Shown here: positions 1-64,000 of the stretch, in pieces
Layout of the letters: every line of letters begins with the position of its first letter
How positions within the stretch are numbered: position 1 is the first letter of the stretch
Source: Candidatus Rubrimentiphilum sp.
Lineage (GTDB): Bacteria > Vulcanimicrobiota > Vulcanimicrobiia > Vulcanimicrobiales > Vulcanimicrobiaceae
DNA length: 64,000 nt
Assembly: GCA_035710515.1 (NCBI GenBank)
Contig: DASTDE010000001.1
Location: 744,001 to 808,000, forward strand
Direction: 5' to 3'
The notes under the pieces: model-generated
Told to the model about the DNA's origin: nothing
What the model saw: the letters and a program-made list of their open reading frames with translations, nothing else
Databases searched by the model: none
Program-made: the position numbers and the translations under genes

Positions 1-1060
1 ATTGACTGTCGACGCCGTTGCGCGATGACGCAGCGTAGGAGCTTTGACCCGGCCGAATCTCAATAATCACCGTACCGCCGTTCGCCTGCGTAATGATTCC
101 GGCGTGCACTGCCGCCGTGCAGACCGAGCTGTCGTCGGTGTATACGTCGGTTCCCCAAACCGATCCCAGATCGCCGCCGGCGGGACACATGTAGCTGAAA
201 CGCGCGCCGTTCCGTCCGCGATATGACGTCGCGTTCGCATCCCAGCCGTTGCCGCCGCTGCTCACGCTGCCCGTTGCCGGCGCAGGCGGAGGAGCGCTCG
301 CGACGCCGTTGCGCACGAAGACGTAACTGCCGTCCCAGCTGTCGTACGATTGACTGTCCACGCCGTTGCGCGACGACGCCGCGTACGAGCTCTGTCCGGG
401 ACGAATCTCGATGGTGACCGTGCCGCCGTTAGCCTGCGTAATGATGCCGGCGTGAACTGCCGCCGTGCAAACGGAGCTGTCGTCGGTATATACGTCGGTT
501 CCCCACACGGATCCAAGATCGCCACCGGCTCCGCACGCGAAGCTGTACCGCTGGCCGTTGTTTCCGCGCAGCGACGTCGCGGTCGCGTCCCATCCGCTGC
601 CGCCGGATGCAATCGGCGGCGGTGGCGGAGGCGTGTAAGCCGCAGTTGGGGCCGGAGCCGGAGTCGCGTACGACGTGCTCATCGGCTGCGCGCTCAAAAC
701 GATGAAACTTCCGCCCCAACTTCCGTAGGATTGGCTCGTCACACCGTGGCGTCGAGAGCTCGAGTAGCTCGACATTCCCGGCCGAATCTGAATGAGGACC
801 AGCCCGCCGCGAGCGCGGGTGATCTTGCCGGCGTGGACCGCGGCGGTGCAGACGGAGCTGTCGTCCGTGTAGACGTTGGTGCCCCAAATCGATCCGAACG
901 AGCCGCCGGCCGGACAGCGGAAGTGATAGCTCACGCCGTTGTGGCCGCGCAGATAGTTCGCTGTCTGGTTCCATCCGGTCCGGCCCTGCGCTTGCGCGGC
1001 CGCGGGCGCCACCGCAAGAACTACAAGAGAGAGGCTAGCAATAAGCCGCGTAATGGTCAT
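1..1060 (-). CDS. Secreted protein with three tandem LCCL domains (C-terminus beyond the window)
   Basis: I read this frame directly from the minus strand. It opens with ATG at 1060, inside an ATGA overlap with the panB stop, and stays open to the window edge (about 353 residues). Residues 1-25 form a signal peptide ending in AAAQAQG. Three copies of an LCCL-type module follow. Each has a W..N/TA..LRG start, a C-PAGG/GAGG-xxGSxWGTxVYTDDSSVC core, a VHAGxIT stretch and an IxIRPGxSSY segment with N/HGV.SQSY near its end. Copies 2 and 3 are almost identical, pointing to recent duplication. Linkers are Pro/Ala rich. LCCL domains are known from cochlin and Limulus factor C and occur in some bacterial exported proteins. 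The function here is unknown; carbohydrate or lipid binding at the cell surface is a guess. The third module is cut by the window edge. Confidence 0.8.
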   Translation of the reverse strand, partial: MTITRLIASLSLVVLAVAPAAAQAQGRTGWNQTANYLRGHNGVSYHFRCPAGGSFGSIWGTNVYTDDSSVCTAAVHAGKITRARGGLVLIQIRPGMSSYSSSRRHGVTSQSYGSWGGSFIVLSAQPMSTSYATPAPAPTAAYTPPPPPPIASGGSGWDATATSLRGNNGQRYSFACGAGGDLGSVWGTDVYTDDSSVCTAAVHAGIITQANGGTVTIEIRPGQSSYAASSRNGVDSQSYDSWDGSYVFVRNGVASAPPPAPATGSVSSGGNGWDANATSYRGRNGARFSYMCPAGGDLGSVWGTDVYTDDSSVCTAAVHAGIITQANGGTVIIEIRPGQSSYAASSRNGVDSQ

Positions 1061-1887
1061 AACGGAAACTTTTTCTCCCGCACCTCGTCGGCGTAGGCGC
1101 GCAGCGCGTCGGTGGCCTTTTCTCCGAGGTCGGAGTAGCGTTTGACGAAACTGGGCGAATCGGGATACATGCCGAGCACGTCGTGCAGCACGAGCACTTG
1201 TGAATCGCAGTGCGGGCCCGAACCGATGCCGATGGTCGGAATCGTAAGCATTTGCGTCAGCTCGCGCGCGACTTCGTGGTCGATAACTTCGAGCACGATC
1301 GCGTATGCGCCGGCTTCCTCAACCGCTCGCGCGTCCGCAATGAGGCGTTCGCGGTTGTTGCGCATCTTGTAACCCGGCCCCAGGCTTGCCGTCTGCGGCA
1401 TCACGCCGATGTGCCCGACGACCGGAATACCCGCGGCATAAATCGCGCGGATGCGATCCGCAACATATGTGCCGCCTTCCATCTTCACCGAACACGCGCC
1501 GCCGTCTTTGACCAGCCGGATTGCGTTTCGTGTCGCATCCTCGTCGCTCACTTGATACGATCCGAATGGCATATCCACCATGATGTGCGCGCGTGAAGTT
1601 CCACGCACGACCGCCCTCGAGTGATGGATCATGTCCTCTATCGTTACCGGCGTCGTTTCATCGTAACCGAGGACGACGTTGCCGACGCTGTCGCCGACGA
1701 GGATAACGTCGATTCCAGCCTTTTCCGCGAATTGCGCGAACGGCGCATCGTATGCCGTAACGATCGGAAAGATCGTGCGTCCTTTGCGGCGCTTGACCGC
1801 GCCGGCCGTAACGCGGCGAATAGTACCTTTTTCAGGCTCGTATGGGCGCGCGTCTATTTTTCCCGTGTGGACGGTGTGGCTGGCCAC
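1057..1887 (-). CDS. panB: 3-methyl-2-oxobutanoate hydroxymethyltransferase
   Basis: PanB transfers a hydroxymethyl group from 5,10-methylene-THF to alpha-ketoisovalerate, the first committed step to pantothenate and CoA, in the cytoplasm. The 276-residue length fits the family. Visible motifs are GDSVGNVVLGY with the metal-binding Asp, DMPFGSYQ, KMEGG, the GHIGVMPQ signature, a VLEVID segment carrying the catalytic Glu and TIGIGSG. The start is GTG at 1887, and about 40 extra N-terminal residues precede the conserved core (TIFPIVTAYDA). It lies in a minus-strand run with the secreted proteins on both sides and overlaps the LCCL gene by four bases. No panC or panD is in the window. Confidence 0.95.
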   Translation of the reverse strand: MASHTVHTGKIDARPYEPEKGTIRRVTAGAVKRRKGRTIFPIVTAYDAPFAQFAEKAGIDVILVGDSVGNVVLGYDETTPVTIEDMIHHSRAVVRGTSRAHIMVDMPFGSYQVSDEDATRNAIRLVKDGGACSVKMEGGTYVADRIRAIYAAGIPVVGHIGVMPQTASLGPGYKMRNNRERLIADARAVEEAGAYAIVLEVIDHEVARELTQMLTIPTIGIGSGPHCDSQVLVLHDVLGMYPDSPSFVKRYSDLGEKATDALRAYADEVREKKFPL

Positions 1888-1897
1888 GATAATTGAC

Positions 1898-2851
1898 CTA
1901 AAGCGGCGGCTCTCTGAGGATGTTCTCGGAGGTCAAGAACCTTGAATCGAATGGAACCGGGCGCGCCGCCGGCGCGACTTCTTCGAATGAGATCTGCGCG
2001 TGTTCGTAGCGATGACCGCCCATGACGACCGGCGCCTGCGCCACCTCGGATTCGATGTAGCGCGCTCCGCCGACATCGGCGAATGTCACGAGCCAGGGAA
2101 CCTTTGAATTCATAAAATTGTTTGCCGCCAGCAGCCGCCGCGTTTGGTAGTTTTCGACGTCAATCCACAGGTCGCGCAGCCGGAACCGCTGCGGTTCCCG
2201 CGAGGGATACAGCACTAAATGATAGCAACTCGTGCCCTCGATCGTTTCGATGCCGGCCAGTTCGATCCGGTACCGGCGAGCGATCACCGTGATCGCGGCA
2301 ATCGACTTGAGCTTGCCGTCGGAATCCACCTGAGCCGGCTTTACGACGGGTGCGGGGTCGTGGTACTCGCTGCGGATCTGCGCGATCAGCTCGGCGTCGC
2401 TGGCCAGTTCGTCGGGCTGCGGAATGCCGAGACCGAACGAATAGTTCGGCGATAACATCGGAATGCCGAGGTAGTCCACGGCTTCGTCGGGATGCCCGAC
2501 GCGCTTGTCGATAAGTGTGGCGTTCTGGCGTTTGGGCAGCAGATGAATCGTCATGCCCGTTGGGGCCGGCGGCTGCGCGATCTCTTCGTCGCTCACGGCG
2601 ATGAGATGGATCTTGCCGTTCGGCTGTTCGTAGACCGCGTGGTAATGTTTCGACTTGTGCACGCCGCCCTCGTCGACTTCCACGTGTATGGTGTAGGCGA
2701 GATAATCCGGGTACCGCTGCGACTCCCACGCCGTGCGTGTGCGCGCGTATATCTGATATGGGTCGCTCAAGGTGGAGGGCGTAGCAGTAGCCGCACCTGC
2801 GGTTCCCCCCAAGAGCAACACGAACAATCCGAGCGCAGCCGTTCTCACCAT
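1898..2851 (-). CDS. Secreted protein of unknown function
   Basis: This 317-residue protein starts with a signal peptide (hydrophobic FVLLLGG core, cleavage near AGAATA). The rest is rich in beta-strand-like segments such as RYRIELAGIETIEGTSCYHLVLYPSREPQ (described, not a family motif) and RLRDLWIDVENYQTRRLL. That pattern resembles periplasmic outer-membrane lipoprotein-sorting-like folds, in which a sugar-sheet protein wraps a lipid, but I do not see enough to assign it. It sits 10 bases upstream of panB and is probably co-transcribed with it. A long inverted repeat lies in its 5' region at 2865-2905. Confidence 0.7.
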   Translation of the reverse strand: MVRTAALGLFVLLLGGTAGAATATPSTLSDPYQIYARTRTAWESQRYPDYLAYTIHVEVDEGGVHKSKHYHAVYEQPNGKIHLIAVSDEEIAQPPAPTGMTIHLLPKRQNATLIDKRVGHPDEAVDYLGIPMLSPNYSFGLGIPQPDELASDAELIAQIRSEYHDPAPVVKPAQVDSDGKLKSIAAITVIARRYRIELAGIETIEGTSCYHLVLYPSREPQRFRLRDLWIDVENYQTRRLLAANNFMNSKVPWLVTFADVGGARYIESEVAQAPVVMGGHRYEHAQISFEEVAPAARPVPFDSRFLTSENILREPPL

Positions 2852-2864
2852 TCTTTAATGTCCC

Positions 2865-2905
2865 CATTATGGGGGTAGGCCCCTCGCCCTGGGGGCACCA
2901 TAATG
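2865..2905. repeat. Nested inverted repeat in the 5' region of the 1898-2851 gene
   Basis: CATTATGG at 2865-2872 is an exact inverted match to CCATAATG at 2898-2905. Between them GCCCC and GGGGGC can pair as an inner stem. No T-tract follows on either strand, so a rho-independent terminator is unlikely. It lies between the serpin stop and the next start codon, so it may be an mRNA stabiliser, a leader structure or a protein-binding site. Confidence 0.5.
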
Positions 2906-2926
2906 TCCTGCTGACCCAAACTTAGC

Positions 2927-4090
2927 TCAGGAAGCCGCGATGCTGTTTATCACGCCGATGAAAAGCAGCGTCCCCGTCCGCTCGTCGCGGAGGGCGAACA
3001 GGAACGGGTGGTCGACGATGAACTGCTTCGGCGGGATCTGCACGGCGGTAATGCCGATGGTGACCGAGGTCGCGGCGGCGGCCGTGGTTCCTTTTTCGTC
3101 AACGTGCACGTACGCCGCGTGATGGACGTCTGAGATGGTTAACCCCGGCGGTGGCGTGTGCATCGGCGAAAAGTTGGCCTGATTCGTGAACGCGATCCCC
3201 ATGCCCAGCGACTTCAAGGCGCCGACGAGCGACGTATCGTACTGCGCGGTGAACTTCGGAAGCATCACTTGCATGCGCTGCGGCGTCATGGATTGGATCA
3301 TGCGATTGAAATTCTTGGCGTTTAAGTACCGAATCGCAGCGGCGGTTCCGATACCGTTGTTCGGCAGAATGATGTACGCCGCATAGCCGCCCTTGCCGTA
3401 TGTCATGCGTAGCGCGCGGTAGTACGTTCCGTCGAGGGTTTGGAACGTGGCGGTTTGCGACATCGTGGGCACCATCGGTTTGGTCCCATCCGCATTGGTG
3501 AACGGCCGCGGGTGCGTGTCGCTCTGCTTGAACGGATAGGTCCAATTGGCCTTAAATGCGAGCGCGTTGGTGAGATAGGCAAAATCCGAGCGCTGCGTTT
3601 GCGAGACGAGCTTGTCGATCAAACCGAGCGTGTGAGCCTTCGTCCAGGCATTAATTGCCGCGGCCGCCGATGGATTGCCGAATTGCAGCGCTTGCGCCTG
3701 GGCGCCGTAGCTGCTCTTTAAAAGGTTAACATAAGCGCTCTTCGGCGGGATGTCTTGTCTGAACCAAATGGCGTTGGCCACGCCGACCTGCGCGTCGTTA
3801 TTGCCGGCGAGCGCGGCCATGAGGGCGGCGTTTGAAGGCGCAAACGAGTTCGCGGAAAGGCCGAGCGTGTTCGCAATTGCAGTGCGGGTCTTTCCGGCGG
3901 CGCCGTCGGCGGCCATCGAGAGCGCCATCCCGATGCTGAGCGGAGAGAGAAAGACGTTCGCGTTCTTGGATTGCGGCGCGAGCCGCTGCAACAGCGCGAT
4001 GCCGAATGCGTCATAGTTGGCCGGCTTTGCTGCCGGCGCCGAGGCGGTGAGGCACCCGACTGCGGATGCCAAGGCAAGCCAACGCTTCAT
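2927..4090 (-). CDS. Exported serpin (serine protease inhibitor)
   Basis: The 387-residue protein has a short signal peptide (ALASAVGCLTASAPA) and a full serpin fold. FLSPLSIGMALSMAADGAAG, the breach/shutter segment FKANWTYPF and the C-terminal HPFLFALRDERTGTLLFIG are all recognisable. The reactive-centre-loop hinge lies around residues 331-342 (DEKGTTAAAATS), small residues as in inhibitory serpins. The P1 position is near a Thr/Ile in IGITAV, which would not suit a trypsin-like target; elastase- or subtilisin-like targets are more likely, as an inference. The start ATG overlaps the pepA stop by four bases (ATGA), so it is translated after the aminopeptidase. Confidence 0.92.
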   Translation of the reverse strand: MKRWLALASAVGCLTASAPAAKPANYDAFGIALLQRLAPQSKNANVFLSPLSIGMALSMAADGAAGKTRTAIANTLGLSANSFAPSNAALMAALAGNNDAQVGVANAIWFRQDIPPKSAYVNLLKSSYGAQAQALQFGNPSAAAAINAWTKAHTLGLIDKLVSQTQRSDFAYLTNALAFKANWTYPFKQSDTHPRPFTNADGTKPMVPTMSQTATFQTLDGTYYRALRMTYGKGGYAAYIILPNNGIGTAAAIRYLNAKNFNRMIQSMTPQRMQVMLPKFTAQYDTSLVGALKSLGMGIAFTNQANFSPMHTPPPGLTISDVHHAAYVHVDEKGTTAAAATSVTIGITAVQIPPKQFIVDHPFLFALRDERTGTLLFIGVINSIAAS

Positions 4091-5616
4091 ACCGGCGTAA
4101 CGGACTTCGAGCGCGCTCCGTTTCCGCCGGCCGGCGTGCCCGCGAGTTGCTCGGCGAAGGCTAGAAACGCGCGCACGGGCGTTCCCGTCGGGCCTTTGGC
4201 TTGCCAGGCGGATTCACTGTCGAGATAGGCCGTGCCGGCGACGTCGAGATGCACCCACGGCGTCTCGCCGGCGAAGGCGCGCAAGAAAGCCGCTGCCGTC
4301 AGCGTGCCCGCGGGGCGGCCTCCGGTGTTCTTGAGATCGGCAATGTCGCTCTTCATTAGATCACCGTATTCGTCATAGAGCGGCATCTGCCAATAGCGTT
4401 CGCCGGTAGCTTTGGCTGTGGTGAGGAATTGCTGCACGAGTTCGTCGTTATTGCTGACGGCTGCGCTGGCGGTGTGGCCGAGCGCGATCACGCAGGCACC
4501 GGTGAGCGTGGCGGCGTCGATGATCTTGGTAGCGCCGAGTTTGTTCGCGTAACAGAGTCCGTCCGCCAGAATCAAGCGGCCTTCGGCATCCGTGTTGATG
4601 ACTTCGATCGTCTTGCCGTTCATGGCGGTGAAGATGTCGCCCGGTTTGGTGGCGCGTCCGCCCGGCATGTTCTCGGTCGCGGGTGCGATGCCGACGACGT
4701 TCAGTTTCGGTTTCAGTTTGGCGATCGCGCGCAATGAAGCGATGACAGCCGCGGCGCCCGACATGTCGTATTTCATGTCTTCCATGCGCTCGGGCGGTTT
4801 GAGCGAAATGCCGCCGGTATCGAATGTAATGCCTTTCCCGACAAATGCGAGCAGCTCTTTGCTGCCGGGATCGCCCGTATATTTCAGCACGATGAATTTT
4901 GGCGGCTGCGCGCTGCCTTGCGCGACCGAGAGAAACGATCCCATGCCCTCTTTGCGGCAGCGATCGGCATCGAGAATGTCGACTTCGAGGCCTGTTTCTT
5001 TGGCAGCTTCCTCGGCGGCTTTCGCCAGATGCGAAGGCGTCATGTCGTTGGCGGGCGTGATCGCGAGCTTGCGCGCGAAGTTCACTGCATCGCCGAGAAT
5101 CTCGCCGCGCGCGACGCCGGCTTGCAGCGCTTTTTGATCGAGCGTTCCGGCGAGAATAGCCAAGCTTTCCACACCGCTGCGTTTTTCAGGCTGCTTTTGG
5201 TAAACGGTGGCATCGAAACCGCCGGTGGTTGCGCCTTCCACTAGGAGAGACGCACATGCCGTTTCGGCGCCCTTCACTTGTGCAGGCAGAGCAACCGCGA
5301 TATCGCGGATGTTCCGGCGTCCCAAATAGCGAACGGCCGTGCCCGCGAATCGCGCGAGCATGTACGGCTCAAATTTTTTCGCGTCGCCGAGTCCGATCAG
5401 CAGCACGCGCTTGTACGGTTTGTCGTGAGCGTGAATCAAGCTCACTTCGCAGAGTTTGCCGGAAATTTCGCCGGCTAAAATTTCGGTGACGGCGCCTTGC
5501 AGCTGCGCGTCGATCTCTTTGGCGGCTCCCTCTAACGGAGAGCCCGTAAAAATAGGCACGACGAGTGCCCCGGTGCGCACCGAACCCGGCGCATCAGTAA
5601 CGATACGAACTTGCAT
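4087..5616 (-). CDS. pepA: Leucyl aminopeptidase, M17 family
   Basis: PepA is a hexameric cytoplasmic metallo-aminopeptidase that removes N-terminal residues from peptides. The 509-residue chain has the N-terminal macro-like domain and the catalytic domain with VGKGITFDTGGISLK (metal and substrate Lys/Asp) and the family signature NTDAEGRL with the bicarbonate-binding Arg. A ribosome-binding site AAAGG precedes the ATG. It is divergent from purM with a 34-base gap that must hold both promoters. It is the first gene of the minus-strand run that continues with the serpin. Confidence 0.95.
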   Translation of the reverse strand: MQVRIVTDAPGSVRTGALVVPIFTGSPLEGAAKEIDAQLQGAVTEILAGEISGKLCEVSLIHAHDKPYKRVLLIGLGDAKKFEPYMLARFAGTAVRYLGRRNIRDIAVALPAQVKGAETACASLLVEGATTGGFDATVYQKQPEKRSGVESLAILAGTLDQKALQAGVARGEILGDAVNFARKLAITPANDMTPSHLAKAAEEAAKETGLEVDILDADRCRKEGMGSFLSVAQGSAQPPKFIVLKYTGDPGSKELLAFVGKGITFDTGGISLKPPERMEDMKYDMSGAAAVIASLRAIAKLKPKLNVVGIAPATENMPGGRATKPGDIFTAMNGKTIEVINTDAEGRLILADGLCYANKLGATKIIDAATLTGACVIALGHTASAAVSNNDELVQQFLTTAKATGERYWQMPLYDEYGDLMKSDIADLKNTGGRPAGTLTAAAFLRAFAGETPWVHLDVAGTAYLDSESAWQAKGPTGTPVRAFLAFAEQLAGTPAGGNGARSKSVTPV

Positions 5617-5650
5617 GGGCCGCCTTTCTAGGGGGTGAAGAGAAGGCCCT

Positions 5651-6643
5651 ATGACGCGCGATTCCTATGCGGCCGCCGGTGTCGATATCGCAGCCGGCAA
5701 CGAAGCGGTGGCACGTTATAAGGACGTCATGCGCGGGTGGCGGCACGCGGACCAGCTCGAAGAGATCGGTGGATTCGGCGGGTTGTTCCGGCTACCGGGC
5801 GATGGCAGCCGGGCGCTGGCGGCCTCCACGGACGGCGTAGGAACGAAACTCTTGATCGCGGCTGAGCTCGCCCGCTACGATACCGTCGGCGCAGATCTCG
5901 TGAACCACTGCGTGAACGATATTCTTGTCGTGAATGCGTCGCCGTTATTTTTCTTAGATTATCTGGCCGTTGGGAAACTGGATCCGCGCGTCGCTGCGGA
6001 AATCGTGGCCGGCTGCTTCGACGCGTGCCGCAAGCACAATTGCGCATTGCTCGGTGGCGAAACCGCGGAGATGCCGGATCTCTATGCCGAAAATCATTTC
6101 GATTTGGCGGGCACGATCGTCGGTCTGGTCGATCTGAAGAATGTGCCGAAGCGAGAGGACGTGCGGCCGGGGGATGCGATCGTCGGTTTGCCCGCGTTTG
6201 GCCTGAATACCAACGGCTACACGCTCGCGCGAAAACTTTTGGATGTGCGCGCATTTGGTGACGCATTGCTGACCGAACACCCTTCCTATTATAAGGACGT
6301 GCGGGCGATTCAGGCCGTGGCGAAAGTGAACGCGATGGCGCATATTACCGGCGGCGGATTGCTGGAGAATCTTCCGCGCACACTTCCCGAGAACGTCAAA
6401 GCGATCTGCGAACAGTCTCGATGGGAGGTTCCGGCGATCTTCAACGAGCTGGTTGCGCGCGGAAATCTGGATTTCGAAGAGCGGTACCGGACGTTCAACA
6501 TGGGTATCGGGTACACGCTGGTCGTACCGCTTGCCGGTGCGGCAAAGGCAGTCGCGGCGGTTCCGGGTGCAAAAATTATCGGGTGGATCGAGGAGCGCAG
6601 CGGCGACGAGCCGCGCGCGATCGTGCACCCCGCGCGCGCCTAA
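5651..6643 (+). CDS. purM: Phosphoribosylformylglycinamidine cyclo-ligase
   Basis: PurM closes the imidazole ring of FGAM to give AIR using ATP, step five of purine synthesis. The 330-residue length and the motifs ASTDGVGTKLLIA, GGETAEMP, DAIVGLPAFG-NTNGYTLAR and HITGGGL match the family. The stop codon TAA ends one base before the ATG of the GNAT-PurN fusion, so the two form an operon as purM-purN often do. A purine-rich stretch (GAAGAGAAGG) sits just upstream of the start. Confidence 0.96.
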   Translation: MTRDSYAAAGVDIAAGNEAVARYKDVMRGWRHADQLEEIGGFGGLFRLPGDGSRALAASTDGVGTKLLIAAELARYDTVGADLVNHCVNDILVVNASPLFFLDYLAVGKLDPRVAAEIVAGCFDACRKHNCALLGGETAEMPDLYAENHFDLAGTIVGLVDLKNVPKREDVRPGDAIVGLPAFGLNTNGYTLARKLLDVRAFGDALLTEHPSYYKDVRAIQAVAKVNAMAHITGGGLLENLPRTLPENVKAICEQSRWEVPAIFNELVARGNLDFEERYRTFNMGIGYTLVVPLAGAAKAVAAVPGAKIIGWIEERSGDEPRAIVHPARA

Positions 6644-6644
6644 C

Positions 6645-7784
6645 ATGGCGGGCAAAGAGCTGGTCAACCTCGTCGCCGATTTGAGCGGCGAACAGTTTAC
6701 CATAAAGGGTCTTGCAAAAACACTGCGCGCGATCGCATCCGCGGGCTTTGAAATCGAGCGCGTCGCACCGGGCGAAGAGCGTTTCTTCTCATGGATCGAT
6801 TACGAGTTCGGAGGCTTTTGGAGCGCCGAAGCGTTCGCCGGCAAGAGTATCGTCGCCAAGAAGGGCAACCGTTTCGCCGGCTTTGCAACGTACGATGCGC
6901 AGGGCTTGAAATTCTCGTGGCTGCGCGGCTTGGGATCGCAGGAGGGCGTCGGTATTTTCGGGCCATTCGGCGTCGGCGGCGAATTCCGCGGCTCGAAGCT
7001 CGGTCCGTTATTGTATCTCGCGGCGCTCGGATCGCTGCGGGAAGCCGGTTACGCGCAAGGGCTCATCGCGGCGGTCGGGAGCGACAAGCTGATTACGTAT
7101 TACGAACAACACGGCGGCGCGCGCGTCGCCGAACGCTTCGATCGATCGCAGTGGCGGGCAAAGAAGCATCGCGCGGTCGTTCTGGCTTCGGGGGAAGGAA
7201 CGAACTTTCAATCCGTCATCAATGGCGCGGCCGCCGGCTCGCTACCGCTGGACATTGTCGCGCTGGTTTCGAACAATCCGCGGGCCCGCGCGATCGAGCG
7301 CGCCCGCGCAGCAAACATCCCGGCCGTCGCGTTACCGTGGGATAGGCAAACGCAGCTGCGTCCGGACTATGACGCGCAGCTCTCGGAGGTCGTGCGGCGC
7401 GCCGAACCCGATCTCGTTCTGCTGCTGGGCTGGATGCATCTGCTGGACGATCGCTTCGTCGCTGAGTTTCCGGACACGATCAACATTCATCCGGCATTTC
7501 TACCGCTCACCGAGAGCAGCGACGAAGTCATCTTCCCCGACGGCAGTTCGACGCCGGCCTTTCGCGGCGCGAACGCCGTGCGCGATGCCCTTGCATGGGG
7601 CAGTCGTTGGAGCGGGGCGAGCGCGCATCGCATCACGCTCGAAACCGATCGCGGAGGGGTCCTCGCGCGTAAGCCGCTCGCACTAAATCCCGGCGAAACC
7701 GAAGAAGCAATTCTAAAACGCCTGCACCCGCTCGAGCACCAAGTGTTGGCATTAGCTATTATGCGCTGGGTTTATGAACGTTGA
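6645..7784 (+). CDS. purN: GNAT-like acetyltransferase fused to phosphoribosylglycinamide formyltransferase (PurN)
   Basis: I start the gene at ATG 6645, one base after the purM stop; the longer reading to 6453 lies inside purM. The 379-residue protein has two parts. Residues 1-170 look like a GNAT fold, with GIFGPFGVGGEFRGSKLGPLL as the acyl-CoA loop and helix and YYEQHGGARVAERF at its end. Residues 175-379 are PurN: VVLASGEGTNFQSV, NPRARAIERARAANIP, PDLVLLLGWMHLL, the catalytic NIHPAFLPL (Asn and His) and TDRGGVLARKPL carrying the catalytic Asp. PurN transfers formyl from 10-formyl-THF to GAR. The insert between the NIHP motif and the SGASAH motif is atypical. The role of the GNAT half is unknown. 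Confidence 0.88.
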   Translation: MAGKELVNLVADLSGEQFTIKGLAKTLRAIASAGFEIERVAPGEERFFSWIDYEFGGFWSAEAFAGKSIVAKKGNRFAGFATYDAQGLKFSWLRGLGSQEGVGIFGPFGVGGEFRGSKLGPLLYLAALGSLREAGYAQGLIAAVGSDKLITYYEQHGGARVAERFDRSQWRAKKHRAVVLASGEGTNFQSVINGAAAGSLPLDIVALVSNNPRARAIERARAANIPAVALPWDRQTQLRPDYDAQLSEVVRRAEPDLVLLLGWMHLLDDRFVAEFPDTINIHPAFLPLTESSDEVIFPDGSSTPAFRGANAVRDALAWGSRWSGASAHRITLETDRGGVLARKPLALNPGETEEAILKRLHPLEHQVLALAIMRWVYER

Positions 7785-7787
7785 GTT

Positions 7788-7867
7788 GTCATCGTGAGGT
7801 ATCGAACGACCGCGAGCGAATGCGAGCGGCCCTGAGCGAAGTCGAAGGGAGCGAGTAAAGGGCGAAC
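7788..7867. repeat. Dispersed intergenic repeat, copy 1
   Basis: The purN-7868 gap carries the word GTCATCGTGAGGTATCGAA followed by CCTGAGCGAAGTCGAAGG, the same family as the copies near 10.7, 11.5, 12.6, 18.0, 22.4 and 31.1 kb. It fills the whole gap and ends at the ribosome-binding site (AAAGGGCGAAC) of the next gene. Confidence 0.7.
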
Positions 7868-9223
7868 ATGTCTCTGGTTAGGAACATACGCGCGGCCGCG
7901 AACCTGACTGTATTGCTTGGTGTTCTGGGAGCCGGCGCCCCGGCCGCCCCCGGATCAAGTTTAATCTCTGCGATAGAAATAAAATCGGAGTGGTTCGGGT
8001 TGCCGAACGTCGCTGAGCGTTACGACGTGGTTTTGAGAAGGAAAGGCACCCGTTTCGTTTCTGCTGATCGATCGGTCGATCCAGAAAAGATTCGTGCGCT
8101 CATTGCAGCATTGGACCAGCCGGAGCGGCCGGCACCCATAAACGTTGACTTTGGAATAACCAATGCATGGCTCAACCGTAATGCAGCGCGCGCATTTACC
8201 GTCTACATAAACAACGGAAGCGGCGGCGGAGAGGGCTTTTATACCGCGGCGCAGCGCTCACTCTACTTAGGCGAGTTCAAGAACTCGCGGACCGTTGCTG
8301 CTGCCTTGGCCCATTATTACGCGGATAACCGCCCAATTGCCGATGACGCGCCCGATGTAACGCTGAGCTTGCGAATGAGCGACAGACGAACAATCACCAT
8401 ACACTCGGATCGGACCCAAGCCTTGATGCTGCCGTGGTCCGTCATAGATGGACCGGCCCGCCGAAATAATTTCAACCCGGCGATTAGTGAAGCAATCGGA
8501 GCCTTCTTGCCTAGGAACTATGTTAACCATGAGCGGCTCTCACTGGCCACATTATTGACGATGCTGCCTCGGCTCGTCGGTACTGAAATTGAAACGGCTT
8601 GGAACAAGCTGCCAAAATTTGACCTCGAGTCACTCGTAACTGGACTCGAGCAGCGGTATCACGTTCACGTAAGTCATGGCGACAAAGTGACCTCCGACTC
8701 GATGCTCGCTTGGAACGCAGGTCTATGGTGGGACGATTCCCTTCCAAACACCGGCGCAGTCGTGTCCTTACCGATCGTTAATAACAAAATCAAAAACACG
8801 GAGAGCATACCCGCGGCAAGGGTCTTCTTGCAGACTACGGTGCAGATTCCATGGGTACGTCAAGTATTGAAGAATCGCCCGGAAATCAAGCTGCAAGTCC
8901 TCATCGAGAACGATCGAGGCACAACGTTGAGTTCTAAGGATCAGGCGGACCTTCTCGCCGACATGAAGGCTTTGGGGCGTGAAGGCGTAGTTGACGAGAG
9001 CGCCTTGCCGACAGTCTTCAAAGTGATGTTCGAAGAGCCGCGAACATTTTCAGAGTGGGTTATTTTGCCTAATCAAGACGCCGTGCTCTGGCATTTCGAC
9101 GACGCATCGGCAGTGCCGATCCTCGACCTCACAACCGATTCCCTTGAAGGCAAGCAATGCCATAGCAGCATTTTTATGTGCAGCGGCCTGTTGCGAAAGC
9201 CGGATGGGACTATAATCCGCTAG
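7868..9223 (+). CDS. Secreted protein of unknown function
   Basis: The 451-residue protein has a signal peptide ([17 protein letters not shown]) and no motif I recognise. It has alternating polar and hydrophobic segments typical of a folded exported protein and two late Cys residues ([12 protein letters not shown]) that may pair. An AGGG ribosome-binding site precedes the ATG. Base use is a little less GC-rich than its neighbours, which may indicate transfer or relaxed selection. It is convergent with the aldo/keto reductase and overlaps it by four bases. Confidence 0.65.
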
Positions 9224-10206
9224 CGGTTGACAGCTGCCATCGCCGCTTCCGGATAACGCTGACCGGAAGCTGCGCCTGCCGGAAAGGCTTTTTCGATCCG
9301 CTGCATCTCATGGTTCGTTAACTGCAAATCGAGTGCTTTAAGGTTTTCTTCCAAATAGTGGCGGCGTTTTGTTCCCGGAATCGGGACGATGTCGTCGCCT
9401 TGCGCTAGAAGCCATGCCAGTGCGACCTGCGACGGTGTCGCGCTCTTTTCCGCCGCGATCGCCTTGACCGCATGCACGAGTTCGAGATTGCGCGCGAAAT
9501 TCTCGCCCTGAAAGCGCGGATGATTGCGCCGCGTGTCTTCCTCAGTGAGATCCTCGGGGCGTTGGAAACGACCGCTCAAAAATCCGCGGCCGAGCGGACT
9601 GTAGGGAACGAAGCCGATGCCGAGTTCGCGACAGACCGGCAAGATCTCGCGTTCGGGATCGCGCGTCCATAAAGAGTATTCGGTTTGAAGAGCGGTTATC
9701 GGATGCGTCGCCTGCGCGCGGCGAATCGTTGGTGCAGCCGCTTCGGAGAGCCCGATGTAACGCACTTTGCCGGCTGCGATCAGCTCCGCCATCGCGCCGA
9801 CAGTTTCTTCGATCGGCGTTTGCGGATCGACGCGGTGCTGGTAGTACAGATCGATGGTCTCGATGCCGAGGCGCTTGAGCGAAGCGTCGCAGGCGGTTTT
9901 GACGTAGTCGGGTTTGCCATTGACGCCGCGCCAACTGCCGTCCTCGCCGCGCACGTTCCCAAACTTGGTCGCCAAGAACACTTTGTCGCGGCGATCCGCG
10001 ATTGCGCGTCCGACGAGTTCCTCGTTCGTGCCCATTCCATACACGTCGGCCGTGTCCAGAAAATTGACGCCCAGCTCGATAGCGCGGTGAATGGTCGCTA
10101 TCGATTCGTTGTCGTCGCGGCCGGCGTAAAAGTCGGACATGCCCATGCAGCCCAAACCGAGTGCGGAAACCAACGGGCCGTTGCGCCCGAGCGTTCGTTG
10201 TTTCAT
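9220..10206 (-). CDS. Aldo/keto reductase
   Basis: An NADP(H)-dependent aldehyde/ketone reductase with a TIM-barrel fold. The chain is 328 residues with the tetrad visible: Asp and Tyr in FLDTADVYG, Lys in FLATKFG and His in YYQHRVD. The cofactor-binding end has [13 protein letters not shown]. It resembles the AKR13/YajO-like group. The substrate cannot be told. It stands alone on the minus strand next to a small secreted protein. Confidence 0.93.
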
Positions 10207-10219
10207 TCTATACTTTCGG

Positions 10220-10633
10220 TTACTTACAGTGCGCTAAACGGTTGAGTTTTTCCGCAAGTGCGAGCGCGTCGAGGTCCTCGTTCCGGTTGTAGACCCACGA
10301 GCGACTGCCGCCCTTTTGAAAATTGTAGATGAAGAAGTTGTTTTTCGAGGTTTCGTCCGGGCGCATTTTCAAGCCGCGGGCTTTCATCGTCATCGTGTGA
10401 TTTGCTCCGACGCTGGTACAGCCCATATCGCGAATTCTGACGGAGATGTCGTTGCGAGTGCCGCCGGCCTCGGCTTGCTCGATGGTCACGTTCGAACCGT
10501 TTAGTACGAATTCGATGACATCGGAACCATGATGCAAGACGCCGAGCGTCTGTTTGGCTGACGCGGTTATTGGGAGAAGTGCTAGCGCTAGGCCGAGAGC
10601 TGCGTATTTCACTCTAGGTTGTTTCTGCTGCAT
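10220..10633 (-). CDS. Small secreted protein of unknown function
   Basis: I start it at ATG 10633, giving 137 residues with a clear signal peptide ([17 protein letters not shown]). The upstream in-frame extension to 10714 is repeat DNA. Three Cys residues (DMGCTS, AHCK and others) and a basic middle are visible. No family is recognised. It is the only gene between the aldo/keto reductase and argB and is transcribed from within or beyond the dispersed repeat. Confidence 0.6.
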
Positions 10634-10724
10634 TACGCGTGGGCCCCTTGCCTCGACTGCGCTCGGCCGTGCCCTTCGACAATGCTCAGGATGACATCCC
10701 GACAGGCTCACCATGACACACTAG
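10634..10724. repeat. Dispersed intergenic repeat, copy 2 (composite)
   Basis: This gap contains CCTCGACTGCGCTCGGCCGTG, CTTCGACAATGCTCAGGATGAC and CGACAGGCTCACCATGACAC in a row, three words of the dispersed family. It separates argB from the 10633 start. On the minus strand an ATG inside it opens an in-frame extension of the 10220-10633 gene. Confidence 0.75.
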
Positions 10725-10727
10725 CGG

Positions 10728-11483
10728 CTAAGCAATGATCGTGGCGTTGCCCGCCAGAGCGCCCGCAATCGCGCCGGGTTGTGCCGAGCAGATGTAGGCG
10801 CGGACTGCGCCGCCGGTGATCGCCCCGATGGCGGCGAGCATCTTGGGTTTCATTCCGGAAGCGCATGCGTCGGATCGCGCAAAGGCCTGCGCCTCGGAAA
10901 CCGTCAGCTCGTGAATTGCCGAAGACGCATCGGACTGATCGCGCAAGACGCGCGGGACGTTTGTCAGCGTAATGTAGGCATCGGCGCGAACGGCGCCGGC
11001 AATCGCTCCCGCTGCAGTGTCGGCATTGACGTTATACGCGTGCGCTGAGTCTTCACTCACCGCAAGCGGCGCCACGACCGGAAGAAATCCGGCTTCGAGA
11101 AGCGCCAGCAGCGGTGCGGGATCGACGCTCGTAATCTCGCCGACGAATCCGAGCTCTTTGCCCGCCGGCCGGGCGCGAATCATCCCGCCGTCTTGTCCGC
11201 TAATCCCGACGGCCGTGATGCCTTGCTGAAGACAGGCGCGCACAAGGCGCTTGTTGGTGGTCGCGCAGAGCACGGCTTCAACGATTTCCAGCGCCTCGGC
11301 CTCGGTGACTCGGAGGCCGTCGACGCGGCGGGACCCTACCCCCCGTCGCGTCAGCGCTTCATCTATCTCCGGCCCACCGCCGTGCACGAGGATGACGGCG
11401 TGCCCGGCGGCTCGGAGTTCGGCTAGCTCGGCGAGGAGAGCTTTGTCCCCGCCGGCGCCCATGGCGTTCCCGCCGTATTTCAC
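10728..11483 (-). CDS. argB: Acetylglutamate kinase
   Basis: ArgB phosphorylates N-acetylglutamate, the second step of arginine synthesis. The 251-residue chain has KYGGNAM (phosphate Lys), ILVHGGGPEID, NVNADTAAGAIA and the ATP-site ASGMKPKMLAA region. The only canonical start in range is GTG at 11483, but this drops the first beta strand (TILV) that precedes KYGGNAM in relatives. A CTG at 11495 or ATT at 11489 would restore it. An in-frame TAG lies further upstream, where the dispersed repeat begins. It is divergent from argF across the ARG box. Confidence 0.92.
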   Translation of the reverse strand: MKYGGNAMGAGGDKALLAELAELRAAGHAVILVHGGGPEIDEALTRRGVGSRRVDGLRVTEAEALEIVEAVLCATTNKRLVRACLQQGITAVGISGQDGGMIRARPAGKELGFVGEITSVDPAPLLALLEAGFLPVVAPLAVSEDSAHAYNVNADTAAGAIAGAVRADAYITLTNVPRVLRDQSDASSAIHELTVSEAQAFARSDACASGMKPKMLAAIGAITGGAVRAYICSAQPGAIAGALAGNATIIA

Positions 11484-11499
11484 TAAAATCGTCAGTTCA

Positions 11500-11548
11500 G
11501 CAGCCCTCGACTACGCTCGGGCATGGTTCGACAGGCTCACCATGACAC
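11500..11548. repeat. Dispersed intergenic repeat, copy 3
   Basis: CCCTCGACTACGCTCGGGCA followed by TGGTTCGACAGGCTCACCAT and GACAC matches the repeat words elsewhere in the arginine cluster. It reaches the argB start region on one side and supplies an in-frame ATG (11542) for argF on the other. Confidence 0.8.
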
Positions 11549-11557
11549 TCGAGGAGC

Positions 11558-11591
11558 TTGCAAATCTATGCACTATATGCATAAATATACA
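11558..11591 (+). promoter_or_regulatory. Putative argF promoter overlapped by an ARG box
   Basis: In an abruptly AT-rich stretch, TGCATAAATATACA at 11578-11591 fits the 14-base ArgR operator core TGNATAWWTATNCA exactly. A -35-like TTGCAA at 11558-11563 with an 18-base spacer gives a -10-like TAAATA at 11582-11587, inside the box. The predicted start of transcription is about 11594-11596, at the argF ATG, so the mRNA may be leaderless. On the minus strand TATAGT at 11572-11577 could act as the argB -10. argR lies two genes away, which supports autoregulation by arginine. Confidence 0.65.
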
Positions 11592-11595
11592 ACAT

Positions 11596-12567
11596 ATGTA
11601 CCTCTTGGCGCCAGCCCCCACCCTGTATGGCCGGCACTTTCTGGCGGTCGACGACATCTCAGGCGACGAGTTGGCCGCGTTGCTCCGTTTGGCCGCTTAC
11701 TTGAAGGGGCGCCGGACGGCCGAGCAGTCCTCGCTGCTCCCGGGCAAGACGCTCGCCATGCTCTTCGAAAAGCCGAGCCTGCGCACGCGCGTCTCGTTCG
11801 AAGTGGCGATGACGCAGCTCGGCGGCCACGTGATTTTTGCCAGCGGTCAGGAGTTTTTGATTGGAACGCGCGAGTCGCCGGAAGACGCTGCACGCGCGCT
11901 GTCGCGGTACGCCGATGCGATCGTGGTTCGGACGCACGCGCACGAGCCGCTTCAGCGTTTTGCCGAGGCAGCGACGGTGCCTGTGATCAATGGCTTGTCC
12001 GCCGCGGCCCATCCGTGCCAGGCGCTCGCGGATCTGCTAACGATGCAAGAGCGATTCGGGACGCTGCAAGGTTTGACGATCGCGTTCTTGGGCGACGCCC
12101 GCAATAATGTCGCAGCCTCACTCGCACAAGCTGCGGTGCTGGCCGGCGCGACGATTCATTTCGGCTCGCCGCCGTCGCACCGGCCATCGGAATCGTTTCT
12201 CGCGCAACTCAAACGCTTGGGTAAAGCCAGCGGCGGCGACGCCCGCGCATTCTGCAGCGCGGTTCGCGCCGCGCGCGGTGCGGACGTCATCTACACCGAT
12301 GTCTGGACCTCCATGGGTGAAGAAGCGGCAACGGAACGCAACCGCGCTGTGCTTGCGCCGTTCCGTGTAACGGAAGAGCTGTTCACGCATGCAGCCGGCC
12401 ACGCGATCTTCATGCACTGCCTCCCCGCGCATCGCGGCGAGGAAGTAACCGCCGGTGTAATTGATGGGCCGCGCAGCGTTGTCTTCGACCAAGCGGAAAA
12501 CCGCATGCACGCCCAAAAAGCGTTGCTCGTCGCCTTGCTTACAACTCTAAAAGGATTTCCGGTATGA
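11596..12567 (+). CDS. argF: Ornithine carbamoyltransferase
   Basis: ArgF makes citrulline from ornithine and carbamoyl phosphate. The start ATG 11596 gives 323 residues and places GRHFL near the N-terminus as in relatives; an in-frame ATG at 11542 inside the repeat would put the ARG box within the gene. Motifs are EKPSLRTRVSFEVAM (the SxRTR carbamoyl-phosphate loop), the HPCQALADLLT loop, and MHCLPAHRGEEV (ornithine loop). No ribosome-binding site precedes 11596, in line with a leaderless transcript. The adjoining gap to argR is repeat DNA. Confidence 0.94.
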   Translation: MYLLAPAPTLYGRHFLAVDDISGDELAALLRLAAYLKGRRTAEQSSLLPGKTLAMLFEKPSLRTRVSFEVAMTQLGGHVIFASGQEFLIGTRESPEDAARALSRYADAIVVRTHAHEPLQRFAEAATVPVINGLSAAAHPCQALADLLTMQERFGTLQGLTIAFLGDARNNVAASLAQAAVLAGATIHFGSPPSHRPSESFLAQLKRLGKASGGDARAFCSAVRAARGADVIYTDVWTSMGEEAATERNRAVLAPFRVTEELFTHAAGHAIFMHCLPAHRGEEVTAGVIDGPRSVVFDQAENRMHAQKALLVALLTTLKGFPV

Positions 12568-12581
12568 GTGCTTCCCTCACG

Positions 12582-12703
12582 CGGGCCTCGGCAAGCTCGG
12601 CCGTGGTTCGACTGGGGCGCCTCACGGCGCCCGCTCACCATGACACATTGGGAGCCCCTGCTCAACGTGACACATTGGGAGCCCCTGCTCAACGTGAGAC
12701 ATT
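12582..12703. repeat. Dispersed repeat copy 4 with a 27-base tandem duplication
   Basis: GCGGGCCTCGGCAAGCTCGG and CCGTGGTTCGAC match copy 5 upstream of argD. They are followed by a perfect GGGCGCC-TCAC-GGCGCCC hairpin at 12615-12632 and CTCACCATGACAC. Two perfect 27-base copies (12641-12667 and 12668-12694, starting TGACACATTGGGAGCCCC) and a third degenerate start (TGAGACATT) then lead directly into the argR ATG. Confidence 0.85.
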
Positions 12704-13171
12704 ATGAAAGAACGTAGACAGAGGGCTATCCTAACCTTGGTCGCGACGCGGCCCATTCATTCGCAAGAAGAGTTGGCGGCGATGCTCGATTCACAAGGTT
12801 TCGAAACGACGCAAGCCACAATTTCGCGCGACATCAAAGACCTCGGGCTGGCGAAGGTTCCCATCAAGAACGGCAACGGCAACAGCCATCAATTTAAGTA
12901 CGTCCTGCCGAGTCCGCAGCTCTCATTTGCAAGCCGTCTGCATCGCGCGGTCACGGAGCTGGTAACGAGCATTACCAGCAGCGTGAATCTCATCGTGCTG
13001 CGCACGCCGCCCGGCAGCGCCATGCTGGTCGCCACCGCGATCGACGAGGCGCAGTGGCCGGAGATCATCGGTTCGATTGCCGGTGACGACACGATCATGG
13101 TGATCGTGCGCGATCCCAAGGAGACGCCAATCATCGTCCAACGCTTCATCGATCTGCGGGAGTCCACGTGA
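12704..13171 (+). CDS. argR: Arginine repressor ArgR
   Basis: ArgR is a hexameric, arginine-sensing transcription factor. The 155-residue chain has the N-terminal winged helix with QATISRDIKDLGL as the recognition helix and the C-terminal arginine-binding oligomerisation domain with GDDTIMVIVRD. It sits inside the operon it is expected to control, and a matching ARG box lies upstream of argF. The stop overlaps the argG GTG (GTGA). Confidence 0.95.
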   Translation: MKERRQRAILTLVATRPIHSQEELAAMLDSQGFETTQATISRDIKDLGLAKVPIKNGNGNSHQFKYVLPSPQLSFASRLHRAVTELVTSITSSVNLIVLRTPPGSAMLVATAIDEAQWPEIIGSIAGDDTIMVIVRDPKETPIIVQRFIDLREST

Positions 13172-14394
13172 ACGACAAAACGATTGTCTTAGCATACTCG
13201 GGCGGCTTGGATACGTCCGTGCTGCTGAAACGCTTTCTGCTCGAAGGCTACGACGTTATCGCCCTAACAGCCGACTTGGGTGAAAGCGACGCGATCGCCG
13301 GCCGCGGCGCCGATGCCGCGTTGCATGCGGTGACGGCCAAAGCCCTTGCCTTAGGCGCGCGCGAGGCGGTGCTTGTCGATGCGAAGGACCGTTTCATCAA
13401 CGATTTCGCGCAAAAAGCGCTGCACGCGAACGCACTGTATCAAGGCATTTATCCGCTCTCGGCGGCGCTGTCTCGGCCGCTGATCGCGCATCTGCTCGTC
13501 GAGGCCGCGCACGCGCACGGGGCCGACGTCGTCGCACACGGCTGCACGGGCAAAGGCAACGATCAGGTGCGTATCGAGTTGGGCGTGCGCGCGCTCGATC
13601 CGCAGATTCTGTGCCGCGCGCCGCTACGCGAGCAGCCGTTGTCGCGGCCCGATGCGATAGCATTTGCGAAAGAACACGGCGTTCCGATCTCGCACACGCA
13701 AGAAAAGCCGTATTCGATCGATGCGAACTTGTGGGGCAGATCGATCGAGGCCGGCGTGCTCGAAGATCCGTGGAACGCGCCGCCGGAAGATGCGTACGCA
13801 TGGACGGCCTCGCCGGCGGCACGTCCGTCGCAGCCCGATGAGATCGTCATCGCTTTCCAAGACGGCGTTCCGCAATGGGATCGCTTGGACGGCTGGGAGC
13901 TCGTGGCGCAGCTCAATGCGCTGGCCGGCAAACACGGCATCGGCCGGATCGACCTGGTGGAAGACCGCGTCATCGGTCTGAAGTCGCGCGAAGTCTACGA
14001 ATGCCCAGCTTCGACAGTCTTAATAGCGGCGCACAAAGCGCTCGAGCGCGTCGTACTGACGCGCGACGAGTTGCGCTTCAAAGCCATCTGCGACCAACGT
14101 TACGCCGAACTCGTATACGATGGTTTGTGGATGTCGCCGTTGCGCGACGCGCTCGACGCTTTTAATGCTTCGTTTGCCGCCCGAATGACCGGGAGAGTGC
14201 GGCTGAGCCTGCTGCAAGGCGTTGCGACCGTGACCGGCATTCAATCGCCGTGCGCGATCTATTCTGAAGCGCTTGCGACCTACGGCAAAGCCGACGCCTT
14301 CGATCATCAGGCAGCGGAGGGTTTTGTCAAACTGCACGGGCTGCCGTTGGAGTTGGTCGCGCGCGCCACGGCGCAACACGCAGAAATGGTATGA
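13168..14394 (+). CDS. argG: Argininosuccinate synthase
   Basis: ArgG ligates citrulline and aspartate using ATP. The start is GTG 13168 in a GTGA overlap with argR. The 408-residue length fits the class with AYSGGLDTSVLLK (pyrophosphatase P-loop), HGCTGKGNDQVRIE, EKPYSIDANLWGRSIE and SREVYECPA. It ends in an ATGA overlap with argH. The reaction is cytoplasmic. Confidence 0.97.
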   Translation: MNDKTIVLAYSGGLDTSVLLKRFLLEGYDVIALTADLGESDAIAGRGADAALHAVTAKALALGAREAVLVDAKDRFINDFAQKALHANALYQGIYPLSAALSRPLIAHLLVEAAHAHGADVVAHGCTGKGNDQVRIELGVRALDPQILCRAPLREQPLSRPDAIAFAKEHGVPISHTQEKPYSIDANLWGRSIEAGVLEDPWNAPPEDAYAWTASPAARPSQPDEIVIAFQDGVPQWDRLDGWELVAQLNALAGKHGIGRIDLVEDRVIGLKSREVYECPASTVLIAAHKALERVVLTRDELRFKAICDQRYAELVYDGLWMSPLRDALDAFNASFAARMTGRVRLSLLQGVATVTGIQSPCAIYSEALATYGKADAFDHQAAEGFVKLHGLPLELVARATAQHAEMV

Positions 14395-15788
14395 CCGAAA
14401 GTCTCCAGTGGGGAGGCCGGTTTCAGACGGCGCCGGAGCCGGCGCTAATCGCCTTCGGTTCCTCGCTGGAAGAAGACTTGATACTCGCGCCGTTCGACGT
14501 GCAATGTTCGCGCGCGCACGTGCTGGCGCTGCGCGGCGGCAAGATCGTGACGCAGGCGCAAGCCGATGAACTCACCGCAGCGCTCGACCAGATTGCAGCG
14601 GAGATCGAAACCGGTGAATTCGCTGCGTACGCGCGCAGTAGTGAAGCCGAAGACATTCACGGGGCGATCGATGCGCGCGTGCGCGAACTCACGCCTGCGG
14701 GAACGTACCTGCACGCCGGCCGCAGCCGCAACGATCAAGTCGCCACGACGCTGTTACTCTATGCGGCCGACCGGGCGGAAAAGGGGCGGCGCATTGCGGC
14801 GCACATCGTCGAACAGTTGGTGCAAAGCGCCGAAGCGGAACTCAAAGCCGAGACGCTCTTTGCCGGCACGACGCACTGGCAGCCCGCGCAGCCGGTATTA
14901 CTGGCGTTTTATTTAGGAGCCGCGGCAGAGGCATTCAGCCGCGACATGCACCGTTTCGCAAGCGTCGCCGCTGCCGCCAAAGAGCTCTGCCCGCTCGGCT
15001 CGGCGGCACTCGCCGGCACGACGCTGCCGATCGATCGCAAGGTGTCGTGCGCAGCATTAGGATTTCGTCAGCCGGCGCGCAACGCGCTGGACGCGATCGG
15101 CAATCGGGAGGCCGCGCTGGACGCGGCGCATGCATTTGTACGTGCCTTGGCAAACGCTTCGCGAATGAGCGAAGAACTGGTCGTGTGGTGTTCGCCCGCC
15201 TTCGGCTATGCGCGTCTGGACGACGCGGCGTCGACGGGATCGAGCCTGATGCCGCAAAAGCGGAATCCGGATCCGTTTGAACTCGTTCGCGCAACAGCCG
15301 CCGACCTGGCGGGCCGCTACGCCGGTGCGGTCGCCTCAATCGCCGGCATCGCGCTTTCATACCATCGCGACTTGCAAGTGACAAAGGCGATCGTCGTGGG
15401 AATTGTGGAGCGCGGCCTCGCAGCGCTGGATGCATTCGAACGCGCGCTCGCGCACGTCACCTTTGACCGCGCGCGCATGAACGCGCTGGCCGATGCGAAT
15501 TTTACCATTGCAACCGACGTTGCCGATGCCCTAATCGCAAATGGTGTGAGCGCTCGCGACGCGCACGCACTGGTTGGATCGGCCGTGTCGCGCGCGGAGG
15601 AAGAAGGCCGCGCGCTCGACGCGACCGATCTGGAGCGCATGGCGGCCGACACCGGCTTGTCTTCATTAGAAGCGCCGCTGGACGCCAAAGCTTCGGTGCT
15701 CGCAAAGAAGAGCTTCGGCTCCACGCATCCGGAAGAAGTTGAACGCGCGCTGGGTACGTTGCGCCGCGAGATCGAGGCCGTGGCATGA
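14391..15788 (+). CDS. argH: Argininosuccinate lyase
   Basis: ArgH splits argininosuccinate into arginine and fumarate. The 465-residue chain starts with the usual WGGRFQ and has AEDIHGAIDARVREL, LHAGRSRNDQVAT, GTTHWQPAQP and the fumarase/lyase superfamily signature GSSLMPQKRNPDPFE with the catalytic Ser. It is coupled by ATGA overlaps to argG upstream and argC downstream. Confidence 0.97.
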   Translation: MTESLQWGGRFQTAPEPALIAFGSSLEEDLILAPFDVQCSRAHVLALRGGKIVTQAQADELTAALDQIAAEIETGEFAAYARSSEAEDIHGAIDARVRELTPAGTYLHAGRSRNDQVATTLLLYAADRAEKGRRIAAHIVEQLVQSAEAELKAETLFAGTTHWQPAQPVLLAFYLGAAAEAFSRDMHRFASVAAAAKELCPLGSAALAGTTLPIDRKVSCAALGFRQPARNALDAIGNREAALDAAHAFVRALANASRMSEELVVWCSPAFGYARLDDAASTGSSLMPQKRNPDPFELVRATAADLAGRYAGAVASIAGIALSYHRDLQVTKAIVVGIVERGLAALDAFERALAHVTFDRARMNALADANFTIATDVADALIANGVSARDAHALVGSAVSRAEEEGRALDATDLERMAADTGLSSLEAPLDAKASVLAKKSFGSTHPEEVERALGTLRREIEAVA

Positions 15789-16756
15789 CGCGCGTTCACG
15801 TCTGGGGCGCTTCCGGCTATGCGGCCTCGGAGACGATCGCGCTCTTGATGGCGCATCCATTTGTCGAACTCGGCGCGCTCGAAAGCAGCAGCGGCGCCGG
15901 TGAAAGCGTCGGCTCTCAATTCCCGCGCTTGCGCAAGCTCGAGCGCGAATTCGATCCGCCGGGCGCGGTCCTCGAATCGCTGCAAACGGGCGATGTAGTT
16001 ATCATGGGCGGCCCGCACGGCGCCGCCAAACAGGTGGCGCCTGATTTTCTTGCCGCCGGTGCGCGCGTTATCGATCTCTCGGATGATTTCCGGCTTGCGC
16101 CGACTCCGGCGGTGTACGGATTTCCCGAGCGTTACCGCGCGCAAATCGCCGACGCGCAATTGGTGGCGAATCCCGGCTGTTATCCGACCGCGACACTACT
16201 AGCAATACTGCCCGTCCTTGGACACGCCGGCGTCGCGCAGATTATCGTCGATGCGAAGAGCGGCATTACCGGCGCGGGCCGCAAGCCCGCGGTGAGCTCA
16301 CTGTATGCTGAGGTCGCAAACGAAATTCGCGCTTACGGCTTGACGGGCCATCGGCACGAGCCGGAGATGCTGCAAGAGTTTCGCGCCGCCGGAACGGATG
16401 CGCCGTTAGTCTTTACGCCGCACGTCGTGCCGATCGTACGCGGTCTGCTCGCCGATGTGTATTGCGTGATGAGTAAACCCGTGGACCGCGCGGCGATAGA
16501 TGCCGCTTTCGCAAAGACCTACGACGGCAACCGTTTCGTGCGAGTGCTGGGTGAAGACGAAGAACCCAGCGTCGCCGCGGTCGCGGGAACCAACGATGCC
16601 GAGGTCGCGGTTTCCGTTCGAGGCAACGTTGTCCGTTCGATCTGCGCCATCGACAATCTGGGAAGAGGCGCCGCAGGCCAAGCGGTGATGAACCTGAACA
16701 TCATGCTCGGTTATCCGGAGGAGTCAGCCCTTGACGCTCGCGCAATCGCCTATTGA
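15785..16756 (+). CDS. argC: N-acetyl-gamma-glutamyl-phosphate reductase
   Basis: ArgC reduces acetylglutamyl phosphate with NADPH. The 323-residue protein has an N-terminal Rossmann motif (VWGASGYAASE, where one Gly of GxxGYxGxE is an Ala/Ser variant) and the catalytic Cys in NPGCYPTA. GHRHEPEM and FTPHVVPIVRGL are also conserved. The gene overlaps argH by four bases and argJ by 26. Confidence 0.95.
   Translation: MTRVHVWGASGYAASETIALLMAHPFVELGALESSSGAGESVGSQFPRLRKLEREFDPPGAVLESLQTGDVVIMGGPHGAAKQVAPDFLAAGARVIDLSDDFRLAPTPAVYGFPERYRAQIADAQLVANPGCYPTATLLAILPVLGHAGVAQIIVDAKSGITGAGRKPAVSSLYAEVANEIRAYGLTGHRHEPEMLQEFRAAGTDAPLVFTPHVVPIVRGLLADVYCVMSKPVDRAAIDAAFAKTYDGNRFVRVLGEDEEPSVAAVAGTNDAEVAVSVRGNVVRSICAIDNLGRGAAGQAVMNLNIMLGYPEESALDARAIAY
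16717..16723 (+). promoter_or_regulatory. Ribosome-binding site that sets the argJ TTG start
   Basis: GGAGGAG at 16717-16723, inside the argC coding region, lies seven bases before TTG at 16731. It is the only strong Shine-Dalgarno near the argJ start and favours the TTG over later codons. Confidence 0.7.
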
Positions 16757-17957
16757 AAAGCTGCCGCGGCTCGTTGCGCTGCGCGGCGGGATCGGCAACG
16801 TTCCCGGCGTGCGGCTGGCGGGCGTGCATGCCGGCATCAAAAAACGCAAGCGCGATCTTGCGCTGATTGCATTTGACGCGCCGCAAGCTTGCGCGTCGGT
16901 GATTACGACCAACGAAGTGAAAGCTGCGCCGCTGCTCGTGACGCGTGACTCGCTGAAGACGCACGGGTCTGCGATGCGAGCGCTGGTCTGTAACTCCGGC
17001 TGCGCCAATGCCTGCACCGGCGCAAAAGGCGAACACGATGCAGTCGCTACTGCACGACAGGCTGCAGCGTTGCTGGGCGTTCCGAAGCAGAGTGTTGTCG
17101 TCTCCTCGACCGGCGTGATTGGAATACCACTACCGATCGACCGTATTTCGAAATCGTTGGAGCGAGCCGTTCACGACTTGGAAAGCGGCGGCGAAGCCGC
17201 CAACGATGCGGCTGAAGCGATTATGACGACCGACCGCGTGCCAAAACTGGCCGCGTACGCTTTTTACCAGGGAGAACGGCGTTACGTCGTGGGCGGCATC
17301 GCCAAAGGCTCCGGGATGATCTCTCCTAACATGGCGACGATGCTCGCCTTTATTGCGACCGACGCCCCGATGGCGCAGAAAGAGCTGCAAGCGCACCTGA
17401 CAGCCAGTGTCGATGGCAGTTTCAATATGATCTCGGTCGATGGCGACATGTCCACGAATGACGCCGTGTATGCGTTCGCGCCGGCCTCCGAGGATGCCGC
17501 TCCGGAGCATTTCGGCGCGGCCTTGCGCAAGGTGTGCGACGAACTCGCGTTGGCGATTGTTGCCGACGGCGAGGGCGCCACGAAAGCGCTGACGGTTCAC
17601 GTCTCCGGCGCGAAAAACGAAGAGCAAGCGCGCACGGTCGCGCGCGCGATCATCAACAGTAATCTGGTGAAGACGGCAATGTTCGGCGAAGATCCGAACT
17701 GGGGCCGCATCGTGTCGGCTGCGGGCGCCGCGCGCAGCGGGATCGACCCCGAGAAATGGGCGCTGTATCTGAACGATCTCTTATGGGTCGATCGCGGCGC
17801 CGTGGAAGTGCTTTCTGAAGCCGAAGCGCACCGCGAACTCGAGCACGCAAGCGTTACGGTGCGCCTCGATCTCGGCATCGGCTCCGCGGCCGCGACCGGC
17901 TGGGGCTGCGATCTCTCACGCGACTATGTGCGGATTAATGCTAGCTATAGGACGTAG
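16731..17957 (+). CDS. argJ: Bifunctional glutamate N-acetyltransferase / ornithine acetyltransferase
   Basis: ArgJ moves the acetyl group from acetylornithine to glutamate and so recycles it; bifunctional forms also use acetyl-CoA. The 408-residue precursor has the autocleavage site in GMISPNMATMLAFI, where the Thr after Ala becomes the N-terminal nucleophile of the beta chain. CNSGCANACTG and the ending WGCDLSRDYVRINASY are also typical. No argA is present, so ArgJ may supply acetylglutamate. The start is TTG. The gap to argD is only repeat DNA. Confidence 0.96.
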   Translation: MTLAQSPIEKLPRLVALRGGIGNVPGVRLAGVHAGIKKRKRDLALIAFDAPQACASVITTNEVKAAPLLVTRDSLKTHGSAMRALVCNSGCANACTGAKGEHDAVATARQAAALLGVPKQSVVVSSTGVIGIPLPIDRISKSLERAVHDLESGGEAANDAAEAIMTTDRVPKLAAYAFYQGERRYVVGGIAKGSGMISPNMATMLAFIATDAPMAQKELQAHLTASVDGSFNMISVDGDMSTNDAVYAFAPASEDAAPEHFGAALRKVCDELALAIVADGEGATKALTVHVSGAKNEEQARTVARAIINSNLVKTAMFGEDPNWGRIVSAAGAARSGIDPEKWALYLNDLLWVDRGAVEVLSEAEAHRELEHASVTVRLDLGIGSAAATGWGCDLSRDYVRINASYRT

Positions 17958-17960
17958 CAT

Positions 17961-18008
17961 GCGGGCCTCGACAGGCTCGGCCGTGGTTCGACAGGCTCAC
18001 CATGACAC
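17961..18008. repeat. Dispersed intergenic repeat, copy 5, carrying the argD start codon
   Basis: GCGGGCCTCGACAGGCTCGG and CCGTGGTTCGACAGGCTCAC are followed by CATGACAC. The ATG at 18002 within the last word is the argD start. No Shine-Dalgarno is seen. Confidence 0.85.
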
Positions 18009-19201
18009 AAAATAACCACCTGCTGCAAAATTACCGAAGCGCGCCGGTGACGATCGTGCGGGGCGAAGGGTGTTATCTGTACGATGACGCGGGGACACGT
18101 TACCTCGACATGATCGGCGGCATAGCGGTCTGCGCGCTCGGACACGCGCATCCCGGAATCGCCGATGCGATCGCAAAACAGGCGAGGACGCTCGTGCAGG
18201 CCAGCAATCTCTTCGGGCACGAGCCGTCGCGTACGCTTGCGAACGAACTTGCGGCGCGCTCGGGCTTCGACCGGATATTTTTCTGCAACTCGGGCGCCGA
18301 GGCGAACGAAGCCGCAATAAAACTCGCGCGTAAGTTCGCGTATAGAAACGGCGAGAAGAAGCGCCGGACGATTCTCTCCTGCACCGGCAGCTTCCACGGC
18401 CGCACGCTCGGCGCACTCGCCGCAACGGCAAATGAAAAATACCAAGAAGGCTTCGATCCGCTGCCGGGCGGGTTTCGCTACACGCCGTTTAACGACGTCG
18501 AAGCGCTGAAGACCGCCATTGACGATTCGGTGGCGGCATTTATCGTCGAGCCGGTTCAAGGTGAAAGCGGCGTGATTCCGGCCGCTCCCGAGTTCTTAAA
18601 AGCAGCCCGCGAGCTGTGCACGCAACACGGTGCGTTGCTCATCTTTGACGAGATTCAGTGCGGCATGGGCCGCGTCGGGCCGCTATTCGCCTTCCAGCAT
18701 TTCGGCGTAACGCCCGACGTCGTCACGATCGCCAAAGCGCTCGCCAACGGATTGCCGATTGGCGCGATGCTGCTCACCGAGCGTGTTGCGACCGGCCTTC
18801 AGCCCGGCGATCACGGTACGACATTCGGTGGATCGCCGGTCCCGTGTGCGGCAGGCCTTGCACACTTGCGTATTCGCGACGAAATCGGACTCGAGAAACA
18901 CGTCAAGAAGGCATCGGCCCACCTATTTGCGGCACTACGTGAAGTTGCGCGCGAGTTTCCCGAGATCTTCGGCGAACCGCGCGGCCTAGGCTTACTCGCG
19001 GGGTTGCCGGTAAAAGACCCGCACGACGCCGCGACGCTGGTGACGCACGCGCGCGAAAATGCGCACGTGCTTTTGAACAAAGCCGGCAACAACACGCTGC
19101 GTTTCGGCCCGCCGCTCATCGTCACCGAAGCGCAGCTCGACGAAGCCCTCGTCGCTTTGCGCGCGGCCGCGCGCTCGCTGGCTGTTGTCGTCGCAAGCTG
19201 A
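18002..19201 (+). CDS. argD: Acetylornithine aminotransferase
   Basis: ArgD is the PLP enzyme that makes acetylornithine from the semialdehyde. The 399-residue chain has the N-terminal VRGEGCYLYDDAGTRYLD, FCNSGAEANEAAIKLAR, SFHGRTLGAL, the LIFDEIQCGMGR Asp and the Schiff-base Lys in TIAKALANGLPIGAM. The start codon lies in the dispersed repeat. Its 3' end overlaps the next gene by 17 bases. Confidence 0.96.
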   Translation: MTQNNHLLQNYRSAPVTIVRGEGCYLYDDAGTRYLDMIGGIAVCALGHAHPGIADAIAKQARTLVQASNLFGHEPSRTLANELAARSGFDRIFFCNSGAEANEAAIKLARKFAYRNGEKKRRTILSCTGSFHGRTLGALAATANEKYQEGFDPLPGGFRYTPFNDVEALKTAIDDSVAAFIVEPVQGESGVIPAAPEFLKAARELCTQHGALLIFDEIQCGMGRVGPLFAFQHFGVTPDVVTIAKALANGLPIGAMLLTERVATGLQPGDHGTTFGGSPVPCAAGLAHLRIRDEIGLEKHVKKASAHLFAALREVAREFPEIFGEPRGLGLLAGLPVKDPHDAATLVTHARENAHVLLNKAGNNTLRFGPPLIVTEAQLDEALVALRAAARSLAVVVAS

Positions 19202-19964
19202 GAAAGCGGAGCAGCTCCGCGCCCTTCATCACGCCGAACAGCCGCTGGTTCTCGTAAACGTGTGGGATGTCGCAGGTGCGAAGATCCTCGAAGAGCTCGG
19301 TTTTCCGGCGGTGGCTACGGCGAGCGCCGCAATCGCGGCTTCGCTCGGCTACGACGATAATGAGGAGATAGGGCGCGGCCTGATGCTCGAAACCGTCGCG
19401 CGAATTGCAGAGGCGGTCGACGTCCCCGTTACGGCGGATCTCGAGGCGGGTTACGGCCCGACAGTTGAAGATGCTGTCGCAACCGCGCGTGGCGCAATCG
19501 AGGCGGGTGCCGTCGGATTGAACTTTGAGGATTCGGCGCATAAGGACACCGCGAATCTGTATGACGCCGACCTGCAAGCCGAACGTATTCGGGCGATTCG
19601 CGACGCAGGAAAACAAGCCGGCGTGCCGCTCGTCATCAATGCGCGCACCGACGTCTATTTCCGGACCGAACTGCCGGACGAGGAGAAATACCGCGAAAGT
19701 CTTCGGCGCGCAAAAATCTACGCGAAAGCCGGCGCCGACTGCATCTACATTCTCGGCGTGACGGATGAAGAAGCTATTGCGAACCTCGTGCGCAACATAC
19801 CGGCGCCGTTAAACATTCTCGCGCTGCCCGATGCGCCGCCGATCGCGCGGCTGGCGGAGCTCGGCGTCAAACGCATCAGCTATGGCCCGCGCCCGATGCG
19901 CCATGCCATGACCGCATTTCGCGAGGCGGCCCAGAACGTGCGCGACCAGGGGACGTTTCCTTAA
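19185..19964 (+). CDS. Isocitrate lyase / PEP mutase family protein
   Basis: This 259-residue TIM-barrel protein belongs to the ICL/PEPM superfamily. Visible are VNVWDVAGAKILEELGF, the substrate loop ASLGYDD, VTADLEAGYG with metal-binding Asp and Glu, GLNFEDS, and VINARTDVY. The hallmark KKCGH loop of true isocitrate lyase is absent. Members often carry oxaloacetate decarboxylase, 2-methylisocitrate lyase-like or phosphonate-related activity, and none can be picked here. The start is TTG 19185, inside argD, so it may be expressed with the arginine genes. Confidence 0.88.
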   Translation: MSSQAEKAEQLRALHHAEQPLVLVNVWDVAGAKILEELGFPAVATASAAIAASLGYDDNEEIGRGLMLETVARIAEAVDVPVTADLEAGYGPTVEDAVATARGAIEAGAVGLNFEDSAHKDTANLYDADLQAERIRAIRDAGKQAGVPLVINARTDVYFRTELPDEEKYRESLRRAKIYAKAGADCIYILGVTDEEAIANLVRNIPAPLNILALPDAPPIARLAELGVKRISYGPRPMRHAMTAFREAAQNVRDQGTFP

Positions 19965-20764
19965 GTCAGCGCCGCGTCGATGGCCAGCGGCTTCATGGTT
20001 CGCATGCGAATAATGAAATAGGCCGCACCAATCCAAAGAAGCAGCAGCGTGATCCACGAGATAAGGGTCGTGTTTATCGAAAGCGGGCCGATCACGGCCA
20101 TGCCGGACTGCACGATTTCGTGCGTTTGATCGATTGCCGAGTGCATGAGGCAGGCAAGCAGGATGCTCCCGTTCGTGTGCACGTAGAGCCACGCCATTGC
20201 AACTGAGATCGCAGTAACGCCAACGAGAAACAGCGGAAATGATTGCCCGTAGTTGCCGTTGCCTGGAAAGAGATAGAACGTCGGGAAGTGCCACAACGCC
20301 CACATCACGCCCAGCAGCACGCTGCCGCCCGCGTAACCCATTCTTGGGCCCAAACGCGGAAGGGCATAACCGCGCCAGCCGATCTCCTCGCCGGCCTGCA
20401 CGGGCAGCGAGACGATCGTCACCGCTACAAGTGCGTACCACGCAATGTGGCTGAATTGCGGCCAGTGGCCGGTTGCGAGCCGCTGCACAAGCGCTGCGAC
20501 AAGCCTAATCGCCAGCATGTAGCCGGCCGCGAAAACATACCATCGCGCGCCGACGCGCCATTGAAAGACGCGGTCGAAAAGCGCTTGCAAGCCTGTGGTG
20601 CCGCCGGCCTTTGCGGTAAGCAAAATCGCAACGAACGACGGCATGAATACGCCTAACAAAAAGATGCTGCCGCCAAACTGCGGTACGGCCAGGGCCACGG
20701 CGAAGCAGAGCCAGCTCGCGGCAAAGGTGTAGAAGAAGAATTTGAAGAGCGAGTCGCTAGTCAC
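19961..20764 (-). CDS. CPBP family intramembrane glutamic endopeptidase
   Basis: I start it at GTG 20764, overlapping the stop of the upstream lipoprotein gene; the 20845 reading is inside that gene. The roughly 267-residue protein has multiple membrane helices and the CAAX/CPBP motifs EEIGWRGYALPRL (motif 1), ALWHFPTF (motif 2) and a third His region (LMHSAIDQTH). These Abi-type proteases cut within membranes; in bacteria they are tied to bacteriocin immunity or peptide processing. The substrate is unknown. It is coupled to the oligopeptide-binding lipoprotein. Confidence 0.88.
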   Translation of the reverse strand: MTSDSLFKFFFYTFAASWLCFAVALAVPQFGGSIFLLGVFMPSFVAILLTAKAGGTTGLQALFDRVFQWRVGARWYVFAAGYMLAIRLVAALVQRLATGHWPQFSHIAWYALVAVTIVSLPVQAGEEIGWRGYALPRLGPRMGYAGGSVLLGVMWALWHFPTFYLFPGNGNYGQSFPLFLVGVTAISVAMAWLYVHTNGSILLACLMHSAIDQTHEIVQSGMAVIGPLSINTTLISWITLLLLWIGAAYFIIRMRTMKPLAIDAALT

Positions 20765-22418
20765 CTGAGAGACGCCACGAGCCGACGTTCCAGAAAACGC
20801 TGTCGGTAGAGCCGGTCTCGCCCTGAAGCCGCGAGGTGAACGCATCGATTTCCCGGCGCTGATAGATCAGAATTATCGGCAGCTCCTGGTACAGTAACCG
20901 CTGGAGCTGCGCGTAGATCGCTTTTCGTTTCGTGAGGTCGAATGTGCTCCGGCCCGCCAGGAGCAGCGCGTCGATGCGCGGATCGCAGATACGTGATTTG
21001 TTGTAGCCTTTCGGAGGCACGTTCGCGCAGGCGAATTGGTCGGTCGTATCCGGGTCGTCCCCGTTGACGAACGGATAGAGCGCGAGCTGAAATTTGCCGC
21101 CGTAAACGGGCCCGCCCTGGCTGACCGGAGCCACGAACTGCGTGATATTGTATTGTTTGAGCTCGACGCGCGCTCCAACCGCGCGCTCGTATTGCGTCAC
21201 CGAGTTTCCGATAAGCGCATCGCCGGGCGTCGCCGCTTGAATGACCATGGTGACTTCGAGCGGCACGCCGTTCTTGGATCGTACGCCGTTCGCGCCAACG
21301 CGCCATCCGGCCCTGTCCAGCAATGCGCGCGCATGCGCCGGATCGTATGGGATGTCGGGGTATGCGCGCTTGTCATAAGCCCATATGAACAGCCCGCGAC
21401 CCGCGTTGTCGCTGTTGAGCGCGCCGCGCGACGCCTTGGCTACCAAACTCGGCACGTCAATCGCCTGGGCCAGCGCGTGCCGTACGTTCGGGTCATTCGT
21501 CTGCGGCGATCGCGTATTGAAGATGATCGCGCCGACGGCGCTGACCGGCGTGCTCAGCACGTGATAACCGCTCAACCCCATGAGCAGCGGGTACTGAGCG
21601 TAATCTTGCGCGTTGAAATAACCTTGCACCTCATGCGTCTGCAAGAGGTTGACCGCCGTCTGCGCGTCGGGCACGAATCGCACGGTCAGATGCTCGATGC
21701 GCGGCTTGCCGCGGAAATAGTACGGATTCGCGTGCATCTCGACGCGATCGCCGTGCAGCCATTGGTCAACGACGTACGGACCCGAACCGACCGGCTTGGT
21801 GTTGAAATCGATGCGGTTAAAGTCGGGATACTTCGCCAGCACATGCTGCGGCAGAATTGGAAAGCCTTGCGGAGCCATGACGAGCGTCAGGAGCGGTGAA
21901 AACGGCTCTTTTAGATGAAGGACGAGTGTCGTGTCGTTCGGCGCGGTTGCCGAGGCGATCTTGTCGTAGCCATACCGCGACTGCACGAGGTTTGCCGGAT
22001 TGTTGATCGCGTTGATCGACCAGACGCAGTCGCGCGCCGTCAACGGTTGTCCGTCGGCGAAGCGTACGTTCTTGCGCAGGTGATACGTCACGGTCAGGCC
22101 GTCCGCGCTGATACCGCCGTTTGCGAGGCTTGGAACTTCCGTCGCAACGTCGGGCACGAGCTGTGCGTGGTCGTCGTATTTCACCAGGAATGAGAAGAGC
22201 AGTTCTCCCCACTCGGTTTGCGACTGGCCGTTTTCAAGTGAAGGATTCAGCGATCGCGGTTCGCGCTGCTGCGCGATGACGAGCGTCGATCGTCCGATGA
22301 CACTGCGCTGCTGCCCGGACTGAGCACACGCCACAAGCAGAAGACAAACAGTTGTCATGGTGAGCCCGGTTGTCATCCTGAGGTATCGAAGGACCCCGAG
22401 CCGCAGCGAGGGGCTCAT
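20757..22418 (-). CDS. Family 5 (peptide/nickel type) ABC transporter substrate-binding lipoprotein
   Basis: The 553-residue protein has a lipobox (LLVAC) and an SBP_bac_5 domain with PRSLNPSLE, VTYHLRKNVRFADGQPLTARDCVWS and NVRHALAQAID. Such proteins capture peptides or other cargo for ABC importers. No permease or ATPase is nearby, so it is an orphan. The start ATG 22418 forms ATGA with the tsaD stop. Codons 1-20 are read through a dispersed repeat, which provides the Arg residues of the signal peptide; later ATGs at about 22377 and 22359 give shorter forms. Confidence 0.9.
   Translation of the reverse strand: MSPSLRLGVLRYLRMTTGLTMTTVCLLLVACAQSGQQRSVIGRSTLVIAQQREPRSLNPSLENGQSQTEWGELLFSFLVKYDDHAQLVPDVATEVPSLANGGISADGLTVTYHLRKNVRFADGQPLTARDCVWSINAINNPANLVQSRYGYDKIASATAPNDTTLVLHLKEPFSPLLTLVMAPQGFPILPQHVLAKYPDFNRIDFNTKPVGSGPYVVDQWLHGDRVEMHANPYYFRGKPRIEHLTVRFVPDAQTAVNLLQTHEVQGYFNAQDYAQYPLLMGLSGYHVLSTPVSAVGAIIFNTRSPQTNDPNVRHALAQAIDVPSLVAKASRGALNSDNAGRGLFIWAYDKRAYPDIPYDPAHARALLDRAGWRVGANGVRSKNGVPLEVTMVIQAATPGDALIGNSVTQYERAVGARVELKQYNITQFVAPVSQGGPVYGGKFQLALYPFVNGDDPDTTDQFACANVPPKGYNKSRICDPRIDALLLAGRSTFDLTKRKAIYAQLQRLLYQELPIILIYQRREIDAFTSRLQGETGSTDSVFWNVGSWRLSGD
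22353..22418. repeat. Dispersed repeat, copy 6, translated as the N-terminus of the lipoprotein
   Basis: Reverse-complement reading has CTTCGATACCTCAGGATGAC and GGCTCACCATGAC, words shared with copies 2, 3, 5 and 7. The element overlaps the first 20 codons of the 20757-22418 gene, and at least three in-frame ATGs come from it. Confidence 0.75.
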
Positions 22419-23431
22419 GCAGTCACTCCCAATTCAAACGGCAAATTCGGATCTGCACTAAGGCTGAGCGGATCGACTCGCACGGCGTCGCCTTGATGGG
22501 CTGCCGCCGACGCGATCATCGCCGCATTATCGGTGCAATATTTGGGCGGCGGGATAAAGATCGGCACGTTCGCTTGTGTTCCCCACTCTTTTAGCGCACG
22601 CTGCAGCGCGGAATTCGCTGCGACGCCCCCCGAGAGTACGACACTCGTGTAGGGTCCGCGATCGAATGCGGTCTTAACCCTTTGCATAAGCATATCCACG
22701 ATCGCCGCCTGAAACGACGCCGCTACGTCCGCCTTCGAAGCTTTACCGCCGGCGTCCGATTCGATAAAGTACCGGACGGCGGTCTTTATTCCGGAAAATG
22801 ACATGTCGAGCGAATCCGGCTCGCCGCGGTGCCTCGGAAATTTTATCGCCGCCGGGTTGCCTTCGCGCGCCAGTCTGTCGATCTCCGGTCCACCTGGAAA
22901 CGGAAGGCCCAACAAGCGCGCGGTTTTGTCGAAGGCTTCCCCGGCCGCGTCGTCTTTGGTTCGCCCGATAACGTGCATGTGCGTAGGCCCTTCGACAGCC
23001 ACGAGTTGCGAGTGTCCACCCGAGACGAGCAGCGTGAGAAACGGATACTGCGGGCGGTCGTCGCGATCGAGAAATGCCGCGAAGATATGTCCGTGCAAGT
23101 GATTGACGCCGTACAACGGCTTGTGCAGTGAAAACGCCAGTGCTTTGGCCGACGCCACGCCGACGACCAGGCTGCCGATTAGGCCGGGTCCGCGCGTGAC
23201 GGCGATGCCGTCGAGGTCCTCGAGCCGCACGTTCGCGCGCGCAGCCGCATCCTCGATGGCAGCCGTTAGTAACGCGACATGCTGGCGGCTGGCGATCTCC
23301 GGCACGATTCCGCCGTACTTGGCGTGAAACTCATCTTGGTTGGTTGCCACGCTCGAGCGCACGCGCAACCCATCCTCCACTATAGCCGCCGAGGTATCGT
23401 CGCACGAGGTTTCGACTCCGAGGATGATCAC
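22415..23431 (-). CDS. tsaD: tRNA N6-adenosine threonylcarbamoyltransferase
   Basis: TsaD (Kae1/YgjD) places the threonylcarbamoyl group on A37 of ANN-decoding tRNAs, together with TsaB and TsaE. The 338-residue chain has GVETSCDDTSAAIV, the metal ligands in NHLHGH (His-x3-His), TLLVSGGHSQLV, DDAAGEAFDKTARLLGL and CTDNAAMIA. It is flanked by four-base overlaps with the amidohydrolase and the lipoprotein. TsaB/TsaE are not in the window. Confidence 0.97.
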   Translation of the reverse strand: MIILGVETSCDDTSAAIVEDGLRVRSSVATNQDEFHAKYGGIVPEIASRQHVALLTAAIEDAAARANVRLEDLDGIAVTRGPGLIGSLVVGVASAKALAFSLHKPLYGVNHLHGHIFAAFLDRDDRPQYPFLTLLVSGGHSQLVAVEGPTHMHVIGRTKDDAAGEAFDKTARLLGLPFPGGPEIDRLAREGNPAAIKFPRHRGEPDSLDMSFSGIKTAVRYFIESDAGGKASKADVAASFQAAIVDMLMQRVKTAFDRGPYTSVVLSGGVAANSALQRALKEWGTQANVPIFIPPPKYCTDNAAMIASAAAHQGDAVRVDPLSLSADPNLPFELGVTA

Positions 23432-25158
23432 CCGCAGCAGCGCCCGCGCGAGCGCCGCCCGCGTAGCGGCGCGAACGCGGCGCCGCGAGACGCTTCATAA
23501 ACGGGCTGCCCGGCAAAATACGTCGCGAGAATCTGGGTCTCCATGATTGCATCGGGTTCGATCGTCATCCAATCGCGATCCATCACTACGAAGTCGGCGT
23601 GCTTGCCCGGCGTGATCGAGCCGCTGCCGTGCTCCTGGAAATTGGCGAACGCCGCCCAGGTCGTCATGGATTTGAGCGCTTCGTCGCGGCTCATCCGCTG
23701 CGACGGATACCAGCCGCCGGGCGGTTGATTTGCCTCGTTTTGCCGCGTAATTGCGGCGTGAAATGTGCGCAGCGAATTGACCGCCTCGACCGGCGCGTCC
23801 GTTCCGTTCGGAATGATGACGCCGGTGTCGAGCAGCGAGCGCCACGCATACGCTCCTAGCACGCGTTGCGGACCGAGTCGCGCCTGCGCCCAGCCCATGT
23901 CGCTGATCTGGTGCGTGGTTTGCATCGACGGAAGAACGCCGAGCTGCTTAAAGCGCGGAATGTCTTGCGGACTCAGCACTTGAGCGTGCTCGATGCGCAT
24001 GCGGTGGCCGCGGCTCGGCACGTTGCGCAATGCCGCTTCATATGCGTCCAGGACGACGCGGTTCCCGCGATCGCCAATCGCATGGACACACGTTTGGAAC
24101 CCGGCGCGCAGCGCCAGCGTGGCGACGTCCTCGACGTGCATCTGCGTCGTTCGCAGCAGGCCCGTGTTGGAAGGATCGTCGTCGTAAGGTGCGAGCAGCG
24201 CCGCTCCGCGCGAACCTAGCGCGCCGTCCATAAAGAGTTTTATCGCGCGAATGGAGATGCGGCCGTCATACGCCCCTTGGATGATCCCATGATCGAGATG
24301 AGCCGCGATCAGTTCGGGATTGTCGGCGAGCATGACGTGGTTGCGCAGCGAAAACTTCCCGGCGTTCGCCACGCGGTCGTAGGCTTGCGCTTTTTGGTAC
24401 GTAACGCCCGGATCGCCGATCGCGATGACGCCCCAGCGATTTGCCTCTTGAATCGCGAGAACGGTCTGGCGTTCGATCTGCGCGTCACTTGCGGGCGGGA
24501 TCGCCTGGCCGATCAATCCCATCGCGTTGTCGATGAAGACGCCGGTCGGCGCGCCCGATGCATCACGCAAGATTCTTCCGCCGCTCGGATCCGCCGTTGA
24601 CGCGCTGATGCCGGCCAACTGCATCGCCTTCGCATTGGCGAGCAGGGCATGTCCGTCCACGCGATTCAGGACAACCGGACGATCCGGCAGCGCGGCGCTC
24701 AGCGCATCGTGAGTCGGAAATGCTTTACCGGGCCAAAGGTTCTGGTCCCATCCGTCGCCGATCACCCACGGGTCGGGAGAGCTGCGCGCGAAGGCGACGG
24801 TGCGCCGTACGATCTCTTCAAATGAAGCAACGTGAAAGAGGTCGACTTCGTGCAGCGCCGCACCGACGCCGACGAGATGCATGTGCGCATCGATGAGACC
24901 CGGCAACACCGTGGCGCTTCCGAGGTCGAGCATTTTCGTGTGCGCTCCGGCCAACGCGCGCGCACCGGCGAGCGAGCCGACGTACATGAACCGGCCGTTC
25001 GCAACCGCGAACGCCTTGGCGTTTGCGAAGTGCGGATCGACGGTGTGAATCGAGTGAGCCGTCACAATGAGATCCGCTTTTTGCGACGCCGCGAATACGG
25101 GCACTGCGGACGATCCGGCTAAAGCTGCGGTAGAAGCAAGAAACGTGCGGCGACGCAT
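23428..25158 (-). CDS. Exported YtcJ-type amidohydrolase (Amidohydro_3)
   Basis: The 576-residue enzyme begins with a signal peptide (MRRRTFLASTAALAGSSA), possibly Tat-type since it opens with three Arg. The barrel has metal motif LIDAHMHL, the KLFMDGALGSRGAAL segment with carboxylated-Lys-type chemistry, HAIGDRGNR, RIEHAQV and NGTDAPVE. Substrates of YtcJ-like proteins are mostly unknown amides or cyclic amides. It overlaps tsaD by four bases. Confidence 0.9.
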   Translation of the reverse strand: MRRRTFLASTAALAGSSAVPVFAASQKADLIVTAHSIHTVDPHFANAKAFAVANGRFMYVGSLAGARALAGAHTKMLDLGSATVLPGLIDAHMHLVGVGAALHEVDLFHVASFEEIVRRTVAFARSSPDPWVIGDGWDQNLWPGKAFPTHDALSAALPDRPVVLNRVDGHALLANAKAMQLAGISASTADPSGGRILRDASGAPTGVFIDNAMGLIGQAIPPASDAQIERQTVLAIQEANRWGVIAIGDPGVTYQKAQAYDRVANAGKFSLRNHVMLADNPELIAAHLDHGIIQGAYDGRISIRAIKLFMDGALGSRGAALLAPYDDDPSNTGLLRTTQMHVEDVATLALRAGFQTCVHAIGDRGNRVVLDAYEAALRNVPSRGHRMRIEHAQVLSPQDIPRFKQLGVLPSMQTTHQISDMGWAQARLGPQRVLGAYAWRSLLDTGVIIPNGTDAPVEAVNSLRTFHAAITRQNEANQPPGGWYPSQRMSRDEALKSMTTWAAFANFQEHGSGSITPGKHADFVVMDRDWMTIEPDAIMETQILATYFAGQPVYEASRGAAFAPLRGRRSRGRCCG

Positions 25159-25209
25159 GTTGCCCGAGTTCGCGCAGGGTAGGTCGAATCCTCACAGAAG
25201 GGCTTCCCG

Positions 25210-27951
25210 ATGCGGCGAGCGCTGGTAACTCTCGCGCTGCTCTTGCTGTTGCCGGTGGTTCCGGTGCCGGCCCAAACGAATGCGCCGCTCTACGCGCCGG
25301 CCATTGCCGGCCCAAATTCAACGCTCGTCGGAACGACGGGACCGAACGGCTCCATAAGCATCGACTTCCGCGAAACGGGCAATCGTAAAGAGCACCGCAC
25401 GATTTCAGCCGACGGTAGCGGACGCTTCGTTTTGAGAGCACCGGCGAACGCCGTTGGAATTGATTTCAGCGTTTCGGGCGCAATCGCGCATACCGTAATC
25501 TCTGCCGATCGCAAGCTCATAGTAGGCGGGCTCGTGCCGCGGCGCGCCGCGTCCGGTGCGCTCGCAATTGTTGCCGCGCAAGCGGCATACGACGTTCACC
25601 AGCCGGTGCTGCTGCAGGTGGAGCATTTCGATCCGCTCGCCGGGCGCGTCATCGTCGACGAGAATCCCATCCAACTCCTCGCCGGATCGGATCGCAGCGT
25701 CGTCGCGAAGCTCGGTGAATCGATTCCGCTCGGCCGTCACGGCGTGGGCATTTCGGGCAAAGGCGCGGCGATCGAGGTGCAAGCCGATATCGTGAAAACG
25801 TCGCTGAGCGTCACCGGGCCGAACGACTATCGAATTCCGCGCACGGTAACGCTCGGCGTGGACGGGCTCTTTGGCGATCGCGCGAGCGTGACGTTCGACG
25901 TGACCGGCGGCGCCGTGCTGGCAAACGACAAGGATGAGATCACCGTTCCGGTGACGCCGCCCGGCCAAGCAACGACGACGGTAACTGCGAACAAGCCCGG
26001 CGAGGTGAACCTGCGCTGGAAACTCAACGTCGACCTTGGCCTGAAATATAACTACAGCGATTATTACGAAACGCCGCGCCCGTATACCGCGACGCCAACG
26101 CCGGTACCGACGCCGCTCATCCCGTGCACGATTCGACTGACGGACGGATGGTTCGAAGCGGTGCAAGGTCCGTACCAAGACGATCCGGTCTTTACGCAAA
26201 AACCGGAACGCCTGCTGCGCGAAGATGGCAACACGATCAGTTATTACGGACAGCTCGACATGATCAAGAGCCGTCCATCGGCGCTGATGGGCGTGCTCGA
26301 ATATTCGAAGGATGGAACCCTTGTAAAAGTTGACAGCCGCAACAACATCGTGATGAAGGGCGAGACGAACTGTTCCGAATATGCGGCCGTAAAAATTCGC
26401 TTCACGCTGCACGAGCAGGGCGAAGGTCCGCACGTGATCTACACCAGCCCGATCGCGGGATACGTATTCTTTAAAGGGCACGCGGAATCGAAATTCACGC
26501 CGTGGCAGGCGAGCGTGCCGACGTTCGATGGGGTGCCGGAGACGCCGTTCACGTTTAACGTCGGCGCCAATCACTATGCCATCGACGCGGAGCTCGTGGA
26601 CGAGCACGATCACGGGCTCGGGCTGAAGATGTGGCTCAACGGCTATACGGAGGTCACGACCGGTCCGCTCCTGCGCTTATTGCCGCTGCTGTTATCGCAT
26701 TCGAAGAGCGACGCGCAGACCCAGGAACGCCAAGACGGGCTCGTCGCTGAGGCAAAGCGCCTGCAGGGTGAACTTTTCGAGCATATTCCCGACATCTATC
26801 CGCTCAAGCCCCACGGTTTGCCCATGCCGCAAGTCGCCGAGCCAATAGACCTCACCGGCAAAAACATCTTCGACACGAGTTGGGACGACGCGATCTCCTT
26901 TGACATCACGATCCGCAACCGGCACCAGCAAAATTTGCAGGCCGCGTTAGACGACCGTTTTGCAACGACCACCGTCTTGCAGGGCGCGAGCCGGACCGTC
27001 GCGCTGCTGGTGAACAGCGACTTCGATGCGCTGGTCGGACCAGGTGCGTTGGGCTACACGATGAGCACGAAGCTCGTGGCGGTAAAGTGGACGCAGCCGT
27101 GGACGACGCCGGGCCACGAAGTCGCCCATACGCTGCCCACGTTCTTGTGGAGCTCGGTCCAAATGCAAGCGCAGTGCGACAAGAACTACCACAATACGAG
27201 CGACGGCGTCGCATACGGGCTGCAGACGATGAAATTGAGCAATCCGATTACGGGCCAGCAGCACTTCGGGTGGCCGTTCGACATCATGCAAGGCGCCGGC
27301 GACGAGGCCTGGATCTCACAGTGCACTTACGATAATCTGATCGGCGCTTTGCGCGGCCCCGTCGATCCGCTGATGCTGGTCGTGCGCTTCTACTTGGCGC
27401 GCCCGGTGCACGGCGGCGTGGTCGGTAGATTGCGGCCGGCGTACATCACACCGGCCACGCTCTCGCAGACGGTGCGTGCCGGTAAATTCACGATTACGGC
27501 TTACAACGCTGGGGGCGGCGTCGTGCAGAAGGGCACGTTCGATCCGCAATGGAGCGACGAAAATAACTTTGACCGCAACATTATTTCGGTGCAATATCGC
27601 TTCAAGTACGACCCGGCGATAGCGCGCATCGATCTGCGCGCGCCCAACAATACGCTGCTCGACTCAATGACGGTAAGCAAGATTGCGCCCACCGTGGCGG
27701 TCGACCGCGCGACGCGCGCCGGCCGAAAAATTCACGTCGCGTGGCGCGGCACGGGTGAGGCCCGCCGCGAGTTACTCTACTCGGTGTTTCTCTCGAGCGA
27801 CAAGAAAGTGTTTTACGAGTGGTCGTTCGAGCGGCCGGAGACGCATATCGATCTCACGCTGCGGCGGCACTCGACGTTCCGGCCTCGATTCGTGAAGGTC
27901 GTGGTAACCGACGGCTCACGCAGCGCCGAAACCATAGCTGCTTTGAGGTAA
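25210..27951 (+). CDS. Large secreted protein with an HEVAH putative zinc site
   Basis: The 913-residue protein has a signal peptide (LALLLLLPVVPVPAQ), beta-rich N-terminal repeats (residues 30-270), a Pro/Thr linker (TPTPVPTPL near 300) and a middle with paired Cys. H636-E-V-A-H640 forms a perfect HExxH followed by two possible ligands (a later His and Asp/Glu), and FDIMQGAGDEAW resembles a metzincin Met-turn. The C-terminus (residues 760-913) looks like beta-sandwich domains. A secreted metallopeptidase is plausible but not shown. It is transcribed alone, 21 bases before the next gene. Confidence 0.7.
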   Translation: MRRALVTLALLLLLPVVPVPAQTNAPLYAPAIAGPNSTLVGTTGPNGSISIDFRETGNRKEHRTISADGSGRFVLRAPANAVGIDFSVSGAIAHTVISADRKLIVGGLVPRRAASGALAIVAAQAAYDVHQPVLLQVEHFDPLAGRVIVDENPIQLLAGSDRSVVAKLGESIPLGRHGVGISGKGAAIEVQADIVKTSLSVTGPNDYRIPRTVTLGVDGLFGDRASVTFDVTGGAVLANDKDEITVPVTPPGQATTTVTANKPGEVNLRWKLNVDLGLKYNYSDYYETPRPYTATPTPVPTPLIPCTIRLTDGWFEAVQGPYQDDPVFTQKPERLLREDGNTISYYGQLDMIKSRPSALMGVLEYSKDGTLVKVDSRNNIVMKGETNCSEYAAVKIRFTLHEQGEGPHVIYTSPIAGYVFFKGHAESKFTPWQASVPTFDGVPETPFTFNVGANHYAIDAELVDEHDHGLGLKMWLNGYTEVTTGPLLRLLPLLLSHSKSDAQTQERQDGLVAEAKRLQGELFEHIPDIYPLKPHGLPMPQVAEPIDLTGKNIFDTSWDDAISFDITIRNRHQQNLQAALDDRFATTTVLQGASRTVALLVNSDFDALVGPGALGYTMSTKLVAVKWTQPWTTPGHEVAHTLPTFLWSSVQMQAQCDKNYHNTSDGVAYGLQTMKLSNPITGQQHFGWPFDIMQGAGDEAWISQCTYDNLIGALRGPVDPLMLVVRFYLARPVHGGVVGRLRPAYITPATLSQTVRAGKFTITAYNAGGGVVQKGTFDPQWSDENNFDRNIISVQYRFKYDPAIARIDLRAPNNTLLDSMTVSKIAPTVAVDRATRAGRKIHVAWRGTGEARRELLYSVFLSSDKKVFYEWSFERPETHIDLTLRRHSTFRPRFVKVVVTDGSRSAETIAALR

Positions 27952-27972
27952 GGTCGTAGAAATACTAGCATC

Positions 27973-28287
27973 ATGAAATTGTTCGCCTTTCTCTTGCTTG
28001 CAGTGCTGTGTGGGCTTCCGATCGCCGGCTTTGCCGACGATGCCGACGTGCAAGCGGCGTTGAATCGCGCGATCGTTCAGCAGCAGTTGCAGGCGGATTT
28101 GCAGTCGAGGCTTGCAACCCAGCAGGCCGCGTTGCAGACCCAGCAGTTGCTCAGCACGTTGCAACTGCGTTCGTCGCTCGTTCAGAACGACGCGGCCATC
28201 CGGCAGATCCTCTTGCAGCAACAGCTGAATCTCTTGCAGCTGCAACTGCGCGCGGCTGCCGCGCGCAAGGCTCGAGTGCGGCCTTAG
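27973..28287 (+). CDS. Small secreted Gln/Leu-rich coiled-coil protein
   Basis: The 104-residue product has a signal peptide ending near AGFADD. The mature part is an unbroken amphipathic helix rich in Gln, Leu and Ala (QQQLQADLQSRLATQQAALQ), which predicts a coiled coil and oligomer. The tail is basic (ARKARVRP). No family is recognised. Its stop codon overlaps that of the convergent 39-residue peptide gene. Confidence 0.65.
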   Translation: MKLFAFLLLAVLCGLPIAGFADDADVQAALNRAIVQQQLQADLQSRLATQQAALQTQQLLSTLQLRSSLVQNDAAIRQILLQQQLNLLQLQLRAAAARKARVRP

Positions 28288-28403
28288 TTTCCGAAGCGGG
28301 GACCCCAACCCATGAAGATGGCGGGGCGGCTGCCCGGCGGCGGAAGTGTGGGTGCGGGAACTGGGACCCGGCTTGGGACGATGGCTCCGGCGGCGATTTT
28401 CAT
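28284..28403 (-). CDS. 39-residue Pro-rich peptide gene
   Basis: This short frame reads from ATG 28403 to a TAA at 28284. It has an AGGGAG ribosome-binding site 7 bases before the ATG and a consensus promoter 36 bases further up (28446-28474). The peptide begins MKIAAGAIVPSR, continues with PVPAPTLPPPGSRPA and ends IFMGWGPRFGN. There is no signal peptide and no Cys. It could be a secreted or modified peptide (RiPP-like), a regulatory peptide or a leader. No modification enzyme is adjacent, so the class is open. It is distinct from the DUF5063 gene, whose stop is upstream of the promoter. Confidence 0.6.
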   Translation of the reverse strand: MKIAAGAIVPSRVPVPAPTLPPPGSRPAIFMGWGPRFGN

Positions 28404-28445
28404 GGCGTTTCTCCCTGGAATCAAGTGAAGAACTAATTCCTTAAG

Positions 28446-28488
28446 AGCATAAGCCAAGCGCCTGACTTTGTCAACTAAGAAATTAGTT
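28446..28488 (-). promoter_or_regulatory. Consensus sigma-70 promoter with operator-like inverted repeat
   Basis: On the minus strand TTGACA (28469-28474), a 17-base spacer and TATGCT (28446-28451) form a near-perfect promoter. AACTAA-TTTC-TTAGTT overlaps the -35 side, and another AATTAGTT-type word lies at the expected start (28431-28438), so AACTAATT/AATTAGTT words flank the promoter. This arrangement looks like a MarR- or TetR-type repressor site. It drives the 39-residue peptide gene with a 5' leader of about 36 bases. Confidence 0.75.
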
Positions 28489-29007
28489 AGAATCCGGGTC
28501 AGGAGTCGCCTGGTCCTCGGCGTCGATGGCCGCCTCGGCGACGTATTTCCAGAGCGCCGCCTGAGCGCTGACGACCAGAAAGCCCCAGTCCTCGACGTAG
28601 CCGCTTCGAGCCTGGAAGACGGCGTCGTCGATGTAGCGGGCTTCGCTGAGCGCAAGCACGTCCTGCAGCTCGTCGTAGATATCCGCGAGGTCTTCGGACA
28701 TCTCGCGGATGACCGGCGGCTCGGCTCCCGACAGTTCCAGGACTTGGTCCGGCATGCTGTACCGGATCGGGAATGCTTCTTTGAGTCTGTTCCGGTCGGC
28801 GTGCGCGGCTTCGGTCACCATGGCAGGGTCGCTGCCGTCGGTCGTGACCTCGGGAAGGTCGATTGCGGCCAACTGCAGTTCCAAGAGGTCGCCGTGCAGT
28901 TTCGCGCACGTTTCGACGAGGTCTGCTGAAGCGGTATCGATCGTCTCGATGCACTGGCGAGCGGCCGACACAAAGTCTTGCCAGCGCTGATCGTCTTGGT
29001 CGATCAT
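28483..29007 (-). CDS. DUF5063-like protein
   Basis: The 174-residue acidic, helical protein has a C-terminal segment (VIREMSEDLADIYDELQDVL followed by YVEDWGFLV) that matches the pattern I know from DUF5063 proteins. Function is unknown. It is coupled by ATGA to the MFS gene upstream and its stop codon overlaps the operator-like repeat of the peptide promoter. Confidence 0.6.
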   Translation of the reverse strand: MIDQDDQRWQDFVSAARQCIETIDTASADLVETCAKLHGDLLELQLAAIDLPEVTTDGSDPAMVTEAAHADRNRLKEAFPIRYSMPDQVLELSGAEPPVIREMSEDLADIYDELQDVLALSEARYIDDAVFQARSGYVEDWGFLVVSAQAALWKYVAEAAIDAEDQATPDPDSN

Positions 29008-30260
29008 TCGGCCACGAGCTCGGCGTCGCGATGTTCGGGGACTACGAAGTATCCTAATGCCGTCATAATAATGACCGCCGCAAATACGCCGACCATCACA
29101 AGCGACATAGCCTTCGAGTAATCAGGATGTCCGGACGGCAACGGAGAGTTCTGCGCCAAGGCCGATATTATTTGGCCCGCGCCCGCGGCGATAAGGTTGC
29201 CGAGCTGATAGGTCAATCCCGGGAACGTTCCCCGTGCGGTCGGTGGTGAGATCTCATTCAGGTGGGCGGGAATGATGCCCCACGCGCCTTGCACCATCAC
29301 TTGCATCAGGAAACCGCCTAGGGCGATCAGCGCTATGGTCTGACTAAAGGCCCACAACGGAATTGCCAGAGCGCCCAGAACAGCGCAAACCATAATCGTG
29401 TTGCGGCGGCCGAACCGTTGGGATAGCCAGCCGAAAAAAATGCCGCCGGTGATCGCACCGATTGCGGCGACCGAAGTGAGCGTACCGGCGAGGCCTGGAC
29501 CAAAGCCGTGTTGCGCGGTCAAGAACGTAGTATACGTGTCTTGCGTGCCATGCGACATGAAGTTGAAGGCGGCCATAAATGGAATCGCATACAGAAACAG
29601 CGGCCACGACCGGCGTAGCGCCGCGAATAAGGGATCGCGCACAGCGGCGACACCCGCGGCGCGGCTCGCCAGCCAAGCCGGTGATTCCGGCACGTGCGAG
29701 CGGATGAAGAGAATGAGCAAAGCCGGCAATGCGCCGATGACGAACATGCCGCGCCACCCAATGTGAACGTAGAGCACCGCAAGCACGATGCCCGCCAGCA
29801 AATAGCCTACCGCATATCCCTCTTGCAAAATGCCGGAGAAAAGGCCGCGGCTCTTGGCAGGCAGCGTTTCCATTGCAAGCGCCGCCCCGATTCCCCATTC
29901 GCCTCCCATTGCGACGCCGAAGAAGGCGCGGAGAATCAGGAAGACGGTCAGGTTCGGTGAAAATGCGGTTGCCAATTCGAGCGTGGAATATAACCCGATG
30001 TCGATCATGAGCGGAATCCGGCGGCCGATGCGATCGGCAATCCAGCCGAAGATCAGCGCGCCGAGCGGGCGCATCGCCAGCGTGAGGGTTACCGCTAAGA
30101 AAATCGTTGGAGGCTTTACGTGAAAATCGTGCGCGATGTGCGGCACGGTCACGACGACGATGAAGAAATCGAACGCGTCTAGCGTCCAGCCCAAGAAACT
30201 TGCGACGAACGTCTTTTTCTGGACGACGGTGAGATCGCGAAGGGCTTGGACTGCGCTCAA
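29004..30260 (-). CDS. MFS transporter, sugar-acid / SHS-like subgroup
   Basis: This 418-residue inner-membrane carrier has about 12 helices. GWTLDAFDFFIVV near residue 24 and FGWIADRIGRR are MFS signatures; the first is typical of the sialate, lactate and aromatic-acid proton symporters (NanT/JEN1 style). GGEWGIGAALAMETLP and PESPAWL also fit. It lies between a lipoprotein and the DUF5063-like gene with four-base overlaps, in the thrS run. Confidence 0.9.
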   Translation of the reverse strand: MSAVQALRDLTVVQKKTFVASFLGWTLDAFDFFIVVVTVPHIAHDFHVKPPTIFLAVTLTLAMRPLGALIFGWIADRIGRRIPLMIDIGLYSTLELATAFSPNLTVFLILRAFFGVAMGGEWGIGAALAMETLPAKSRGLFSGILQEGYAVGYLLAGIVLAVLYVHIGWRGMFVIGALPALLILFIRSHVPESPAWLASRAAGVAAVRDPLFAALRRSWPLFLYAIPFMAAFNFMSHGTQDTYTTFLTAQHGFGPGLAGTLTSVAAIGAITGGIFFGWLSQRFGRRNTIMVCAVLGALAIPLWAFSQTIALIALGGFLMQVMVQGAWGIIPAHLNEISPPTARGTFPGLTYQLGNLIAAGAGQIISALAQNSPLPSGHPDYSKAMSLVMVGVFAAVIIMTALGYFVVPEHRDAELVAE

Positions 30261-31138
30261 GGCGAGGAACTGGGGTTCGGGCTCGGGCTGCCGGCGCCGG
30301 GTGTGGAGCTCGCCGAGATATCCGTGCCATACAGCACGAGTACGTACGTACCACCCTTGCTAACCGTGATCTTCGGCGGGACGAATCCGAACGTCAGCGT
30401 CTCTTTTTCCAGCGAAGACTTATCGAGCGACAAGACCGGTGCGTAACTCTTGGTTTTTCCTTGCGTGCGCTGCAGGAAGAGCTGTAAGGCAAAGCCGCGG
30501 CCGCCGATCTGTTCTTTCGGCACGGTGAATTGCGCGATGGCGAGCCCGTTCAGCGGGAAGTCCGTCGTCGTCGTGATCGTCACCATCATCAGGGCGACAA
30601 CGTTGAGCGCGTTTTTCGGCACATGCACCATCGCAGGTGCGGCTTTCGGAAGTGCCACCGCGTTCAGCATGATCGTATCGGCGGGTGCGGCGCTCGCAGC
30701 GGGTGACGCGCTTGCGGCTGGCGATGCACTGCTATTCGGAGTTGGGCTCGGCGTCGGGCTCGGCGACGGGCTCGCGGTCGGCGGCGGCCGTTTCTTGCCG
30801 TTCGTCGGAGCGGGCGTCGGCGTTGGCGGCGGAACGTTAAAGCGCAGCAGGCATGAAAAACCCGGCGACGTTTCCGGACACGCGAAGCCGTTGGCGGCAT
30901 CGGCAAGCGGATAAACTCCCGGGCCGGTCGCGATCTGCGCGGCCGACGACGAGCTCTTCGCGCCGGGCGTCGCGGACGTCGAGGTTGTGTTTACCGAACC
31001 GCCTGGCGGCGGAATCGGATTCTGCGTGCCGGAGCTGAAGTTGCCCGAGCATGCGCTGAACGCGGCAACGATCGCTAGGATTAATATGCCCCTCGATACC
31101 TCGGGGTCCTTCGATACCTCAGGATGACAGCGAGACAC
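30257..31138 (-). CDS. Lipoprotein of unknown function with a Pro/Ser/Ala spacer
   Basis: The 293-residue protein has a lipobox FSAC near residue 30. A long TPSPTPSPTPNSSASPAAS-type spacer (residues 110-150) separates an N-terminal stretch from a C-terminal beta domain (residues 160-280). The C-terminus is again Ser/Pro rich. The first usable start is GTG 31138; codons 1-18 are read through a dispersed repeat, and no later ATG, GTG or TTG precedes the signal peptide. It is one base from the thrS stop and overlaps the MFS gene. Confidence 0.75.
   Translation of the reverse strand: MSRCHPEVSKDPEVSRGILILAIVAAFSACSGNFSSGTQNPIPPPGGSVNTTSTSATPGAKSSSSAAQIATGPGVYPLADAANGFACPETSPGFSCLLRFNVPPPTPTPAPTNGKKRPPPTASPSPSPTPSPTPNSSASPAASASPAASAAPADTIMLNAVALPKAAPAMVHVPKNALNVVALMMVTITTTTDFPLNGLAIAQFTVPKEQIGGRGFALQLFLQRTQGKTKSYAPVLSLDKSSLEKETLTFGFVPPKITVSKGGTYVLVLYGTDISASSTPGAGSPSPNPSSSP
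31088..31138. repeat. Dispersed repeat, copy 7, translated as the N-terminus of the lipoprotein
   Basis: The minus strand reads GTCATCCTGAGGTATCGAAG then GACCCCGAGGTATCGAGG, the same words as copies 1 and 6. It begins at the thrS stop and runs into the signal peptide of the 30257-31138 gene. Confidence 0.8.
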
Positions 31139-31139
31139 G

Positions 31140-32864
31140 CTAACCCTTCGATTCCACTTTGGCGCGAAGTTCTGAAATAAATGCCTCCACCGGAACCGTT
31201 CGTTTTTCTTCCACGAGACGTTCGTTCACGTTTACGGTCCCGTCTGCAGCTTCTTGTTTGCCCGTTACCAGAATGTATGGCACTTTTTGCGTCTTCCAAT
31301 GGCGAATCTTGTAGCCCAGCTTTTCGTTGGACTCGTCGACGTCCACGCGAAATCCTCGTTCGCGCAACTGCGTCGCCACCGCGCGCGCATATTCGAGCTG
31401 GTGTTCGGAGATCGGTGTGACGACCGCCTGCACCGGCGCCAGCCACGCCGGAAAGTTGCCGCCGTAGTGCTCGATCAGCAAGCCGAAGAAACGCTCCATC
31501 GATCCCGCCAGCGCGCGGTGGATCATCACCGGCGTATGATCTTGCCCGTCGGCGCCGCGATACTTTAAGTCGAAACGGTGCGGCAGCACGAAGTCCACTT
31601 GCACCGTGCCGAGTTGCCATTTCCGGCCGAGCGCGTCGCGCACGTTGATATCCAACTTCGGTCCGTAGAACGCGCCGCCGCCTTCATCGAGCTCGAAGGC
31701 GAGGTTACGGCTTTCGAGCGCCTTGCGAATGGCACTTTCGGCGATCGGATCCGTCTCCGCGCGCAGTTGCGGCTCGCGCGTCGACAAGAAATACTCGAAC
31801 TGCTCGAACCCGAAGGCTTTCATGAGGCGTAGCGCTTCATCAAGGGTACGTTCGAATTCGTCTTGCAGCTGCTCCGGAAGACAGAAGAGGTGAGCGTCGT
31901 CCACCGTGAAGCCGCGCACGCGCGTGAGCCCGTGAAGCACGCCGCTGCGCTCAAAGCGATACGTCGTACCGAATTCCGAGAAACGCAGCGGCAGATCGCG
32001 GTAGCTGCGCTGCCGGCTCTTATAGATGAGGATGTGCCCGGGACAGTTCATCGGCTTAAGCCGGAACCGTTGTTCCTCGACTTCGATCGGTCCGAACATA
32101 TTTTGCGCGAAGTTTTCGAGATGCCCTGAGATCTCGTAGAGCCTTTCGCTAACGATGTGCGGCGTTATGACCGGCTGATATCCCCGCTCGCGCAAACCCG
32201 TGCGAATAAAGTCCTCAACGATCCCGCGAACGATTGCGCCCTTAGGATGCCAGAAGATCAAGCCGCCGCCGGCTTCTTCCTCGATGGAGAAGAGATCGAG
32301 CTCTTGTCCCAGGCGCCGGTGGTCGCGCTTCTGTGCCTCTTCGAGCTGATGCAGGTAGGTGTCGAGTTCGCCTTGCGTTTTCCAAGCGGTCCCGTAGATG
32401 CGCTGCAGCATCGGGTTGTGCTCGTCGCCGCGCCAATACGCGCCGGCGACGCTCATGAGCTTGACTGCGCCGATCTCGCCCGTGCGATGGAGATGTCCGC
32501 CGCGGCACAAGTCGGTGAACTCACCGATGGTGTAGAGCGTGATCGGTTCGCCCTCGGGAATTTCGCGAGCGATCTCGCTCTTGTACGGATTCGTTTTGAA
32601 GCGTTCGAGCGCTTCGGCGCGACTCACCTCGCGGCCGGTCATCTCGTAATTTGCAGCGACGATCTCGCGCATCCGCGCTTCGAGGCGTTCTAAATCTTCG
32701 GGCGTGAACGGCTCGAGGCGGTCGAAATCGTAGTAAAAGCCGTTTTCGATCGCCGGTCCGATCGTCGGCTTGGCGTCGGGAAACAGATCCTGAACGGCAT
32801 AGGCCAAGACGTGCGCGGCGGTATGGCGCAGTTCGGGAAGGCCGGCGTGCTGTTGGTCTGCCAT
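31140..32864 (-). CDS. thrS: Threonyl-tRNA synthetase, TGS-less
   Basis: ThrS charges tRNA-Thr. The 574-residue chain begins directly with the editing (N2) domain: LRHTAAHVLAYAVQDLFP and FCDL-like DLCRGGHLHRTGEI. The usual N-terminal TGS domain of about 60 residues is absent. Class II motifs are present: FWHPKGA, MNCPGH (zinc Cys), TTYRFERSGVLHGLTRVRGF (motif 2) and HRALAGSMERFFGLLIEH (motif 3). The anticodon domain ends the chain. No infC-rpmI-rplT follows; instead a lipoprotein and transporter do. Confidence 0.96.
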   Translation of the reverse strand: MADQQHAGLPELRHTAAHVLAYAVQDLFPDAKPTIGPAIENGFYYDFDRLEPFTPEDLERLEARMREIVAANYEMTGREVSRAEALERFKTNPYKSEIAREIPEGEPITLYTIGEFTDLCRGGHLHRTGEIGAVKLMSVAGAYWRGDEHNPMLQRIYGTAWKTQGELDTYLHQLEEAQKRDHRRLGQELDLFSIEEEAGGGLIFWHPKGAIVRGIVEDFIRTGLRERGYQPVITPHIVSERLYEISGHLENFAQNMFGPIEVEEQRFRLKPMNCPGHILIYKSRQRSYRDLPLRFSEFGTTYRFERSGVLHGLTRVRGFTVDDAHLFCLPEQLQDEFERTLDEALRLMKAFGFEQFEYFLSTREPQLRAETDPIAESAIRKALESRNLAFELDEGGGAFYGPKLDINVRDALGRKWQLGTVQVDFVLPHRFDLKYRGADGQDHTPVMIHRALAGSMERFFGLLIEHYGGNFPAWLAPVQAVVTPISEHQLEYARAVATQLRERGFRVDVDESNEKLGYKIRHWKTQKVPYILVTGKQEAADGTVNVNERLVEEKRTVPVEAFISELRAKVESKG

Positions 32865-32924
32865 GAGCTGGCATGGCCTTTTAGAGGAAGGGTTCGCTTG
32901 GCCCTGGACGGGTAGATAGCGTCT

Positions 32925-33779
32925 ATGGAAACGCGCCTTACTGCCGCAGCTGCCGGCACGATTACAATTGGCGGCGATTTAACGGTCAACCGCATGGGCT
33001 TTGGCGGCATGCGTCTCTGCGGTCCGGGTATCTGGGGCTGGCCGCAGGACCGGGAAAACGCGCTAAAAGTGCTGCGCCGCGCCATCGAGCTGGGCATCAA
33101 TTTCATCGACACGGCCGATTCGTACGGGCCCGAGGTCAATGAAGAACAGATTGCGCAGGCGCTCTACCCCTATCCGGACGATCTCGTTATCGCGACCAAG
33201 GGCGGTCTGACCCGCGGCGGACCCGGCAAGTGGGAACGCGACTGCCGGCCCGAGCGCCTGAAGGCGTGTTGCGATGCGAGCCTGCGGCGGCTGAAGCTCG
33301 ATACGATTGCGATCTATCAGCTGCACGCGATCGACACAAAAGTGCCCCTTGAAGACCAAGTCGGCGCGTTGCGCGAACTGCGCGATGCCGGAAAGATCCG
33401 GCACGTCGGAATTTCGAATGCTACGCTGGAGCAGCTGCAGGCCGCCGAGAAGATCGTCCCGATCGTTTCGGTGCAGAATCCATACAACTACGCGGAGCGG
33501 CGCGATAACGACGGCGTTATCGACTACTGCGAGCGTGAGGGCCTGGCGTTCCTACCGTACTTTCCGCTCAACGCCGGCGACGTGTCGGACAACAACGAGC
33601 TGCAAGAGATCGCTGAACGCCACGACGCTACCGTTTTCCAAATCGCGCTGGCGTGGCTATTGCACCGCTCGAAGATCATGCTGCCGATTCCGGGAACGCA
33701 GTCGCTGCAGCATCTCGAGGAAAATGTCGCCGCCGCGGGCATCAGGCTCGACGACGAAGACTTGCATACTCGTGAGTGA
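32925..33779 (+). CDS. Aldo/keto reductase
   Basis: The 284-residue protein has Asp/Tyr in FIDTADSYG, Lys in IATKGGL and His in YQLHAID, so the catalytic tetrad is complete. IPGTQSLQHLEEN marks the cofactor phosphate site. It opens divergently from thrS with a 60-base gap. Its 3' end overlaps the convergent YihY gene by 38 bases. The substrate is unknown; it is not closely similar to the 9220-10206 paralogue. Confidence 0.92.
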   Translation: METRLTAAAAGTITIGGDLTVNRMGFGGMRLCGPGIWGWPQDRENALKVLRRAIELGINFIDTADSYGPEVNEEQIAQALYPYPDDLVIATKGGLTRGGPGKWERDCRPERLKACCDASLRRLKLDTIAIYQLHAIDTKVPLEDQVGALRELRDAGKIRHVGISNATLEQLQAAEKIVPIVSVQNPYNYAERRDNDGVIDYCEREGLAFLPYFPLNAGDVSDNNELQEIAERHDATVFQIALAWLLHRSKIMLPIPGTQSLQHLEENVAAAGIRLDDEDLHTRE

Positions 33780-34536
33780 ACTCGGCGCCGAACAGCACGA
33801 TCTGCGCCGAGTAGTTCACCCACATCAAGAAGATAACCAGCGCGCCGGCGGCGCCGAAGATCGACGCGGTTCCAGCGCGCCCGAGGTACCACGCCAGTAA
33901 GAACTGTCCGAGAACGAAGAGCAGCGACGTCAGCGCGGCGCCCGCCCAAACGTCCCGCCATTCGATTGTTGCTGCCGGCAGAAAGCGGAAGAGCACCGCG
34001 AACGCCGCGGTGATAACGGCAAAAGAGACGAAGAAGACGATGACTTTCGAGCCCGGCGCGGCAGACAGCGCGGCGCTCGCAACCACGGAGATCATCAGCA
34101 AGAGCGCGACGCCGAGCATCACGAAGAACGACACCGCCTCCTGGCAGATAACGCCGATAAACCCCTTGCTCTGAGGTGTTACGTCCCAAATGGTGTCGAG
34201 CGCATCGCGCAGCGAACCAAACAAACCGACCGCCGCGAATACGAAGACCGTCCAGCCGACGGCTTGCGCGATGATGCCTTCGCGGCGCTGACTCAGCGTC
34301 GCATCGACCATACCGCGAATCGCCGTCCCCGAGCTGCCGCTCGCGTGCTGGGCGATATAAGCGTACACCTCCTTGCGCGCGGTCGCGTCGTTGCCGACGG
34401 CCAAAGCGGCAATCTCAATCAGCACGATGACCAGCGGCGCGACGGCAAATACCGCGAAGTACGACATCGCGGCGGCCAGCCACGGCGATTTATGACGAGC
34501 AAAGCCGGCGTACGTTGCCTTAAGAAGTGCAATCAT
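33742..34536 (-). CDS. YihY/BrkB family inner-membrane protein
   Basis: I start at ATG 34536 (264 residues); the 34674 start adds non-conserved upstream codons. About six membrane helices are visible, with LAAAMSYFAVFAVAPLVIVL, DTIWDVTPQSKGF and a C-terminal SIFGAAGALVIFLMWVNYSAQIVLFGAEFTHEYA, which is the family hallmark. YihY/BrkB proteins were once called RNase BN by mistake; their real function is unclear. It is convergent with the aldo/keto reductase. Confidence 0.93.
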   Translation of the reverse strand: MIALLKATYAGFARHKSPWLAAAMSYFAVFAVAPLVIVLIEIAALAVGNDATARKEVYAYIAQHASGSSGTAIRGMVDATLSQRREGIIAQAVGWTVFVFAAVGLFGSLRDALDTIWDVTPQSKGFIGVICQEAVSFFVMLGVALLLMISVVASAALSAAPGSKVIVFFVSFAVITAAFAVLFRFLPAATIEWRDVWAGAALTSLLFVLGQFLLAWYLGRAGTASIFGAAGALVIFLMWVNYSAQIVLFGAEFTHEYASLRRRA

Positions 34537-34659
34537 TACGCTCTCTTTACCCGGGGCACGCTCGGCGCACAATCTTGGCGCGCGCACGCTTGGTTCGCCC
34601 CAGCAAATCTTCAGAACTAATCGACGGCGGTGTTCGTTTCGAACCCAGGAGGAACGCCC

Positions 34660-35265
34660 ATGAAAAATCTGCACGTTGCAGCTCTGGCAACACTCTTTGG
34701 AATTAGCGCGGCGTCCGGCGTCTTTGCTTCGACGACTTCAATTGCCGTCGCGGATCAGGACGATCGAGGCAACGGCCGCAACAATCACAACCGGAACAAT
34801 GGCAACTGGCAAAACCAAAATGGCCAGTGCAATACGAACGGTGGAGTTCGCGGCAACGATAACGACAACGATGCCGACGACAACAACGGTCAAATTCATC
34901 AATTGCCGCAACAAGCGCAGCAGCCTCACGGCCGCGGGCACAGGCGCGGCTGGCAGAACCCGAATAACCCGCACTACTGCGGCTACAACGGAAACTGCGG
35001 CTACAACAACGGCCAGTATGGACAGAACGGTCAATACAACGGCCGGTGCAATGGCAACGGCCAAGGCAACTCGGTGATTCGCGGAACGATTACGTCGGTG
35101 AGCGGCAACCAGGTGACGCTGATGGAAGGCTTCGGCCAGGCCGTCACGATCAACGACCAGCCGGCGCTAGATAATCAGAGCACGGGACGCGTGGTCATCG
35201 GCCGGTTCGTCACGGCGTACGGCTACTACCAGAACGGAATCTTCTACGCGACGTCGATGCAATAG
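34660..35265 (+). CDS. Secreted Asn-rich low-complexity protein with a C-terminal beta domain
   Basis: An AGGAGG ribosome-binding site sets the ATG at 34660 (201 residues). After a signal peptide, residues 30-140 are Asn/Gly/Gln-rich repeats such as NGNWQNQNGQCNTNGG and YNNGQYGQNGQYNG. The last 60 residues form a compact beta domain (GTITSVSGNQVTLMEGFGQAV) ending in IFYATSMQ. The same ending (IFYANSIQ) closes the 45138-45845 protein, so the two share a domain. A strong terminator follows. Confidence 0.75.
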   Translation: MKNLHVAALATLFGISAASGVFASTTSIAVADQDDRGNGRNNHNRNNGNWQNQNGQCNTNGGVRGNDNDNDADDNNGQIHQLPQQAQQPHGRGHRRGWQNPNNPHYCGYNGNCGYNNGQYGQNGQYNGRCNGNGQGNSVIRGTITSVSGNQVTLMEGFGQAVTINDQPALDNQSTGRVVIGRFVTAYGYYQNGIFYATSMQ

Positions 35266-35310
35266 GCTCTTACGCGTGTAGCTCGCAAGAGCTCGCATGT
35301 GTGCAGGACA

Positions 35311-35340
35311 AAACGCCCTTCCTCGGAGGGGCGTTTTTGT
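35311..35340 (+). terminator. Rho-independent terminator after the Asn-rich protein gene
   Basis: AACGCCCTTC-CTCG-GAGGGGCGTT is followed by TTTTGTTG. It isolates the ars operon that begins 15 bases later. Confidence 0.88.
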
Positions 35341-35350
35341 TGTGCTTATA

Positions 35351-35382
35351 TTGACAAATATCGATACAGGTTCTAGTATCGA
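35351..35382 (+). promoter_or_regulatory. arsR promoter with ArsR operator; probable leaderless start
   Basis: TTGACA (35351-35356), a 17-base spacer and TAGTAT (35374-35379) form a strong promoter. An inverted repeat TCGATAC (35361-35367) / GTATCGA (35376-35382), eight bases apart, covers the spacer and the -10 element. The predicted transcription start is 35386, the A of the arsR ATG. This is the expected layout for autorepression by ArsR. Confidence 0.88.
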
Positions 35383-35385
35383 ACC

Positions 35386-35730
35386 ATGTCTCTACGGCGT
35401 TGCTGCCCGCCAAAACGCGTCGCGCGCGCAAACTACGGCGACGAAGCTGCGCTCTTCGCCGCGCTCTCGGACGAGCATCGCCTAGCGATAATCGCCTCGC
35501 TCGCGCAAACCGAGGGCGAGATTTGCGTCTGCGATTTCACCGATTGTCTGCCGCTCAATCAGCCGACGGTCTCCCACCACCTGCGCATCCTACGCGAAAG
35601 CGGACTCGTGACGGGCGTGCGGCGCGGAACTTGGGTGTACTACCGGTTGGCGGCAGATGCAAAACGGCGTTTGCAGCACGTTCTGCGCGCCATCTTCGAG
35701 GGAAAGGTCTCCTATGAACGAGCTTCATGA
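35386..35730 (+). CDS. arsR: ArsR-family arsenite-responsive repressor
   Basis: The 114-residue winged-helix dimer has the arsenic-binding motif around residues 45-50 (EICVCD, as in ELCVCDL) with a third Cys at 54, and the recognition helix QPTVSHHLRILRESGLV. Cys6 and Cys7 at the N-terminus add further thiols. Arsenite binding to the Cys triad is expected to release it from the operator just upstream. Its last 17 bases overlap the start of the Cys-rich miniprotein gene. Confidence 0.94.
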   Translation: MSLRRCCPPKRVARANYGDEAALFAALSDEHRLAIIASLAQTEGEICVCDFTDCLPLNQPTVSHHLRILRESGLVTGVRRGTWVYYRLAADAKRRLQHVLRAIFEGKVSYERAS

Positions 35731-35803
35731 AAAGCAGTGCTGTTGTGACTGCGAGTGTTGCGATTGTTGCGACTGCTGCGCTAGCGCGTGCTGCAAGCCG
35801 TAA
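35714..35803 (+). CDS. 29-residue Cys-rich miniprotein in the ars operon
   Basis: This short frame reads from ATG 35714 to TAA 35801-35803. Twelve of 29 residues are Cys, in the run CCCDCECCDCCDCC, then a later CC. The start is preceded by a GGGAAAGG ribosome-binding site and overlaps arsR by 17 bases; the end overlaps the aquaporin GTG by 16 bases, so it fills the only gap in a fully coupled operon. The size and thiol density suggest a metallothionein-like As(III) or other soft-metal chelator or donor. Known metallothioneins are longer; I recognise no family. It is too short for routine gene calling. Confidence 0.75.
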   Translation: MNELHEKQCCCDCECCDCCDCCASACCKP

Positions 35804-36462
35804 CCTCGGCTAACCCGCTGGCCAAACGCGCCGTCGCGGAAGCGCTGGGCACTGCGCTCTTGCTCGCCGCGGTTGTCGGCTCGGGAATAATGGCCGAGCG
35901 GCTCTCCGGTGGAAACGTTGCCATCGCCCTGCTTGCGAACACACTGGCAACGGGTGGCGTCTTGCTCGCGATCATTCTGACATTTGGCGCGATCTCCGGG
36001 GCGCATTTCAATCCGGCTGTAACTCTGGCGGACGCCTTGCATGGCGGCTTCCGGTGGCGCGAGGTTCCGGTGTACATAACGGCGCAGATCGCCGGCGCGA
36101 TCGCCGGAGTTGCGATCGCGAACGTGATGTTTGCGCAGCCGGTGTTCTTCGCGTCGCACCACGCGCGCCACGGGTTTCCCGTGCTTCTGAGCGAGTTTGT
36201 CGCAACGTTTGGTTTGCTGGCGGTTATCTGGGGCTGCGTGCGGGCCGGGAACAATGCCACGCCCTACGCGGTTTCCGCCTACATCGTGGGCGCCTATTGG
36301 TTCACTGCCTCAACATCGTTCGCGAATCCGGCCGTCACGATCGCGCGCTCGCTATCGGATACGTTTGCCGGCATCGCTCCCGGCGATATCGGCGGCTTCG
36401 TCATCGCTGAACTGGTGGGTGCGCTCGCCGCCACCGCGCTCTTTGCGTGGCTGGCTCGCTGA
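35788..36462 (+). CDS. aqpS: Aquaglyceroporin, MIP family (AqpS-like)
   Basis: The 224-residue membrane channel has two NPA boxes, GAHFNPAVTL (Asn75) and FANPAVTIA (Asn180), with six expected helices and two half-helices. In Sinorhizobium meliloti AqpS replaces ArsB and lets arsenite made by ArsC leave the cell. The position between arsR and arsC with no arsB or acr3 matches that design. The start is GTG 35788, with no separate ribosome-binding site, which implies coupling to the miniprotein. Confidence 0.92.
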   Translation: MLQAVTSANPLAKRAVAEALGTALLLAAVVGSGIMAERLSGGNVAIALLANTLATGGVLLAIILTFGAISGAHFNPAVTLADALHGGFRWREVPVYITAQIAGAIAGVAIANVMFAQPVFFASHHARHGFPVLLSEFVATFGLLAVIWGCVRAGNNATPYAVSAYIVGAYWFTASTSFANPAVTIARSLSDTFAGIAPGDIGGFVIAELVGALAATALFAWLAR

Positions 36463-36839
36463 TGCCCCTCGTGCTCTTCGTTTGCCGCCACAATACGGGC
36501 CGCAGCCAGATGGCCGAAGCGTATCTGCGCCGGTTCGCAGGCGAATCGGTTGAAGTGGCCTCGGCCGGAACGGTGGCCGCCGACAAACCCGAACCGATCG
36601 TGGTTCAAGCGATGAGCGAGGACGGAATCGACATTTCGAGCGCCCGTCCAAAACTACTGGATCCGCAAACAGTCGAACGCGCGGACGTCATCATCACGAT
36701 GGGCTGCGACGTCCAAGGCGTGCCCCGCATCGACGAAGACTGGGGCTTGCCCGATCCAAAAGGCCAGCCGCTCGAGCGTGTCCGCGAGATTCGCGACCTG
36801 ACGAAAGCGAAAGCAAGCGAGTTAGCGAAGCGGCTCTAA
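36462..36839 (+). CDS. arsC: Low-molecular-weight phosphatase-type arsenate reductase
   Basis: I start at ATG 36462 (TGATG overlap with the channel gene), giving 125 residues. The catalytic loop is C8-RHNTG-R14 (a CX5R loop), and the Asp of PDPKG serves as general acid. Cys82 is present in ITMGC, but the third Cys of thioredoxin-type enzymes near residue 89 is missing (DVQGVPRI there). Thus regeneration may use a different thiol, for example mycothiol, bacillithiol or the Cys-rich miniprotein. ArsC reduces arsenate to arsenite. Confidence 0.92.
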   Translation: MPLVLFVCRHNTGRSQMAEAYLRRFAGESVEVASAGTVAADKPEPIVVQAMSEDGIDISSARPKLLDPQTVERADVIITMGCDVQGVPRIDEDWGLPDPKGQPLERVREIRDLTKAKASELAKRL

Positions 36840-38246
36840 GTGCCGCTACTCCCTCTGGCGCGCCGCAAGGTGCACGCGCCGGTCGCCGTGAGCGACCGCC
36901 GAGTTCGCATTGCCAAGTTCGGAATGTACCTGGCCGGCTTCATGGCGGTCGTGAACATCAGCGTGATCTATCTGGCGCTGCCGTCGATCGAGCGCGCGCT
37001 GCATGCCGACATCGCCGATCAGCAGTGGATCCTGAGTATCTATCCTTTAATGGAAGGCGGCTTTACGCTGGCGGCCGGAACGCTCGGCGATCTCTACGGA
37101 CGAAAACGCATAATGGCGGCGATGACGTGGCTGTTCTTGCTCGCCACTATCGCTTGCGCGCTGGCACCTAACACGCCGCTGCTCATCGTGGCGCGCGGTT
37201 TTCAGGGTTTAGGCGGCGCAGCGCTGCTGTCGCTTCCCGTTGCGATCCTCGTGCAGATGCTTCCCGATCCGGCCGACTGCGAGGACGCGATCAAGAATTT
37301 CGCCATGGTAGCCGGCTTGGGCGCCGTGGCCGGACCCGCCATCGGCGGCGTGCTCGTGCACTGGTTCGGCTGGCCGTCCATTTTTTATCTGTCGGTCATC
37401 ATGACGGTCGTTGTGCTGGCTACGCTGCCGGCGACCGAAGAGAGCAAGCGCGATCCGGCGTTGCGCATCGACGGCATCGGCCAGGCGTTGAGCATCCTCT
37501 CGCTCCTGGCGATCTGCTTCGCACTGATCGAGGGCAACGAGCGCGGCTGGCTCTCTCCCGTGATCGTGGGCGCGTTCATTCTTTCCGTCGTGACCCTGGC
37601 GGTGTTCTTGTACGTCGAAGGGCGCGTCGCACAACCGATGATTCACCTGCGCTACTTTGCGGTGCGTGCTTTTAACGTTGCGCTGCTAGTGATCGGCGGC
37701 ATCAATTTTGCGTGGTACGGCGTCATGCTGCTGTGCACGCTGTTCCTGCAAGACGTGCTGCACCAATCCGCGATGCTGGCCGGGTTCTATCTGATGCCGA
37801 GCAACATTGCGTTCTTTTTGGCAAACCAATATAGCAGTGCGGTGCAGAAGCGGCTCGGCGCGCGTGGCATCATCACGGTGAGTTTTATCATCAGCTTGGC
37901 CGGCATGGGTTGGCTCGCTCTGCTCGGAGCCGCCTCGGCAGCGTGGGAAGTTTCGGCCGGCCTGTTCATCGCGGGCATCGGATGGGGATTTGCGTTCACG
38001 CCTGCGGCATCGATGGGAATGGCGGCGGTGACCTCGGCCGATGAGGGATTCGCATCGGGCGCGGAAGCACTCAGCCGTTCGCTCTTCGGCGTTTTCGGAA
38101 TCGCCGTCTTAGGGTCGGTCCTGTCCGCCGGAATCAGCGGCGGCAGTTTTGTCTACGGACTGCACGCTTCGCTCATTGTCTGCATGGGGCTAACGCTGGT
38201 GGTCGGCGTCTTGGTCTACGGTATGCTGCGCAACCGGACGGCTTAG
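36840..38246 (+). CDS. DHA2-type MFS transporter in the ars operon
   Basis: The 468-residue carrier has 14 expected helices, with GDLYGRKRIM and RGFQGLGGAALLSLPVAI as MFS/DHA2 motifs. The GTG start follows the arsC stop directly without a gap. Its location suggests efflux of an arsenic or antimony compound or of an organoarsenical, but DHA2 carriers usually export drugs, so this is inference from context only. It converges with the next gene and overlaps it by four bases. Confidence 0.9.
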   Translation: MPLLPLARRKVHAPVAVSDRRVRIAKFGMYLAGFMAVVNISVIYLALPSIERALHADIADQQWILSIYPLMEGGFTLAAGTLGDLYGRKRIMAAMTWLFLLATIACALAPNTPLLIVARGFQGLGGAALLSLPVAILVQMLPDPADCEDAIKNFAMVAGLGAVAGPAIGGVLVHWFGWPSIFYLSVIMTVVVLATLPATEESKRDPALRIDGIGQALSILSLLAICFALIEGNERGWLSPVIVGAFILSVVTLAVFLYVEGRVAQPMIHLRYFAVRAFNVALLVIGGINFAWYGVMLLCTLFLQDVLHQSAMLAGFYLMPSNIAFFLANQYSSAVQKRLGARGIITVSFIISLAGMGWLALLGAASAAWEVSAGLFIAGIGWGFAFTPAASMGMAAVTSADEGFASGAEALSRSLFGVFGIAVLGSVLSAGISGGSFVYGLHASLIVCMGLTLVVGVLVYGMLRNRTA

Positions 38247-38605
38247 AGGCTCCCTTCGTCGACGTCAATTTCGTTTTTAAAATCCGCGTTTCCGACGTGT
38301 TTGTCCGCGAAGAATTTGCCGCTAACCGTTAGCGTTTGGCCATTGGAGAGTTTTGGGTGCCCGTAACTGTACACATGAACGCACGACCCGTCGCACAAGT
38401 CGAACGTCGTATAGTCGTTGCCGCGCCGCGACGTGCGCTCGCTTAACTGCTGTATCGTTCCATTGACGGTCACGTGCTGACCGTCAAATGAAGCCGGCGC
38501 TGCGAGAATAGTGGCAATAGGCGTGGGTGAAGCTGAGGGCGCCGGTGACGCAGCCAGCAAAACAAAGCAAAAGCCCAGGCCGATGAAGCGCGATGTCGGA
38601 AACAT
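38243..38605 (-). CDS. Secreted OB-fold-like protein
   Basis: The 120-residue product has a signal peptide (LGFCFVLLAASPAPSA) and a single small beta domain with PASFDGQHVTVNGTIQQL and GQTLTVSGKFFADK. The pattern fits an OB-fold of the kind found in periplasmic nucleic-acid- or metal-associated proteins. Two Cys residues (DLCDGSC) four apart could bind metal or form a bridge. The function is unknown. Confidence 0.65.
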   Translation of the reverse strand: MFPTSRFIGLGFCFVLLAASPAPSASPTPIATILAAPASFDGQHVTVNGTIQQLSERTSRRGNDYTTFDLCDGSCVHVYSYGHPKLSNGQTLTVSGKFFADKHVGNADFKNEIDVDEGSL

Positions 38606-38658
38606 AGCTATCGCCTTTCGCGTTGCCGGGGTGGTGAACCCCTGGAAGTTGGGTAAGT

Positions 38659-39456
38659 ATGACCGCTATGCGCATGCTTGTTAGCCCAGAGCCGCGAGGT
38701 CATTTTGTGCAGTTCTGCGGGGCGGACGAACGCTTTTTAGTTCGCAATGTCGGAAGATTCTTGTTCGAAGGCTTGGAGGCCGGCGACAGCTTAGCCATCG
38801 TGGCGACGCAATCTCGGCGCGATAAGTTCGTGGACGAGATAATGCGCTTGGGCGGCGACGCCGGCTCCGCAAGCGCGGAGGGCCGTCTGCGTTTACTCGA
38901 TCGCGATAGAACGCTCGAGCAGATCTGCGTGGCGGGCCAGCCGAACCGCGAGCGGTTTGACGAAATTATCGGGGGCATGCTCCGCAAATTGCCTGGTGAG
39001 CGCATCCGGGCATATGGCGAGATGGTCGGTAAGTTGTGGGAAGAGGGCCGCCGCGCCGAAGCGATCTGCCTTGAAGATCTGTGGAATGACCTGCAAAAGA
39101 CGACGCCGTTTACCCTATTTTGTAGCTATTCGATCGACGTTTTCAGCGACGACTTTCAACTCGCGAGCGTGGACCCCGTCCTATGCGCGCACACGCAGCT
39201 TTTCCCCGGCGGCTTGGATCGGGCGTTGGAACGTGCTGTCAATACAGCCATGGACGACGTCTTGGGCGACCGCGTCCATAACCTGCGCTCGCTGATCAAG
39301 GCGAACTATCGTCCGTCGTGGGGCGTGGTCCCGCGGCCGGAAAGCATGATTCTGTGGCTGCGCAATAACCTGCCGGACTTGGCCGATGCGATTGTCGATC
39401 GCGCGCGCGAGCACTACGATCTGCTCAGCCGCGAAGCCAGTTGGGAGCCGGCGTGA
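38659..39456 (+). CDS. MEDS-domain sensor protein
   Basis: The 265-residue protein has a MEDS (methanogen/methylotroph, DcmR sensory) domain: GHFVQFCGADERFLVRNVGRFLFEGLEAGDSLAIV (a Gly-rich strand-helix start, given as positions 14-48) and a second half ending near FTLFCSYSIDVFS. MEDS domains bind a ligand, probably a hydrocarbon derivative, and regulate histidine kinases or transcription. The C-terminal 80 residues are helical. It is coupled by GTGA to a receiver protein. Confidence 0.82.
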   Translation: MTAMRMLVSPEPRGHFVQFCGADERFLVRNVGRFLFEGLEAGDSLAIVATQSRRDKFVDEIMRLGGDAGSASAEGRLRLLDRDRTLEQICVAGQPNRERFDEIIGGMLRKLPGERIRAYGEMVGKLWEEGRRAEAICLEDLWNDLQKTTPFTLFCSYSIDVFSDDFQLASVDPVLCAHTQLFPGGLDRALERAVNTAMDDVLGDRVHNLRSLIKANYRPSWGVVPRPESMILWLRNNLPDLADAIVDRAREHYDLLSREASWEPA

Positions 39457-39896
39457 CCTCGGCTTCGTACACGGTCGTTCTTGTCACGGGAGATCCGCTG
39501 TATGGAGCGCGCTTGCGGCGCGCATTCATCAAAGGTGGCCGCGGCGTATGCCTATTCTTAGCGGGTTCGGGCGCCAATACCAACGACTTGCCACCCGTTC
39601 AGGCGCAGACGTATCCGCGTCCGCACGTCTTCTTGCTCGATCTTGATCTGCCGTGGGATGAAGCGATAGCGTCGCTGAGCTGGCTGCGCAAGCGTCCGGA
39701 ATTCGCCGACGTGCCGGTGGTCGCGCTGGCAAGACAGGGTGAAACCGAGATCGTAAAAGGCGTGTATCGCGGCGGGGCAAACGCATGCGTGCTGAAACCC
39801 ATGACCGAAAAGGAAATGCGGGAGATTGCAAGCGGCATCGGCGACTATGCCTATTTACTGCAGATCAAACCTTCGGAATCACTCGTCTGGGCTTAG
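39453..39896 (+). CDS. Stand-alone response-regulator receiver-like protein
   Basis: I start at GTG 39453, after a GGGAG ribosome-binding site (147 residues). The receiver fold is visible: VVLVTGDP (only one acid of the usual pair), the phospho-acceptor in FLLDLDLP, and the Lys in NACVLKP. No output domain follows. It is coupled by GTGA to the MEDS gene, so the two likely act in one signalling chain. No kinase is in the window. Confidence 0.85.
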   Translation: MTSASYTVVLVTGDPLYGARLRRAFIKGGRGVCLFLAGSGANTNDLPPVQAQTYPRPHVFLLDLDLPWDEAIASLSWLRKRPEFADVPVVALARQGETEIVKGVYRGGANACVLKPMTEKEMREIASGIGDYAYLLQIKPSESLVWA

Positions 39897-39925
39897 GCTC
39901 TAGCGTTCTACACAGAGAGGCACTC

Positions 39926-40072
39926 ATGGCCGACAAACCCAAAGATAATTCAGGCGTCTTCGGAAACGACGAACTTGACGAAGAGGTAACGAGCGCCGAC
40001 GATACCGGGATCGTCAAACAACAACAGGAAATCGCCGAAGAAGAGATCCTTTCACACCTGAAAGACGATTAG
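39926..40072 (+). CDS. Acidic miniprotein (48 residues)
   Basis: The ATG at 39926 follows AGAGAGG with a five-base gap. The 48-residue product is strongly acidic (GNDELDEEVTSADDTG, and EEEILSHLKDD at the end), with a helical second half. No signal peptide. It may be a partner or anti-factor of the MEDS-receiver pair, an inference from order only. Its stop overlaps the convergent protease gene. Confidence 0.65.
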   Translation: MADKPKDNSGVFGNDELDEEVTSADDTGIVKQQQEIAEEEILSHLKDD

Positions 40073-41688
40073 CTGCCCCAGCGCGTGCGGTAGCGATCGT
40101 TCGGCACGAGATAGATCTTCGCGTGGCGATAATCGAAATACAGATCGAAATTGCGCAGCACGTCCTGGCCGATTAAGCCATCGTAGTCTTCTTGATTGAA
40201 CGAGTTGGCTGTTTGGGTTGCGAAAAAAAGCCAGCGCGGAAAGCTGATCGTCGATAGGCCAAGGCCGTTGACTTCGACCGGACGGATCTCGATCTCGCCG
40301 CCGACGCCGCCGCTCGATTCGACGAATGGAAACGAATCCTCGATGGCTTCGCCCATCCCCTGATCGGCGGTATCCGCCGGGTGTGCCGCTACAAACTCCG
40401 AGAAAAGCAAACTGCGATCGGCACCGGTGTCCAGAATAAATTTCTGAGCCGAAGTTGCGCCGATGCGAGCCGCGATTACCGGCACCTGGTCGTCCAACCG
40501 GATCGGCAGTACTAAGGCGCCGGCGGGCGGCGTGAATGCACTGGGATCGATGGCTTCGACGGTTCCGTTTAGATAGTCGACGTGTATGACTGTCGAGGCG
40601 ATGAGGTCGTAACCCATTAAACCCGCGATGGGGGTGCCGTCGGACGCATACCAGTGGAACGGCGCCGCTTCGATCGCGACGTTTTGCATCGTGAGGTTTC
40701 CGATCGTGATCTGCGGCACGATCGCCCGCGAGGCTAAATACGCTCCGGCGGTGACTTCCGTTAACTTGCCGTAGAGCGGAATCTTCAAGGCTTCGGCAAC
40801 CGAACGATCGAGCAGCAGCCCCGACGCGCCCGAGTCCAGCTGGAAGTCTACTTTGCGCCCGCCGATCTGCGTCTTCACGATGATGCGGTCGCTCAAAATA
40901 GATACCGGTAATGAAACGCGCGACCCGCCCAGCGTCACTGGGTTGCGTGCGTCCGGCGGAATGACAAGTTTGGAAGCGTCGATCGCCACGCCGTGCTGCA
41001 GAGTCTGAAGTTGTGAATCTTCGTCGTTACCCGGCTGCCCGTCGCTGACGTGGACGTGCCAAGCCTCGGTCACTCCGTCGGTGGTGCGAAAGTCATCATA
41101 GGTCGTCACAATGCGGCCTTGCTCGACCGCGCGCTCGGTGCGGATGATCAAGTACTTGGCCTTGTCGTAATAAATGAATTCCACGCGGCCGTCGGGCGGC
41201 GAGACTTTCACGACATAGGCCGGCGACGGGTCGGAGATCGCGCCGAGCAACTGCACGCCGCTGTTTTTTTGCAGGGCGTGGCTAAGGCCCAGTGCCTTGC
41301 GATTCGCGTCATCACGTCCGTGAACGCCCGTTACGAGATGCGTCAAGCCGTTGGCGTTCTGCGCCCACTCTTGTCCGTGATATTGGCCGTCAGCTTCATG
41401 GAACGGGCCCAGTGTTATGTCGTCACGATAATCGTCACCCGAGACCAGCGAGGTGGTTGTGCCGGTCAGGTCGCCTTCCTTATATGTCCATGCCGCGCTG
41501 CGCGTCTTCGGCATACCCGGCGGGAGCTTGCCCACGGCGGTGGCGTGCAGTTTCAAGAGCGCGCTCAACGTCATCGTCGTGGGCGTGATTCCAAAAGGCT
41601 CGATCGCGCCGGTCTGCGCCGGCAACGATGACGGAAGAAGCGCGAGCGCGCCCGTCAGGATAAGCGTGCGCAGCATGGCCGTGCTCAC
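40069..41688 (-). CDS. Exported double retropepsin-like aspartyl protease
   Basis: The 539-residue protein has a signal peptide (LILTGALALLPSSLPA), an N-terminal domain of about 240 residues shared with its neighbour, and two tandem retropepsin lobes. Both active-site motifs are intact: FQLDSGASG (Asp285) and FILDTGADRS (Asp420), each followed by a hydrophobic-hydrophobic-Gly-like strand (IAGLMGYD, DGLIGQDVL). Two lobes in one chain could form a pseudo-dimer as in pepsin. The start overlaps the stop of the paralogue (ATGA). Confidence 0.86.
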   Translation of the reverse strand: MSTAMLRTLILTGALALLPSSLPAQTGAIEPFGITPTTMTLSALLKLHATAVGKLPPGMPKTRSAAWTYKEGDLTGTTTSLVSGDDYRDDITLGPFHEADGQYHGQEWAQNANGLTHLVTGVHGRDDANRKALGLSHALQKNSGVQLLGAISDPSPAYVVKVSPPDGRVEFIYYDKAKYLIIRTERAVEQGRIVTTYDDFRTTDGVTEAWHVHVSDGQPGNDEDSQLQTLQHGVAIDASKLVIPPDARNPVTLGGSRVSLPVSILSDRIIVKTQIGGRKVDFQLDSGASGLLLDRSVAEALKIPLYGKLTEVTAGAYLASRAIVPQITIGNLTMQNVAIEAAPFHWYASDGTPIAGLMGYDLIASTVIHVDYLNGTVEAIDPSAFTPPAGALVLPIRLDDQVPVIAARIGATSAQKFILDTGADRSLLFSEFVAAHPADTADQGMGEAIEDSFPFVESSGGVGGEIEIRPVEVNGLGLSTISFPRWLFFATQTANSFNQEDYDGLIGQDVLRNFDLYFDYRHAKIYLVPNDRYRTRWGS

Positions 41689-43361
41689 ATGTGGAATGCG
41701 TTGAAGAACGACTTGTTCGGCTTCAGCAGAACGCGGTTGTGCGGATAGTCCACGTACATGTCGTAGTACTTGAGGAAATCCGCCCCAAGCGCTGCGTCCA
41801 CCTGATGGCCCCCATAGTCTTCGTCGGCATCGGTACCGAGCATGTAGTAGCTGATGAAGTGCGCCTGCCCGAACTGTAAGTCAGGGATCGTACTCAGCCA
41901 AACCTCGGCCTCTCTCCCGTAGCCGCCCGAGTCAGCAAACGGAACGACTGCCGACGAGTGATTCCGGCCGTTCGTATCCTTTACCGATTCCGGATAGCGC
42001 GAAGTGAAATGACCAAAGACAAACGAGATTTCGAAATTGTTCGCAAACAAGATCGCCGAGCTAAAGTGAAAGTTCAGCAATCCTTCCAAGAACGCGTACC
42101 CGTCATCGAAATGCAGCGGGATGGAAAAGGCGCCCTCCACCGGCTGGCCGCTGTCGAACGCACTGGCCGGATCGAGGGTGATCTTGCCGTTGTCGTAGTC
42201 GATTTTGAAGACTCCACTCTTGAGGACATCGTATCCCAGCGTTCCGACAACTTGCGTATCCCCGCCGATGTGGTAGTTAAATCTCAGCGCGCGCATGGCG
42301 AAGTTGTGCAGCGTTAGGCCGCCAATCTGCATTGAAGGCACGATCGTGTCATAAGGAATCGGCGTCCCGTCAGGCATCCGCAGCGCGTGCCCGTTGGCGG
42401 AAAGGCCCAGTTGCTGCGCGACGTCCCAGTCGATGTACGAACCCGAATCACCCGTAGAAAGCTCGAAGTCGAGACCACGTCCGTTGATGTTGACGCGTAC
42501 GACGGCCGTCGGGGCGACGAACGGCTGGTATTGTCCAAGGCCCGTCTCAAAGTACAGCCTCTCGGATATGACGCGTGCCGGGATCTCCACATGGCCGTTG
42601 TAGGTCGCAAATGCCGGCGTGTCCGACGGCGTGATAAAGTCGCGCACGTCAACGGGCTCGCCTATCGTCAGCGACTGGCGCATGAAATCGTCGTCCAGAT
42701 ACGCGCGGCCGTCGGTGACGTGGATGTGCCACGGCTGCGTCAGGCCTTTGGTCGGCCGGTAGTCGCTGTAGGTCGCCGTATACCGGGTCGTGTAGATCGC
42801 ATTGACGATCTCGTCGATCAAGCCGGTATTCTTGTCGTAAAAAACCCATTCGGGATGTTTGTAGTTCGGGCGAGTGATCTGCACGACGTACGCCGGATGC
42901 GGGTCCGCCACTTCGCCGATCACCTTGACGTCGTTCTTCGTATCCTCCGTGTCGCCGAAGTTACGCATGAAGATGAGCATCTCAAAGCTCGTGGGATCGG
43001 GGGCTTCCATCGGCGAGACGTACCCGTTCGGATCTTTGTGCCAGCGATGGCCCAGAAACTGGCCGTATTCGTCCACGACGGGTCCGGCTACGATTTTTGA
43101 GCGAAAGTCAAAGCCTTTGCGCGTGAGCGTTTCCGTGCCGGCCAAACCGGCATTCGAGAAATGCCACACCTCGCGGTGCGTATCGTCCACGCCCGCCTTA
43201 AGCTGGCCGACTGCGGCATCGTAGTGCTTGAGGATCTGCGAGACCGTGGCGGTCGTCGGCGTGATGCCATCCGGCGGCGCGTCGAGCTTGTCGTCTTTGG
43301 CCAGCGCCACGGTCGCCGTAATGAGTGCGAGGATCGGAAGAATGAACAGAGTGCGCTTCAT
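41685..43361 (-). CDS. Exported retropepsin-like pseudoprotease (paralogue of the next gene)
   Basis: The 558-residue protein aligns along its length with the 40069-41688 product: same N-terminal domain (TPTTATVSQILKHYDAAVG) and same strands. The catalytic motifs are gone: FELSTGDSG at residues 300-307 replaces FQLDSGASG, so Asp becomes Ser302, and SSAILFANNFEISF replaces the second DTG. It therefore cannot cleave by the usual mechanism and may bind substrate or regulate its partner. It is the first gene of the pair and is coupled by ATGA. Confidence 0.85.
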   Translation of the reverse strand: MKRTLFILPILALITATVALAKDDKLDAPPDGITPTTATVSQILKHYDAAVGQLKAGVDDTHREVWHFSNAGLAGTETLTRKGFDFRSKIVAGPVVDEYGQFLGHRWHKDPNGYVSPMEAPDPTSFEMLIFMRNFGDTEDTKNDVKVIGEVADPHPAYVVQITRPNYKHPEWVFYDKNTGLIDEIVNAIYTTRYTATYSDYRPTKGLTQPWHIHVTDGRAYLDDDFMRQSLTIGEPVDVRDFITPSDTPAFATYNGHVEIPARVISERLYFETGLGQYQPFVAPTAVVRVNINGRGLDFELSTGDSGSYIDWDVAQQLGLSANGHALRMPDGTPIPYDTIVPSMQIGGLTLHNFAMRALRFNYHIGGDTQVVGTLGYDVLKSGVFKIDYDNGKITLDPASAFDSGQPVEGAFSIPLHFDDGYAFLEGLLNFHFSSAILFANNFEISFVFGHFTSRYPESVKDTNGRNHSSAVVPFADSGGYGREAEVWLSTIPDLQFGQAHFISYYMLGTDADEDYGGHQVDAALGADFLKYYDMYVDYPHNRVLLKPNKSFFNAFHM

Positions 43362-43409
43362 GTTTACACCCTCCGGAAGAGAACGGTTGATCGAATCTTA
43401 GAGGCGAGG

Positions 43410-43437
43410 TTGACGAGCCCTCCCTTGTGAACATATC
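43410..43437 (+). promoter_or_regulatory. Candidate promoter for the BI-1 gene
   Basis: TTGACG (43410-43415), a 16-base spacer and CATATC (43432-43437) lie just before the ATG 43441. The -10 is a weak match. If used, the transcript would be nearly leaderless. Confidence 0.35.
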
Positions 43438-43440
43438 CCC

Positions 43441-44106
43441 ATGCTTTCCGGCTCTCAATCTCCGCCCCAGCGCTTTTCGCTGGCGCCTGCCGTACCGGTC
43501 CAGCATTTGCTGGGGCAGGTCCTCGGCATCACCGCGTTAGGTCTGGTGATCACGGCCCTGGCGGCGACGCTCTTTCAACATGTTCCGCCCGTTGCCGGTC
43601 TCATAGCACTTATTGCCGGCTTCATTCTGCTCTTCGTGATCAATGCGACGCGCGCCAATTCCGCGCTTTCGCTGACGCTATTTTATGCCTTCACATTTCT
43701 CGAAGGCGTCGGGCTGGCGCCGACCATCGGGTATTACAACAGTACCGTCGGCTCCGACGTGGTCGCGCAGGCGGCGATGACCACGGGGCTCGGCATGTTC
43801 GCCTTGGGGGCGATCGTCTACGCGACCGGCCTCGACCTGCGGCGCTTCGCGAGCTATTTTTATCTCGCGCTTATCGCGCTGGTGATTGCGGGCATCGTCT
43901 CGGCTTTTACGCATTGGCTGCAACCGCAGGTCTACTCGTGGATCGTGCTGGTGATTTTCTCGGGGCTCGTGTTAATCGATTTTGCGCGAATCCGCGCGGG
44001 TGGCGATAACCTCACGCCGGTTCAATTAGCGATCCAGATATACTTGGATGCAATCAACATCTTCTTGGCGATTCTGCAAATATTGGGCGGCAGGCGAAGA
44101 AGCTAA
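43441..44106 (+). CDS. Bax inhibitor-1 / YccA family membrane protein
   Basis: The 221-residue protein has seven expected helices and the BI-1 pattern: LTLFYAFTFLEGVGLAPTIG, the YSWIVLVIFSGLVLIDFARI segment and a C-terminal YLDAINIFLAILQILGGRR. Family members are pH-dependent calcium leak channels, and YccA in E. coli affects FtsH. The role here is unknown. It converges with the next gene with a four-base overlap. Confidence 0.93.
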   Translation: MLSGSQSPPQRFSLAPAVPVQHLLGQVLGITALGLVITALAATLFQHVPPVAGLIALIAGFILLFVINATRANSALSLTLFYAFTFLEGVGLAPTIGYYNSTVGSDVVAQAAMTTGLGMFALGAIVYATGLDLRRFASYFYLALIALVIAGIVSAFTHWLQPQVYSWIVLVIFSGLVLIDFARIRAGGDNLTPVQLAIQIYLDAINIFLAILQILGGRRRS

Positions 44107-44534
44107 ACACGAATTCGCGTGCATGTGACGTTACCCCATACGGCGTTATGCGTTGTTATGCTGGTTGCCGACAGGGCGACAATCTTGTCCAAATGATCGG
44201 GCGGTTTGGGTCGCGACTGGTACCCCTGCCCTGAAATGTAAACCTCTTTCGGATCCCAGTCCTCCACCGTAAAGAGAATCGTGTTCCCATCGGCCATCCG
44301 CCAATGCCCGGCTGCGCGGGTTGCGCCCGCCGGAGACCGTGCGAGAGAGCTATATGTTCCGTTCGGAGAGATGATCGTCTCCGTTACGAACTCGAAATGA
44401 TAAGGATACTCCGCAGTCTGAGGACAGCGCCAAGCGCCGGTAATCGTTACTTTTTGCGCGGCGAGGGTGCTCGCGCTGCATGCACTCCAGAGCAAAAGTG
44501 CAGCGATAAGTCTTACGAACTTGTCAGTCGGCAT
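44103..44534 (-). CDS. Small secreted protein of unknown function
   Basis: I start at ATG 44534 (143 residues; the 44588 start adds a basic upstream stretch). A signal peptide (IAALLLWSACSASTLA) precedes a beta-rich body with GAWRCPQTAEYPYHFEFVTET and AAGHWRMADGNTILFTVEDWDP, which looks like a lipocalin-type or DUF-type small beta domain. No family is assigned. Confidence 0.6.
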   Translation of the reverse strand: MPTDKFVRLIAALLLWSACSASTLAAQKVTITGAWRCPQTAEYPYHFEFVTETIISPNGTYSSLARSPAGATRAAGHWRMADGNTILFTVEDWDPKEVYISGQGYQSRPKPPDHLDKIVALSATSITTHNAVWGNVTCTRIRV

Positions 44535-44638
44535 AGCGGCCGCCTTGCCCCCGCATGCGTGGGTTTTCCTGCGTCTTCCGGATGACAAAGGCTCAAGGCG
44601 TCGCGGTCGCTAAGGGCTGCGGCACAGGAGGTTCTTAC

Positions 44639-44971
44639 ATGAGGGCTCGCATTTATTTCTTGGCGGCGCTTGCCGCGGTATCGATTCTATTTACCTCGAT
44701 CCAGACCGCGTCCGCGCGCGGCGGGATGGTCGTAAATGGCACGCGGAATAACATTATGGTGGAAGAGTTCAACGGCAGGGGAATGCCCAGCAATCAGATC
44801 CACTTACGGCCCGGTGGGCAACGGAGTCTTCGAGCCGATACGGTGAACATTCACGCGGAGATGAGTCTTCCGGGCGGTAGACCATGGGCGCCTTGCGGAC
44901 CAATGCGTCGCGCGAGTGGCGGCACGTTACGCGTTGTGGCCTCGGGTGCGCACGGCTGCCGGATTCAATAG
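44639..44971 (+). CDS. Small secreted protein of unknown function
   Basis: An AGGAGG ribosome-binding site eight bases upstream sets ATG 44639. The 110-residue product has a signal peptide (FLAALAAVSILFTSIQTASA). The mature part has few Cys (WAPCGPMRR, HGCRIQ) that could form one bridge. Its size and architecture match the 48716-49075 protein, and both lie beside tRNA genes, but I see no sequence match between them. Confidence 0.6.
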   Translation: MRARIYFLAALAAVSILFTSIQTASARGGMVVNGTRNNIMVEEFNGRGMPSNQIHLRPGGQRSLRADTVNIHAEMSLPGGRPWAPCGPMRRASGGTLRVVASGAHGCRIQ

Positions 44972-44979
44972 CGCTCTAA

Positions 44980-45054
44980 TGGTGGGCGGTATTGGGATTG
45001 AACCAATGACCTCTTCCGTGTCAGGGAAGCGCTCTCCCACTGAGCTAACCGCCC
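44980..45054 (-). tRNA. tRNA-Val (GAC)
   Basis: The minus strand gives a complete cloverleaf: acceptor GGGCGGT/ACCGCCC, D arm GCTC..GAGC, anticodon stem CTTCC/GGAAG with loop CTGACAC (anticodon GAC), T arm ATTGG-TTCAATC-CCAAT. The 3' CCA is encoded at 44980-44982. Confidence 0.95.
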
Positions 45055-45068
45055 TCGTTGTCTAAGAA

Positions 45069-45102
45069 ACGAGCCCCAGATATTTCTGGGGCTCGTCTCA
45101 AT
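45069..45102 (-). terminator. Rho-independent terminator of the 45138-45845 gene
   Basis: A 12-base perfect stem (ACGAGCCCCAGA at 45069-45080 with TCTGGGGCTCGT at 45085-45096) has a four-base loop. On the minus strand it is followed by TTTCTT. It lies 40 bases past the gene stop and before tRNA-Val. Confidence 0.82.
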
Positions 45103-45137
45103 TTCATCTTTACCCCGCGAACGAGGTAAAGAAGTCT

Positions 45138-45845
45138 TTACTGGATGCTATTGGCGTAAAAGATGTTGCCGTTCCAATTGCCGGCCGCCGTGATGGTGCG
45201 CCCCGGAAAGAGCGAACCGCTGATCGCGCCGCGTGAAGCCGCATTGGCGTCGTTAATCGTGATCAGGTTCAGGCCTTGCGCGATTTGGATCGAGTTGCCG
45301 TTGACCGAAACGATCAGTCCGCGCACCGATGCACCTGAGAACGGGCCTCCGAAGTTCTTGTAGTTGCCGCCGACCGGCACGAACACGTTGCCGTTGCCAA
45401 AGTTGCCGCGCAGCGTGACCTGCTGTCCGACGACCAAGTGACGGTCGCCCGTGTTGATTTGAACCTCTTGACCGTTCGCCAGCGTGACGATCGCCGTGTG
45501 GTCGCTGTTGATGCCGGTGACGGTGCCCATAATGAAGGCGCCGTTCATGTGGCTCTTGCACCAGCCGCGCATGTTGCCGGCCGGGTTGATGCAGCTTTGC
45601 GCCATCGCGCTTTTGCCATGTGAGCGCTTGACCTTCTTGTCGGCGTCGTTGTCATTGTCGTTATCGACCTTGACGCGCGAATCGTTGTCGACTCTGGTCA
45701 CGACCTTGGCGTGAGCGTTCGCGGCGTTGCCGTGAACGTGCTTGCCCTTGTCTTTGTCCTTGTCGGCCAACGCAGCCGACGCCGAGCCCGCGATCAGGAC
45801 TAGTGCGAAGGCGGTCGCAAGCGCACGGTTGGTAAGTTGTTTCAT
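45138..45845 (-). CDS. Secreted Asp/Asn/Lys-rich protein with two OB-like beta domains
   Basis: The 235-residue protein has a signal peptide ending ASAALA. A charged low-complexity stretch (DKDKDKGKHVHGNAANAH, VDNDNDNDADKK) is followed by two beta domains: GTVTGINSDHTAIVTLANGQEV and RGLIVSVNGNSIQIAQGLNLITIND. The second ends IFYANSIQ, shared with the Asn-rich protein at 34660. An AGGAGA ribosome-binding site precedes the start. Binding of ions or nucleic acid is possible; the role is unknown. Confidence 0.72.
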   Translation of the reverse strand: MKQLTNRALATAFALVLIAGSASAALADKDKDKGKHVHGNAANAHAKVVTRVDNDSRVKVDNDNDNDADKKVKRSHGKSAMAQSCINPAGNMRGWCKSHMNGAFIMGTVTGINSDHTAIVTLANGQEVQINTGDRHLVVGQQVTLRGNFGNGNVFVPVGGNYKNFGGPFSGASVRGLIVSVNGNSIQIAQGLNLITINDANAASRGAISGSLFPGRTITAAGNWNGNIFYANSIQ

Positions 45846-45932
45846 CCGTTTTGTCTCCTAGCTGTAGATCGGGATGTCTCAAGAGTAACGTTCCCAAAGC
45901 GCGCGGCGGTGCGCGAGGGCGCGCTCGCTTGG

Positions 45933-47312
45933 TTAAAGGTCGGCGACAGTCGGTGGGGCCTCGTGCCAGATAGCGTTGAACCGCGCGTTCGCAGCTGTCG
46001 CGCATGGGCCGTCGCCGAGGTGAGTGCAGGCGAGCGCTAGCAGGTAGAATGCGCGCGGATCGCCGGGCAAACGCGTGAGCGATTCCTGCAGGGCTGCACG
46101 CGCGTCCGAGTATCGCCCCGCACGAACATAGAGCGCTCCCAATGCGGGACCGGCCGGAAAGAGCGGAAGATATTCGCTCGTGTCGTCACGCTTTTGAATG
46201 GCGATGGCGCGCTGGAGCGACGCGACGGCAGCGGTGATATTGCCTCGGCGCTCCTCGATGGCCGACTGCAGGATAGGAACCAGGTCGCTGTCCGGAACGG
46301 ACCCTCGCAATTCGGCGAGTTGTTGATCGGCTGAATTGAGGTCTTGCTCGTGCGCGTACGCCATGCCGAGCGCGAAAGGCTGGCGCGAGTTCGGTTGCGA
46401 TACCGACGCGACGATCTCCGCCCACTTTCCAAACCGCGCGAGCGTCAATGGGCGCAGCGAGCTCAGCGTTTGATCCTCTACTCGCGTCGCCCACTGCTGC
46501 GCAAGCTGCAGATCCCCGAGCATCATCGCTGCTGCATAACCGACTTCCGTATCGTGCGGGCCGTATTCCAACTCATACGGCCTCGGACCGGCGTTCCAGG
46601 CCACGCGCAGCCGCCAGGCGCGATCGCTGGCCGCGACGGCCTTCGCATAGAGCCCAGTTTCAGTATAGGCGTGCGCCGGCATGTGCGCGAGATGCTCTTC
46701 TTGCGGCAAGAAAGTCATCGCGCTCAATCGATCTGCGCAGGCGATTACGGGTGTGCGATCGGGCAAATCGTCGTAGGCGTGAATGCACAGATGATTTGCC
46801 ATCACGTTCTGCGGATGACGTTGGAGCACGGGTTGCAGCAATGCGAGGACGCTGGCGGGCGGCTCGCGATCCTCGAGCATCGCTTCGGCTGTGATTGTTA
46901 CTGCATCGTCATCAAGCGGGTGCGCGGCGACGATCTCACTCATCGCTTGCACGTAGCGCCGTTCGTCCGTCTCATGCGCATCCCACGTATCCGCGTAACG
47001 AAGCGCCAGCGCATCGATATACGCCCGTTCGATCGGCGACGCGTGAGACTCCAGCGACACCGCATGCTTTACGGCGCTTTGTGCCGCGGCAAACGCTTCG
47101 GGTGAGGGCGGATGGTTCAAGTCGCCGGCGGCAGCGAGCGCCTCGCCCCAAGCTGCCATCGCCAGATTCGGATCCTGTTGCAAGGCGCTTGCAAATGCAT
47201 TGCCCGCGCCGGCGCGATCGTACGCATAGAACGAGGCCAATCCACGATCGAAAGACTTTTGTGCTTGCGGGTCGCTCGTTGAGACGACCATCGCGAGCAC
47301 GAGCGAAATCAT
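45933..47312 (-). CDS. TPR repeat protein
   Basis: The 459-residue protein has a helical-repeat pattern with at least six TPR-like units, among them SFDRGLASFYAYDRAGAGNAF near the start and AGRYSDARAALQESLTRLPGD near the end. HLAHMPAHAYTETGLYAKAVAASDRAW matches a common motif of bacterial TPR proteins. The N-terminus has a weak signal (MISLVLAMVVSTS). It overlaps the topoisomerase stop by four bases. Confidence 0.82.
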   Translation of the reverse strand: MISLVLAMVVSTSDPQAQKSFDRGLASFYAYDRAGAGNAFASALQQDPNLAMAAWGEALAAAGDLNHPPSPEAFAAAQSAVKHAVSLESHASPIERAYIDALALRYADTWDAHETDERRYVQAMSEIVAAHPLDDDAVTITAEAMLEDREPPASVLALLQPVLQRHPQNVMANHLCIHAYDDLPDRTPVIACADRLSAMTFLPQEEHLAHMPAHAYTETGLYAKAVAASDRAWRLRVAWNAGPRPYELEYGPHDTEVGYAAAMMLGDLQLAQQWATRVEDQTLSSLRPLTLARFGKWAEIVASVSQPNSRQPFALGMAYAHEQDLNSADQQLAELRGSVPDSDLVPILQSAIEERRGNITAAVASLQRAIAIQKRDDTSEYLPLFPAGPALGALYVRAGRYSDARAALQESLTRLPGDPRAFYLLALACTHLGDGPCATAANARFNAIWHEAPPTVADL

Positions 47313-48352
47313 GCCGCCTTTCTATTAGTTTCGCGAGCGCGTTCGTCCAGCAAAGCAAGCACGAATAGCTCACCTTCGGCCAACCCCGCACGCGCGCGGG
47401 GTGTTCGAGCGGCCGCGAGGCGGCCTTGTTCCATATACGCCTCGACGATAGCCGGATGCACATAGCACTTGCGGCAGATCGCAGGCGTGTTGCCTAAGTG
47501 CTTGGCGACTTCTTTGACGACATCGACAACGCGCTGCTTGCGTTCGGTTTGCGCTTCGAGGATGACGTCGTCAGCCAAGAGCATCGCGCAGGTGACGGTG
47601 CCGGCCCACGTCCGGAAATCCTTGGCGGAAAAATCCTCGCCCGAGATCTCACGGATGTAGTCGTTGACGTCGGCCGAATCGATCGCGCCGGTCGCCCCGT
47701 CATCAGCGACATATTCAAACAGTTGCTGGCCGGGCAAATCTTGACACTGCCGGATGATCTTTGCCAGACGGCGATCGCGCAAGTCGATCGCCTGCCGCAC
47801 GCCGCTCTTGCCACGGAAGGAGAAGCGAACGTTCGAGCCTTCAACCTTTGCGTGTTTGTTTCGCAGCGTCGTCAAACCGTAGGAGTTGTTGTCTTTGGCA
47901 TACTCGTCGTTGCCGACACGAATTGCGGTGCTTTCCAACAGCTGCACGATGGTCGCCAAGACCTTTTCGCGCGGAAGTCCGGGAAGTGAGATGTCGGTTT
48001 CGAGCCGTTTGCGGATTTTCGGCAGGCTTTCGGCGAAGGCGATCATGCGCTCGTATTTATTTTCGTCACGCGTCTCGCGCCAGCGTTTGTGGTAGCGGTA
48101 TTGCTTGCGCCCGCGCGCATCACGGGCGGTCGCTTGGATGTGGCCGTTGGCAATCGGGCAGATCCACACATCGGTATAGGCCGGCGGGACGGCCAGGGCT
48201 TTAATACGCGCGAGTTCCTTGTCGTCATCGATCTGCGAGCCGTCTGGGGCGAAATAGACGAAGTGCTCGCCGCGCTTTTGGCGGCGAATGCCCGGCATCT
48301 GGTCGGTGACGTAGCGAAGGCGTGCGGCCTTGGCTGACTCGAGGGCGTCCAT
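47309..48352 (-). CDS. DNA topoisomerase IB
   Basis: Eukaryote/poxvirus-like type IB topoisomerases relax supercoils via a 3'-phosphotyrosine. The 347-residue protein has the PPAYTDVWICPIANGHIQATARDARGRKQYRYH N-terminal clamp (residues 55-87), catalytic Arg and Lys regions (VRFSFRGKSG) and the active-site Tyr297 in CRKCYVHPAI. The length fits bacterial TopIB. It lies between the TPR gene and the tRNA pair. Confidence 0.95.
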   Translation of the reverse strand: MDALESAKAARLRYVTDQMPGIRRQKRGEHFVYFAPDGSQIDDDKELARIKALAVPPAYTDVWICPIANGHIQATARDARGRKQYRYHKRWRETRDENKYERMIAFAESLPKIRKRLETDISLPGLPREKVLATIVQLLESTAIRVGNDEYAKDNNSYGLTTLRNKHAKVEGSNVRFSFRGKSGVRQAIDLRDRRLAKIIRQCQDLPGQQLFEYVADDGATGAIDSADVNDYIREISGEDFSAKDFRTWAGTVTCAMLLADDVILEAQTERKQRVVDVVKEVAKHLGNTPAICRKCYVHPAIVEAYMEQGRLAAARTPRARAGLAEGELFVLALLDERARETNRKAA

Positions 48353-48431
48353 CCAGTGCCCTATACCCGAAAGGCGCTTGCTAGACAGCGCCGCCGCGAC
48401 TAGGATACGATATGCCGGTTCGCAAACGCAT

Positions 48432-48506
48432 GGGCGCGTAGCTCAGTGGGAGAGCATCCGCTTCACACGCGGGGGGTCGTTGGTTCAATCCCAACCGTGC
48501 CCACCA
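48432..48506 (+). tRNA. tRNA-Val (CAC)
   Basis: Acceptor GGGCGCG/CGTGCCC, D arm GCTC..GAGC, anticodon stem TCCGC/GCGGG with loop TTCACAC (anticodon CAC), T arm GTTGG-TTCAATC-CCAAC; CCA encoded at 48504-48506. Confidence 0.95.
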
Positions 48507-48518
48507 TCATTTGGCGAT

Positions 48519-48595
48519 GGCGCTGTAGCTCAGTTGGTTAGAGCGCCGCCCTGTCACGGCGGAGGTCGAGGGTTCGAGCCCCTTCAGCGTCGCCA
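48519..48595 (+). tRNA. tRNA-Asp (GTC)
   Basis: Acceptor GGCGCTG/CAGCGTC, anticodon stem CCGCC/GGCGG with loop CTGTCAC (anticodon GTC), T arm GAGGG-TTCGAGC-CCCTT; CCA encoded at 48593-48595. It lies 12 bases after tRNA-Val(CAC) in the same transcript. Confidence 0.95.
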
Positions 48596-48601
48596 TTTGA
48601 A

Positions 48602-48633
48602 AAAAGAGCTCCGATGCCTCGGAGCTCTTTTTC
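48602..48633 (+). terminator. Rho-independent terminator of the tRNA pair
   Basis: AAAGAGCTCCGA-TGCC-TCGGAGCTCTTT is followed by TTTC and preceded by an A-tract, so it can work on both strands. Confidence 0.88.
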
Positions 48634-48715
48634 ATGCAACGCCGGCTTATGCCGACGTGCTACCGAGCGGGGGGACGCTCCGGCCGGTCGAAGTGATAGA
48701 TACAGAGGTGCAATT

Positions 48716-49075
48716 ATGAAGCGCTTTGTGTTCTTGCTCCTGGTCGTGGCCGGTGCGTGGCTTCCGGCCCCTGTGGCTGCGCAGACTCGCACCGTTAAAG
48801 TGCAAAACGAGACGTACATTTGTTATACGGTCAAGGTCCAAGGCTATGGGAGCGACGGCCACCACCTCGACATCGGCGATGAGCGAATCGCTTCGAAAAA
48901 ATCGCACACGTTCACGTACACGTACACCGGGAAGAGTGTAGATATACTCGTGAGCGCCGACGCGTGCTTTCACGGCGTAATGCCGAGCCCCGCCCACGCC
49001 AAGAACGTCCGCGTGAGCGAGACCTTCAGCATCGTACAGCCAGGAAGCAGCGCCCACATCGTACGCCGGCCCTAG
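48716..49075 (+). CDS. Small secreted protein of unknown function
   Basis: AGAGGTG precedes ATG 48716 (119 residues). After a signal peptide (FLLLVVAGAWLPAPVAAQ) comes a beta-rich domain with YICYTVKVQGYGSDGHHLDIG and a second Cys (DACFHG). It is followed after three bases by the Vgb-like gene and probably shares its transcript. Confidence 0.6.
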   Translation: MKRFVFLLLVVAGAWLPAPVAAQTRTVKVQNETYICYTVKVQGYGSDGHHLDIGDERIASKKSHTFTYTYTGKSVDILVSADACFHGVMPSPAHAKNVRVSETFSIVQPGSSAHIVRRP

Positions 49076-49078
49076 CGC

Positions 49079-50146
49079 GTGAAGTACCTACTGTCGTTTA
49101 TTGCCTTTGTCATTGTTATCATCACCGCTCCAACGCAGGCGGTGACAAGAATTCAGGAGTTCCCGGTCCCAACCGCCGGCAGTGCGCCTGGTGGTATTAC
49201 AGTGGGCCCAGATGGCGCGCTGTGGTTCACTGAAACCAACGCCGACAAAATCGGCCGTATCGCGGCCTCGGGAAAGATCACGGAGTTTTCGCTTCTTCCA
49301 GCAACGCCCGGCTGGATAGAGGCGCATCCCTGCTCGCACCGGCAGCCCTTGCGAATTGCAACGGGACCTGATCGGGCGCTTTGGTTTTCGGAAACCGTTG
49401 GCTGTAACGAGAGGGACTCTGTCGGGTCTCCGCAGATCGGACGTATGACGCTCGGTGGCAAAGTCAGCGAGTTTCACGTCCCTTCATCGGCCGGAGCCGT
49501 CGACGCGATCGCATCCGGCCCGGACCATGCCATATGGTTTGTGGAAGCCGAGGGCGGGAAGGTCGGCCGCGTTTCGACCACCGGCAAGATAAGCGAATTT
49601 GCCGCTTCTCGAAATGGGCGCGACCTTGTGGGCATTATCGGCGGGCGCGATGATGCCGTTTGGTTCATCGTCACCGGATGTCCGACGTGCAGCCCGCGAG
49701 CCGAGGCCTCTAAGGGTTACGTGGGCCGCATCACTCCCGAAGGAAAGATCACGTACCACACGATTTCAAACAACGGGGTCGGTGGATTTGCGTGGGGTCC
49801 CGACGGAGCTCTGTGGTTCACAGATTCGGCTCAAGATCGTGTCGGGCGTCTCACGCTGCGTGGGAAGCTCACCCAATTTCTATTTCCTGCTCCAACGCTG
49901 TGCAAATGCAACACCGAGGCTATTCCCACTCGCGATCCCCGGGCCATTGTCAGCGGCCCGGACAGCGCGCTTTGGATTGTTGAACCGTATGCGAATAAGA
50001 TCGGCCGCGTCAGTATGACCGGAAAACTCGCGGAGTTTCCGGTTCCAACGATCGACAGCTTCCCTTCCGACATAGCGGCGGGCCCGGATGGCTCAATCTG
50101 GTTTATCGAAACAAACGGGAACAAAATTGGTCGCCTTAGGCCGTAA
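49079..50146 (+). CDS. Vgb-like beta-propeller protein
   Basis: The 355-residue exported protein has a signal peptide and repeated blades of the form ITVGPDGALWFTE..ADKIGRI....GKITEF, seven or so in all. This is the virginiamycin B lyase (Vgb) superfamily pattern. True Vgb has His and Glu residues for streptogramin B opening; I cannot verify them here, so an antibiotic-lyase role is not claimed. The start is GTG 49079. Confidence 0.85.
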   Translation: MKYLLSFIAFVIVIITAPTQAVTRIQEFPVPTAGSAPGGITVGPDGALWFTETNADKIGRIAASGKITEFSLLPATPGWIEAHPCSHRQPLRIATGPDRALWFSETVGCNERDSVGSPQIGRMTLGGKVSEFHVPSSAGAVDAIASGPDHAIWFVEAEGGKVGRVSTTGKISEFAASRNGRDLVGIIGGRDDAVWFIVTGCPTCSPRAEASKGYVGRITPEGKITYHTISNNGVGGFAWGPDGALWFTDSAQDRVGRLTLRGKLTQFLFPAPTLCKCNTEAIPTRDPRAIVSGPDSALWIVEPYANKIGRVSMTGKLAEFPVPTIDSFPSDIAAGPDGSIWFIETNGNKIGRLRP

Positions 50147-50166
50147 GCGTTCAGATCAAGATTGAT

Positions 50167-50574
50167 CTAATATGGATAGACCTGAAATTGGAGGCCGGCG
50201 ATCTTTCCGTCAGCATCAAAGGCGATGTGTTCAAGCACTCGAGCGTGTTTGAACTGAATACCAAACTCATAGCCTACGGCGTATTGCACCGGCTGAGAAC
50301 CGAAATAGAGCCATTTCGAGGGCCTGCCTAAGGCTTGAAGCGTCTTTTCCTCGCCGGCGACCATTTGTTGAGTGAGGCCGTTATTCGTCCGGACGTCCAG
50401 CTGCGAGCGGTCAATTTTCCCGGTCTGAAAGCGATAGAACCACTCTTGCGCCTTCATTAGGATCTTGGGATCGGCTGAAGGCAAACTCGTCGGCGTGTCG
50501 TTTGATGGGGCAGGGGCCGATTGCATCGCGCCCACGGTGACGAGTGCAACGAGTATCAGTTTCGCGAGCATCAT
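50167..50574 (-). CDS. Small secreted protein of unknown function
   Basis: The start at ATG 50574 gives 135 residues with a signal peptide (LILVALVTVGAMQSAPA). The body has QEWFYRFQTGKIDRSQLD and a C-terminal beta pair (YAVGYEFGIQFKHARVLEHI). It resembles small periplasmic folds of the SnoaL/NTF2 type, without firm evidence. It follows the 50594-51202 gene closely on the same strand. Confidence 0.6.
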   Translation of the reverse strand: MMLAKLILVALVTVGAMQSAPAPSNDTPTSLPSADPKILMKAQEWFYRFQTGKIDRSQLDVRTNNGLTQQMVAGEEKTLQALGRPSKWLYFGSQPVQYAVGYEFGIQFKHARVLEHIAFDADGKIAGLQFQVYPY

Positions 50575-50593
50575 TTGTGCTTCGTCGGCTATC

Positions 50594-51202
50594 TCACTGA
50601 CGGACCCAACGGACGCCGTTGGTCCAACTGATCGTGCGGCCATCGGGGCTGATGGTAGCGCGGAGGCCCCAGGCGTCAACAGCAATGGTTCGCGCGTCTA
50701 TGAAACGCCCGGTCGCTCGGCCGCCGACTTCACTAATAAACAACAGGTCATTCCCATTTTGTTCGACCGATGCGGTCCGTCCGGGGGATGAGCAGGGACC
50801 TTCACAGGTATATCTGCCGGTGAGATTTACTTCGGACGAGGACCCGGCGCCGAAAATTACAGCCGCCATCTGATCGCGGACTTGAGTAGTCGTCATCCCG
50901 TTGTTCTCGGTGCCGAGCGACTGCGCTACGGTGATCGTAAGGATGAACCGGTTTCCGAGATCGTAGCAAATCAGCGATACGCTGAACGCACCATTCGAGC
51001 CGTGGAAGAAGCGGCCGTCGTTGCCCGAGCTTAGGCCGACAGCGGAGAACGCTTGAGCGGCACGACCCGCGCATTGGCTATACGGGACGCCGGGGTCCGA
51101 TGTCCATTGTCCCCAGGACATGTACGGGCCCGCTAAAGCCGGCGCGCCGGTAATTGCGAAAACGGTAAGAATAGTTACCAATGCAATAAGCCTCTGGCGC
51201 AT
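50594..51202 (-). CDS. Secreted protein of unknown function
   Basis: The 202-residue product has a signal peptide (LVTILTVFAITGAPALAG). Four Cys (SQCAGR, SLICYD, TCEGPC) suggest two disulfides. The C-terminal third (FIDARTIAVDAWGLRATISPDGRTISWTNG) is repeat-like beta. No family is seen. It is the first of two coupled small-secreted genes. Confidence 0.65.
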   Translation of the reverse strand: MRQRLIALVTILTVFAITGAPALAGPYMSWGQWTSDPGVPYSQCAGRAAQAFSAVGLSSGNDGRFFHGSNGAFSVSLICYDLGNRFILTITVAQSLGTENNGMTTTQVRDQMAAVIFGAGSSSEVNLTGRYTCEGPCSSPGRTASVEQNGNDLLFISEVGGRATGRFIDARTIAVDAWGLRATISPDGRTISWTNGVRWVRQ

Positions 51203-51252
51203 AATGGGCCTCCTCTTAACTAGTTATCCAGGCCGCACCACTTCGTAGCCTA

Positions 51253-51280
51253 GCGCGGGCTCCCCCGGTCAAGCCCGCGC
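51253..51280 (-). terminator. GC hairpin at the 3' end of the alpha/beta hydrolase gene
   Basis: GCGCGGGCT (51253-51261) and AGCCCGCGC (51272-51280) form a nine-base stem with a ten-base loop that overlaps the stop codon. No T-tract is seen, so it may be an intrinsic terminator of weak type or only an mRNA end stabiliser. Confidence 0.4.
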
Positions 51281-51934
51281 CGCAGTTAAGATCAGCTCGG
51301 CGACTTCCTTGGGATGCGAAACGAGCGACGCGTGGCTAGACGGGAGCGATATCGTCGTTGCTTTTGCACGGGAAGCCATCATCCGTTCCGTGTCCGGCGG
51401 AATCATTTGATCGTTCTCGGAGACTTGATACCAGGATGGAATCGACTTCCAGGCCGGCGTCCCCATCTTCTCGCCGAATATCGCGCCGCCGACCGGACGC
51501 TGTACCGCCGCAAGCACGGCAGCTTCTGCCGGCGGCAGATCGCCAGCAAAGCATCCCGGAAACTTTGCTCGATCGACATAAAGAAGTCCGCCGGGGCCGG
51601 GAGCGATGAACTGTGCGCCAGCGCCGGGCGGGAAGCCCCCGAGTGCTTCACCTTCGTCGGGAGCGAATGCTGCGATAAATACCAAGGCTTTGACGTTACT
51701 TGCGCCTTGCGCGGCCGATGTTATGACTGCGCCGCCGTACGAGTGGCCGGCGACGACGGTCGGGCCTTGCATCGCGTCGATCGTCGCGCGCGTATTGGCC
51801 ATATCGCCCGCCAGACTCGTCATTTGATTCTGCACCGCGACAACGTTATGTCCCGCGGACTGGAGCAGCGGGATGACTTTTGCCCAACCCGAGCCATCCG
51901 ACCATGCACCGTGGACCAAGACGATAGATGCCAT
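51269..51934 (-). CDS. Alpha/beta hydrolase
   Basis: The 221-residue enzyme has IVLVHGAWSDGSGWAKVIPLL (oxyanion hole His-Gly), the nucleophile GHSYGG (Ser) and a late His in SSHASLVSHP. It belongs to the small esterase/salicylate-esterase-like group seen widely in soil bacteria. It is the last gene before the cupredoxin gene and is transcribed with it in the same direction. Confidence 0.9.
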   Translation of the reverse strand: MASIVLVHGAWSDGSGWAKVIPLLQSAGHNVVAVQNQMTSLAGDMANTRATIDAMQGPTVVAGHSYGGAVITSAAQGASNVKALVFIAAFAPDEGEALGGFPPGAGAQFIAPGPGGLLYVDRAKFPGCFAGDLPPAEAAVLAAVQRPVGGAIFGEKMGTPAWKSIPSWYQVSENDQMIPPDTERMMASRAKATTISLPSSHASLVSHPKEVAELILTAARA

Positions 51935-51959
51935 AACAAGTTCTCCTTTCGCGCGCGCT

Positions 51960-52961
51960 CTATTTAACGATGATTATGCCTTTCTGGCCAACGTCGGCGT
52001 GCACGATGCACCAGTACTCGTACCGTCCCGGTTTCGGAAACGTCAAACTAAATGAGGATGTGGTTCCGGGAGTGCCGACCGGGAACAGCAAGCCCGAGTT
52101 CAGATACCCGGTGCCATTGTACGTTTTCGCCTGTGTTGGAGTCAGCGCGACAGGGTTCATAAGAAGTTTGGGCGGCCCGCCTGCCTGTGGTTGCGGAACG
52201 ATGAGCGCCGGCGGTTTCTTGCCGCTCGTAAACGTAACTGTGTGGATTTCGAACGGGTCGCGAACGGTCCATGTGACCGTCGTGCCGGCGGAGATGACAA
52301 GCGGATCGTGCGTGAAGCGAAGAAGTGAGTAGCGATCTCGACTGTTTCCCATCAGCGTCACGACGACGTGCGAACCGTTGCGCTGCGGGATGAGGCTTCC
52401 GAGCGCCTTCGCGCCCGCATTTACGGATGCGGCTTGTTCGCTTTTTCCACGAGTAAGAGCGCTAGCCGGACTCTCTTTGGGTTGATTCTGGATGACGTTT
52501 ATGACGCCGGTCATACCCGCGTGAATCGTGCAGCCATACTCGTAGTGCCCCGGCTTTGTGAACGTGAGTGAATACGAATACGGATGGTCATCGACCGGCG
52601 TGCCCGAATTGTGCAAGCCGCCAGTCCCATCGTATTGTCTACCACCGGCGGGAAAAAACACTTGTGGATTTCCGAAGAACGTATTGCCGTTTTTGATCGT
52701 AAACGACGGCCGGGGTGTGCCGCCCAAAAACGTAACGTTGTGGTATCCGTCAAAATGAAACGTTACGGTGTCTCCGACGTGAATCGTTAATACGCGCGGA
52801 AAAAATCCGTTGGCGTAAACACTGTCGTCCTTCGTATGGCCGCCAACGATCACAGTCCACTTTGTGGACGCGTTCGCCTGAGTCGGCGCCAAGACCGCGC
52901 TGAGGATAACAAGCGCGGCGGCGAGGCGCGTTGCGGAGAATAAAGACGTCCAACTAAACAT
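51960..52961 (-). CDS. Exported protein with two cupredoxin domains
   Basis: The 333-residue protein has a signal peptide (LAAALVILSAVLAPTQANA). Domain 1 (residues 35-160) has a complete type 1 copper set: His in YHNVTFLG, Cys in YGCTIHAG, the next His and Met in IHAGMTG. Domain 2 (residues 195-333) keeps His in IHTVTFTSG, Cys in YWCIVHADV and the second His, but the axial Met is replaced (DVGQKG). It may carry electrons or bind copper in the cell envelope. Confidence 0.85.
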   Translation of the reverse strand: MFSWTSLFSATRLAAALVILSAVLAPTQANASTKWTVIVGGHTKDDSVYANGFFPRVLTIHVGDTVTFHFDGYHNVTFLGGTPRPSFTIKNGNTFFGNPQVFFPAGGRQYDGTGGLHNSGTPVDDHPYSYSLTFTKPGHYEYGCTIHAGMTGVINVIQNQPKESPASALTRGKSEQAASVNAGAKALGSLIPQRNGSHVVVTLMGNSRDRYSLLRFTHDPLVISAGTTVTWTVRDPFEIHTVTFTSGKKPPALIVPQPQAGGPPKLLMNPVALTPTQAKTYNGTGYLNSGLLFPVGTPGTTSSFSLTFPKPGRYEYWCIVHADVGQKGIIIVK

Positions 52962-52978
52962 GACGCTAGCCTCCTCGA

Positions 52979-53614
52979 CTAAGTAACGGGGTTGCTTTGG
53001 CGTTCCGGGATTAGCCGCTCCGTGAGTACTATCTCAACGATTGCGGGTACGGTTTCCGTGCGAGCCCAGTCGCGTTGAAGTTCGCACGCCAACGAGACCC
53101 AGCTGATCGGCTGCGCGCCAGCTTGGACGACACGCTCCAGGCCTGCTCGATGAGCTTCGAGCGACGTTCCGCCGATGGCATCGATCACGGGATAGATCTC
53201 GTAGCCTTCCCTGAGCGCATCCAGCGCTGGGAACGCCATGCACACTTCGGTCCAAAGAGCACAGAAGATGAGCTTGCGACGGCCCGTTGCGCGTACTGCT
53301 GTGACGAAGTCGACGTCCTCCCACGAGTTGATGGAGGTCCTATCGATTGGCGGACTCTTCGAAAGCAGCTTTGCCAACTCTGGGACGGTCGGCTTGGTTC
53401 TGCCTGAGGCAACATTTACCGTTGAGTGGACAATCGGAACGCCGAACGCCTGAACCGTTTTCACCGTCGACACGACGTTCTTGAGGAGTAGAGCTGTATC
53501 CATAGAGCGGATTACGGCGAATTGTTCCGGCTGGTAATCGATCAGGACCATTGCCGCGTTTTTAGGAGTTATGAGATGGTCGCTTAGCGGATCGCGAACG
53601 GGGGCGCTTGCCAT
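52979..53614 (-). CDS. Isochorismatase-like hydrolase
   Basis: The 211-residue protein shows the cysteine-hydrolase fold: the Asp in MVLIDYQPEQ, a Lys/Arg before KPTVPEL and the Cys in FCALWTEVCMAF. The last motif is of the YcaC type. Substrates range from isochorismate to nicotinamide and unknown amides. Its start is one base from the divergent YdeI-like gene start region. Confidence 0.86.
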   Translation of the reverse strand: MASAPVRDPLSDHLITPKNAAMVLIDYQPEQFAVIRSMDTALLLKNVVSTVKTVQAFGVPIVHSTVNVASGRTKPTVPELAKLLSKSPPIDRTSINSWEDVDFVTAVRATGRRKLIFCALWTEVCMAFPALDALREGYEIYPVIDAIGGTSLEAHRAGLERVVQAGAQPISWVSLACELQRDWARTETVPAIVEIVLTERLIPERQSNPVT

Positions 53615-53650
53615 TTGGTTCTACCTCTTCGAGCCCGAGAGCTTCGATTT

Positions 53651-54286
53651 GTGCGACTGAGCCGAACAGCGATCCTTCCCCGGCAGGGGCGCAGTCGGCG
53701 ACCGTTACAAAATGCCAGCATTATCAGATCTGACCTCAAGACCTTAGACGTTCACAGCCGCTCGCAGTGGCGGGCCTGGCTGCAGAAGCATCATGCCTTA
53801 AGTCCGGGTGTGTGGCTCGTCTATCACAAGGCGCACAGCGGAATCGAGTCTGTGGACTATGACGATTCGGTGTGCGAAGCGCTCTGTTTCGGGTGGGTGG
53901 ACAGTCTCATCAAACGTCTAGACGCCGATCGGTACGCCCGCAAGTTTACGCCGCGAAAACCGACGAGCAACTGGTCGGATAGCAACCGGAAGCGTTGGAC
54001 TGAAATGAAAGCCGCCGGGTTGTTAGCCGCCGCCGGAAAGGCAGCGGCCCCGACCGCGAAACGGCCCGCGCCGCCACCAGTTCTTCCGAAGGCGATTCCC
54101 ACATATATCACTACGGCGCTGAAGGCGAACGCTAAAGCATGGAAGCAGTTTCAGGCGCTTCCGCAGACACATCGTCGCGAGTTCCTTATGTGGATTCACT
54201 CCGCGAAGCGAGAGGAAACGCGGCAGAAGCGGATTCGCGAAACGATACGGCTCCTTTCAGCCGGCAAAAAGCTCGGCCTACGCTAA
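53651..54286 (+). CDS. YdeI/OmpD-associated family protein (uncertain start)
   Basis: The core from about 53738 reads TLDVHSRSQWRAWLQKHHAL, then VWLVYHKAHSGIESVDYDDSVCEALCFGWVDSLIKR and RKPTSNWSDSNRKRW, the pattern of the YdeI family. I use GTG 53651 as the most upstream clear start. A second frame from ATG 53712 reads MPALSDL and then stops; joined to the core it would make the expected N-terminus, which suggests a frameshift near 53735. The family is linked to bacteriocin or osmotic-stress protection, but its role is not settled. Confidence 0.72.
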   Translation: MRLSRTAILPRQGRSRRPLQNASIIRSDLKTLDVHSRSQWRAWLQKHHALSPGVWLVYHKAHSGIESVDYDDSVCEALCFGWVDSLIKRLDADRYARKFTPRKPTSNWSDSNRKRWTEMKAAGLLAAAGKAAAPTAKRPAPPPVLPKAIPTYITTALKANAKAWKQFQALPQTHRREFLMWIHSAKREETRQKRIRETIRLLSAGKKLGLR

Positions 54287-54295
54287 GAGACGCGG

Positions 54296-55812
54296 TTAGT
54301 CGTCACCAATCAGCCGCTGCCATTTTGTGGGGCGGAGGCCGGGAGTCAGGCCCGTTCCGGAACCGCATACCAGGGAGCTCGGAATCGTTATCGGGACGAA
54401 CGGCTTCGCGCTGCTGAAATCAAAGTAGTCGCGCAAGTTGTTGAGGTACGGCGAGGCGTCAGACTGGGCAAGCGTTCCGAGTCCAAAATTCTGTTCAGTG
54501 TATTGCAGCAGCGTCCCGAATTCGCCGTTTGTGTGAACGACTTGGCCGAGCTCCGAATACGGCGAGACAACCATGAGCGGCACACGAAAACCTGGACCGG
54601 CCTGATCGCGCACGACGTACGGCGGCACGTGATCGTAGTAGCCGCCCCAATCGTCCCAGAAGATGAAGATGACCGTTGAGTTCCAGAACTTGCTCTGGCC
54701 GATTGCATCTACGACACTGGCGACCCACCATGGGCCGCAGTACCCAAGGGGACGCCCGGATGATCGGACGTGACCGGACCGGGCAGCACCCACGTAACGT
54801 TTGCGAGATCCCCGTTCGCGACGTCGGTGAGAAACGTACCTTGCGGGGTTCGGAAGTGCGCCGTGTTGACGTTGCCGGCGAGCGGACAGTCCGCCTCTTC
54901 ATCGCTTGGCCAACTCCCGCCGTAACGAATTGATTTGTTGACGTCGAGCGCGTTGATGTTTTGACAGATTGAATACGAGTAGAGACGCCAGTTCAGACCC
55001 TCTTTGGCGTTCACGAGATCTGCGAGCGAACGATACGCCCCGCCCGGCATGCCGCCGAAACACGGAAACGGCCCCGACGCAGTACTGGTTTCCTGTCCGG
55101 TCGCGGGGTCGAGCCTGTACGTCGATGTTCCCGAGGGCGAGTCGCAACCCCACGGCGTTAAGAAGACCGTTGCCGATGACGGCGGGTTCGGGTAAACGGG
55201 CCCGTCGACGACATTATTGGATTGCGCGGAAAAAATGTACTGATGCGCGGTGTACGACTCGCTGTTATGGCCCATGAAGAAGTGATCGCCGAGTGTATAT
55301 GTCCTGGCAATGTCCCAATACGCGGTCGTTTCGCTGTAGTCAACGTAAGAATAGACTTGGTCGGGATCGAGATCCGGGGTTTGATCTTGATCGAAACCAT
55401 TCATGCGGCACGGCGAGGCTCCGCCGGCCGTGAACGGCGGTGGAGACGGCGGGTTACACGCGAGCAGCCACGGCTGGTGATAGTTGTTCGGGTCTTGCCG
55501 CGGGCAATCGAAAACGCGAATGATGTACGTGCATTCGAGCTCGACTTGGCTCAAAATCTGAATGCTGTTGTCGGTTCTTCGGCCGGTTGAAGCGGTGTCC
55601 GCGCCCGGGAATCCGTGCGGGCCGCCAAAGATGTTGTCGAACGTGCGGTTTTCCTGCACCACGAAGACGACGTGCGTGATCGGGCTCCCGGGGGCGGCCC
55701 CAAATAATGGCGGTGACGACGAGGGAAGCGGCACCGGGTGACTTCCTCCCCCGCATGCTGCCAGCGCCGCGAGCAAACACAAGCGCGAAAAACGTAAAAA
55801 ACGCATTCCCAT
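54296..55812 (-). pseudogene. Phosphoesterase (phospholipase C / acid phosphatase type), frameshifted
   Basis: Two frames share one gene. The first (to about 54745) begins at ATG 55812 or 55806 with a lipobox (LAACGGG), then THVVFVVQENRTFDNIFGGP and GHNSESYTAHQ, the PF04185 pattern, up to VTWVLPGPVTSDHPG. The second frame continues SVVDAIGQSKFWNSTVIFIF WDDWGGYYDHV style and ends LIGDD. The break lies near 54730-54750; one missing base restores the frame. This may be a real inactivation or an assembly error. The family cleaves phospholipids or phosphomonoesters. Confidence 0.78.
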
Positions 55813-55885
55813 AACCCACGGTTCACGTTCCAGGCCGGCGGTCACGGTCCCGTCACGGCTTGCCCGGCCCGCTCGTTCAGCGGCT

Positions 55886-56542
55886 ATGGACGGAAAGAGA
55901 AACCGCCGCGTCCTGGCAGCAGCGCTCGCAGTGTCGCTTGCGGTGCACGCCGTGCTGGCCACTTTCGTTCACGTTCGCTTTGTTGAAGCGAAGCCGTATC
56001 AAATACCAACCGTCATCACGCACATCTGGGTGCGTCCGAAACTTACGCCTCCTCCGAAGCCGCACACAGTGGCATTTGCTCACCATCCTGTTCAAATCGT
56101 GCGCCCGCAGATTCAGCGGCCCCATGTAGCCCCGAATCTGCACGGCGTCGTGGCCATCGCGTCGCCGGGAGCAACCGGCGTGCCAACTGCGCCGGGCAAC
56201 ACCGGAACACCCGGCGGCGTGATCGGTCAACCGGATATTCCCGTGGGTCCGCCCGCGCCCGCGTGCAGCGACCCCAATGTGGATGCGAAGACGATCGTGG
56301 CGATATCGCCCGACGCGCCGGCGAGTGCTTACGGCGGCGCAACCGACGTGACTGCGATGATCAAGGTGGATCTTGACGCGAGCGGACGGATTCTGGGCGT
56401 CTCGGTGTATCGCTCGGCGGGCTCGCTCGAACTCGACCAAGCCGCGATGCAGGCTGCTCGCCAGAGCACGTACTCTCCCGAGGTGCGTGACTGTCAGGCT
56501 GTGCCCGGCTCGTATCTCTTTAAAGTAGAGTTCTCTCAGTAA
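55886..56542 (+). CDS. TonB-family energy transducer-like protein
   Basis: The 218-residue protein has an N-terminal membrane anchor (LAAALAVSLAVHAVLATFVHV, an SxxxH-like Ser/His patch), a Pro-rich periplasmic linker (PPPKPHTVAFAHHP and onwards) and a C-terminal TonB-like domain (TAMIKVDLDASGRILGVSVYRSAGSLELDQAAMQAARQ). The N-terminus of TonB docks to ExbB/D, which are not in the window. It may serve a transporter elsewhere. It converges with the CsaA gene with a seven-base overlap. Confidence 0.85.
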   Translation: MDGKRNRRVLAAALAVSLAVHAVLATFVHVRFVEAKPYQIPTVITHIWVRPKLTPPPKPHTVAFAHHPVQIVRPQIQRPHVAPNLHGVVAIASPGATGVPTAPGNTGTPGGVIGQPDIPVGPPAPACSDPNVDAKTIVAISPDAPASAYGGATDVTAMIKVDLDASGRILGVSVYRSAGSLELDQAAMQAARQSTYSPEVRDCQAVPGSYLFKVEFSQ

Positions 56543-56877
56543 AGCCGCGCGCCGTTCGCAACGCGCGCTTCCGGTGCGACCAGCACCGTTTGACCCGCGT
56601 CATCGGGCACGCCCAGCACTAGGACTTCGCTTGGAAATCCGGCGATACGCTTCGGCGGAAAATTCACGACCGCGATAATTTGCTTGCCGACGAGGTCGGC
56701 CGCACTGTAATGCGCCGTCAGTTGCGCACTCGAGCGCTTCGTGCCGATCTCGTGGCCGAAATCAATTGTTAACTTGTAGGCCGGCTTGCGGGCTTCGGGC
56801 AACGGTTCGGCTACGGTAATTGTTCCGGTCCGCACATCGAGCAGCGCGAATGCTTGCAGTGTTGAGTGGTCTTGCAT
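56536..56877 (-). CDS. csaA: CsaA-type tRNA-binding domain protein
   Basis: The 113-residue protein is a single tRNA-binding (EMAP/CsaA) domain: ALLDVRTGTITVAEPLPEARKPAYKLTIDFG and AVVNFPPKRIAGFPSEVLVLG. CsaA in Bacillus was described as a Sec-related chaperone and binds tRNA-like folds. The start follows the endonuclease stop by five bases, so the two may be transcribed together. Confidence 0.9.
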   Translation of the reverse strand: MQDHSTLQAFALLDVRTGTITVAEPLPEARKPAYKLTIDFGHEIGTKRSSAQLTAHYSAADLVGKQIIAVVNFPPKRIAGFPSEVLVLGVPDDAGQTVLVAPEARVANGARLY

Positions 56878-56882
56878 GCCCG

Positions 56883-57341
56883 TCAGATTGTGTCTGTCTG
56901 CTCGTCCATTCCTTTATGCGCTTGGAGATAATCCGCGGCCGACTTAATGATCTCTACGTTCTCTTTTAGAAACCCGATAGCGATGTTGCAATAGTTGCAT
57001 AAGAGCCCGCGGATTTTACCCGTCACGTGGTCATGGTCAACATACAGGTGCTGGACGAATACTCTCTCGTATCGAGAAGCTTTAGGGGCCGCGCACTCCT
57101 TCCAATGAGTTAAGCAAATGGCACAACGGCCATCCTGTGCTGCAAGAAGTCCCTCCAGGTCTGCGATCGACACTCCGTAAGTACGCAGGTAGTAATCGTT
57201 CCGCATTTTCTTACGATAGCGTTGGCTACGGTGATAGTATTCGCGATTCCAAAGCGTCGTACAAGCCCGACACCGCGAGACCCCGCTTGGTCGAACGTAT
57301 TTCAATGCACCGCAATTACCGCAATAGTCGCTCTTTCTCAT
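56883..57341 (-). CDS. Recombination endonuclease VII-like (HNH-type) nuclease
   Basis: The 152-residue protein has an N-terminal zinc finger (SDYCGNCGALKYVRPSGVSRCRAC) and the phage T4 endonuclease VII pattern YGVSIADLEGLLAAQDGRCAIC, VDHDHVTGKIRGLLCNYCN. The four-Cys pattern and DHDH catalytic box are complete. In phages this resolves Holliday junctions. Its DNA is visibly less GC-rich than its neighbours and lies beside a tRNA gene, so transfer from a phage is likely. Confidence 0.9.
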   Translation of the reverse strand: MRKSDYCGNCGALKYVRPSGVSRCRACTTLWNREYYHRSQRYRKKMRNDYYLRTYGVSIADLEGLLAAQDGRCAICLTHWKECAAPKASRYERVFVQHLYVDHDHVTGKIRGLLCNYCNIAIGFLKENVEIIKSAADYLQAHKGMDEQTDTI

Positions 57342-57395
57342 GGATAGATAATAAAAAGTGTGCGTGCCAACTGTATGGCATTCTGAAACTAATGT

Positions 57396-57431
57396 GATAA
57401 AACAGCCGCCGAAATTTGCATTCCGGCGGCT
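57396..57431 (-). terminator. Rho-independent terminator downstream of tRNA-Phe
   Basis: On the minus strand AGCCGCCG and CGGCGGCT form an eight-base stem with a 12-base loop, followed by GTTTTATC. It lies seven bases after the tRNA and shields the endonuclease gene. Confidence 0.78.
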
Positions 57432-57437
57432 TAAATT

Positions 57438-57510
57438 TGCCGAGAGTCGGAGTCGAACCGACCACCCCGCACTTTTCAGGCGCGTGCTCTACCAGCTGAG
57501 CTATCTCGGC
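57438..57510 (-). tRNA. tRNA-Phe (GAA), CCA not encoded
   Basis: Acceptor GCCGAGA/TCTCGGC, anticodon stem CGCGC/GTGCG with loop CTGAAAA (anticodon GAA), T arm GTCGG-TTCGACT-CCGAC. The bases after the discriminator read AAT, not CCA, unlike the other three tRNAs here. Confidence 0.95.
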
Positions 57511-57566
57511 TTAAGCGACCGCCTTCGCTTCAACGCGCGTTAGTGGCTCCCTGTTCCGGGCAAGTA

Positions 57567-58655
57567 TTATTGCTCGGTGAGTATCGGAAATATTTTGTTT
57601 GCGTCGCATATACCTGGGCCGGCCGTGCTGAAGCAAACTTGGTGGGCGTATGGGCCGTTCGCGCCTATGTCGGGGATGAAAAACCATTCGGCACCGCGCG
57701 GCGACGAAAGGGTCGTGCCGGAAGTTCCGGCGATACTCGCTCGGCCCACCGTCGTGTAACTCCCGGTTCCGACACGCCAAGAGTCAGCGGAGAGACGGCT
57801 AACTCGAATTTCATTTCCCCTGGGCAAGCGGTATGCAAGCGACGTGGGGGCTTGCGTTTGCACGACGGGTGCCATGGTTGGCGCGATCGTCTTAACCGCT
57901 GTCGGCGCATGCGTTGCCACTCGAGCGGCAGGCGTACTTCGAGCCCGCATGATCGCGTGCTTCGGAATCGTTGCGACCGGCGCGGCTGTACCGGCGACGT
58001 AAACAAGCCGCGGCGTAGGTTGCACCGCGACCATTGTTGCGTGTGCGGGCGTTGGTTTCGGCGCGGCTTTCCTATGCTGCGCCGTCGCTCTTGCAACCGC
58101 GTGTGAAACGACGGCGGTTCGCGGCCGATTGAAACTAAACGCGAGCGCGGCCGCAATGGCCACGACAACAATCGCGGCGGCTCCGGCAATATACGCCCCC
58201 GTCATTTTGCGCGGTTGAACAGCAGGCGCAGAAGCCGGCGGCGCAACGACCGGAAGGTCGAGCAAGCGCTGCATCATCGCAACGAGCTCGTTAAGCCGCG
58301 TTTCCATTGGTGGCGACATGGCATCGAGCCAATGCACGCGTGTGATGTAGTATTTCAGGTCGCCGCTCGGGACGACGTTCTCAATCCGGAACGGCACGAT
58401 GATCTTGCCGCCGTCCGAGGCCACCTCAAGTTCGCGCAACACGTGCTCGGAGCGATTCGCGTTCCCGGAAAAAATCAACAAGACCACGCGCGCGGCGCCG
58501 ATCGCGTCGACGAGTTGACGTCCGTACGGAATGCCGGGAATCGGATCGCGCGGAGCGATCCAACAGCGAATGCCCGCGCTTTCTAACTTCGCGCAGGCCG
58601 CGTTGGCAATCGTCTTGTCCTCCGAGGAGTAACAGACGAAAACGTCGTGGGCCAT
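57567..58655 (-). CDS. TIR-domain protein with a membrane anchor and periplasmic C-terminal domain
   Basis: The 362-residue protein begins with a TIR_2 domain (residues 1-135): DVFVCYSSEDKTIA, GIRCWIAPRDPIPG, VLLIFSGNANRSEHVLRELEVA with the catalytic Glu75 or Glu77, and YYITRVHWLDAM. TIR domains of this type cleave NAD or make signal nucleotides in immunity. One helix follows (residues 152-175), then a Thr/Ala/Pro/His-rich spacer and a C-terminal beta domain (about 270-362) with two Cys. It is divergent from the SLOG gene; start codons are 18 bases apart. Confidence 0.88.
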   Translation of the reverse strand: MAHDVFVCYSSEDKTIANAACAKLESAGIRCWIAPRDPIPGIPYGRQLVDAIGAARVVLLIFSGNANRSEHVLRELEVASDGGKIIVPFRIENVVPSGDLKYYITRVHWLDAMSPPMETRLNELVAMMQRLLDLPVVAPPASAPAVQPRKMTGAYIAGAAAIVVVAIAAALAFSFNRPRTAVVSHAVARATAQHRKAAPKPTPAHATMVAVQPTPRLVYVAGTAAPVATIPKHAIMRARSTPAARVATHAPTAVKTIAPTMAPVVQTQAPTSLAYRLPRGNEIRVSRLSADSWRVGTGSYTTVGRASIAGTSGTTLSSPRGAEWFFIPDIGANGPYAHQVCFSTAGPGICDANKIFPILTEQ

Positions 58656-58673
58656 TCCCCCGTGTTATTATTG

Positions 58674-60314
58674 ATGGCGATGAAAACGGCCTTCGATATA
58701 TTGCCGCTGGTTATCGGCGTTGTCGGTCACCGGGACACGCCCGCGGACGCGGAGGCGCCACTGCGCCGGCGGTTCGGCGAAGTTCTCGATCGCCTGCAGT
58801 CGGAGCACCCCGCAACGCCTCTGCTGGTCCTGACGGCACTGGCCGCGGGCGCGGATATTTTCGCGGCTGAAGAAGCACAGGCGCACGGGGTCGCCGTCAT
58901 GGCGTGTCTGCCGATGTCGCCGGAACGATTCGAAGAAGATTTCTCGCCGCCGCAGCGCGCGCGGTTCCACAAGGTGCTTGCCGGCTGTTGGGACGTTACC
59001 GTCCTCGGGACGTCGGAGAACCGCGAGCACGATTACATCGCTGCGACGACCTACATCGCATACTATTGCCAAATTCTGGTCGCGCTCTGGGACGGAAAAG
59101 CGGGGAGAGGGCCGGGCGGAACGTCGGACGCGGTTCGCCTTCGGACGACGGGCGTTTCGAATGTACGGACCGGCGCGATCGTGCCTTACGTGCCGGATAT
59201 CGGGCCGGTTTTCCACATCGTAACGCCGCGGGAAGGTCAGGCGGCGCCGGATGACGTTTTCGGGCTGCATGAAATTCATCCACGGCGCTTTAGCTCTGAC
59301 CGCCGCGGCGAGCGTGATTTCCGGGCCGCCATTGCGCATCTCGATTCGTTCAATCGCGACATCGCGCGGGAGCTGCGCCCGGAAGGCGATCGATTGACGG
59401 CGCTCATGAAACAAACCGACGCCGTCGCGAATCGCTTGCAGCGAGACAGCGTCCGGTTCATGCGCTTCGTTTATACGATCGGTTTTATCGCGGGCGCCGC
59501 GCAGATCGTGGAACTCGGGCCCGCCGGCGTAGCGATAAAAGCCGGCCTGCTATTTATTGCGTTTGCGTTTTTTGCGATCGCGCGCAGAAACGACTACGAG
59601 AATCGTTACCAAGATTGCCGGGCGCTGGCGGAAGGCTTACGCGTACAAAAAGCGTGGCGCTGCGCGGGCTTGCGCGATCGCCTGGTGGATGCGTCCTATC
59701 TACGCATGCAGCAAAGCGAACTGCAATGGATACGGCTGGCGCTGCGCACGGCATATTTGATTTTCGGCTCGGAAGAACCAATCAACGAGTCGCCCCGCCA
59801 TCCCGAATGTCTGGATTGGATTCGCGGGCAGTGGCGCTACTACTACAGCGCGAGCCGGCGCGAGGCGAAGCGCGATCGCCGGTATAAACGGCTGACGGCC
59901 ATCGCCACAGCTCTGGCAATAGTAATCTCCGGCGCGGCCGGAATCGCGCTTGCGGCCACAAGCGGTTTTCAACTCGGTCCTTTCCAATGGAGCGGCATAA
60001 CGATCCCGTGGGTCACCGCGAACAATCAGCTCGTCACGTATTTGGCCACCGTGCCGATGGCGCTCGCGGGTCTGATGGCGCTGCTGATGCGTTCGTTCTC
60101 CGAACACGAGGCGTACAGCGAAAATACGCGACGGTATCAACGCATGTTTGTCGTCTTCGATTTCGCACTCCGGCGCCTACATAAGATCTACGATCGAGGC
60201 TACGCGGGTGACGCGGCCGCAGTGATCGGGGAGCTCGGGCACGAGGCACTTACCGAACACGCCGATTGGCTAATTCTCCATCGCGAACGCCCGTTGAGCT
60301 TCATGCACGGCTAA
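58674..60314 (+). CDS. SLOG-domain protein with C-terminal membrane helices
   Basis: I start at ATG 58674 (546 residues); the 58647 start overlaps the TIR start. Residues 10-165 form a SLOG (Smf/LOG-like Rossmann) domain: VIGVVGHR (18-20), AAGADIFAAEEA (GAD 59-61), ALWDGKAGRGPGGT (WDG 139-141, GGT 148-150). The second half has about four membrane helices (around 262-305, 405-428 and 455-478) with an intervening AEGLRVQKAWRCAGL segment. SLOG domains bind NAD- or nucleotide-derived ligands and often couple to membrane effectors. A terminator follows. Confidence 0.85.
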   Translation: MAMKTAFDILPLVIGVVGHRDTPADAEAPLRRRFGEVLDRLQSEHPATPLLVLTALAAGADIFAAEEAQAHGVAVMACLPMSPERFEEDFSPPQRARFHKVLAGCWDVTVLGTSENREHDYIAATTYIAYYCQILVALWDGKAGRGPGGTSDAVRLRTTGVSNVRTGAIVPYVPDIGPVFHIVTPREGQAAPDDVFGLHEIHPRRFSSDRRGERDFRAAIAHLDSFNRDIARELRPEGDRLTALMKQTDAVANRLQRDSVRFMRFVYTIGFIAGAAQIVELGPAGVAIKAGLLFIAFAFFAIARRNDYENRYQDCRALAEGLRVQKAWRCAGLRDRLVDASYLRMQQSELQWIRLALRTAYLIFGSEEPINESPRHPECLDWIRGQWRYYYSASRREAKRDRRYKRLTAIATALAIVISGAAGIALAATSGFQLGPFQWSGITIPWVTANNQLVTYLATVPMALAGLMALLMRSFSEHEAYSENTRRYQRMFVVFDFALRRLHKIYDRGYAGDAAAVIGELGHEALTEHADWLILHRERPLSFMHG

Positions 60315-60349
60315 AAAAAGACGCCCCGCTTGCGCGAGGCGCCCTCTTT
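60313..60349. terminator. Terminator between the SLOG gene and the 60364 gene
   Basis: GACGCCCCGC-TTGC-GCGAGGCGCC forms a ten-base stem; the minus strand has seven T after it. It serves the minus-strand gene and may also stop the plus strand. Confidence 0.82.
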
Positions 60350-60363
60350 AGATGCTCTGCCTG

Positions 60364-60915
60364 TTAGTGGCCGGCTTGACGGCGAGCCGAAACGAGCTGT
60401 ACTTGAACCGTCGATCCTTGGCTGACAACCATGTTCGCACGGTTGTTCTTGGCGGTCAGATAACCGCCGGCCGCGCCGACGAGTCCGCCGCCGCTGGCGC
60501 CGTGGAATATCCACTTGCCGAGGATGTTACCAACAACCATGCCGCCGACCGCGCCGGCGACTTCCTTAAGCGTGTTGTTCTTGGTAACGGCGTTCCAGCC
60601 GGTCACGACTCCGACGATCGAATACGTCGTGCCGTTCGTGAGCACTAGCCGGTTCAGGGTGATGCGAAGCTGGGCCGGGCGGCCTTGTCCGGCGCTGACC
60701 ACTTTCGTGACCGTGCCGTACATCTTCGCATTGTAAATCCCGGCACCCGGAGCGCTCACGTTAGAGATGGACACCATCTCGCCGACGTAGGCATGTCCGG
60801 TGTCGATCGTCTGATTGATCTGGCCGCTGAGATTGGTCCCAGCCGACAATGCCAGGGCCGTTCCGCTAGCAAAGACCGCCAACACCAGGGCGGCCAAGGG
60901 TGAGATGACGCGCAT
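60364..60915 (-). CDS. Secreted glycine-zipper protein of unknown function
   Basis: The 183-residue protein has a signal peptide (LAALVLAVFASGTALA). A beta region (HAYVGEMVSISNVSAPGAG) is followed by a glycine-rich segment (VAGAVGGMVVGNILGKWIFHGASGGG) of the kind found in outer-membrane proteins. It is followed by a strong terminator and stands alone. Confidence 0.68.
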   Translation of the reverse strand: MRVISPLAALVLAVFASGTALALSAGTNLSGQINQTIDTGHAYVGEMVSISNVSAPGAGIYNAKMYGTVTKVVSAGQGRPAQLRITLNRLVLTNGTTYSIVGVVTGWNAVTKNNTLKEVAGAVGGMVVGNILGKWIFHGASGGGLVGAAGGYLTAKNNRANMVVSQGSTVQVQLVSARRQAGH

Positions 60916-61042
60916 GAACTACCTCTTTCTGGACGGGTTCCGCCTACTTAACGGTTTCCGCCCCAGATTGTTCCCACTATTGGGTCGGTTGCTCGCTTGT
61001 TCCCCGTCTCGGCCCAAAAACAACCAGGCGCCAGGCCCCGGG

Positions 61043-61333
61043 CTATACGGCAGCCTTCGAGCGCTCCGAGGTGGTCGGGTCGATCCGGTTTTTCACTTCG
61101 TTGACGGCGTTCGCCGGGAAACCGCCACGCTGCGCGTGTTCGCGCACTTCTTTCTCGCTCGGGGCGATATACACGCAATAGACTTTATTGCCGGTCACGT
61201 AACTCTCGACCCACTGAATCGACGGCCCCATGTCGCGCAGCACGCTGCAGCTCTTAGCCGAGATTGCCTGCAGCTCGTCGCCGGAAAGATCGCCGGCGTT
61301 GGGGATCTCGCGTTCGATAATGTATTTAGGCAT
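61043..61333 (-). CDS. DUF4242 small protein (SCO4226-like)
   Basis: The 96-residue protein begins MPKYIIEREIPNAGDLSGDEL and has WVESYVTGNKVYCVYIAPSEKEVREHA, the DUF4242 pattern. The SCO4226 relative is a nickel-binding protein. There is no signal peptide. It is next to the dienelactone hydrolase gene and on the same strand. Confidence 0.9.
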   Translation of the reverse strand: MPKYIIEREIPNAGDLSGDELQAISAKSCSVLRDMGPSIQWVESYVTGNKVYCVYIAPSEKEVREHAQRGGFPANAVNEVKNRIDPTTSERSKAAV

Positions 61334-61356
61334 GCGTAGCTAACCTCCAGTCGTCG

Positions 61357-62043
61357 TTAATGAAGTGTGTTTTTCCAAAACCTGACGGCCCGCTCCCACG
61401 ACAGTTGAGCTGCCGCGGCATCGTAATGTCCCAAGCCCGCGCTGCCCGGCGGATTCGGATTTGCGAATGCGTGCTTCGCGTCGTACCAGAAGAGCTCGTA
61501 AGAAACGTGCCCTTCCTTTAACCGCTCCTCGAGTTTCTCCACGCTCGCGGGCGCAAAAAAATCATCGTGCTTGGCAAAGTGGCATTGCAGCGGAATTTTG
61601 ATAGTCGCGGGGTCGCCGGCTTCGGGCGGCGGAAAACCGTAGAAGACGACGGCCGCGTCGGCTTCGGGGACATGCATCGCCACCAAGAGCGTCAACGCGC
61701 CGCCCATGCAATAGCCCGTCACGCCGGCTTTTCCGCCGGACTTCTTCAAGTGCTGGATTGCGCCGCGGACGTCATGGGTCGCCGCGTCGCCGAAATCAAG
61801 GCCTTCCATTAAATGGGTCGCTTCGTCGCCTTTGGCGGCGGTGCGTCCCCGAAAGAGATCCGGAACCAGTGCGCGATATCCCAGCTCGGCGTAGCGATCG
61901 GCGATGGCTGTCATGTCCGCAGTCACGCCCCACCATTCCGATATGACGACAATTCCGGGCGCGTTCTCGGGCGATTTCGGCGCCGCATAATATGCCGGCG
62001 TCGACTTCCCATCCGGACGCGTGCACTCGATCCTCTCTCCCAT
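61357..62043 (-). CDS. Dienelactone hydrolase family protein
   Basis: The 228-residue enzyme has the alpha/beta-hydrolase fold with Cys nucleophile in GYCMGGALT, Asp in AKHDDFFAP and His in YDAKHAFAN. VVISEWWGVTADMTAIADRYAELGYRALVPDLFRG is the family N-terminus. It hydrolyses lactones of catechol breakdown, or related esters in organisms without that pathway. It lies close to the DUF4242 gene and the DUF5069 gene. Confidence 0.93.
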   Translation of the reverse strand: MGERIECTRPDGKSTPAYYAAPKSPENAPGIVVISEWWGVTADMTAIADRYAELGYRALVPDLFRGRTAAKGDEATHLMEGLDFGDAATHDVRGAIQHLKKSGGKAGVTGYCMGGALTLLVAMHVPEADAAVVFYGFPPPEAGDPATIKIPLQCHFAKHDDFFAPASVEKLEERLKEGHVSYELFWYDAKHAFANPNPPGSAGLGHYDAAAAQLSWERAVRFWKNTLH

Positions 62044-62056
62044 GCGCGACCCTCCC

Positions 62057-62407
62057 TTAAATCGTGGCGCCTTCCTCCGAGTCTTGCCTGTCGAGGTTTT
62101 CGATTTTCTCCTTGAGCAGCCACTCGTTGGCGGCGCGGAGCCGTTCCTTCGTCGTGCGCGTCAGCAACCATTGATAGAGCGCATCGTCGGTGGTGTGAAC
62201 CTTAATGGCCGCGTCAAACTCGCCCGGGGTGATTCCCCAGCGGTCCATTACGCCTTTGTCCATCGGACACGGATAGATATAGTCGAAGATCGTTCCGGCG
62301 GCCGAAGCTCGCGCCTTGTCGTGAAGTCTGGCCAGCCAAAGCGCGTCGCCGATCGGGTCCCGGCCGCGCCGCGGAAAAGTCTTGCCGTCTCGAAAATCAG
62401 TTGCCAT
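62057..62407 (-). CDS. DUF5069 small protein
   Basis: I start at ATG 62407 (116 residues). TDFRDGKTFPRRGRDPIGDALWLARLHDKARA and DYIYPCPMDKGVMDRWGI match the DUF5069 pattern. Function is unknown. It is the first gene of the dienelactone hydrolase run. Confidence 0.82.
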   Translation of the reverse strand: MATDFRDGKTFPRRGRDPIGDALWLARLHDKARASAAGTIFDYIYPCPMDKGVMDRWGITPGEFDAAIKVHTTDDALYQWLLTRTTKERLRAANEWLLKEKIENLDRQDSEEGATI

Positions 62408-62472
62408 GGTGGCTGTAACCAAAACCGTGCGGACAGGGATGCAATGAAGCGGCCGTTTGCGAAAGGCGCCCT

Positions 62473-63153
62473 ATGACCGCATACGCACCCTCGGGGGCTT
62501 TGCCGGAAGAACCGCGCTGGCATGCGGCGCTGGCGGCGGTGGCCGCCGTGGTATTGTACACGACACTCCCGCCCAGGATCATCGTCGGCCCGCTGTGGCT
62601 GTTGCCCTTACTGGTCTTGGGAATTCTCATTCCGCTGCTCGTTTTGTCGCCGCACCGGCATCGCGAAGGCGAGTGGGCGCGAGTGGCGTCGATCGCACAT
62701 ATTGCGGTGCTCACCATTTTCAACATTGCGACGGTCGGACTGTTTATCTATCAGCTGCTGCATCGCAAGCACTCGTTTTCGGGCGAGCAGCTCCTGCTGG
62801 CCGCGATCGAGGTGTGGGTGACGAACATTCTGATCTATTCCTTGTGGTTCTGGGAGATCGACGGCGGCGGGCCGGCGGCGCGTTGTCATCAGAGTTTTGT
62901 GGACAATCCCCAACGCGGCGATTTCATGTTTTCGCAGAGTTTGCTCGATCCGGAGCTGCGCAAGCGATCGACCTGGCGGCCGCGCTTCATCGACTATCTT
63001 TTTCTCGCATTTACCAATGCCACCGCCTTCAGCCCAACCGATACCTTCCCGCTGACGGGACTCGCCAAGACGCTGATGATGGCGGAGGCTCTAACCGCGC
63101 TGGTAACGATCGCGATCGTGGCCGGACGCGCGGTGAATATGGTCGGCGGCTAG
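62473..63153 (+). CDS. Four-helix membrane protein, DUF1345-like
   Basis: The 226-residue protein has membrane helices near residues 18-60, 72-95, 105-125 and 195-220, and a charged loop with DGGGPAARCHQSF between the third and fourth. The C-terminal FLAFTNATAFSPTDTFPLTGLAKTLMMAEAL resembles DUF1345-type membrane proteins; this is a pattern match only. It converges with the DUF4239 gene with a four-base overlap. Confidence 0.7.
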   Translation: MTAYAPSGALPEEPRWHAALAAVAAVVLYTTLPPRIIVGPLWLLPLLVLGILIPLLVLSPHRHREGEWARVASIAHIAVLTIFNIATVGLFIYQLLHRKHSFSGEQLLLAAIEVWVTNILIYSLWFWEIDGGGPAARCHQSFVDNPQRGDFMFSQSLLDPELRKRSTWRPRFIDYLFLAFTNATAFSPTDTFPLTGLAKTLMMAEALTALVTIAIVAGRAVNMVGG

Positions 63154-63944
63154 GGCTCTAGCCCGCGGTTGTGCATGACCTGGTACGTGTGCATATACGC
63201 AACGGGCTGAATCGCGATGTCGCCACGGAACGGGTAGTCGAGCTCGGCGATGAGCATAAAGATGAGCGAAATTACAGCGGTGAGCGCGGCAACCATGATG
63301 TGCTGCGCGAACGGGCGATCGACTTTAAAGTAGAACGAGAAGAAGATGGTGATGAGTCCGACAGCCAGCATCGCCGACCATAAGACGTTGGGGATGCCGG
63401 TCATGTTGTCGCGGATGCGCTGGCGTCGAGCATCCAAGAAACGCGACGCAAACGCAAGCGCCTGGGACTGAATCAAGCCTGCCTGCGGGGTTGTCGCCTT
63501 CGTGTTCGCCACGATTGCTTGAAGACGGTAGGCAGCGTCGTGGGCGCGCAAACTTTCGCCGCCCTGTTTCATGAGCGGCCACTCTTCCGTCAGCAGCAGC
63601 GACATGTACTCGTCGACGCCGGCCTGAATTTGACCGCGCGACGGTTGCGGCAGGACGCTGGCTATGTGGTATAAGTCCGAGAGCGCTCCGGCCTCAACGA
63701 GCGTGTTTTGTCCGGCGTCATCGTAATCGTGCCACACGCCGGCTACCATAAAGGACATCATCACGGCCAGCACCGTTCCGAGCATTCCAAGAATCGATCC
63801 GGCAACGTCGTTGTGCGTGATCAGATCGTTGCGCGTTAAACGCTCGCGGGTCAGGTGCAATGCCAGGCCGGTGAGCGCGCATGATACGAGCACGACCGAC
63901 GGTATGAGGATCCACGCCGGTAGGGCGTAGACCCACGCCATCAT
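63150..63944 (-). CDS. DUF4239 membrane protein
   Basis: The 264-residue protein has four expected helices (near 10-30, 48-68, 193-215 and 219-240) and the DUF4239 hallmarks: NDVAGSILGMLGTVLAVMMSF, DYDDAGQNTLVEAGALSDLY and a C-terminal IAELDYPFRGDIAIQP. The family is bestrophin-like in layout and its role is not known. Its ATG overlaps the stop of the gene that enters from the right edge. Confidence 0.88.
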   Translation of the reverse strand: MMAWVYALPAWILIPSVVLVSCALTGLALHLTRERLTRNDLITHNDVAGSILGMLGTVLAVMMSFMVAGVWHDYDDAGQNTLVEAGALSDLYHIASVLPQPSRGQIQAGVDEYMSLLLTEEWPLMKQGGESLRAHDAAYRLQAIVANTKATTPQAGLIQSQALAFASRFLDARRQRIRDNMTGIPNVLWSAMLAVGLITIFFSFYFKVDRPFAQHIMVAALTAVISLIFMLIAELDYPFRGDIAIQPVAYMHTYQVMHNRGLEP

Positions 63945-64000
63945 TAGTAGCCGCCCTCGACGTTATGCATACTGTTCCACGCGTGTTGAAGGGCCGTCGG
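63944..64000 (-). CDS. C-terminal end of an unidentified protein (runs off the right edge)
   Basis: The minus strand reads in from the edge as PTALQHAWNSMHNVEGGY and ends with TAA at 63944-63946. The stop overlaps the DUF4239 start (TAATG), which supports translation coupling and a real gene. Eighteen residues are too few for a family call. Confidence 0.45.
   Translation of the reverse strand, partial: PTALQHAWNSMHNVEGGY

Follow-up and report, generated by a model that had tools for sequence, protein, structure and literature searches.

An ars operon of Candidatus Rubrimentiphilum sp. carries, between arsR and the gene of an aquaporin-family channel, a frame of 29 codons of which 12 encode cysteine. 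Is this frame a gene, where has it come from and what keeps it open? These questions were addressed with a stretch of 64,000 nucleotides of contig DASTDE010000001.1 (positions 744,001 to 808,000, here called the window) and with the corresponding loci of related genomes.

The operon and its cysteine-rich frame

All genes of the operon are encoded on the forward strand. A consensus scan predicts a sigma-70-like promoter (TTGACA-17-TAGTAT, 10 of 12 matches) at 35351..35379, and its -10 region is overlaid by an inverted repeat of 7 pairs (TCGATACaggttctaGTATCGA, 35361..35382) that, judged by its position, is probably the ArsR operator. The first gene is arsR (35386..35730; 114 amino acids, ICVCDF metal-binding motif, Pfam HTH_5 4e-14, NCBIfam NF033788 3e-27). 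The aqpS-like gene of the aquaporin (MIP) family follows at 35788..36462 (Pfam MIP 4e-25), and its stop codon overlaps the start of arsC as ATGA. The product of arsC (36462..36839) is an arsenate reductase of the low-molecular-weight phosphatase type with two cysteines and the motif MGCDVQGVPR (Pfam LMWPc 1e-19; TIGR02689 and TIGR02691 below cut-off). The last gene of the run encodes a DHA2-type MFS efflux protein (36840..38246; Pfam MFS_1 7e-40, TIGR00711 below cut-off). Upstream of arsR lies a gene for a DUF5666 protein with a repetitive middle part rich in Asn, Gly and Gln (34630-35265), and this synteny is kept in a genome of the same genus (G087). Elsewhere, ArsR is fused in one frame to an arsenate reductase domain of the low-molecular-weight phosphatase type (259-260 amino acids; loci L128 and L130 of G068 and G070), and the aquaporin genes of four related ars operons appear split, frame-broken or partial (L161 in G003, L160 in G082, L159 in G079 and L162 in G080).

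With arsR, an aquaporin gene and arsC in one operon, the locus resembles the aquaglyceroporin ars operons of the Sinorhizobium meliloti aqpS type, in which the channel is the exit for As(III). Acr3 was not found in six of the seven genomes of the genus, including that of the window, and therefore the aquaporin is likely the As(III) exit here too, comparable to AqpS in S. meliloti (PMC6205960). The passages of this paper that cover the S. meliloti operon mention no mini-ORF between arsR and aqpS, a difference to the operon of the window; the literature covered, to which the main ArsI papers do not belong, describes no mini-ORF of this kind from an ars operon.

The mini-ORF is located at 35714..35803, starts with ATG and encodes MNELHEKQCCCDCECCDCCDCCASACCKP, with cysteine at 12 of 29 residues. 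It overlaps arsR (end at 35730) by 17 nucleotides and the aquaporin gene (GTG at 35788, inside the mini-ORF) by 16 nucleotides. Its purine-rich ribosome-binding site GAGGGAAAGG (35698..35707) lies within the 3' end of arsR, at a place where related operons have the corresponding site in front of arsI; the duplex with the anti-Shine-Dalgarno (anti-SD) sequence has -6.7 kcal/mol, and the 5% quantile of random window positions is -6.4. An alternative in-frame start (ATG at 35657) would give 48 amino acids, but the frame upstream of the mini-ORF start is closed in the relative G087 and ATG 35714 is thus the likely start. Tandem Repeats Finder identifies a 9-nucleotide tandem repeat (TGCGACTGT, 35750..35780, 3.4 copies, 86% match) that encodes the CC-D/E repeats. 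The 29-residue product has no match in Pfam and none in NCBIfam, including NF041414 and the metallothionein profiles. The frame, its ribosome-binding site and both overlaps, all proposed by a previous reading of the DNA from its letters only (the sequence-only reading), are hence as described there. Its further statement that no other sequence fills the gap is true for the window; elsewhere, either arsI or nothing occupies this slot.

To judge whether such a frame arises by chance, all 37,927 distinct start-to-stop ORFs of 10-80 amino acids from the fetched loci were screened for at least 8 cysteines and a cysteine share of at least 25%; these loci were chosen for arsR, aquaporin or ArsI-type genes and the census therefore covers ars neighbourhoods and not whole genomes. 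ORFs of this kind are present at five loci only, and four of them (the window, G087, G089 and G037) are directly behind an arsR. The fifth (37708) lies within the MFS gene, out of frame with it, and is a chance ORF. The mini-ORF is not a chance frame.

Cysteine-rich short ORFs before aquaporin genes of other phyla were also considered and rejected: each is the C-terminal part of an ArsI, ArsR or ArsM-like protein, taken from an internal start codon. Proteins of the ArsM-like or ArsR-like type with tails of Cys pairs just before an aquaporin gene are found in other phyla at three loci (L047 of Bryobacterales, L037 and L083); tails of this kind recur in Ars proteins of different types.

The slot in related genomes and its link to arsI

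The relatives are mostly metagenome-assembled genomes, and five operons of the same genus were available for comparison. These form one clade in the trees of arsR, aquaporin and arsC; for aquaporin and arsC, the window branches as sister to (G087,G091),(G089,G086), an order that the arsR tree does not resolve. Proteins are 78-81% (arsR), 82-84% (aquaporin) and 82-88% (ArsC) identical to those of the window. The slot itself is far more variable: G087 has the mini-ORF MNDLRDTKECCSDSNCDCECCCCG, G089 has MNDCDCCCCCCCE and G086 has MMVLTDTEERGAGNCCA, which is down to two cysteines between intact flanking genes. In G091 the slot is empty, with the TGA of arsR overlapping the GTG of the aquaporin gene, and here too the flanking genes are intact (81%, 84% and 86% identity for arsR, aquaporin and ArsC). 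The mini-ORFs differ from one another and diverge very fast, with neither sequence nor length conserved. A search with the mini-protein against 117 genomes of the class returned, apart from the query, a single weak match that is due to chance; it missed the orthologues that synteny identifies and is therefore insensitive for this protein. The sequence-only reading had regarded a broken frame between intact neighbours as counter-evidence, and this is partly what the search between arsR and aqpS/arsC uncovered: Cys-rich frames exist in G087 and G089, next to the two-cysteine ORF of G086 and the missing frame of G091.

In about 40 relatives from the class, the slot is occupied by arsI, with an ATG or GTG start that overlaps the arsR stop at -3, exactly as the same-genus mini-ORFs do; at its other end, arsI often shares a GTGA or ATGA between its stop and the start of the aquaporin gene. 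One of these slot genes was confirmed as ArsI_CadI_VOC by NCBIfam (139.8 bits, cut-off 116). The mini-ORFs of G086 and G087 carry both arsI-type junctions and that of G089 carries the first only, while the mini-ORF of the window has kept the arsI-like position, after arsR and ending on the aquaporin start, with overlaps that have drifted to the 17 and 16 nucleotides given above. Moreover, arsI and mini-ORF exclude each other: a clear arsI is missing from all five genomes of the genus that carry the aquaporin operon, and G088, the genus genome with arsI, has neither aquaporin operon nor mini-ORF. G088 is also the only genome of the genus with Acr3 (arsR-arsI-arsC plus acr3).

ArsI proteins end in Cys-rich tails of the type ..HEDTEERD..CC..CC (for example ..VHEDTEERDNEETTCCTSDTEAQRSCCVQ). 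The G086 mini-ORF contains VLTDTEER, which reaches 20.3 bits on a position-specific scoring matrix (PSSM) of 44 ArsI tails (native range 13.8-30.1), a score reached by none of the 107,013 8-mers of the window, and its alignment to ArsI tails is better than 99.7% of shuffles (0.003). It is plainly an ArsI tail by sequence. The G087 mini-ORF (LRDTKECCSD) is borderline and weaker, above 97.6% of shuffles (0.024). The window peptide (shuffle p 0.47, PSSM -8.2) has no resemblance to ArsI tails beyond its cysteine content; like the G089 peptide (0.91), it is too dominated by cysteine for the comparison to be informative. The tail motif [HL]xDTEERD..CC is present in the G086 orthologue, weak in G087 and not seen in the window peptide, and an arsI origin of the window ORF rests on its slot and its orthologues. 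By sequence this is the weakest link: from position and orthology, we infer that the window ORF is an orthologue of an ArsI-tail remnant. Cys-containing ArsR tails of G062 and G017 were tested as fused ArsI tails and ruled out by their scores (-0.3 and -5.7).

That in-frame deletions of arsI do occur in this family is evident from a natural example in another genus. Between arsR and arsC, G102 has an arsI with an in-frame internal deletion (locus L173, G102:C19, about 1110-1298 on the reverse complement) that encodes 63 amino acids and lacks the middle (MKTHLSLATV/ERAETCCYAN...VHEDTEERDDAGMPCC...); NF041414 matches it at model positions 85-124.

It is thus highly likely, on the grounds of gene order and orthology, that the mini-ORF of the window is a remnant of arsI that lost the catalytic part and kept the Cys-rich tail. 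In the ancestor, the gene that follows arsR and precedes the aquaporin gene would have been arsI, encoding the ArsI/CadI C-As lyase (NF041414). Its start would have been joined to the C-terminal tail when the catalytic VOC domain was lost in frame, and the CC-acidic repeats of this tail would later have expanded in some lineages. With ArsI/CadI, the mini-ORFs share the slot between arsR and aquaporin or arsC, the start and stop overlaps, Cys pairs with acidic residues and, in the G086 orthologue, the DTEER..CC motif. They differ in having neither the VOC domain nor the catalytic CCYA motif, which makes lyase activity impossible, and the window version has more cysteines. The ArsI chains of solved structure that sequence comparison retrieved have 123-126 amino acids, and their matches stop where the tail region begins; none of these chains extends past the VOC domain and no structure of the Cys tail is among them.

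A probable supply of ribosomes to the channel gene

The mini-ORF starts have Shine-Dalgarno (SD) sequences, with anti-SD energies of -6.0, -8.4 and -11.7 kcal/mol for the three same-genus mini-ORFs in addition to the -6.7 of the window. The aquaporin starts behind them do not: energies are +0.4 (window), -1.7, -2.5 and +0.3 kcal/mol. In the window, G086, G087 and G089, an SD-led ORF thus overlaps an SD-less start, the pattern of a coupling ORF. In G091, which has no mini-ORF, this is reversed and the aquaporin start is placed behind the old arsI site with -7.9 kcal/mol. Because SD sequences are present at mini-ORF starts and absent from aquaporin starts except in G091, we consider it probable that the mini-ORF relays ribosomes to the aquaporin gene, as arsI would have done before. 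Ribosomes would bind to the former arsI site in the 3' end of arsR, translate the mini-ORF and start again on the GTG (35788) that overlaps it. The main reason for the frame to stay open would then be that the aquaporin gene itself lacks a ribosome-binding site. An aquaporin start without SD is also found behind full arsI (L008, L010) and is therefore general to this type of operon and not specific to the mini-ORF; coupling looks like a general rule of arsR-arsI/mini-aquaporin operons.

Possible roles of the peptide

The peptide itself would probably serve as a small thiol ligand for As(III), comparable to the CC pairs in the parent ArsI tail. We find it possible, at a more tentative level, that binding of arsenite is its function. 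Related to this is the proposal, to which we give similarly tentative credit, of a metallothionein-like miniprotein selected for its cysteines, whatever its origin, that would buffer the As(III) produced by ArsC until the channel releases it. Such a role is supported by the cysteine numbers of three same-genus lineages (8, 8 and 12), which are above the 2-6 of ArsI tails, by codon differences inside the repeats that are mostly synonymous or D/E, and by the residue entropy, which is lowest of all six frames for the Cys frame in the window, G087 and G089 (with a narrow margin in G089). Neither arsI nor Acr3 was found in the genome of the window, and thiol buffering could therefore matter. Independently, G037 from another genus has, at locus L167 (G037:C7, 1094-1563), an arsR that is followed at once, with an ATGA overlap, by a 46-amino acid ORF with 12 cysteines (MKLQECFCPGSEARPTAECDTCCRCCCCCASETSCCDQANDRDGSG); the next gene is on the opposite strand, so that there is no gene directly behind to couple. 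No arsI was found in the G037 genome. However, the G037 peptide has no detectable relatives: searches gave many weak matches, and among the loci fetched for the best ones an arsR was present only at G037's own. The absence of the frame in G091 and the two cysteines of G086, both between intact flanking genes, also speak against selection for cysteines, as does a product with no profile match and with neither sequence nor length conserved.

Bacterial metallothioneins such as SmtA (56 amino acids) and PmtA (about 70 amino acids; PMC12193353) are likewise small, have a high share of metal-binding-type cysteines and are linked to a regulator of the ArsR/SmtB type (smtA is controlled by SmtB). The mini-ORF product differs in being about half as long, in lacking a His ligand pattern and any detectable homology, in its location in an ars operon and in its loss from a sister species. 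What stands of the sequence-only reading is a genuine, translated-looking Cys-rich frame, coupled to both of its neighbours (arsR and the aquaporin gene), with a thiol chemistry that fits As(III). Its independent metallothionein gene does not: slot, start overlap, stop overlap and the tail motif kept in the clade make a remnant of arsI most likely. Equally unsupported is a role as electron donor to ArsC, proposed from the missing third Cys of this enzyme; this Cys is absent in nearly all relatives of this ArsC type, whether the mini-ORF is present or not, and hence gives no reason to tie the peptide to ArsC.

A peptide with no role at all is a doubtful but possible alternative. The mini-ORF would then be a neutral leftover of the arsI tail with TGC repeats expanded by slippage, open by chance or for coupling only. 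The tandem repeat is consistent with this, as replication slippage of a 9-nucleotide unit could cause the cysteine expansion, and so are the very fast divergence, the loss in G091 and the near-loss of cysteines in G086. It is less easily reconciled with a frame that is open and SD-led in four of five genomes when the neighbours are about 80% identical as proteins, or with a cysteine enrichment that recurs at the arsR slot but is nearly absent from the rest of the loci examined.

Very unlikely is a polycysteine attenuator, in which scarce charged Cys-tRNA slows ribosomes at the Cys codons and alters expression of the channel gene: Cys-responsive polycysteine short ORFs are known from mycobacteria (first described in PMC4633059; Canestrari et al. 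2020, as cited in PMC9094748) and share with the mini-ORF, which is directly coupled to the next gene, the runs of Cys codons just upstream of an operon gene, but these are leaderless, first in their operons and tied to Cys metabolism, whereas the mini-ORF is the second gene of an ars operon, SD-led and with the promoter before arsR. Stalled ribosomes could not unmask an SD of the aquaporin gene, as this gene has none. The predicted RNA fold does not exceed that of shuffled sequences (z -0.04), Rfam gives no match and the G086 orthologue has only two cysteines.

The explanation that we favour as a whole, and judge rather likely, combines an arsI remnant, a ribosome relay and a probable thiol ligand for As(III). 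A wider reading appears unlikely: free Cys-rich peptides, formed when ArsI shed its catalytic domain and then kept and enlarged as arsenite thiol ligands beside an arsenite channel, may be a new component of arsenic resistance that has arisen more than once behind arsR, in the genus of the window and independently in G037. If the favoured explanation is true, a small Cys-rich gene would have been made by trimming an enzyme to its metal-binding tail, with several stages still present among the relatives: a complete arsI, an arsI with a deletion, a short tail, a tail expanded to poly-Cys and an empty slot. There would also be a concrete reason for so tiny a frame to stay open, the supply of ribosomes to the channel gene, and attention would be drawn to the little-studied Cys tails of ArsI.

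Follow-up and report, generated by a model that had tools for sequence, protein, structure and literature searches.

The arsenic resistance operon of Sinorhizobium meliloti has the order arsR-aqpS-arsC-arsH and carries neither ArsB nor Acr3. According to a review, the aquaglyceroporin AqpS renders S. meliloti sensitive to arsenite from outside but resistant to arsenite produced internally, and an AqpS-ArsC fusion occurs in Salinispora (PMC6205960). Among 685 ars operons surveyed in 2015, the 18 MIPs listed all occur without ArsB or ArsY and the 35 MFS proteins all occur with ArsB or ArsY, so that the combination of a MIP with an MFS protein is absent there (PMC4435449). The abstract of a further paper notes that the ars operon has so far yielded no specific sequestration gene (PMC12093948). 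In the open literature that we searched, we found no recognisable description of a small Cys-rich protein in ars operons, of ArsI tails of the kind described below, of ars genes in Eremiobacterota, or of DHA2 carriers in ars operons.

Here, we analysed a stretch of 64 kb (the window) from a genome that is about 96% complete (G000). The host is a soil bacterium of the phylum Eremiobacterota, and its close relatives were retrieved under the name Candidatus Eremiobacterota. The window carries an arsenate-detoxification operon of the AqpS type under ArsR control, in which the arsR-aqpS-arsC core is of a known kind and the second gene, a Cys-rich mini-ORF, is the new twist. Overall, we consider it fairly probable that this is an AqpS-type ars operon in which a mini-ORF, a relict of ArsI, couples the translation of aqpS, and in which the terminal MFS carrier has a substrate that is probably not specific to arsenic.

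Organization of the operon and its promoter

Five ORFs are arranged head to tail on the same strand, with overlapping or touching ends, behind a single ArsR-type promoter (Table 1). This bears out the gene order of a preliminary description, namely arsR, Cys miniprotein, aqpS, arsC and MFS. The absence of ArsB and Acr3 from the operon, also claimed there, holds for the whole window genome, in which the models of Acr3, ArsB and ArsJ found no match.

Table 1. Features of the ars operon in the window
Feature	Position	Strand	Details
ArsR-type promoter/operator	35351..35382	+	TTGACA 35351-35356; TAGTAT 35374-35379
Inverted repeat in promoter/operator	TCGATAC 35361-35367 / GTATCGA 35376-35382	+	
arsR, ArsR/SmtB repressor, 114 aa	35386..35730	+	Pfam HTH_5 4.3e-14
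Cys mini-ORF, 29 codons, 12 Cys	35714..35803	+	begins within arsR 3′ end, stops within aqpS 5′ start
aqpS-type aquaglyceroporin, 224 aa, GTG start	35788..36462	+	MIP 3.9e-25
arsC, arsenate reductase, LMW-phosphatase fold	36462..36839	+	LMWPc 1.2e-19; Cys8, Cys82
DHA2-like MFS exporter, 468 aa, GTG start	36840..38246	+	MFS_1; TIGR00711 192.9 bits

The -35 and -10 elements are 17 nt apart, and the promoter contains the inverted repeat TCGATAC-8-GTATCGA, a pattern that matched once, with no mismatch, in the 64 kb against an expectation of 0.06. The layout was identical in all 37 family loci tested, and in each of them the -10 element ends 6 nt before the arsR start, which points to a probably leaderless arsR transcript. 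ArsR carries an N-terminal Cys6-Cys7 pair and an EICVCDF motif and scored 94 bits against NF033788 (cut-off 55). From its protein family, ArsR would occupy this promoter, whose inverted repeat lies across the -35/-10 region, repress it, and be released by As(III).

The presence of Cys8 and Cys82 and the lack of a third Cys, noted earlier for ArsC, were confirmed, and the same holds for all 14 rows of its own type in the alignment. The nearest solved chains were 3t38 (7e-24), 3rh0 (6.9e-19) and 2l17 (1.9e-15), presumably the enzymes of C. glutamicum and Synechocystis; Cys82 aligns with a Cys in 3t38 and 2l17, while 3rh0 has none at that position. By homology ArsC would reduce arsenate, and the likeliest reductant is a low-molecular-weight thiol together with a redoxin.

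AqpS and Acr3 in the family

The channel carries two NPA motifs (residues 75-77 and 180-182), belongs to the AqpS clade of MIP channels, and is 53.7% identical over residues 34-208 to the annotated AqpS of S. meliloti. The preliminary description had compared the operon with the AqpS/ArsC pair of Sinorhizobium. That comparison stands for the channel and for the arsR-aqpS-arsC order, but not for the reductase: ArsC of S. meliloti is annotated as glutaredoxin type and reaches 22% with the window ArsC in a forced alignment, whereas the window ArsC has the LMW-phosphatase fold (LMWPc) and so falls outside the S. meliloti ArsC family. The S. meliloti operon further differs in having arsH, which is missing here, while the Cys mini-ORF, lying between arsR and aqpS, and the MFS gene are found only here. 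The window operon is thus classed as AqpS type by its channel, not by its reductase.

A MIP match at E <= 1e-3 was obtained in 66 of 99 family genomes. AqpS orthologues, counted by high identity, were found in 41 of the 99, two of them as fragments; the short AqpS fragments of G056 and G094, two genomes without Acr3, are not among the 41. Acr3 exceeded its model cut-off in 22 of the 99, and the overlap between the two sets was zero (Fisher p 1.1e-6, a test that treats related genomes as independent). The exclusion is also seen between species of a single genus: in that of the window, five members (G000, G068, G069, G071 and G073) carry AqpS and lack Acr3, G070 shows the reverse, Acr3 without an AqpS orthologue, and G072 has neither. 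ArsC of the window type occurs in family loci behind either the channel or the pump. By analogy with S. meliloti, and in line with the exclusion of Acr3, arsenite would leave the cell down its gradient through AqpS, and the earlier proposal that AqpS/ArsC forms an arsenite route in place of Acr3/ArsB is supported to that extent.

A Cys-rich mini-ORF between arsR and aqpS

The preliminary description names the Cys miniprotein in the gene order and says nothing further about it; we regard the mini-ORF as a more informative part of the operon than the MFS gene. Four of the five genus members having AqpS carry a mini-ORF in the arsR-aqpS gap: MNELHEKQCCCDCECCDCCDCCASACCKP in the window, MNDLRDTKECCSDSNCDCECCCCG in G069, MNDCDCCCCCCCE in G071 and MVLTDTEERGAGNCCA in G068. 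The gap of G073, a genome that is only 56% complete, holds none. Three of the four begin with ATGAACGA; their starts overlap the end of arsR and their stops overlap or touch the start of aqpS. Cys makes up 12 of 29 residues in the window, 8 of 24 in G069 and 8 of 13 in G071, with mixed TGC/TGT codons, and the G068 peptide has only two Cys.

The predicted SD energies at the mini-ORF starts were -6.7 kcal/mol in the window, -8.4 in G069, -11.7 in G071 and -6.0 in G068, where random positions gave a mean of -2.7 and a 5% point of -6.6, of which G068 falls just short. At the aqpS starts behind them, the values were 0.4 in the window, -2.5 in G069, 0.4 or 0.3 in G071 (two candidate starts) and -1.7 in G068; in G073, without a mini-ORF, aqpS itself has an SD (-7.9). 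The mini-ORF is probably translated, because it holds a ribosome-binding site and aqpS behind it holds none, and the same pattern suggests that aqpS would be translated by coupling to the mini-ORF.

To see how rare such ORFs are, we screened both strands of about 1.27 Mb, a sample enriched for ars loci by design, for ORFs of 10-60 aa with 6 or more Cys and a Cys share of 33% or more. Only four distinct places passed, and each of them directly follows arsR or its promoter in an ars operon. Three are the mini-ORFs of the window, G069 and G071. The fourth, MPCDCPCGTCPCPCGC, comes from a Chloroflexi MAG (L155), where it stands at the head of an ars operon, with an SD of -10.6, just ahead of an intact arsI/cadI. 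The mini-ORF matched no NCBIfam model, and none of 20 Acr3 loci of the family contained a Cys mini-ORF. A search of 149 phylum genomes for the pattern CDCxCC matched 39, which on visual judgement is roughly the frequency of the backwards control, and the 30 places fetched added no mini-ORF of this kind to the known set. One candidate before aqp in L172 was dropped, as it sits inside another coding frame.

Possible origin from ArsI/CadI

In 25 of the 37 rows of the AqpS tree, the vicinity of aqp contains an ArsI/CadI-type VOC gene on the same strand, which in most cases separates aqp from arsR. The arsR-arsI/cadI-aqp-arsC operons of Eremiobacterota share the repressor, the operator and the aqp clade with the window operon, and differ in having an ArsI gene where the window has the Cys mini-ORF and in lacking the MFS gene behind arsC. 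NF041414 scored above its cut-off for the single family ArsI protein tested. The Eremiobacterota ArsI proteins end in CC-pair tails, with a median of 4 Cys in 30 tails (the tail list covers 65 loci). The clade of the genus (support 100/94) is nested among ArsI-bearing loci, with L036, L038, L041 and L039 nearest, and in the genus ArsI was found in G070 and not in G000, G068, G069, G071, G072 or G073.

Five peptides were compared with the ArsI tails, and only that of G068 stood out. Its sequence MVLTDTEERGAGNCCA aligns with the tail of L066 (VVLAETEERDEAATCC), and 15 of 1000 shuffles score as well, while an equal or better score was reached by 448 of 1000 for G069, 721 for G000, 935 for G071 and 247 for L155. 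The mini-ORF, standing at the place of arsI/cadI, may be a remnant of the enzyme tail: the ArsI domain would have been lost in the genus, the start and stop junctions of the gene kept and the thiol tail left behind, and the Cys content would have risen later in the G000, G069 and G071 lineages. The case for descent is built on gene position, the tree and a single sequence, because the other three genus mini-ORFs show no similarity to the tails beyond composition. Alternatively, the mini-ORFs could have arisen independently in the same arsR-aqpS gap. The mini-ORF, with its 29 aa and no NCBIfam match, lacks the VOC domain with a vicinal Cys site and does not itself qualify as an ArsI/CadI protein. 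Six family loci beyond the genus show the order arsR-aqp-arsC without any ArsI or mini-ORF in between, which indicates that loss without a relict also occurs.

What the Cys peptide might do

The freed thiol tail of ArsI might have become a translated, Cys-expanding peptide of the operon that either buffers As(III) or gates aqpS translation according to the supply of cysteine, which we put forward as a tentative idea. Vicinal Cys bind trivalent arsenicals, and it is conceivable, if rather doubtful, that the peptide would be a working mini-metallothionein which buffers As(III) while AqpS leaks it out. The high Cys content with mixed TGC/TGT codons in the window, G069 and G071 would fit this, as would the unrelated Cys mini-ORF with a strong SD at the head of the Chloroflexi ars operon. 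However, length and sequence vary in every species, two Cys are all that G068 retains, G073 lacks the ORF, and no NCBIfam model recognises it. We think it improbable that the poly-Cys codons gate aqpS, such that low Cys-tRNA or thiols would stall ribosomes before the aqpS start and thereby shut a channel that admits external arsenite. Polycysteine short ORFs are reportedly cysteine-responsive attenuators in mycobacteria (work of Canestrari from 2020), and these leaders likewise place a short ORF made mostly of Cys codons before a gene. The mini-ORF differs from them in lying inside an operon rather than being leaderless, in having an SD and in showing no special RNA fold: shuffled sequences fold just as well as the surrounding RNA (z -0.08, 0.42, -1.30 and 0.91), so that an attenuator structure there was set aside. 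The placement of the SD on the mini-ORF and not on aqpS, and the overlap of the two ORFs, agree with a gate, as does the external arsenite sensitivity that AqpS confers on S. meliloti according to the same review (PMC6205960).

A less demanding possibility, which we would not dismiss but still rate below even, is that the mini-ORF is a scrap, either decaying or expanded by slippage, which serves solely to bridge arsR and aqpS, its peptide having no function. TGC repeats can expand by slippage, the ORF has been lost in G073, and in G071 no stop codon interrupts the aqpS frame across the repeat, leaving room there for an out-of-frame artefact of an aqpS extension. In the window this artefact was rejected, because a stop at 35782-35784 closes the aqpS frame and the Cys ORF is thus not an extension of aqpS. 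Further against a scrap stand the Cys enrichment in three separate species and the absence of a comparable ORF elsewhere in the sampled sequence.

The MFS carrier

TIGR00711 was the best of all models for the MFS protein, with 192.9 bits against a cut-off of 230.2, and the best models describe drug exporters; since the score is the best and yet under the cut-off, we call the protein DHA2-like. The best solved chains were 7y58 (4.9e-32), listed as "Antiseptic resistance protein" and which we take to be QacA, and EfpA 8ufd (3.3e-31). The protein aligns with the DHA2 exporters QacA, EfpA and EmrB over nearly their full length and is shorter than they are. The earlier label of a DHA2-type 14-helix carrier agrees in type with the best model and chains, with the score under the cut-off, and its helix number is approximate, with 13 segments found by simple hydropathy. 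An identity as ArsJ was rejected, as NF033734 gave no match in the window genome at E <= 10.

Matches at E <= 1e-60 lie at 11 places in 7 of the 99 family genomes, and only two of these adjoin ars genes. Orthologues with about 80% identity occur in G000, G068 and G070, and twice in G071. The chromosomal site in the window has aldo-keto reductase and DUF5666 genes to one side and, to the other, a small gene that we label OB. At the equivalent site, G070 and G071 carry the MFS gene without ars genes, and G069 carries the ars cassette without the MFS gene. In G068 the MFS gene lies about 0.5 kb behind arsC at a different site, and in G071 the distance between the ars cassette and the second copy, which is cut off, is about 8.5 kb. 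In these relatives the MFS gene, and in G071 the ars cassette as well, is flanked on both sides by a dispersed repeat (core GCTCAGGATGACA) that might have served for shuffling. G059 has another DHA2 carrier, with 31% identity, whose gene lies 37 nt downstream of an acr3-arsC reading frame; DHA2 carriers have therefore entered ars operons of the family at least twice. The SD at the MFS start is weak in the window (-2.5) and in the relatives (-0.1 to -3.4) and therefore says nothing about recruitment.

The preliminary description had suggested that this carrier may export a conjugated or organic arsenical, and the evidence does not support that suggestion. Such export, as a working part of the operon, would suit the junction of zero bases between arsC and the MFS gene in the window, the nearby positions of the gene in G068 and G071, and the other carrier in G059; ArsI is missing in most of the genus, so trivalent organoarsenicals would need another outlet. 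Yet the drug-exporter models, the lack of an ArsJ match, and the 2 of 11 places beside ars genes point elsewhere, G070 and one G071 copy keep the gene at the matching site without ars while G069 keeps ars there without it, and it lies behind arsC in only 1 of 40 fetched AqpS family loci (G068; the window is not among the 40). We therefore hold arsenical export to be quite unlikely. Its substrate is probably not specific to arsenic, and the DHA2-like carrier is most likely a recent passenger, an exporter whose gene would have landed next to arsC and is probably transcribed together with it today.

Implications for the family

AqpS and Acr3 appear as interchangeable arsenite exits within one bacterial family. 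The peptide from a freed ArsI tail, if that origin and role are true, would represent a novel type of ars component, one that arose through the loss of a domain. The natural series of ArsI with its tail, a tail-like ORF, poly-Cys ORFs and none offers a direct test bed for the Cys tail of ArsI/CadI and for the role of the mini-ORF.

Repeats, fused genes and arsR starts around related ars loci

In relatives of the window's genome, copies of the DHA2-like MFS exporter gene and one ars cassette were flanked on both sides by a dispersed repeat, which seems to extend into coding frames and to give RQAQGD-like peptides there. The neighbouring minus-strand genes listed below were both assigned to one cluster, and their products, judged by eye, look like retropepsin-type proteases.

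Features and their locations
Feature	Location	Strand	Sequence
Dispersed repeat	loci L083, L084, L032, L035		core GCTCAGGATGACA
Dispersed repeat, weak copies	window 11527-11547 and 17987-18007		core GCTCAGGATGACA
Cys mini-ORF	L155:3505-3555 (Chloroflexi MAG VBHE01000031.1)		MPCDCPCGTCPCPCGC
Two neighbouring genes, 539 and 558 aa	window 40069-43361	minus	

The Chloroflexi Cys mini-ORF has a strong SD and opens its ars operon as gene 1, with an intact arsI/cadI (VOC-type gene) 1 base downstream; it is separate from the series of short ORFs between arsR and aqpS in the window's genus.

A single frame spans Aqp and ArsC in four family loci (L036, L038, L045, L069), like the fusion known from Salinispora (PMC6205960), and another spans Acr3 and ArsC in locus L250.

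In each of the 37 family loci tested, exactly 6 nt lie between the end of the -10 hexamer and the first base of arsR; from sequence, leaderless arsR looks general across the Vulcanimicrobiaceae.
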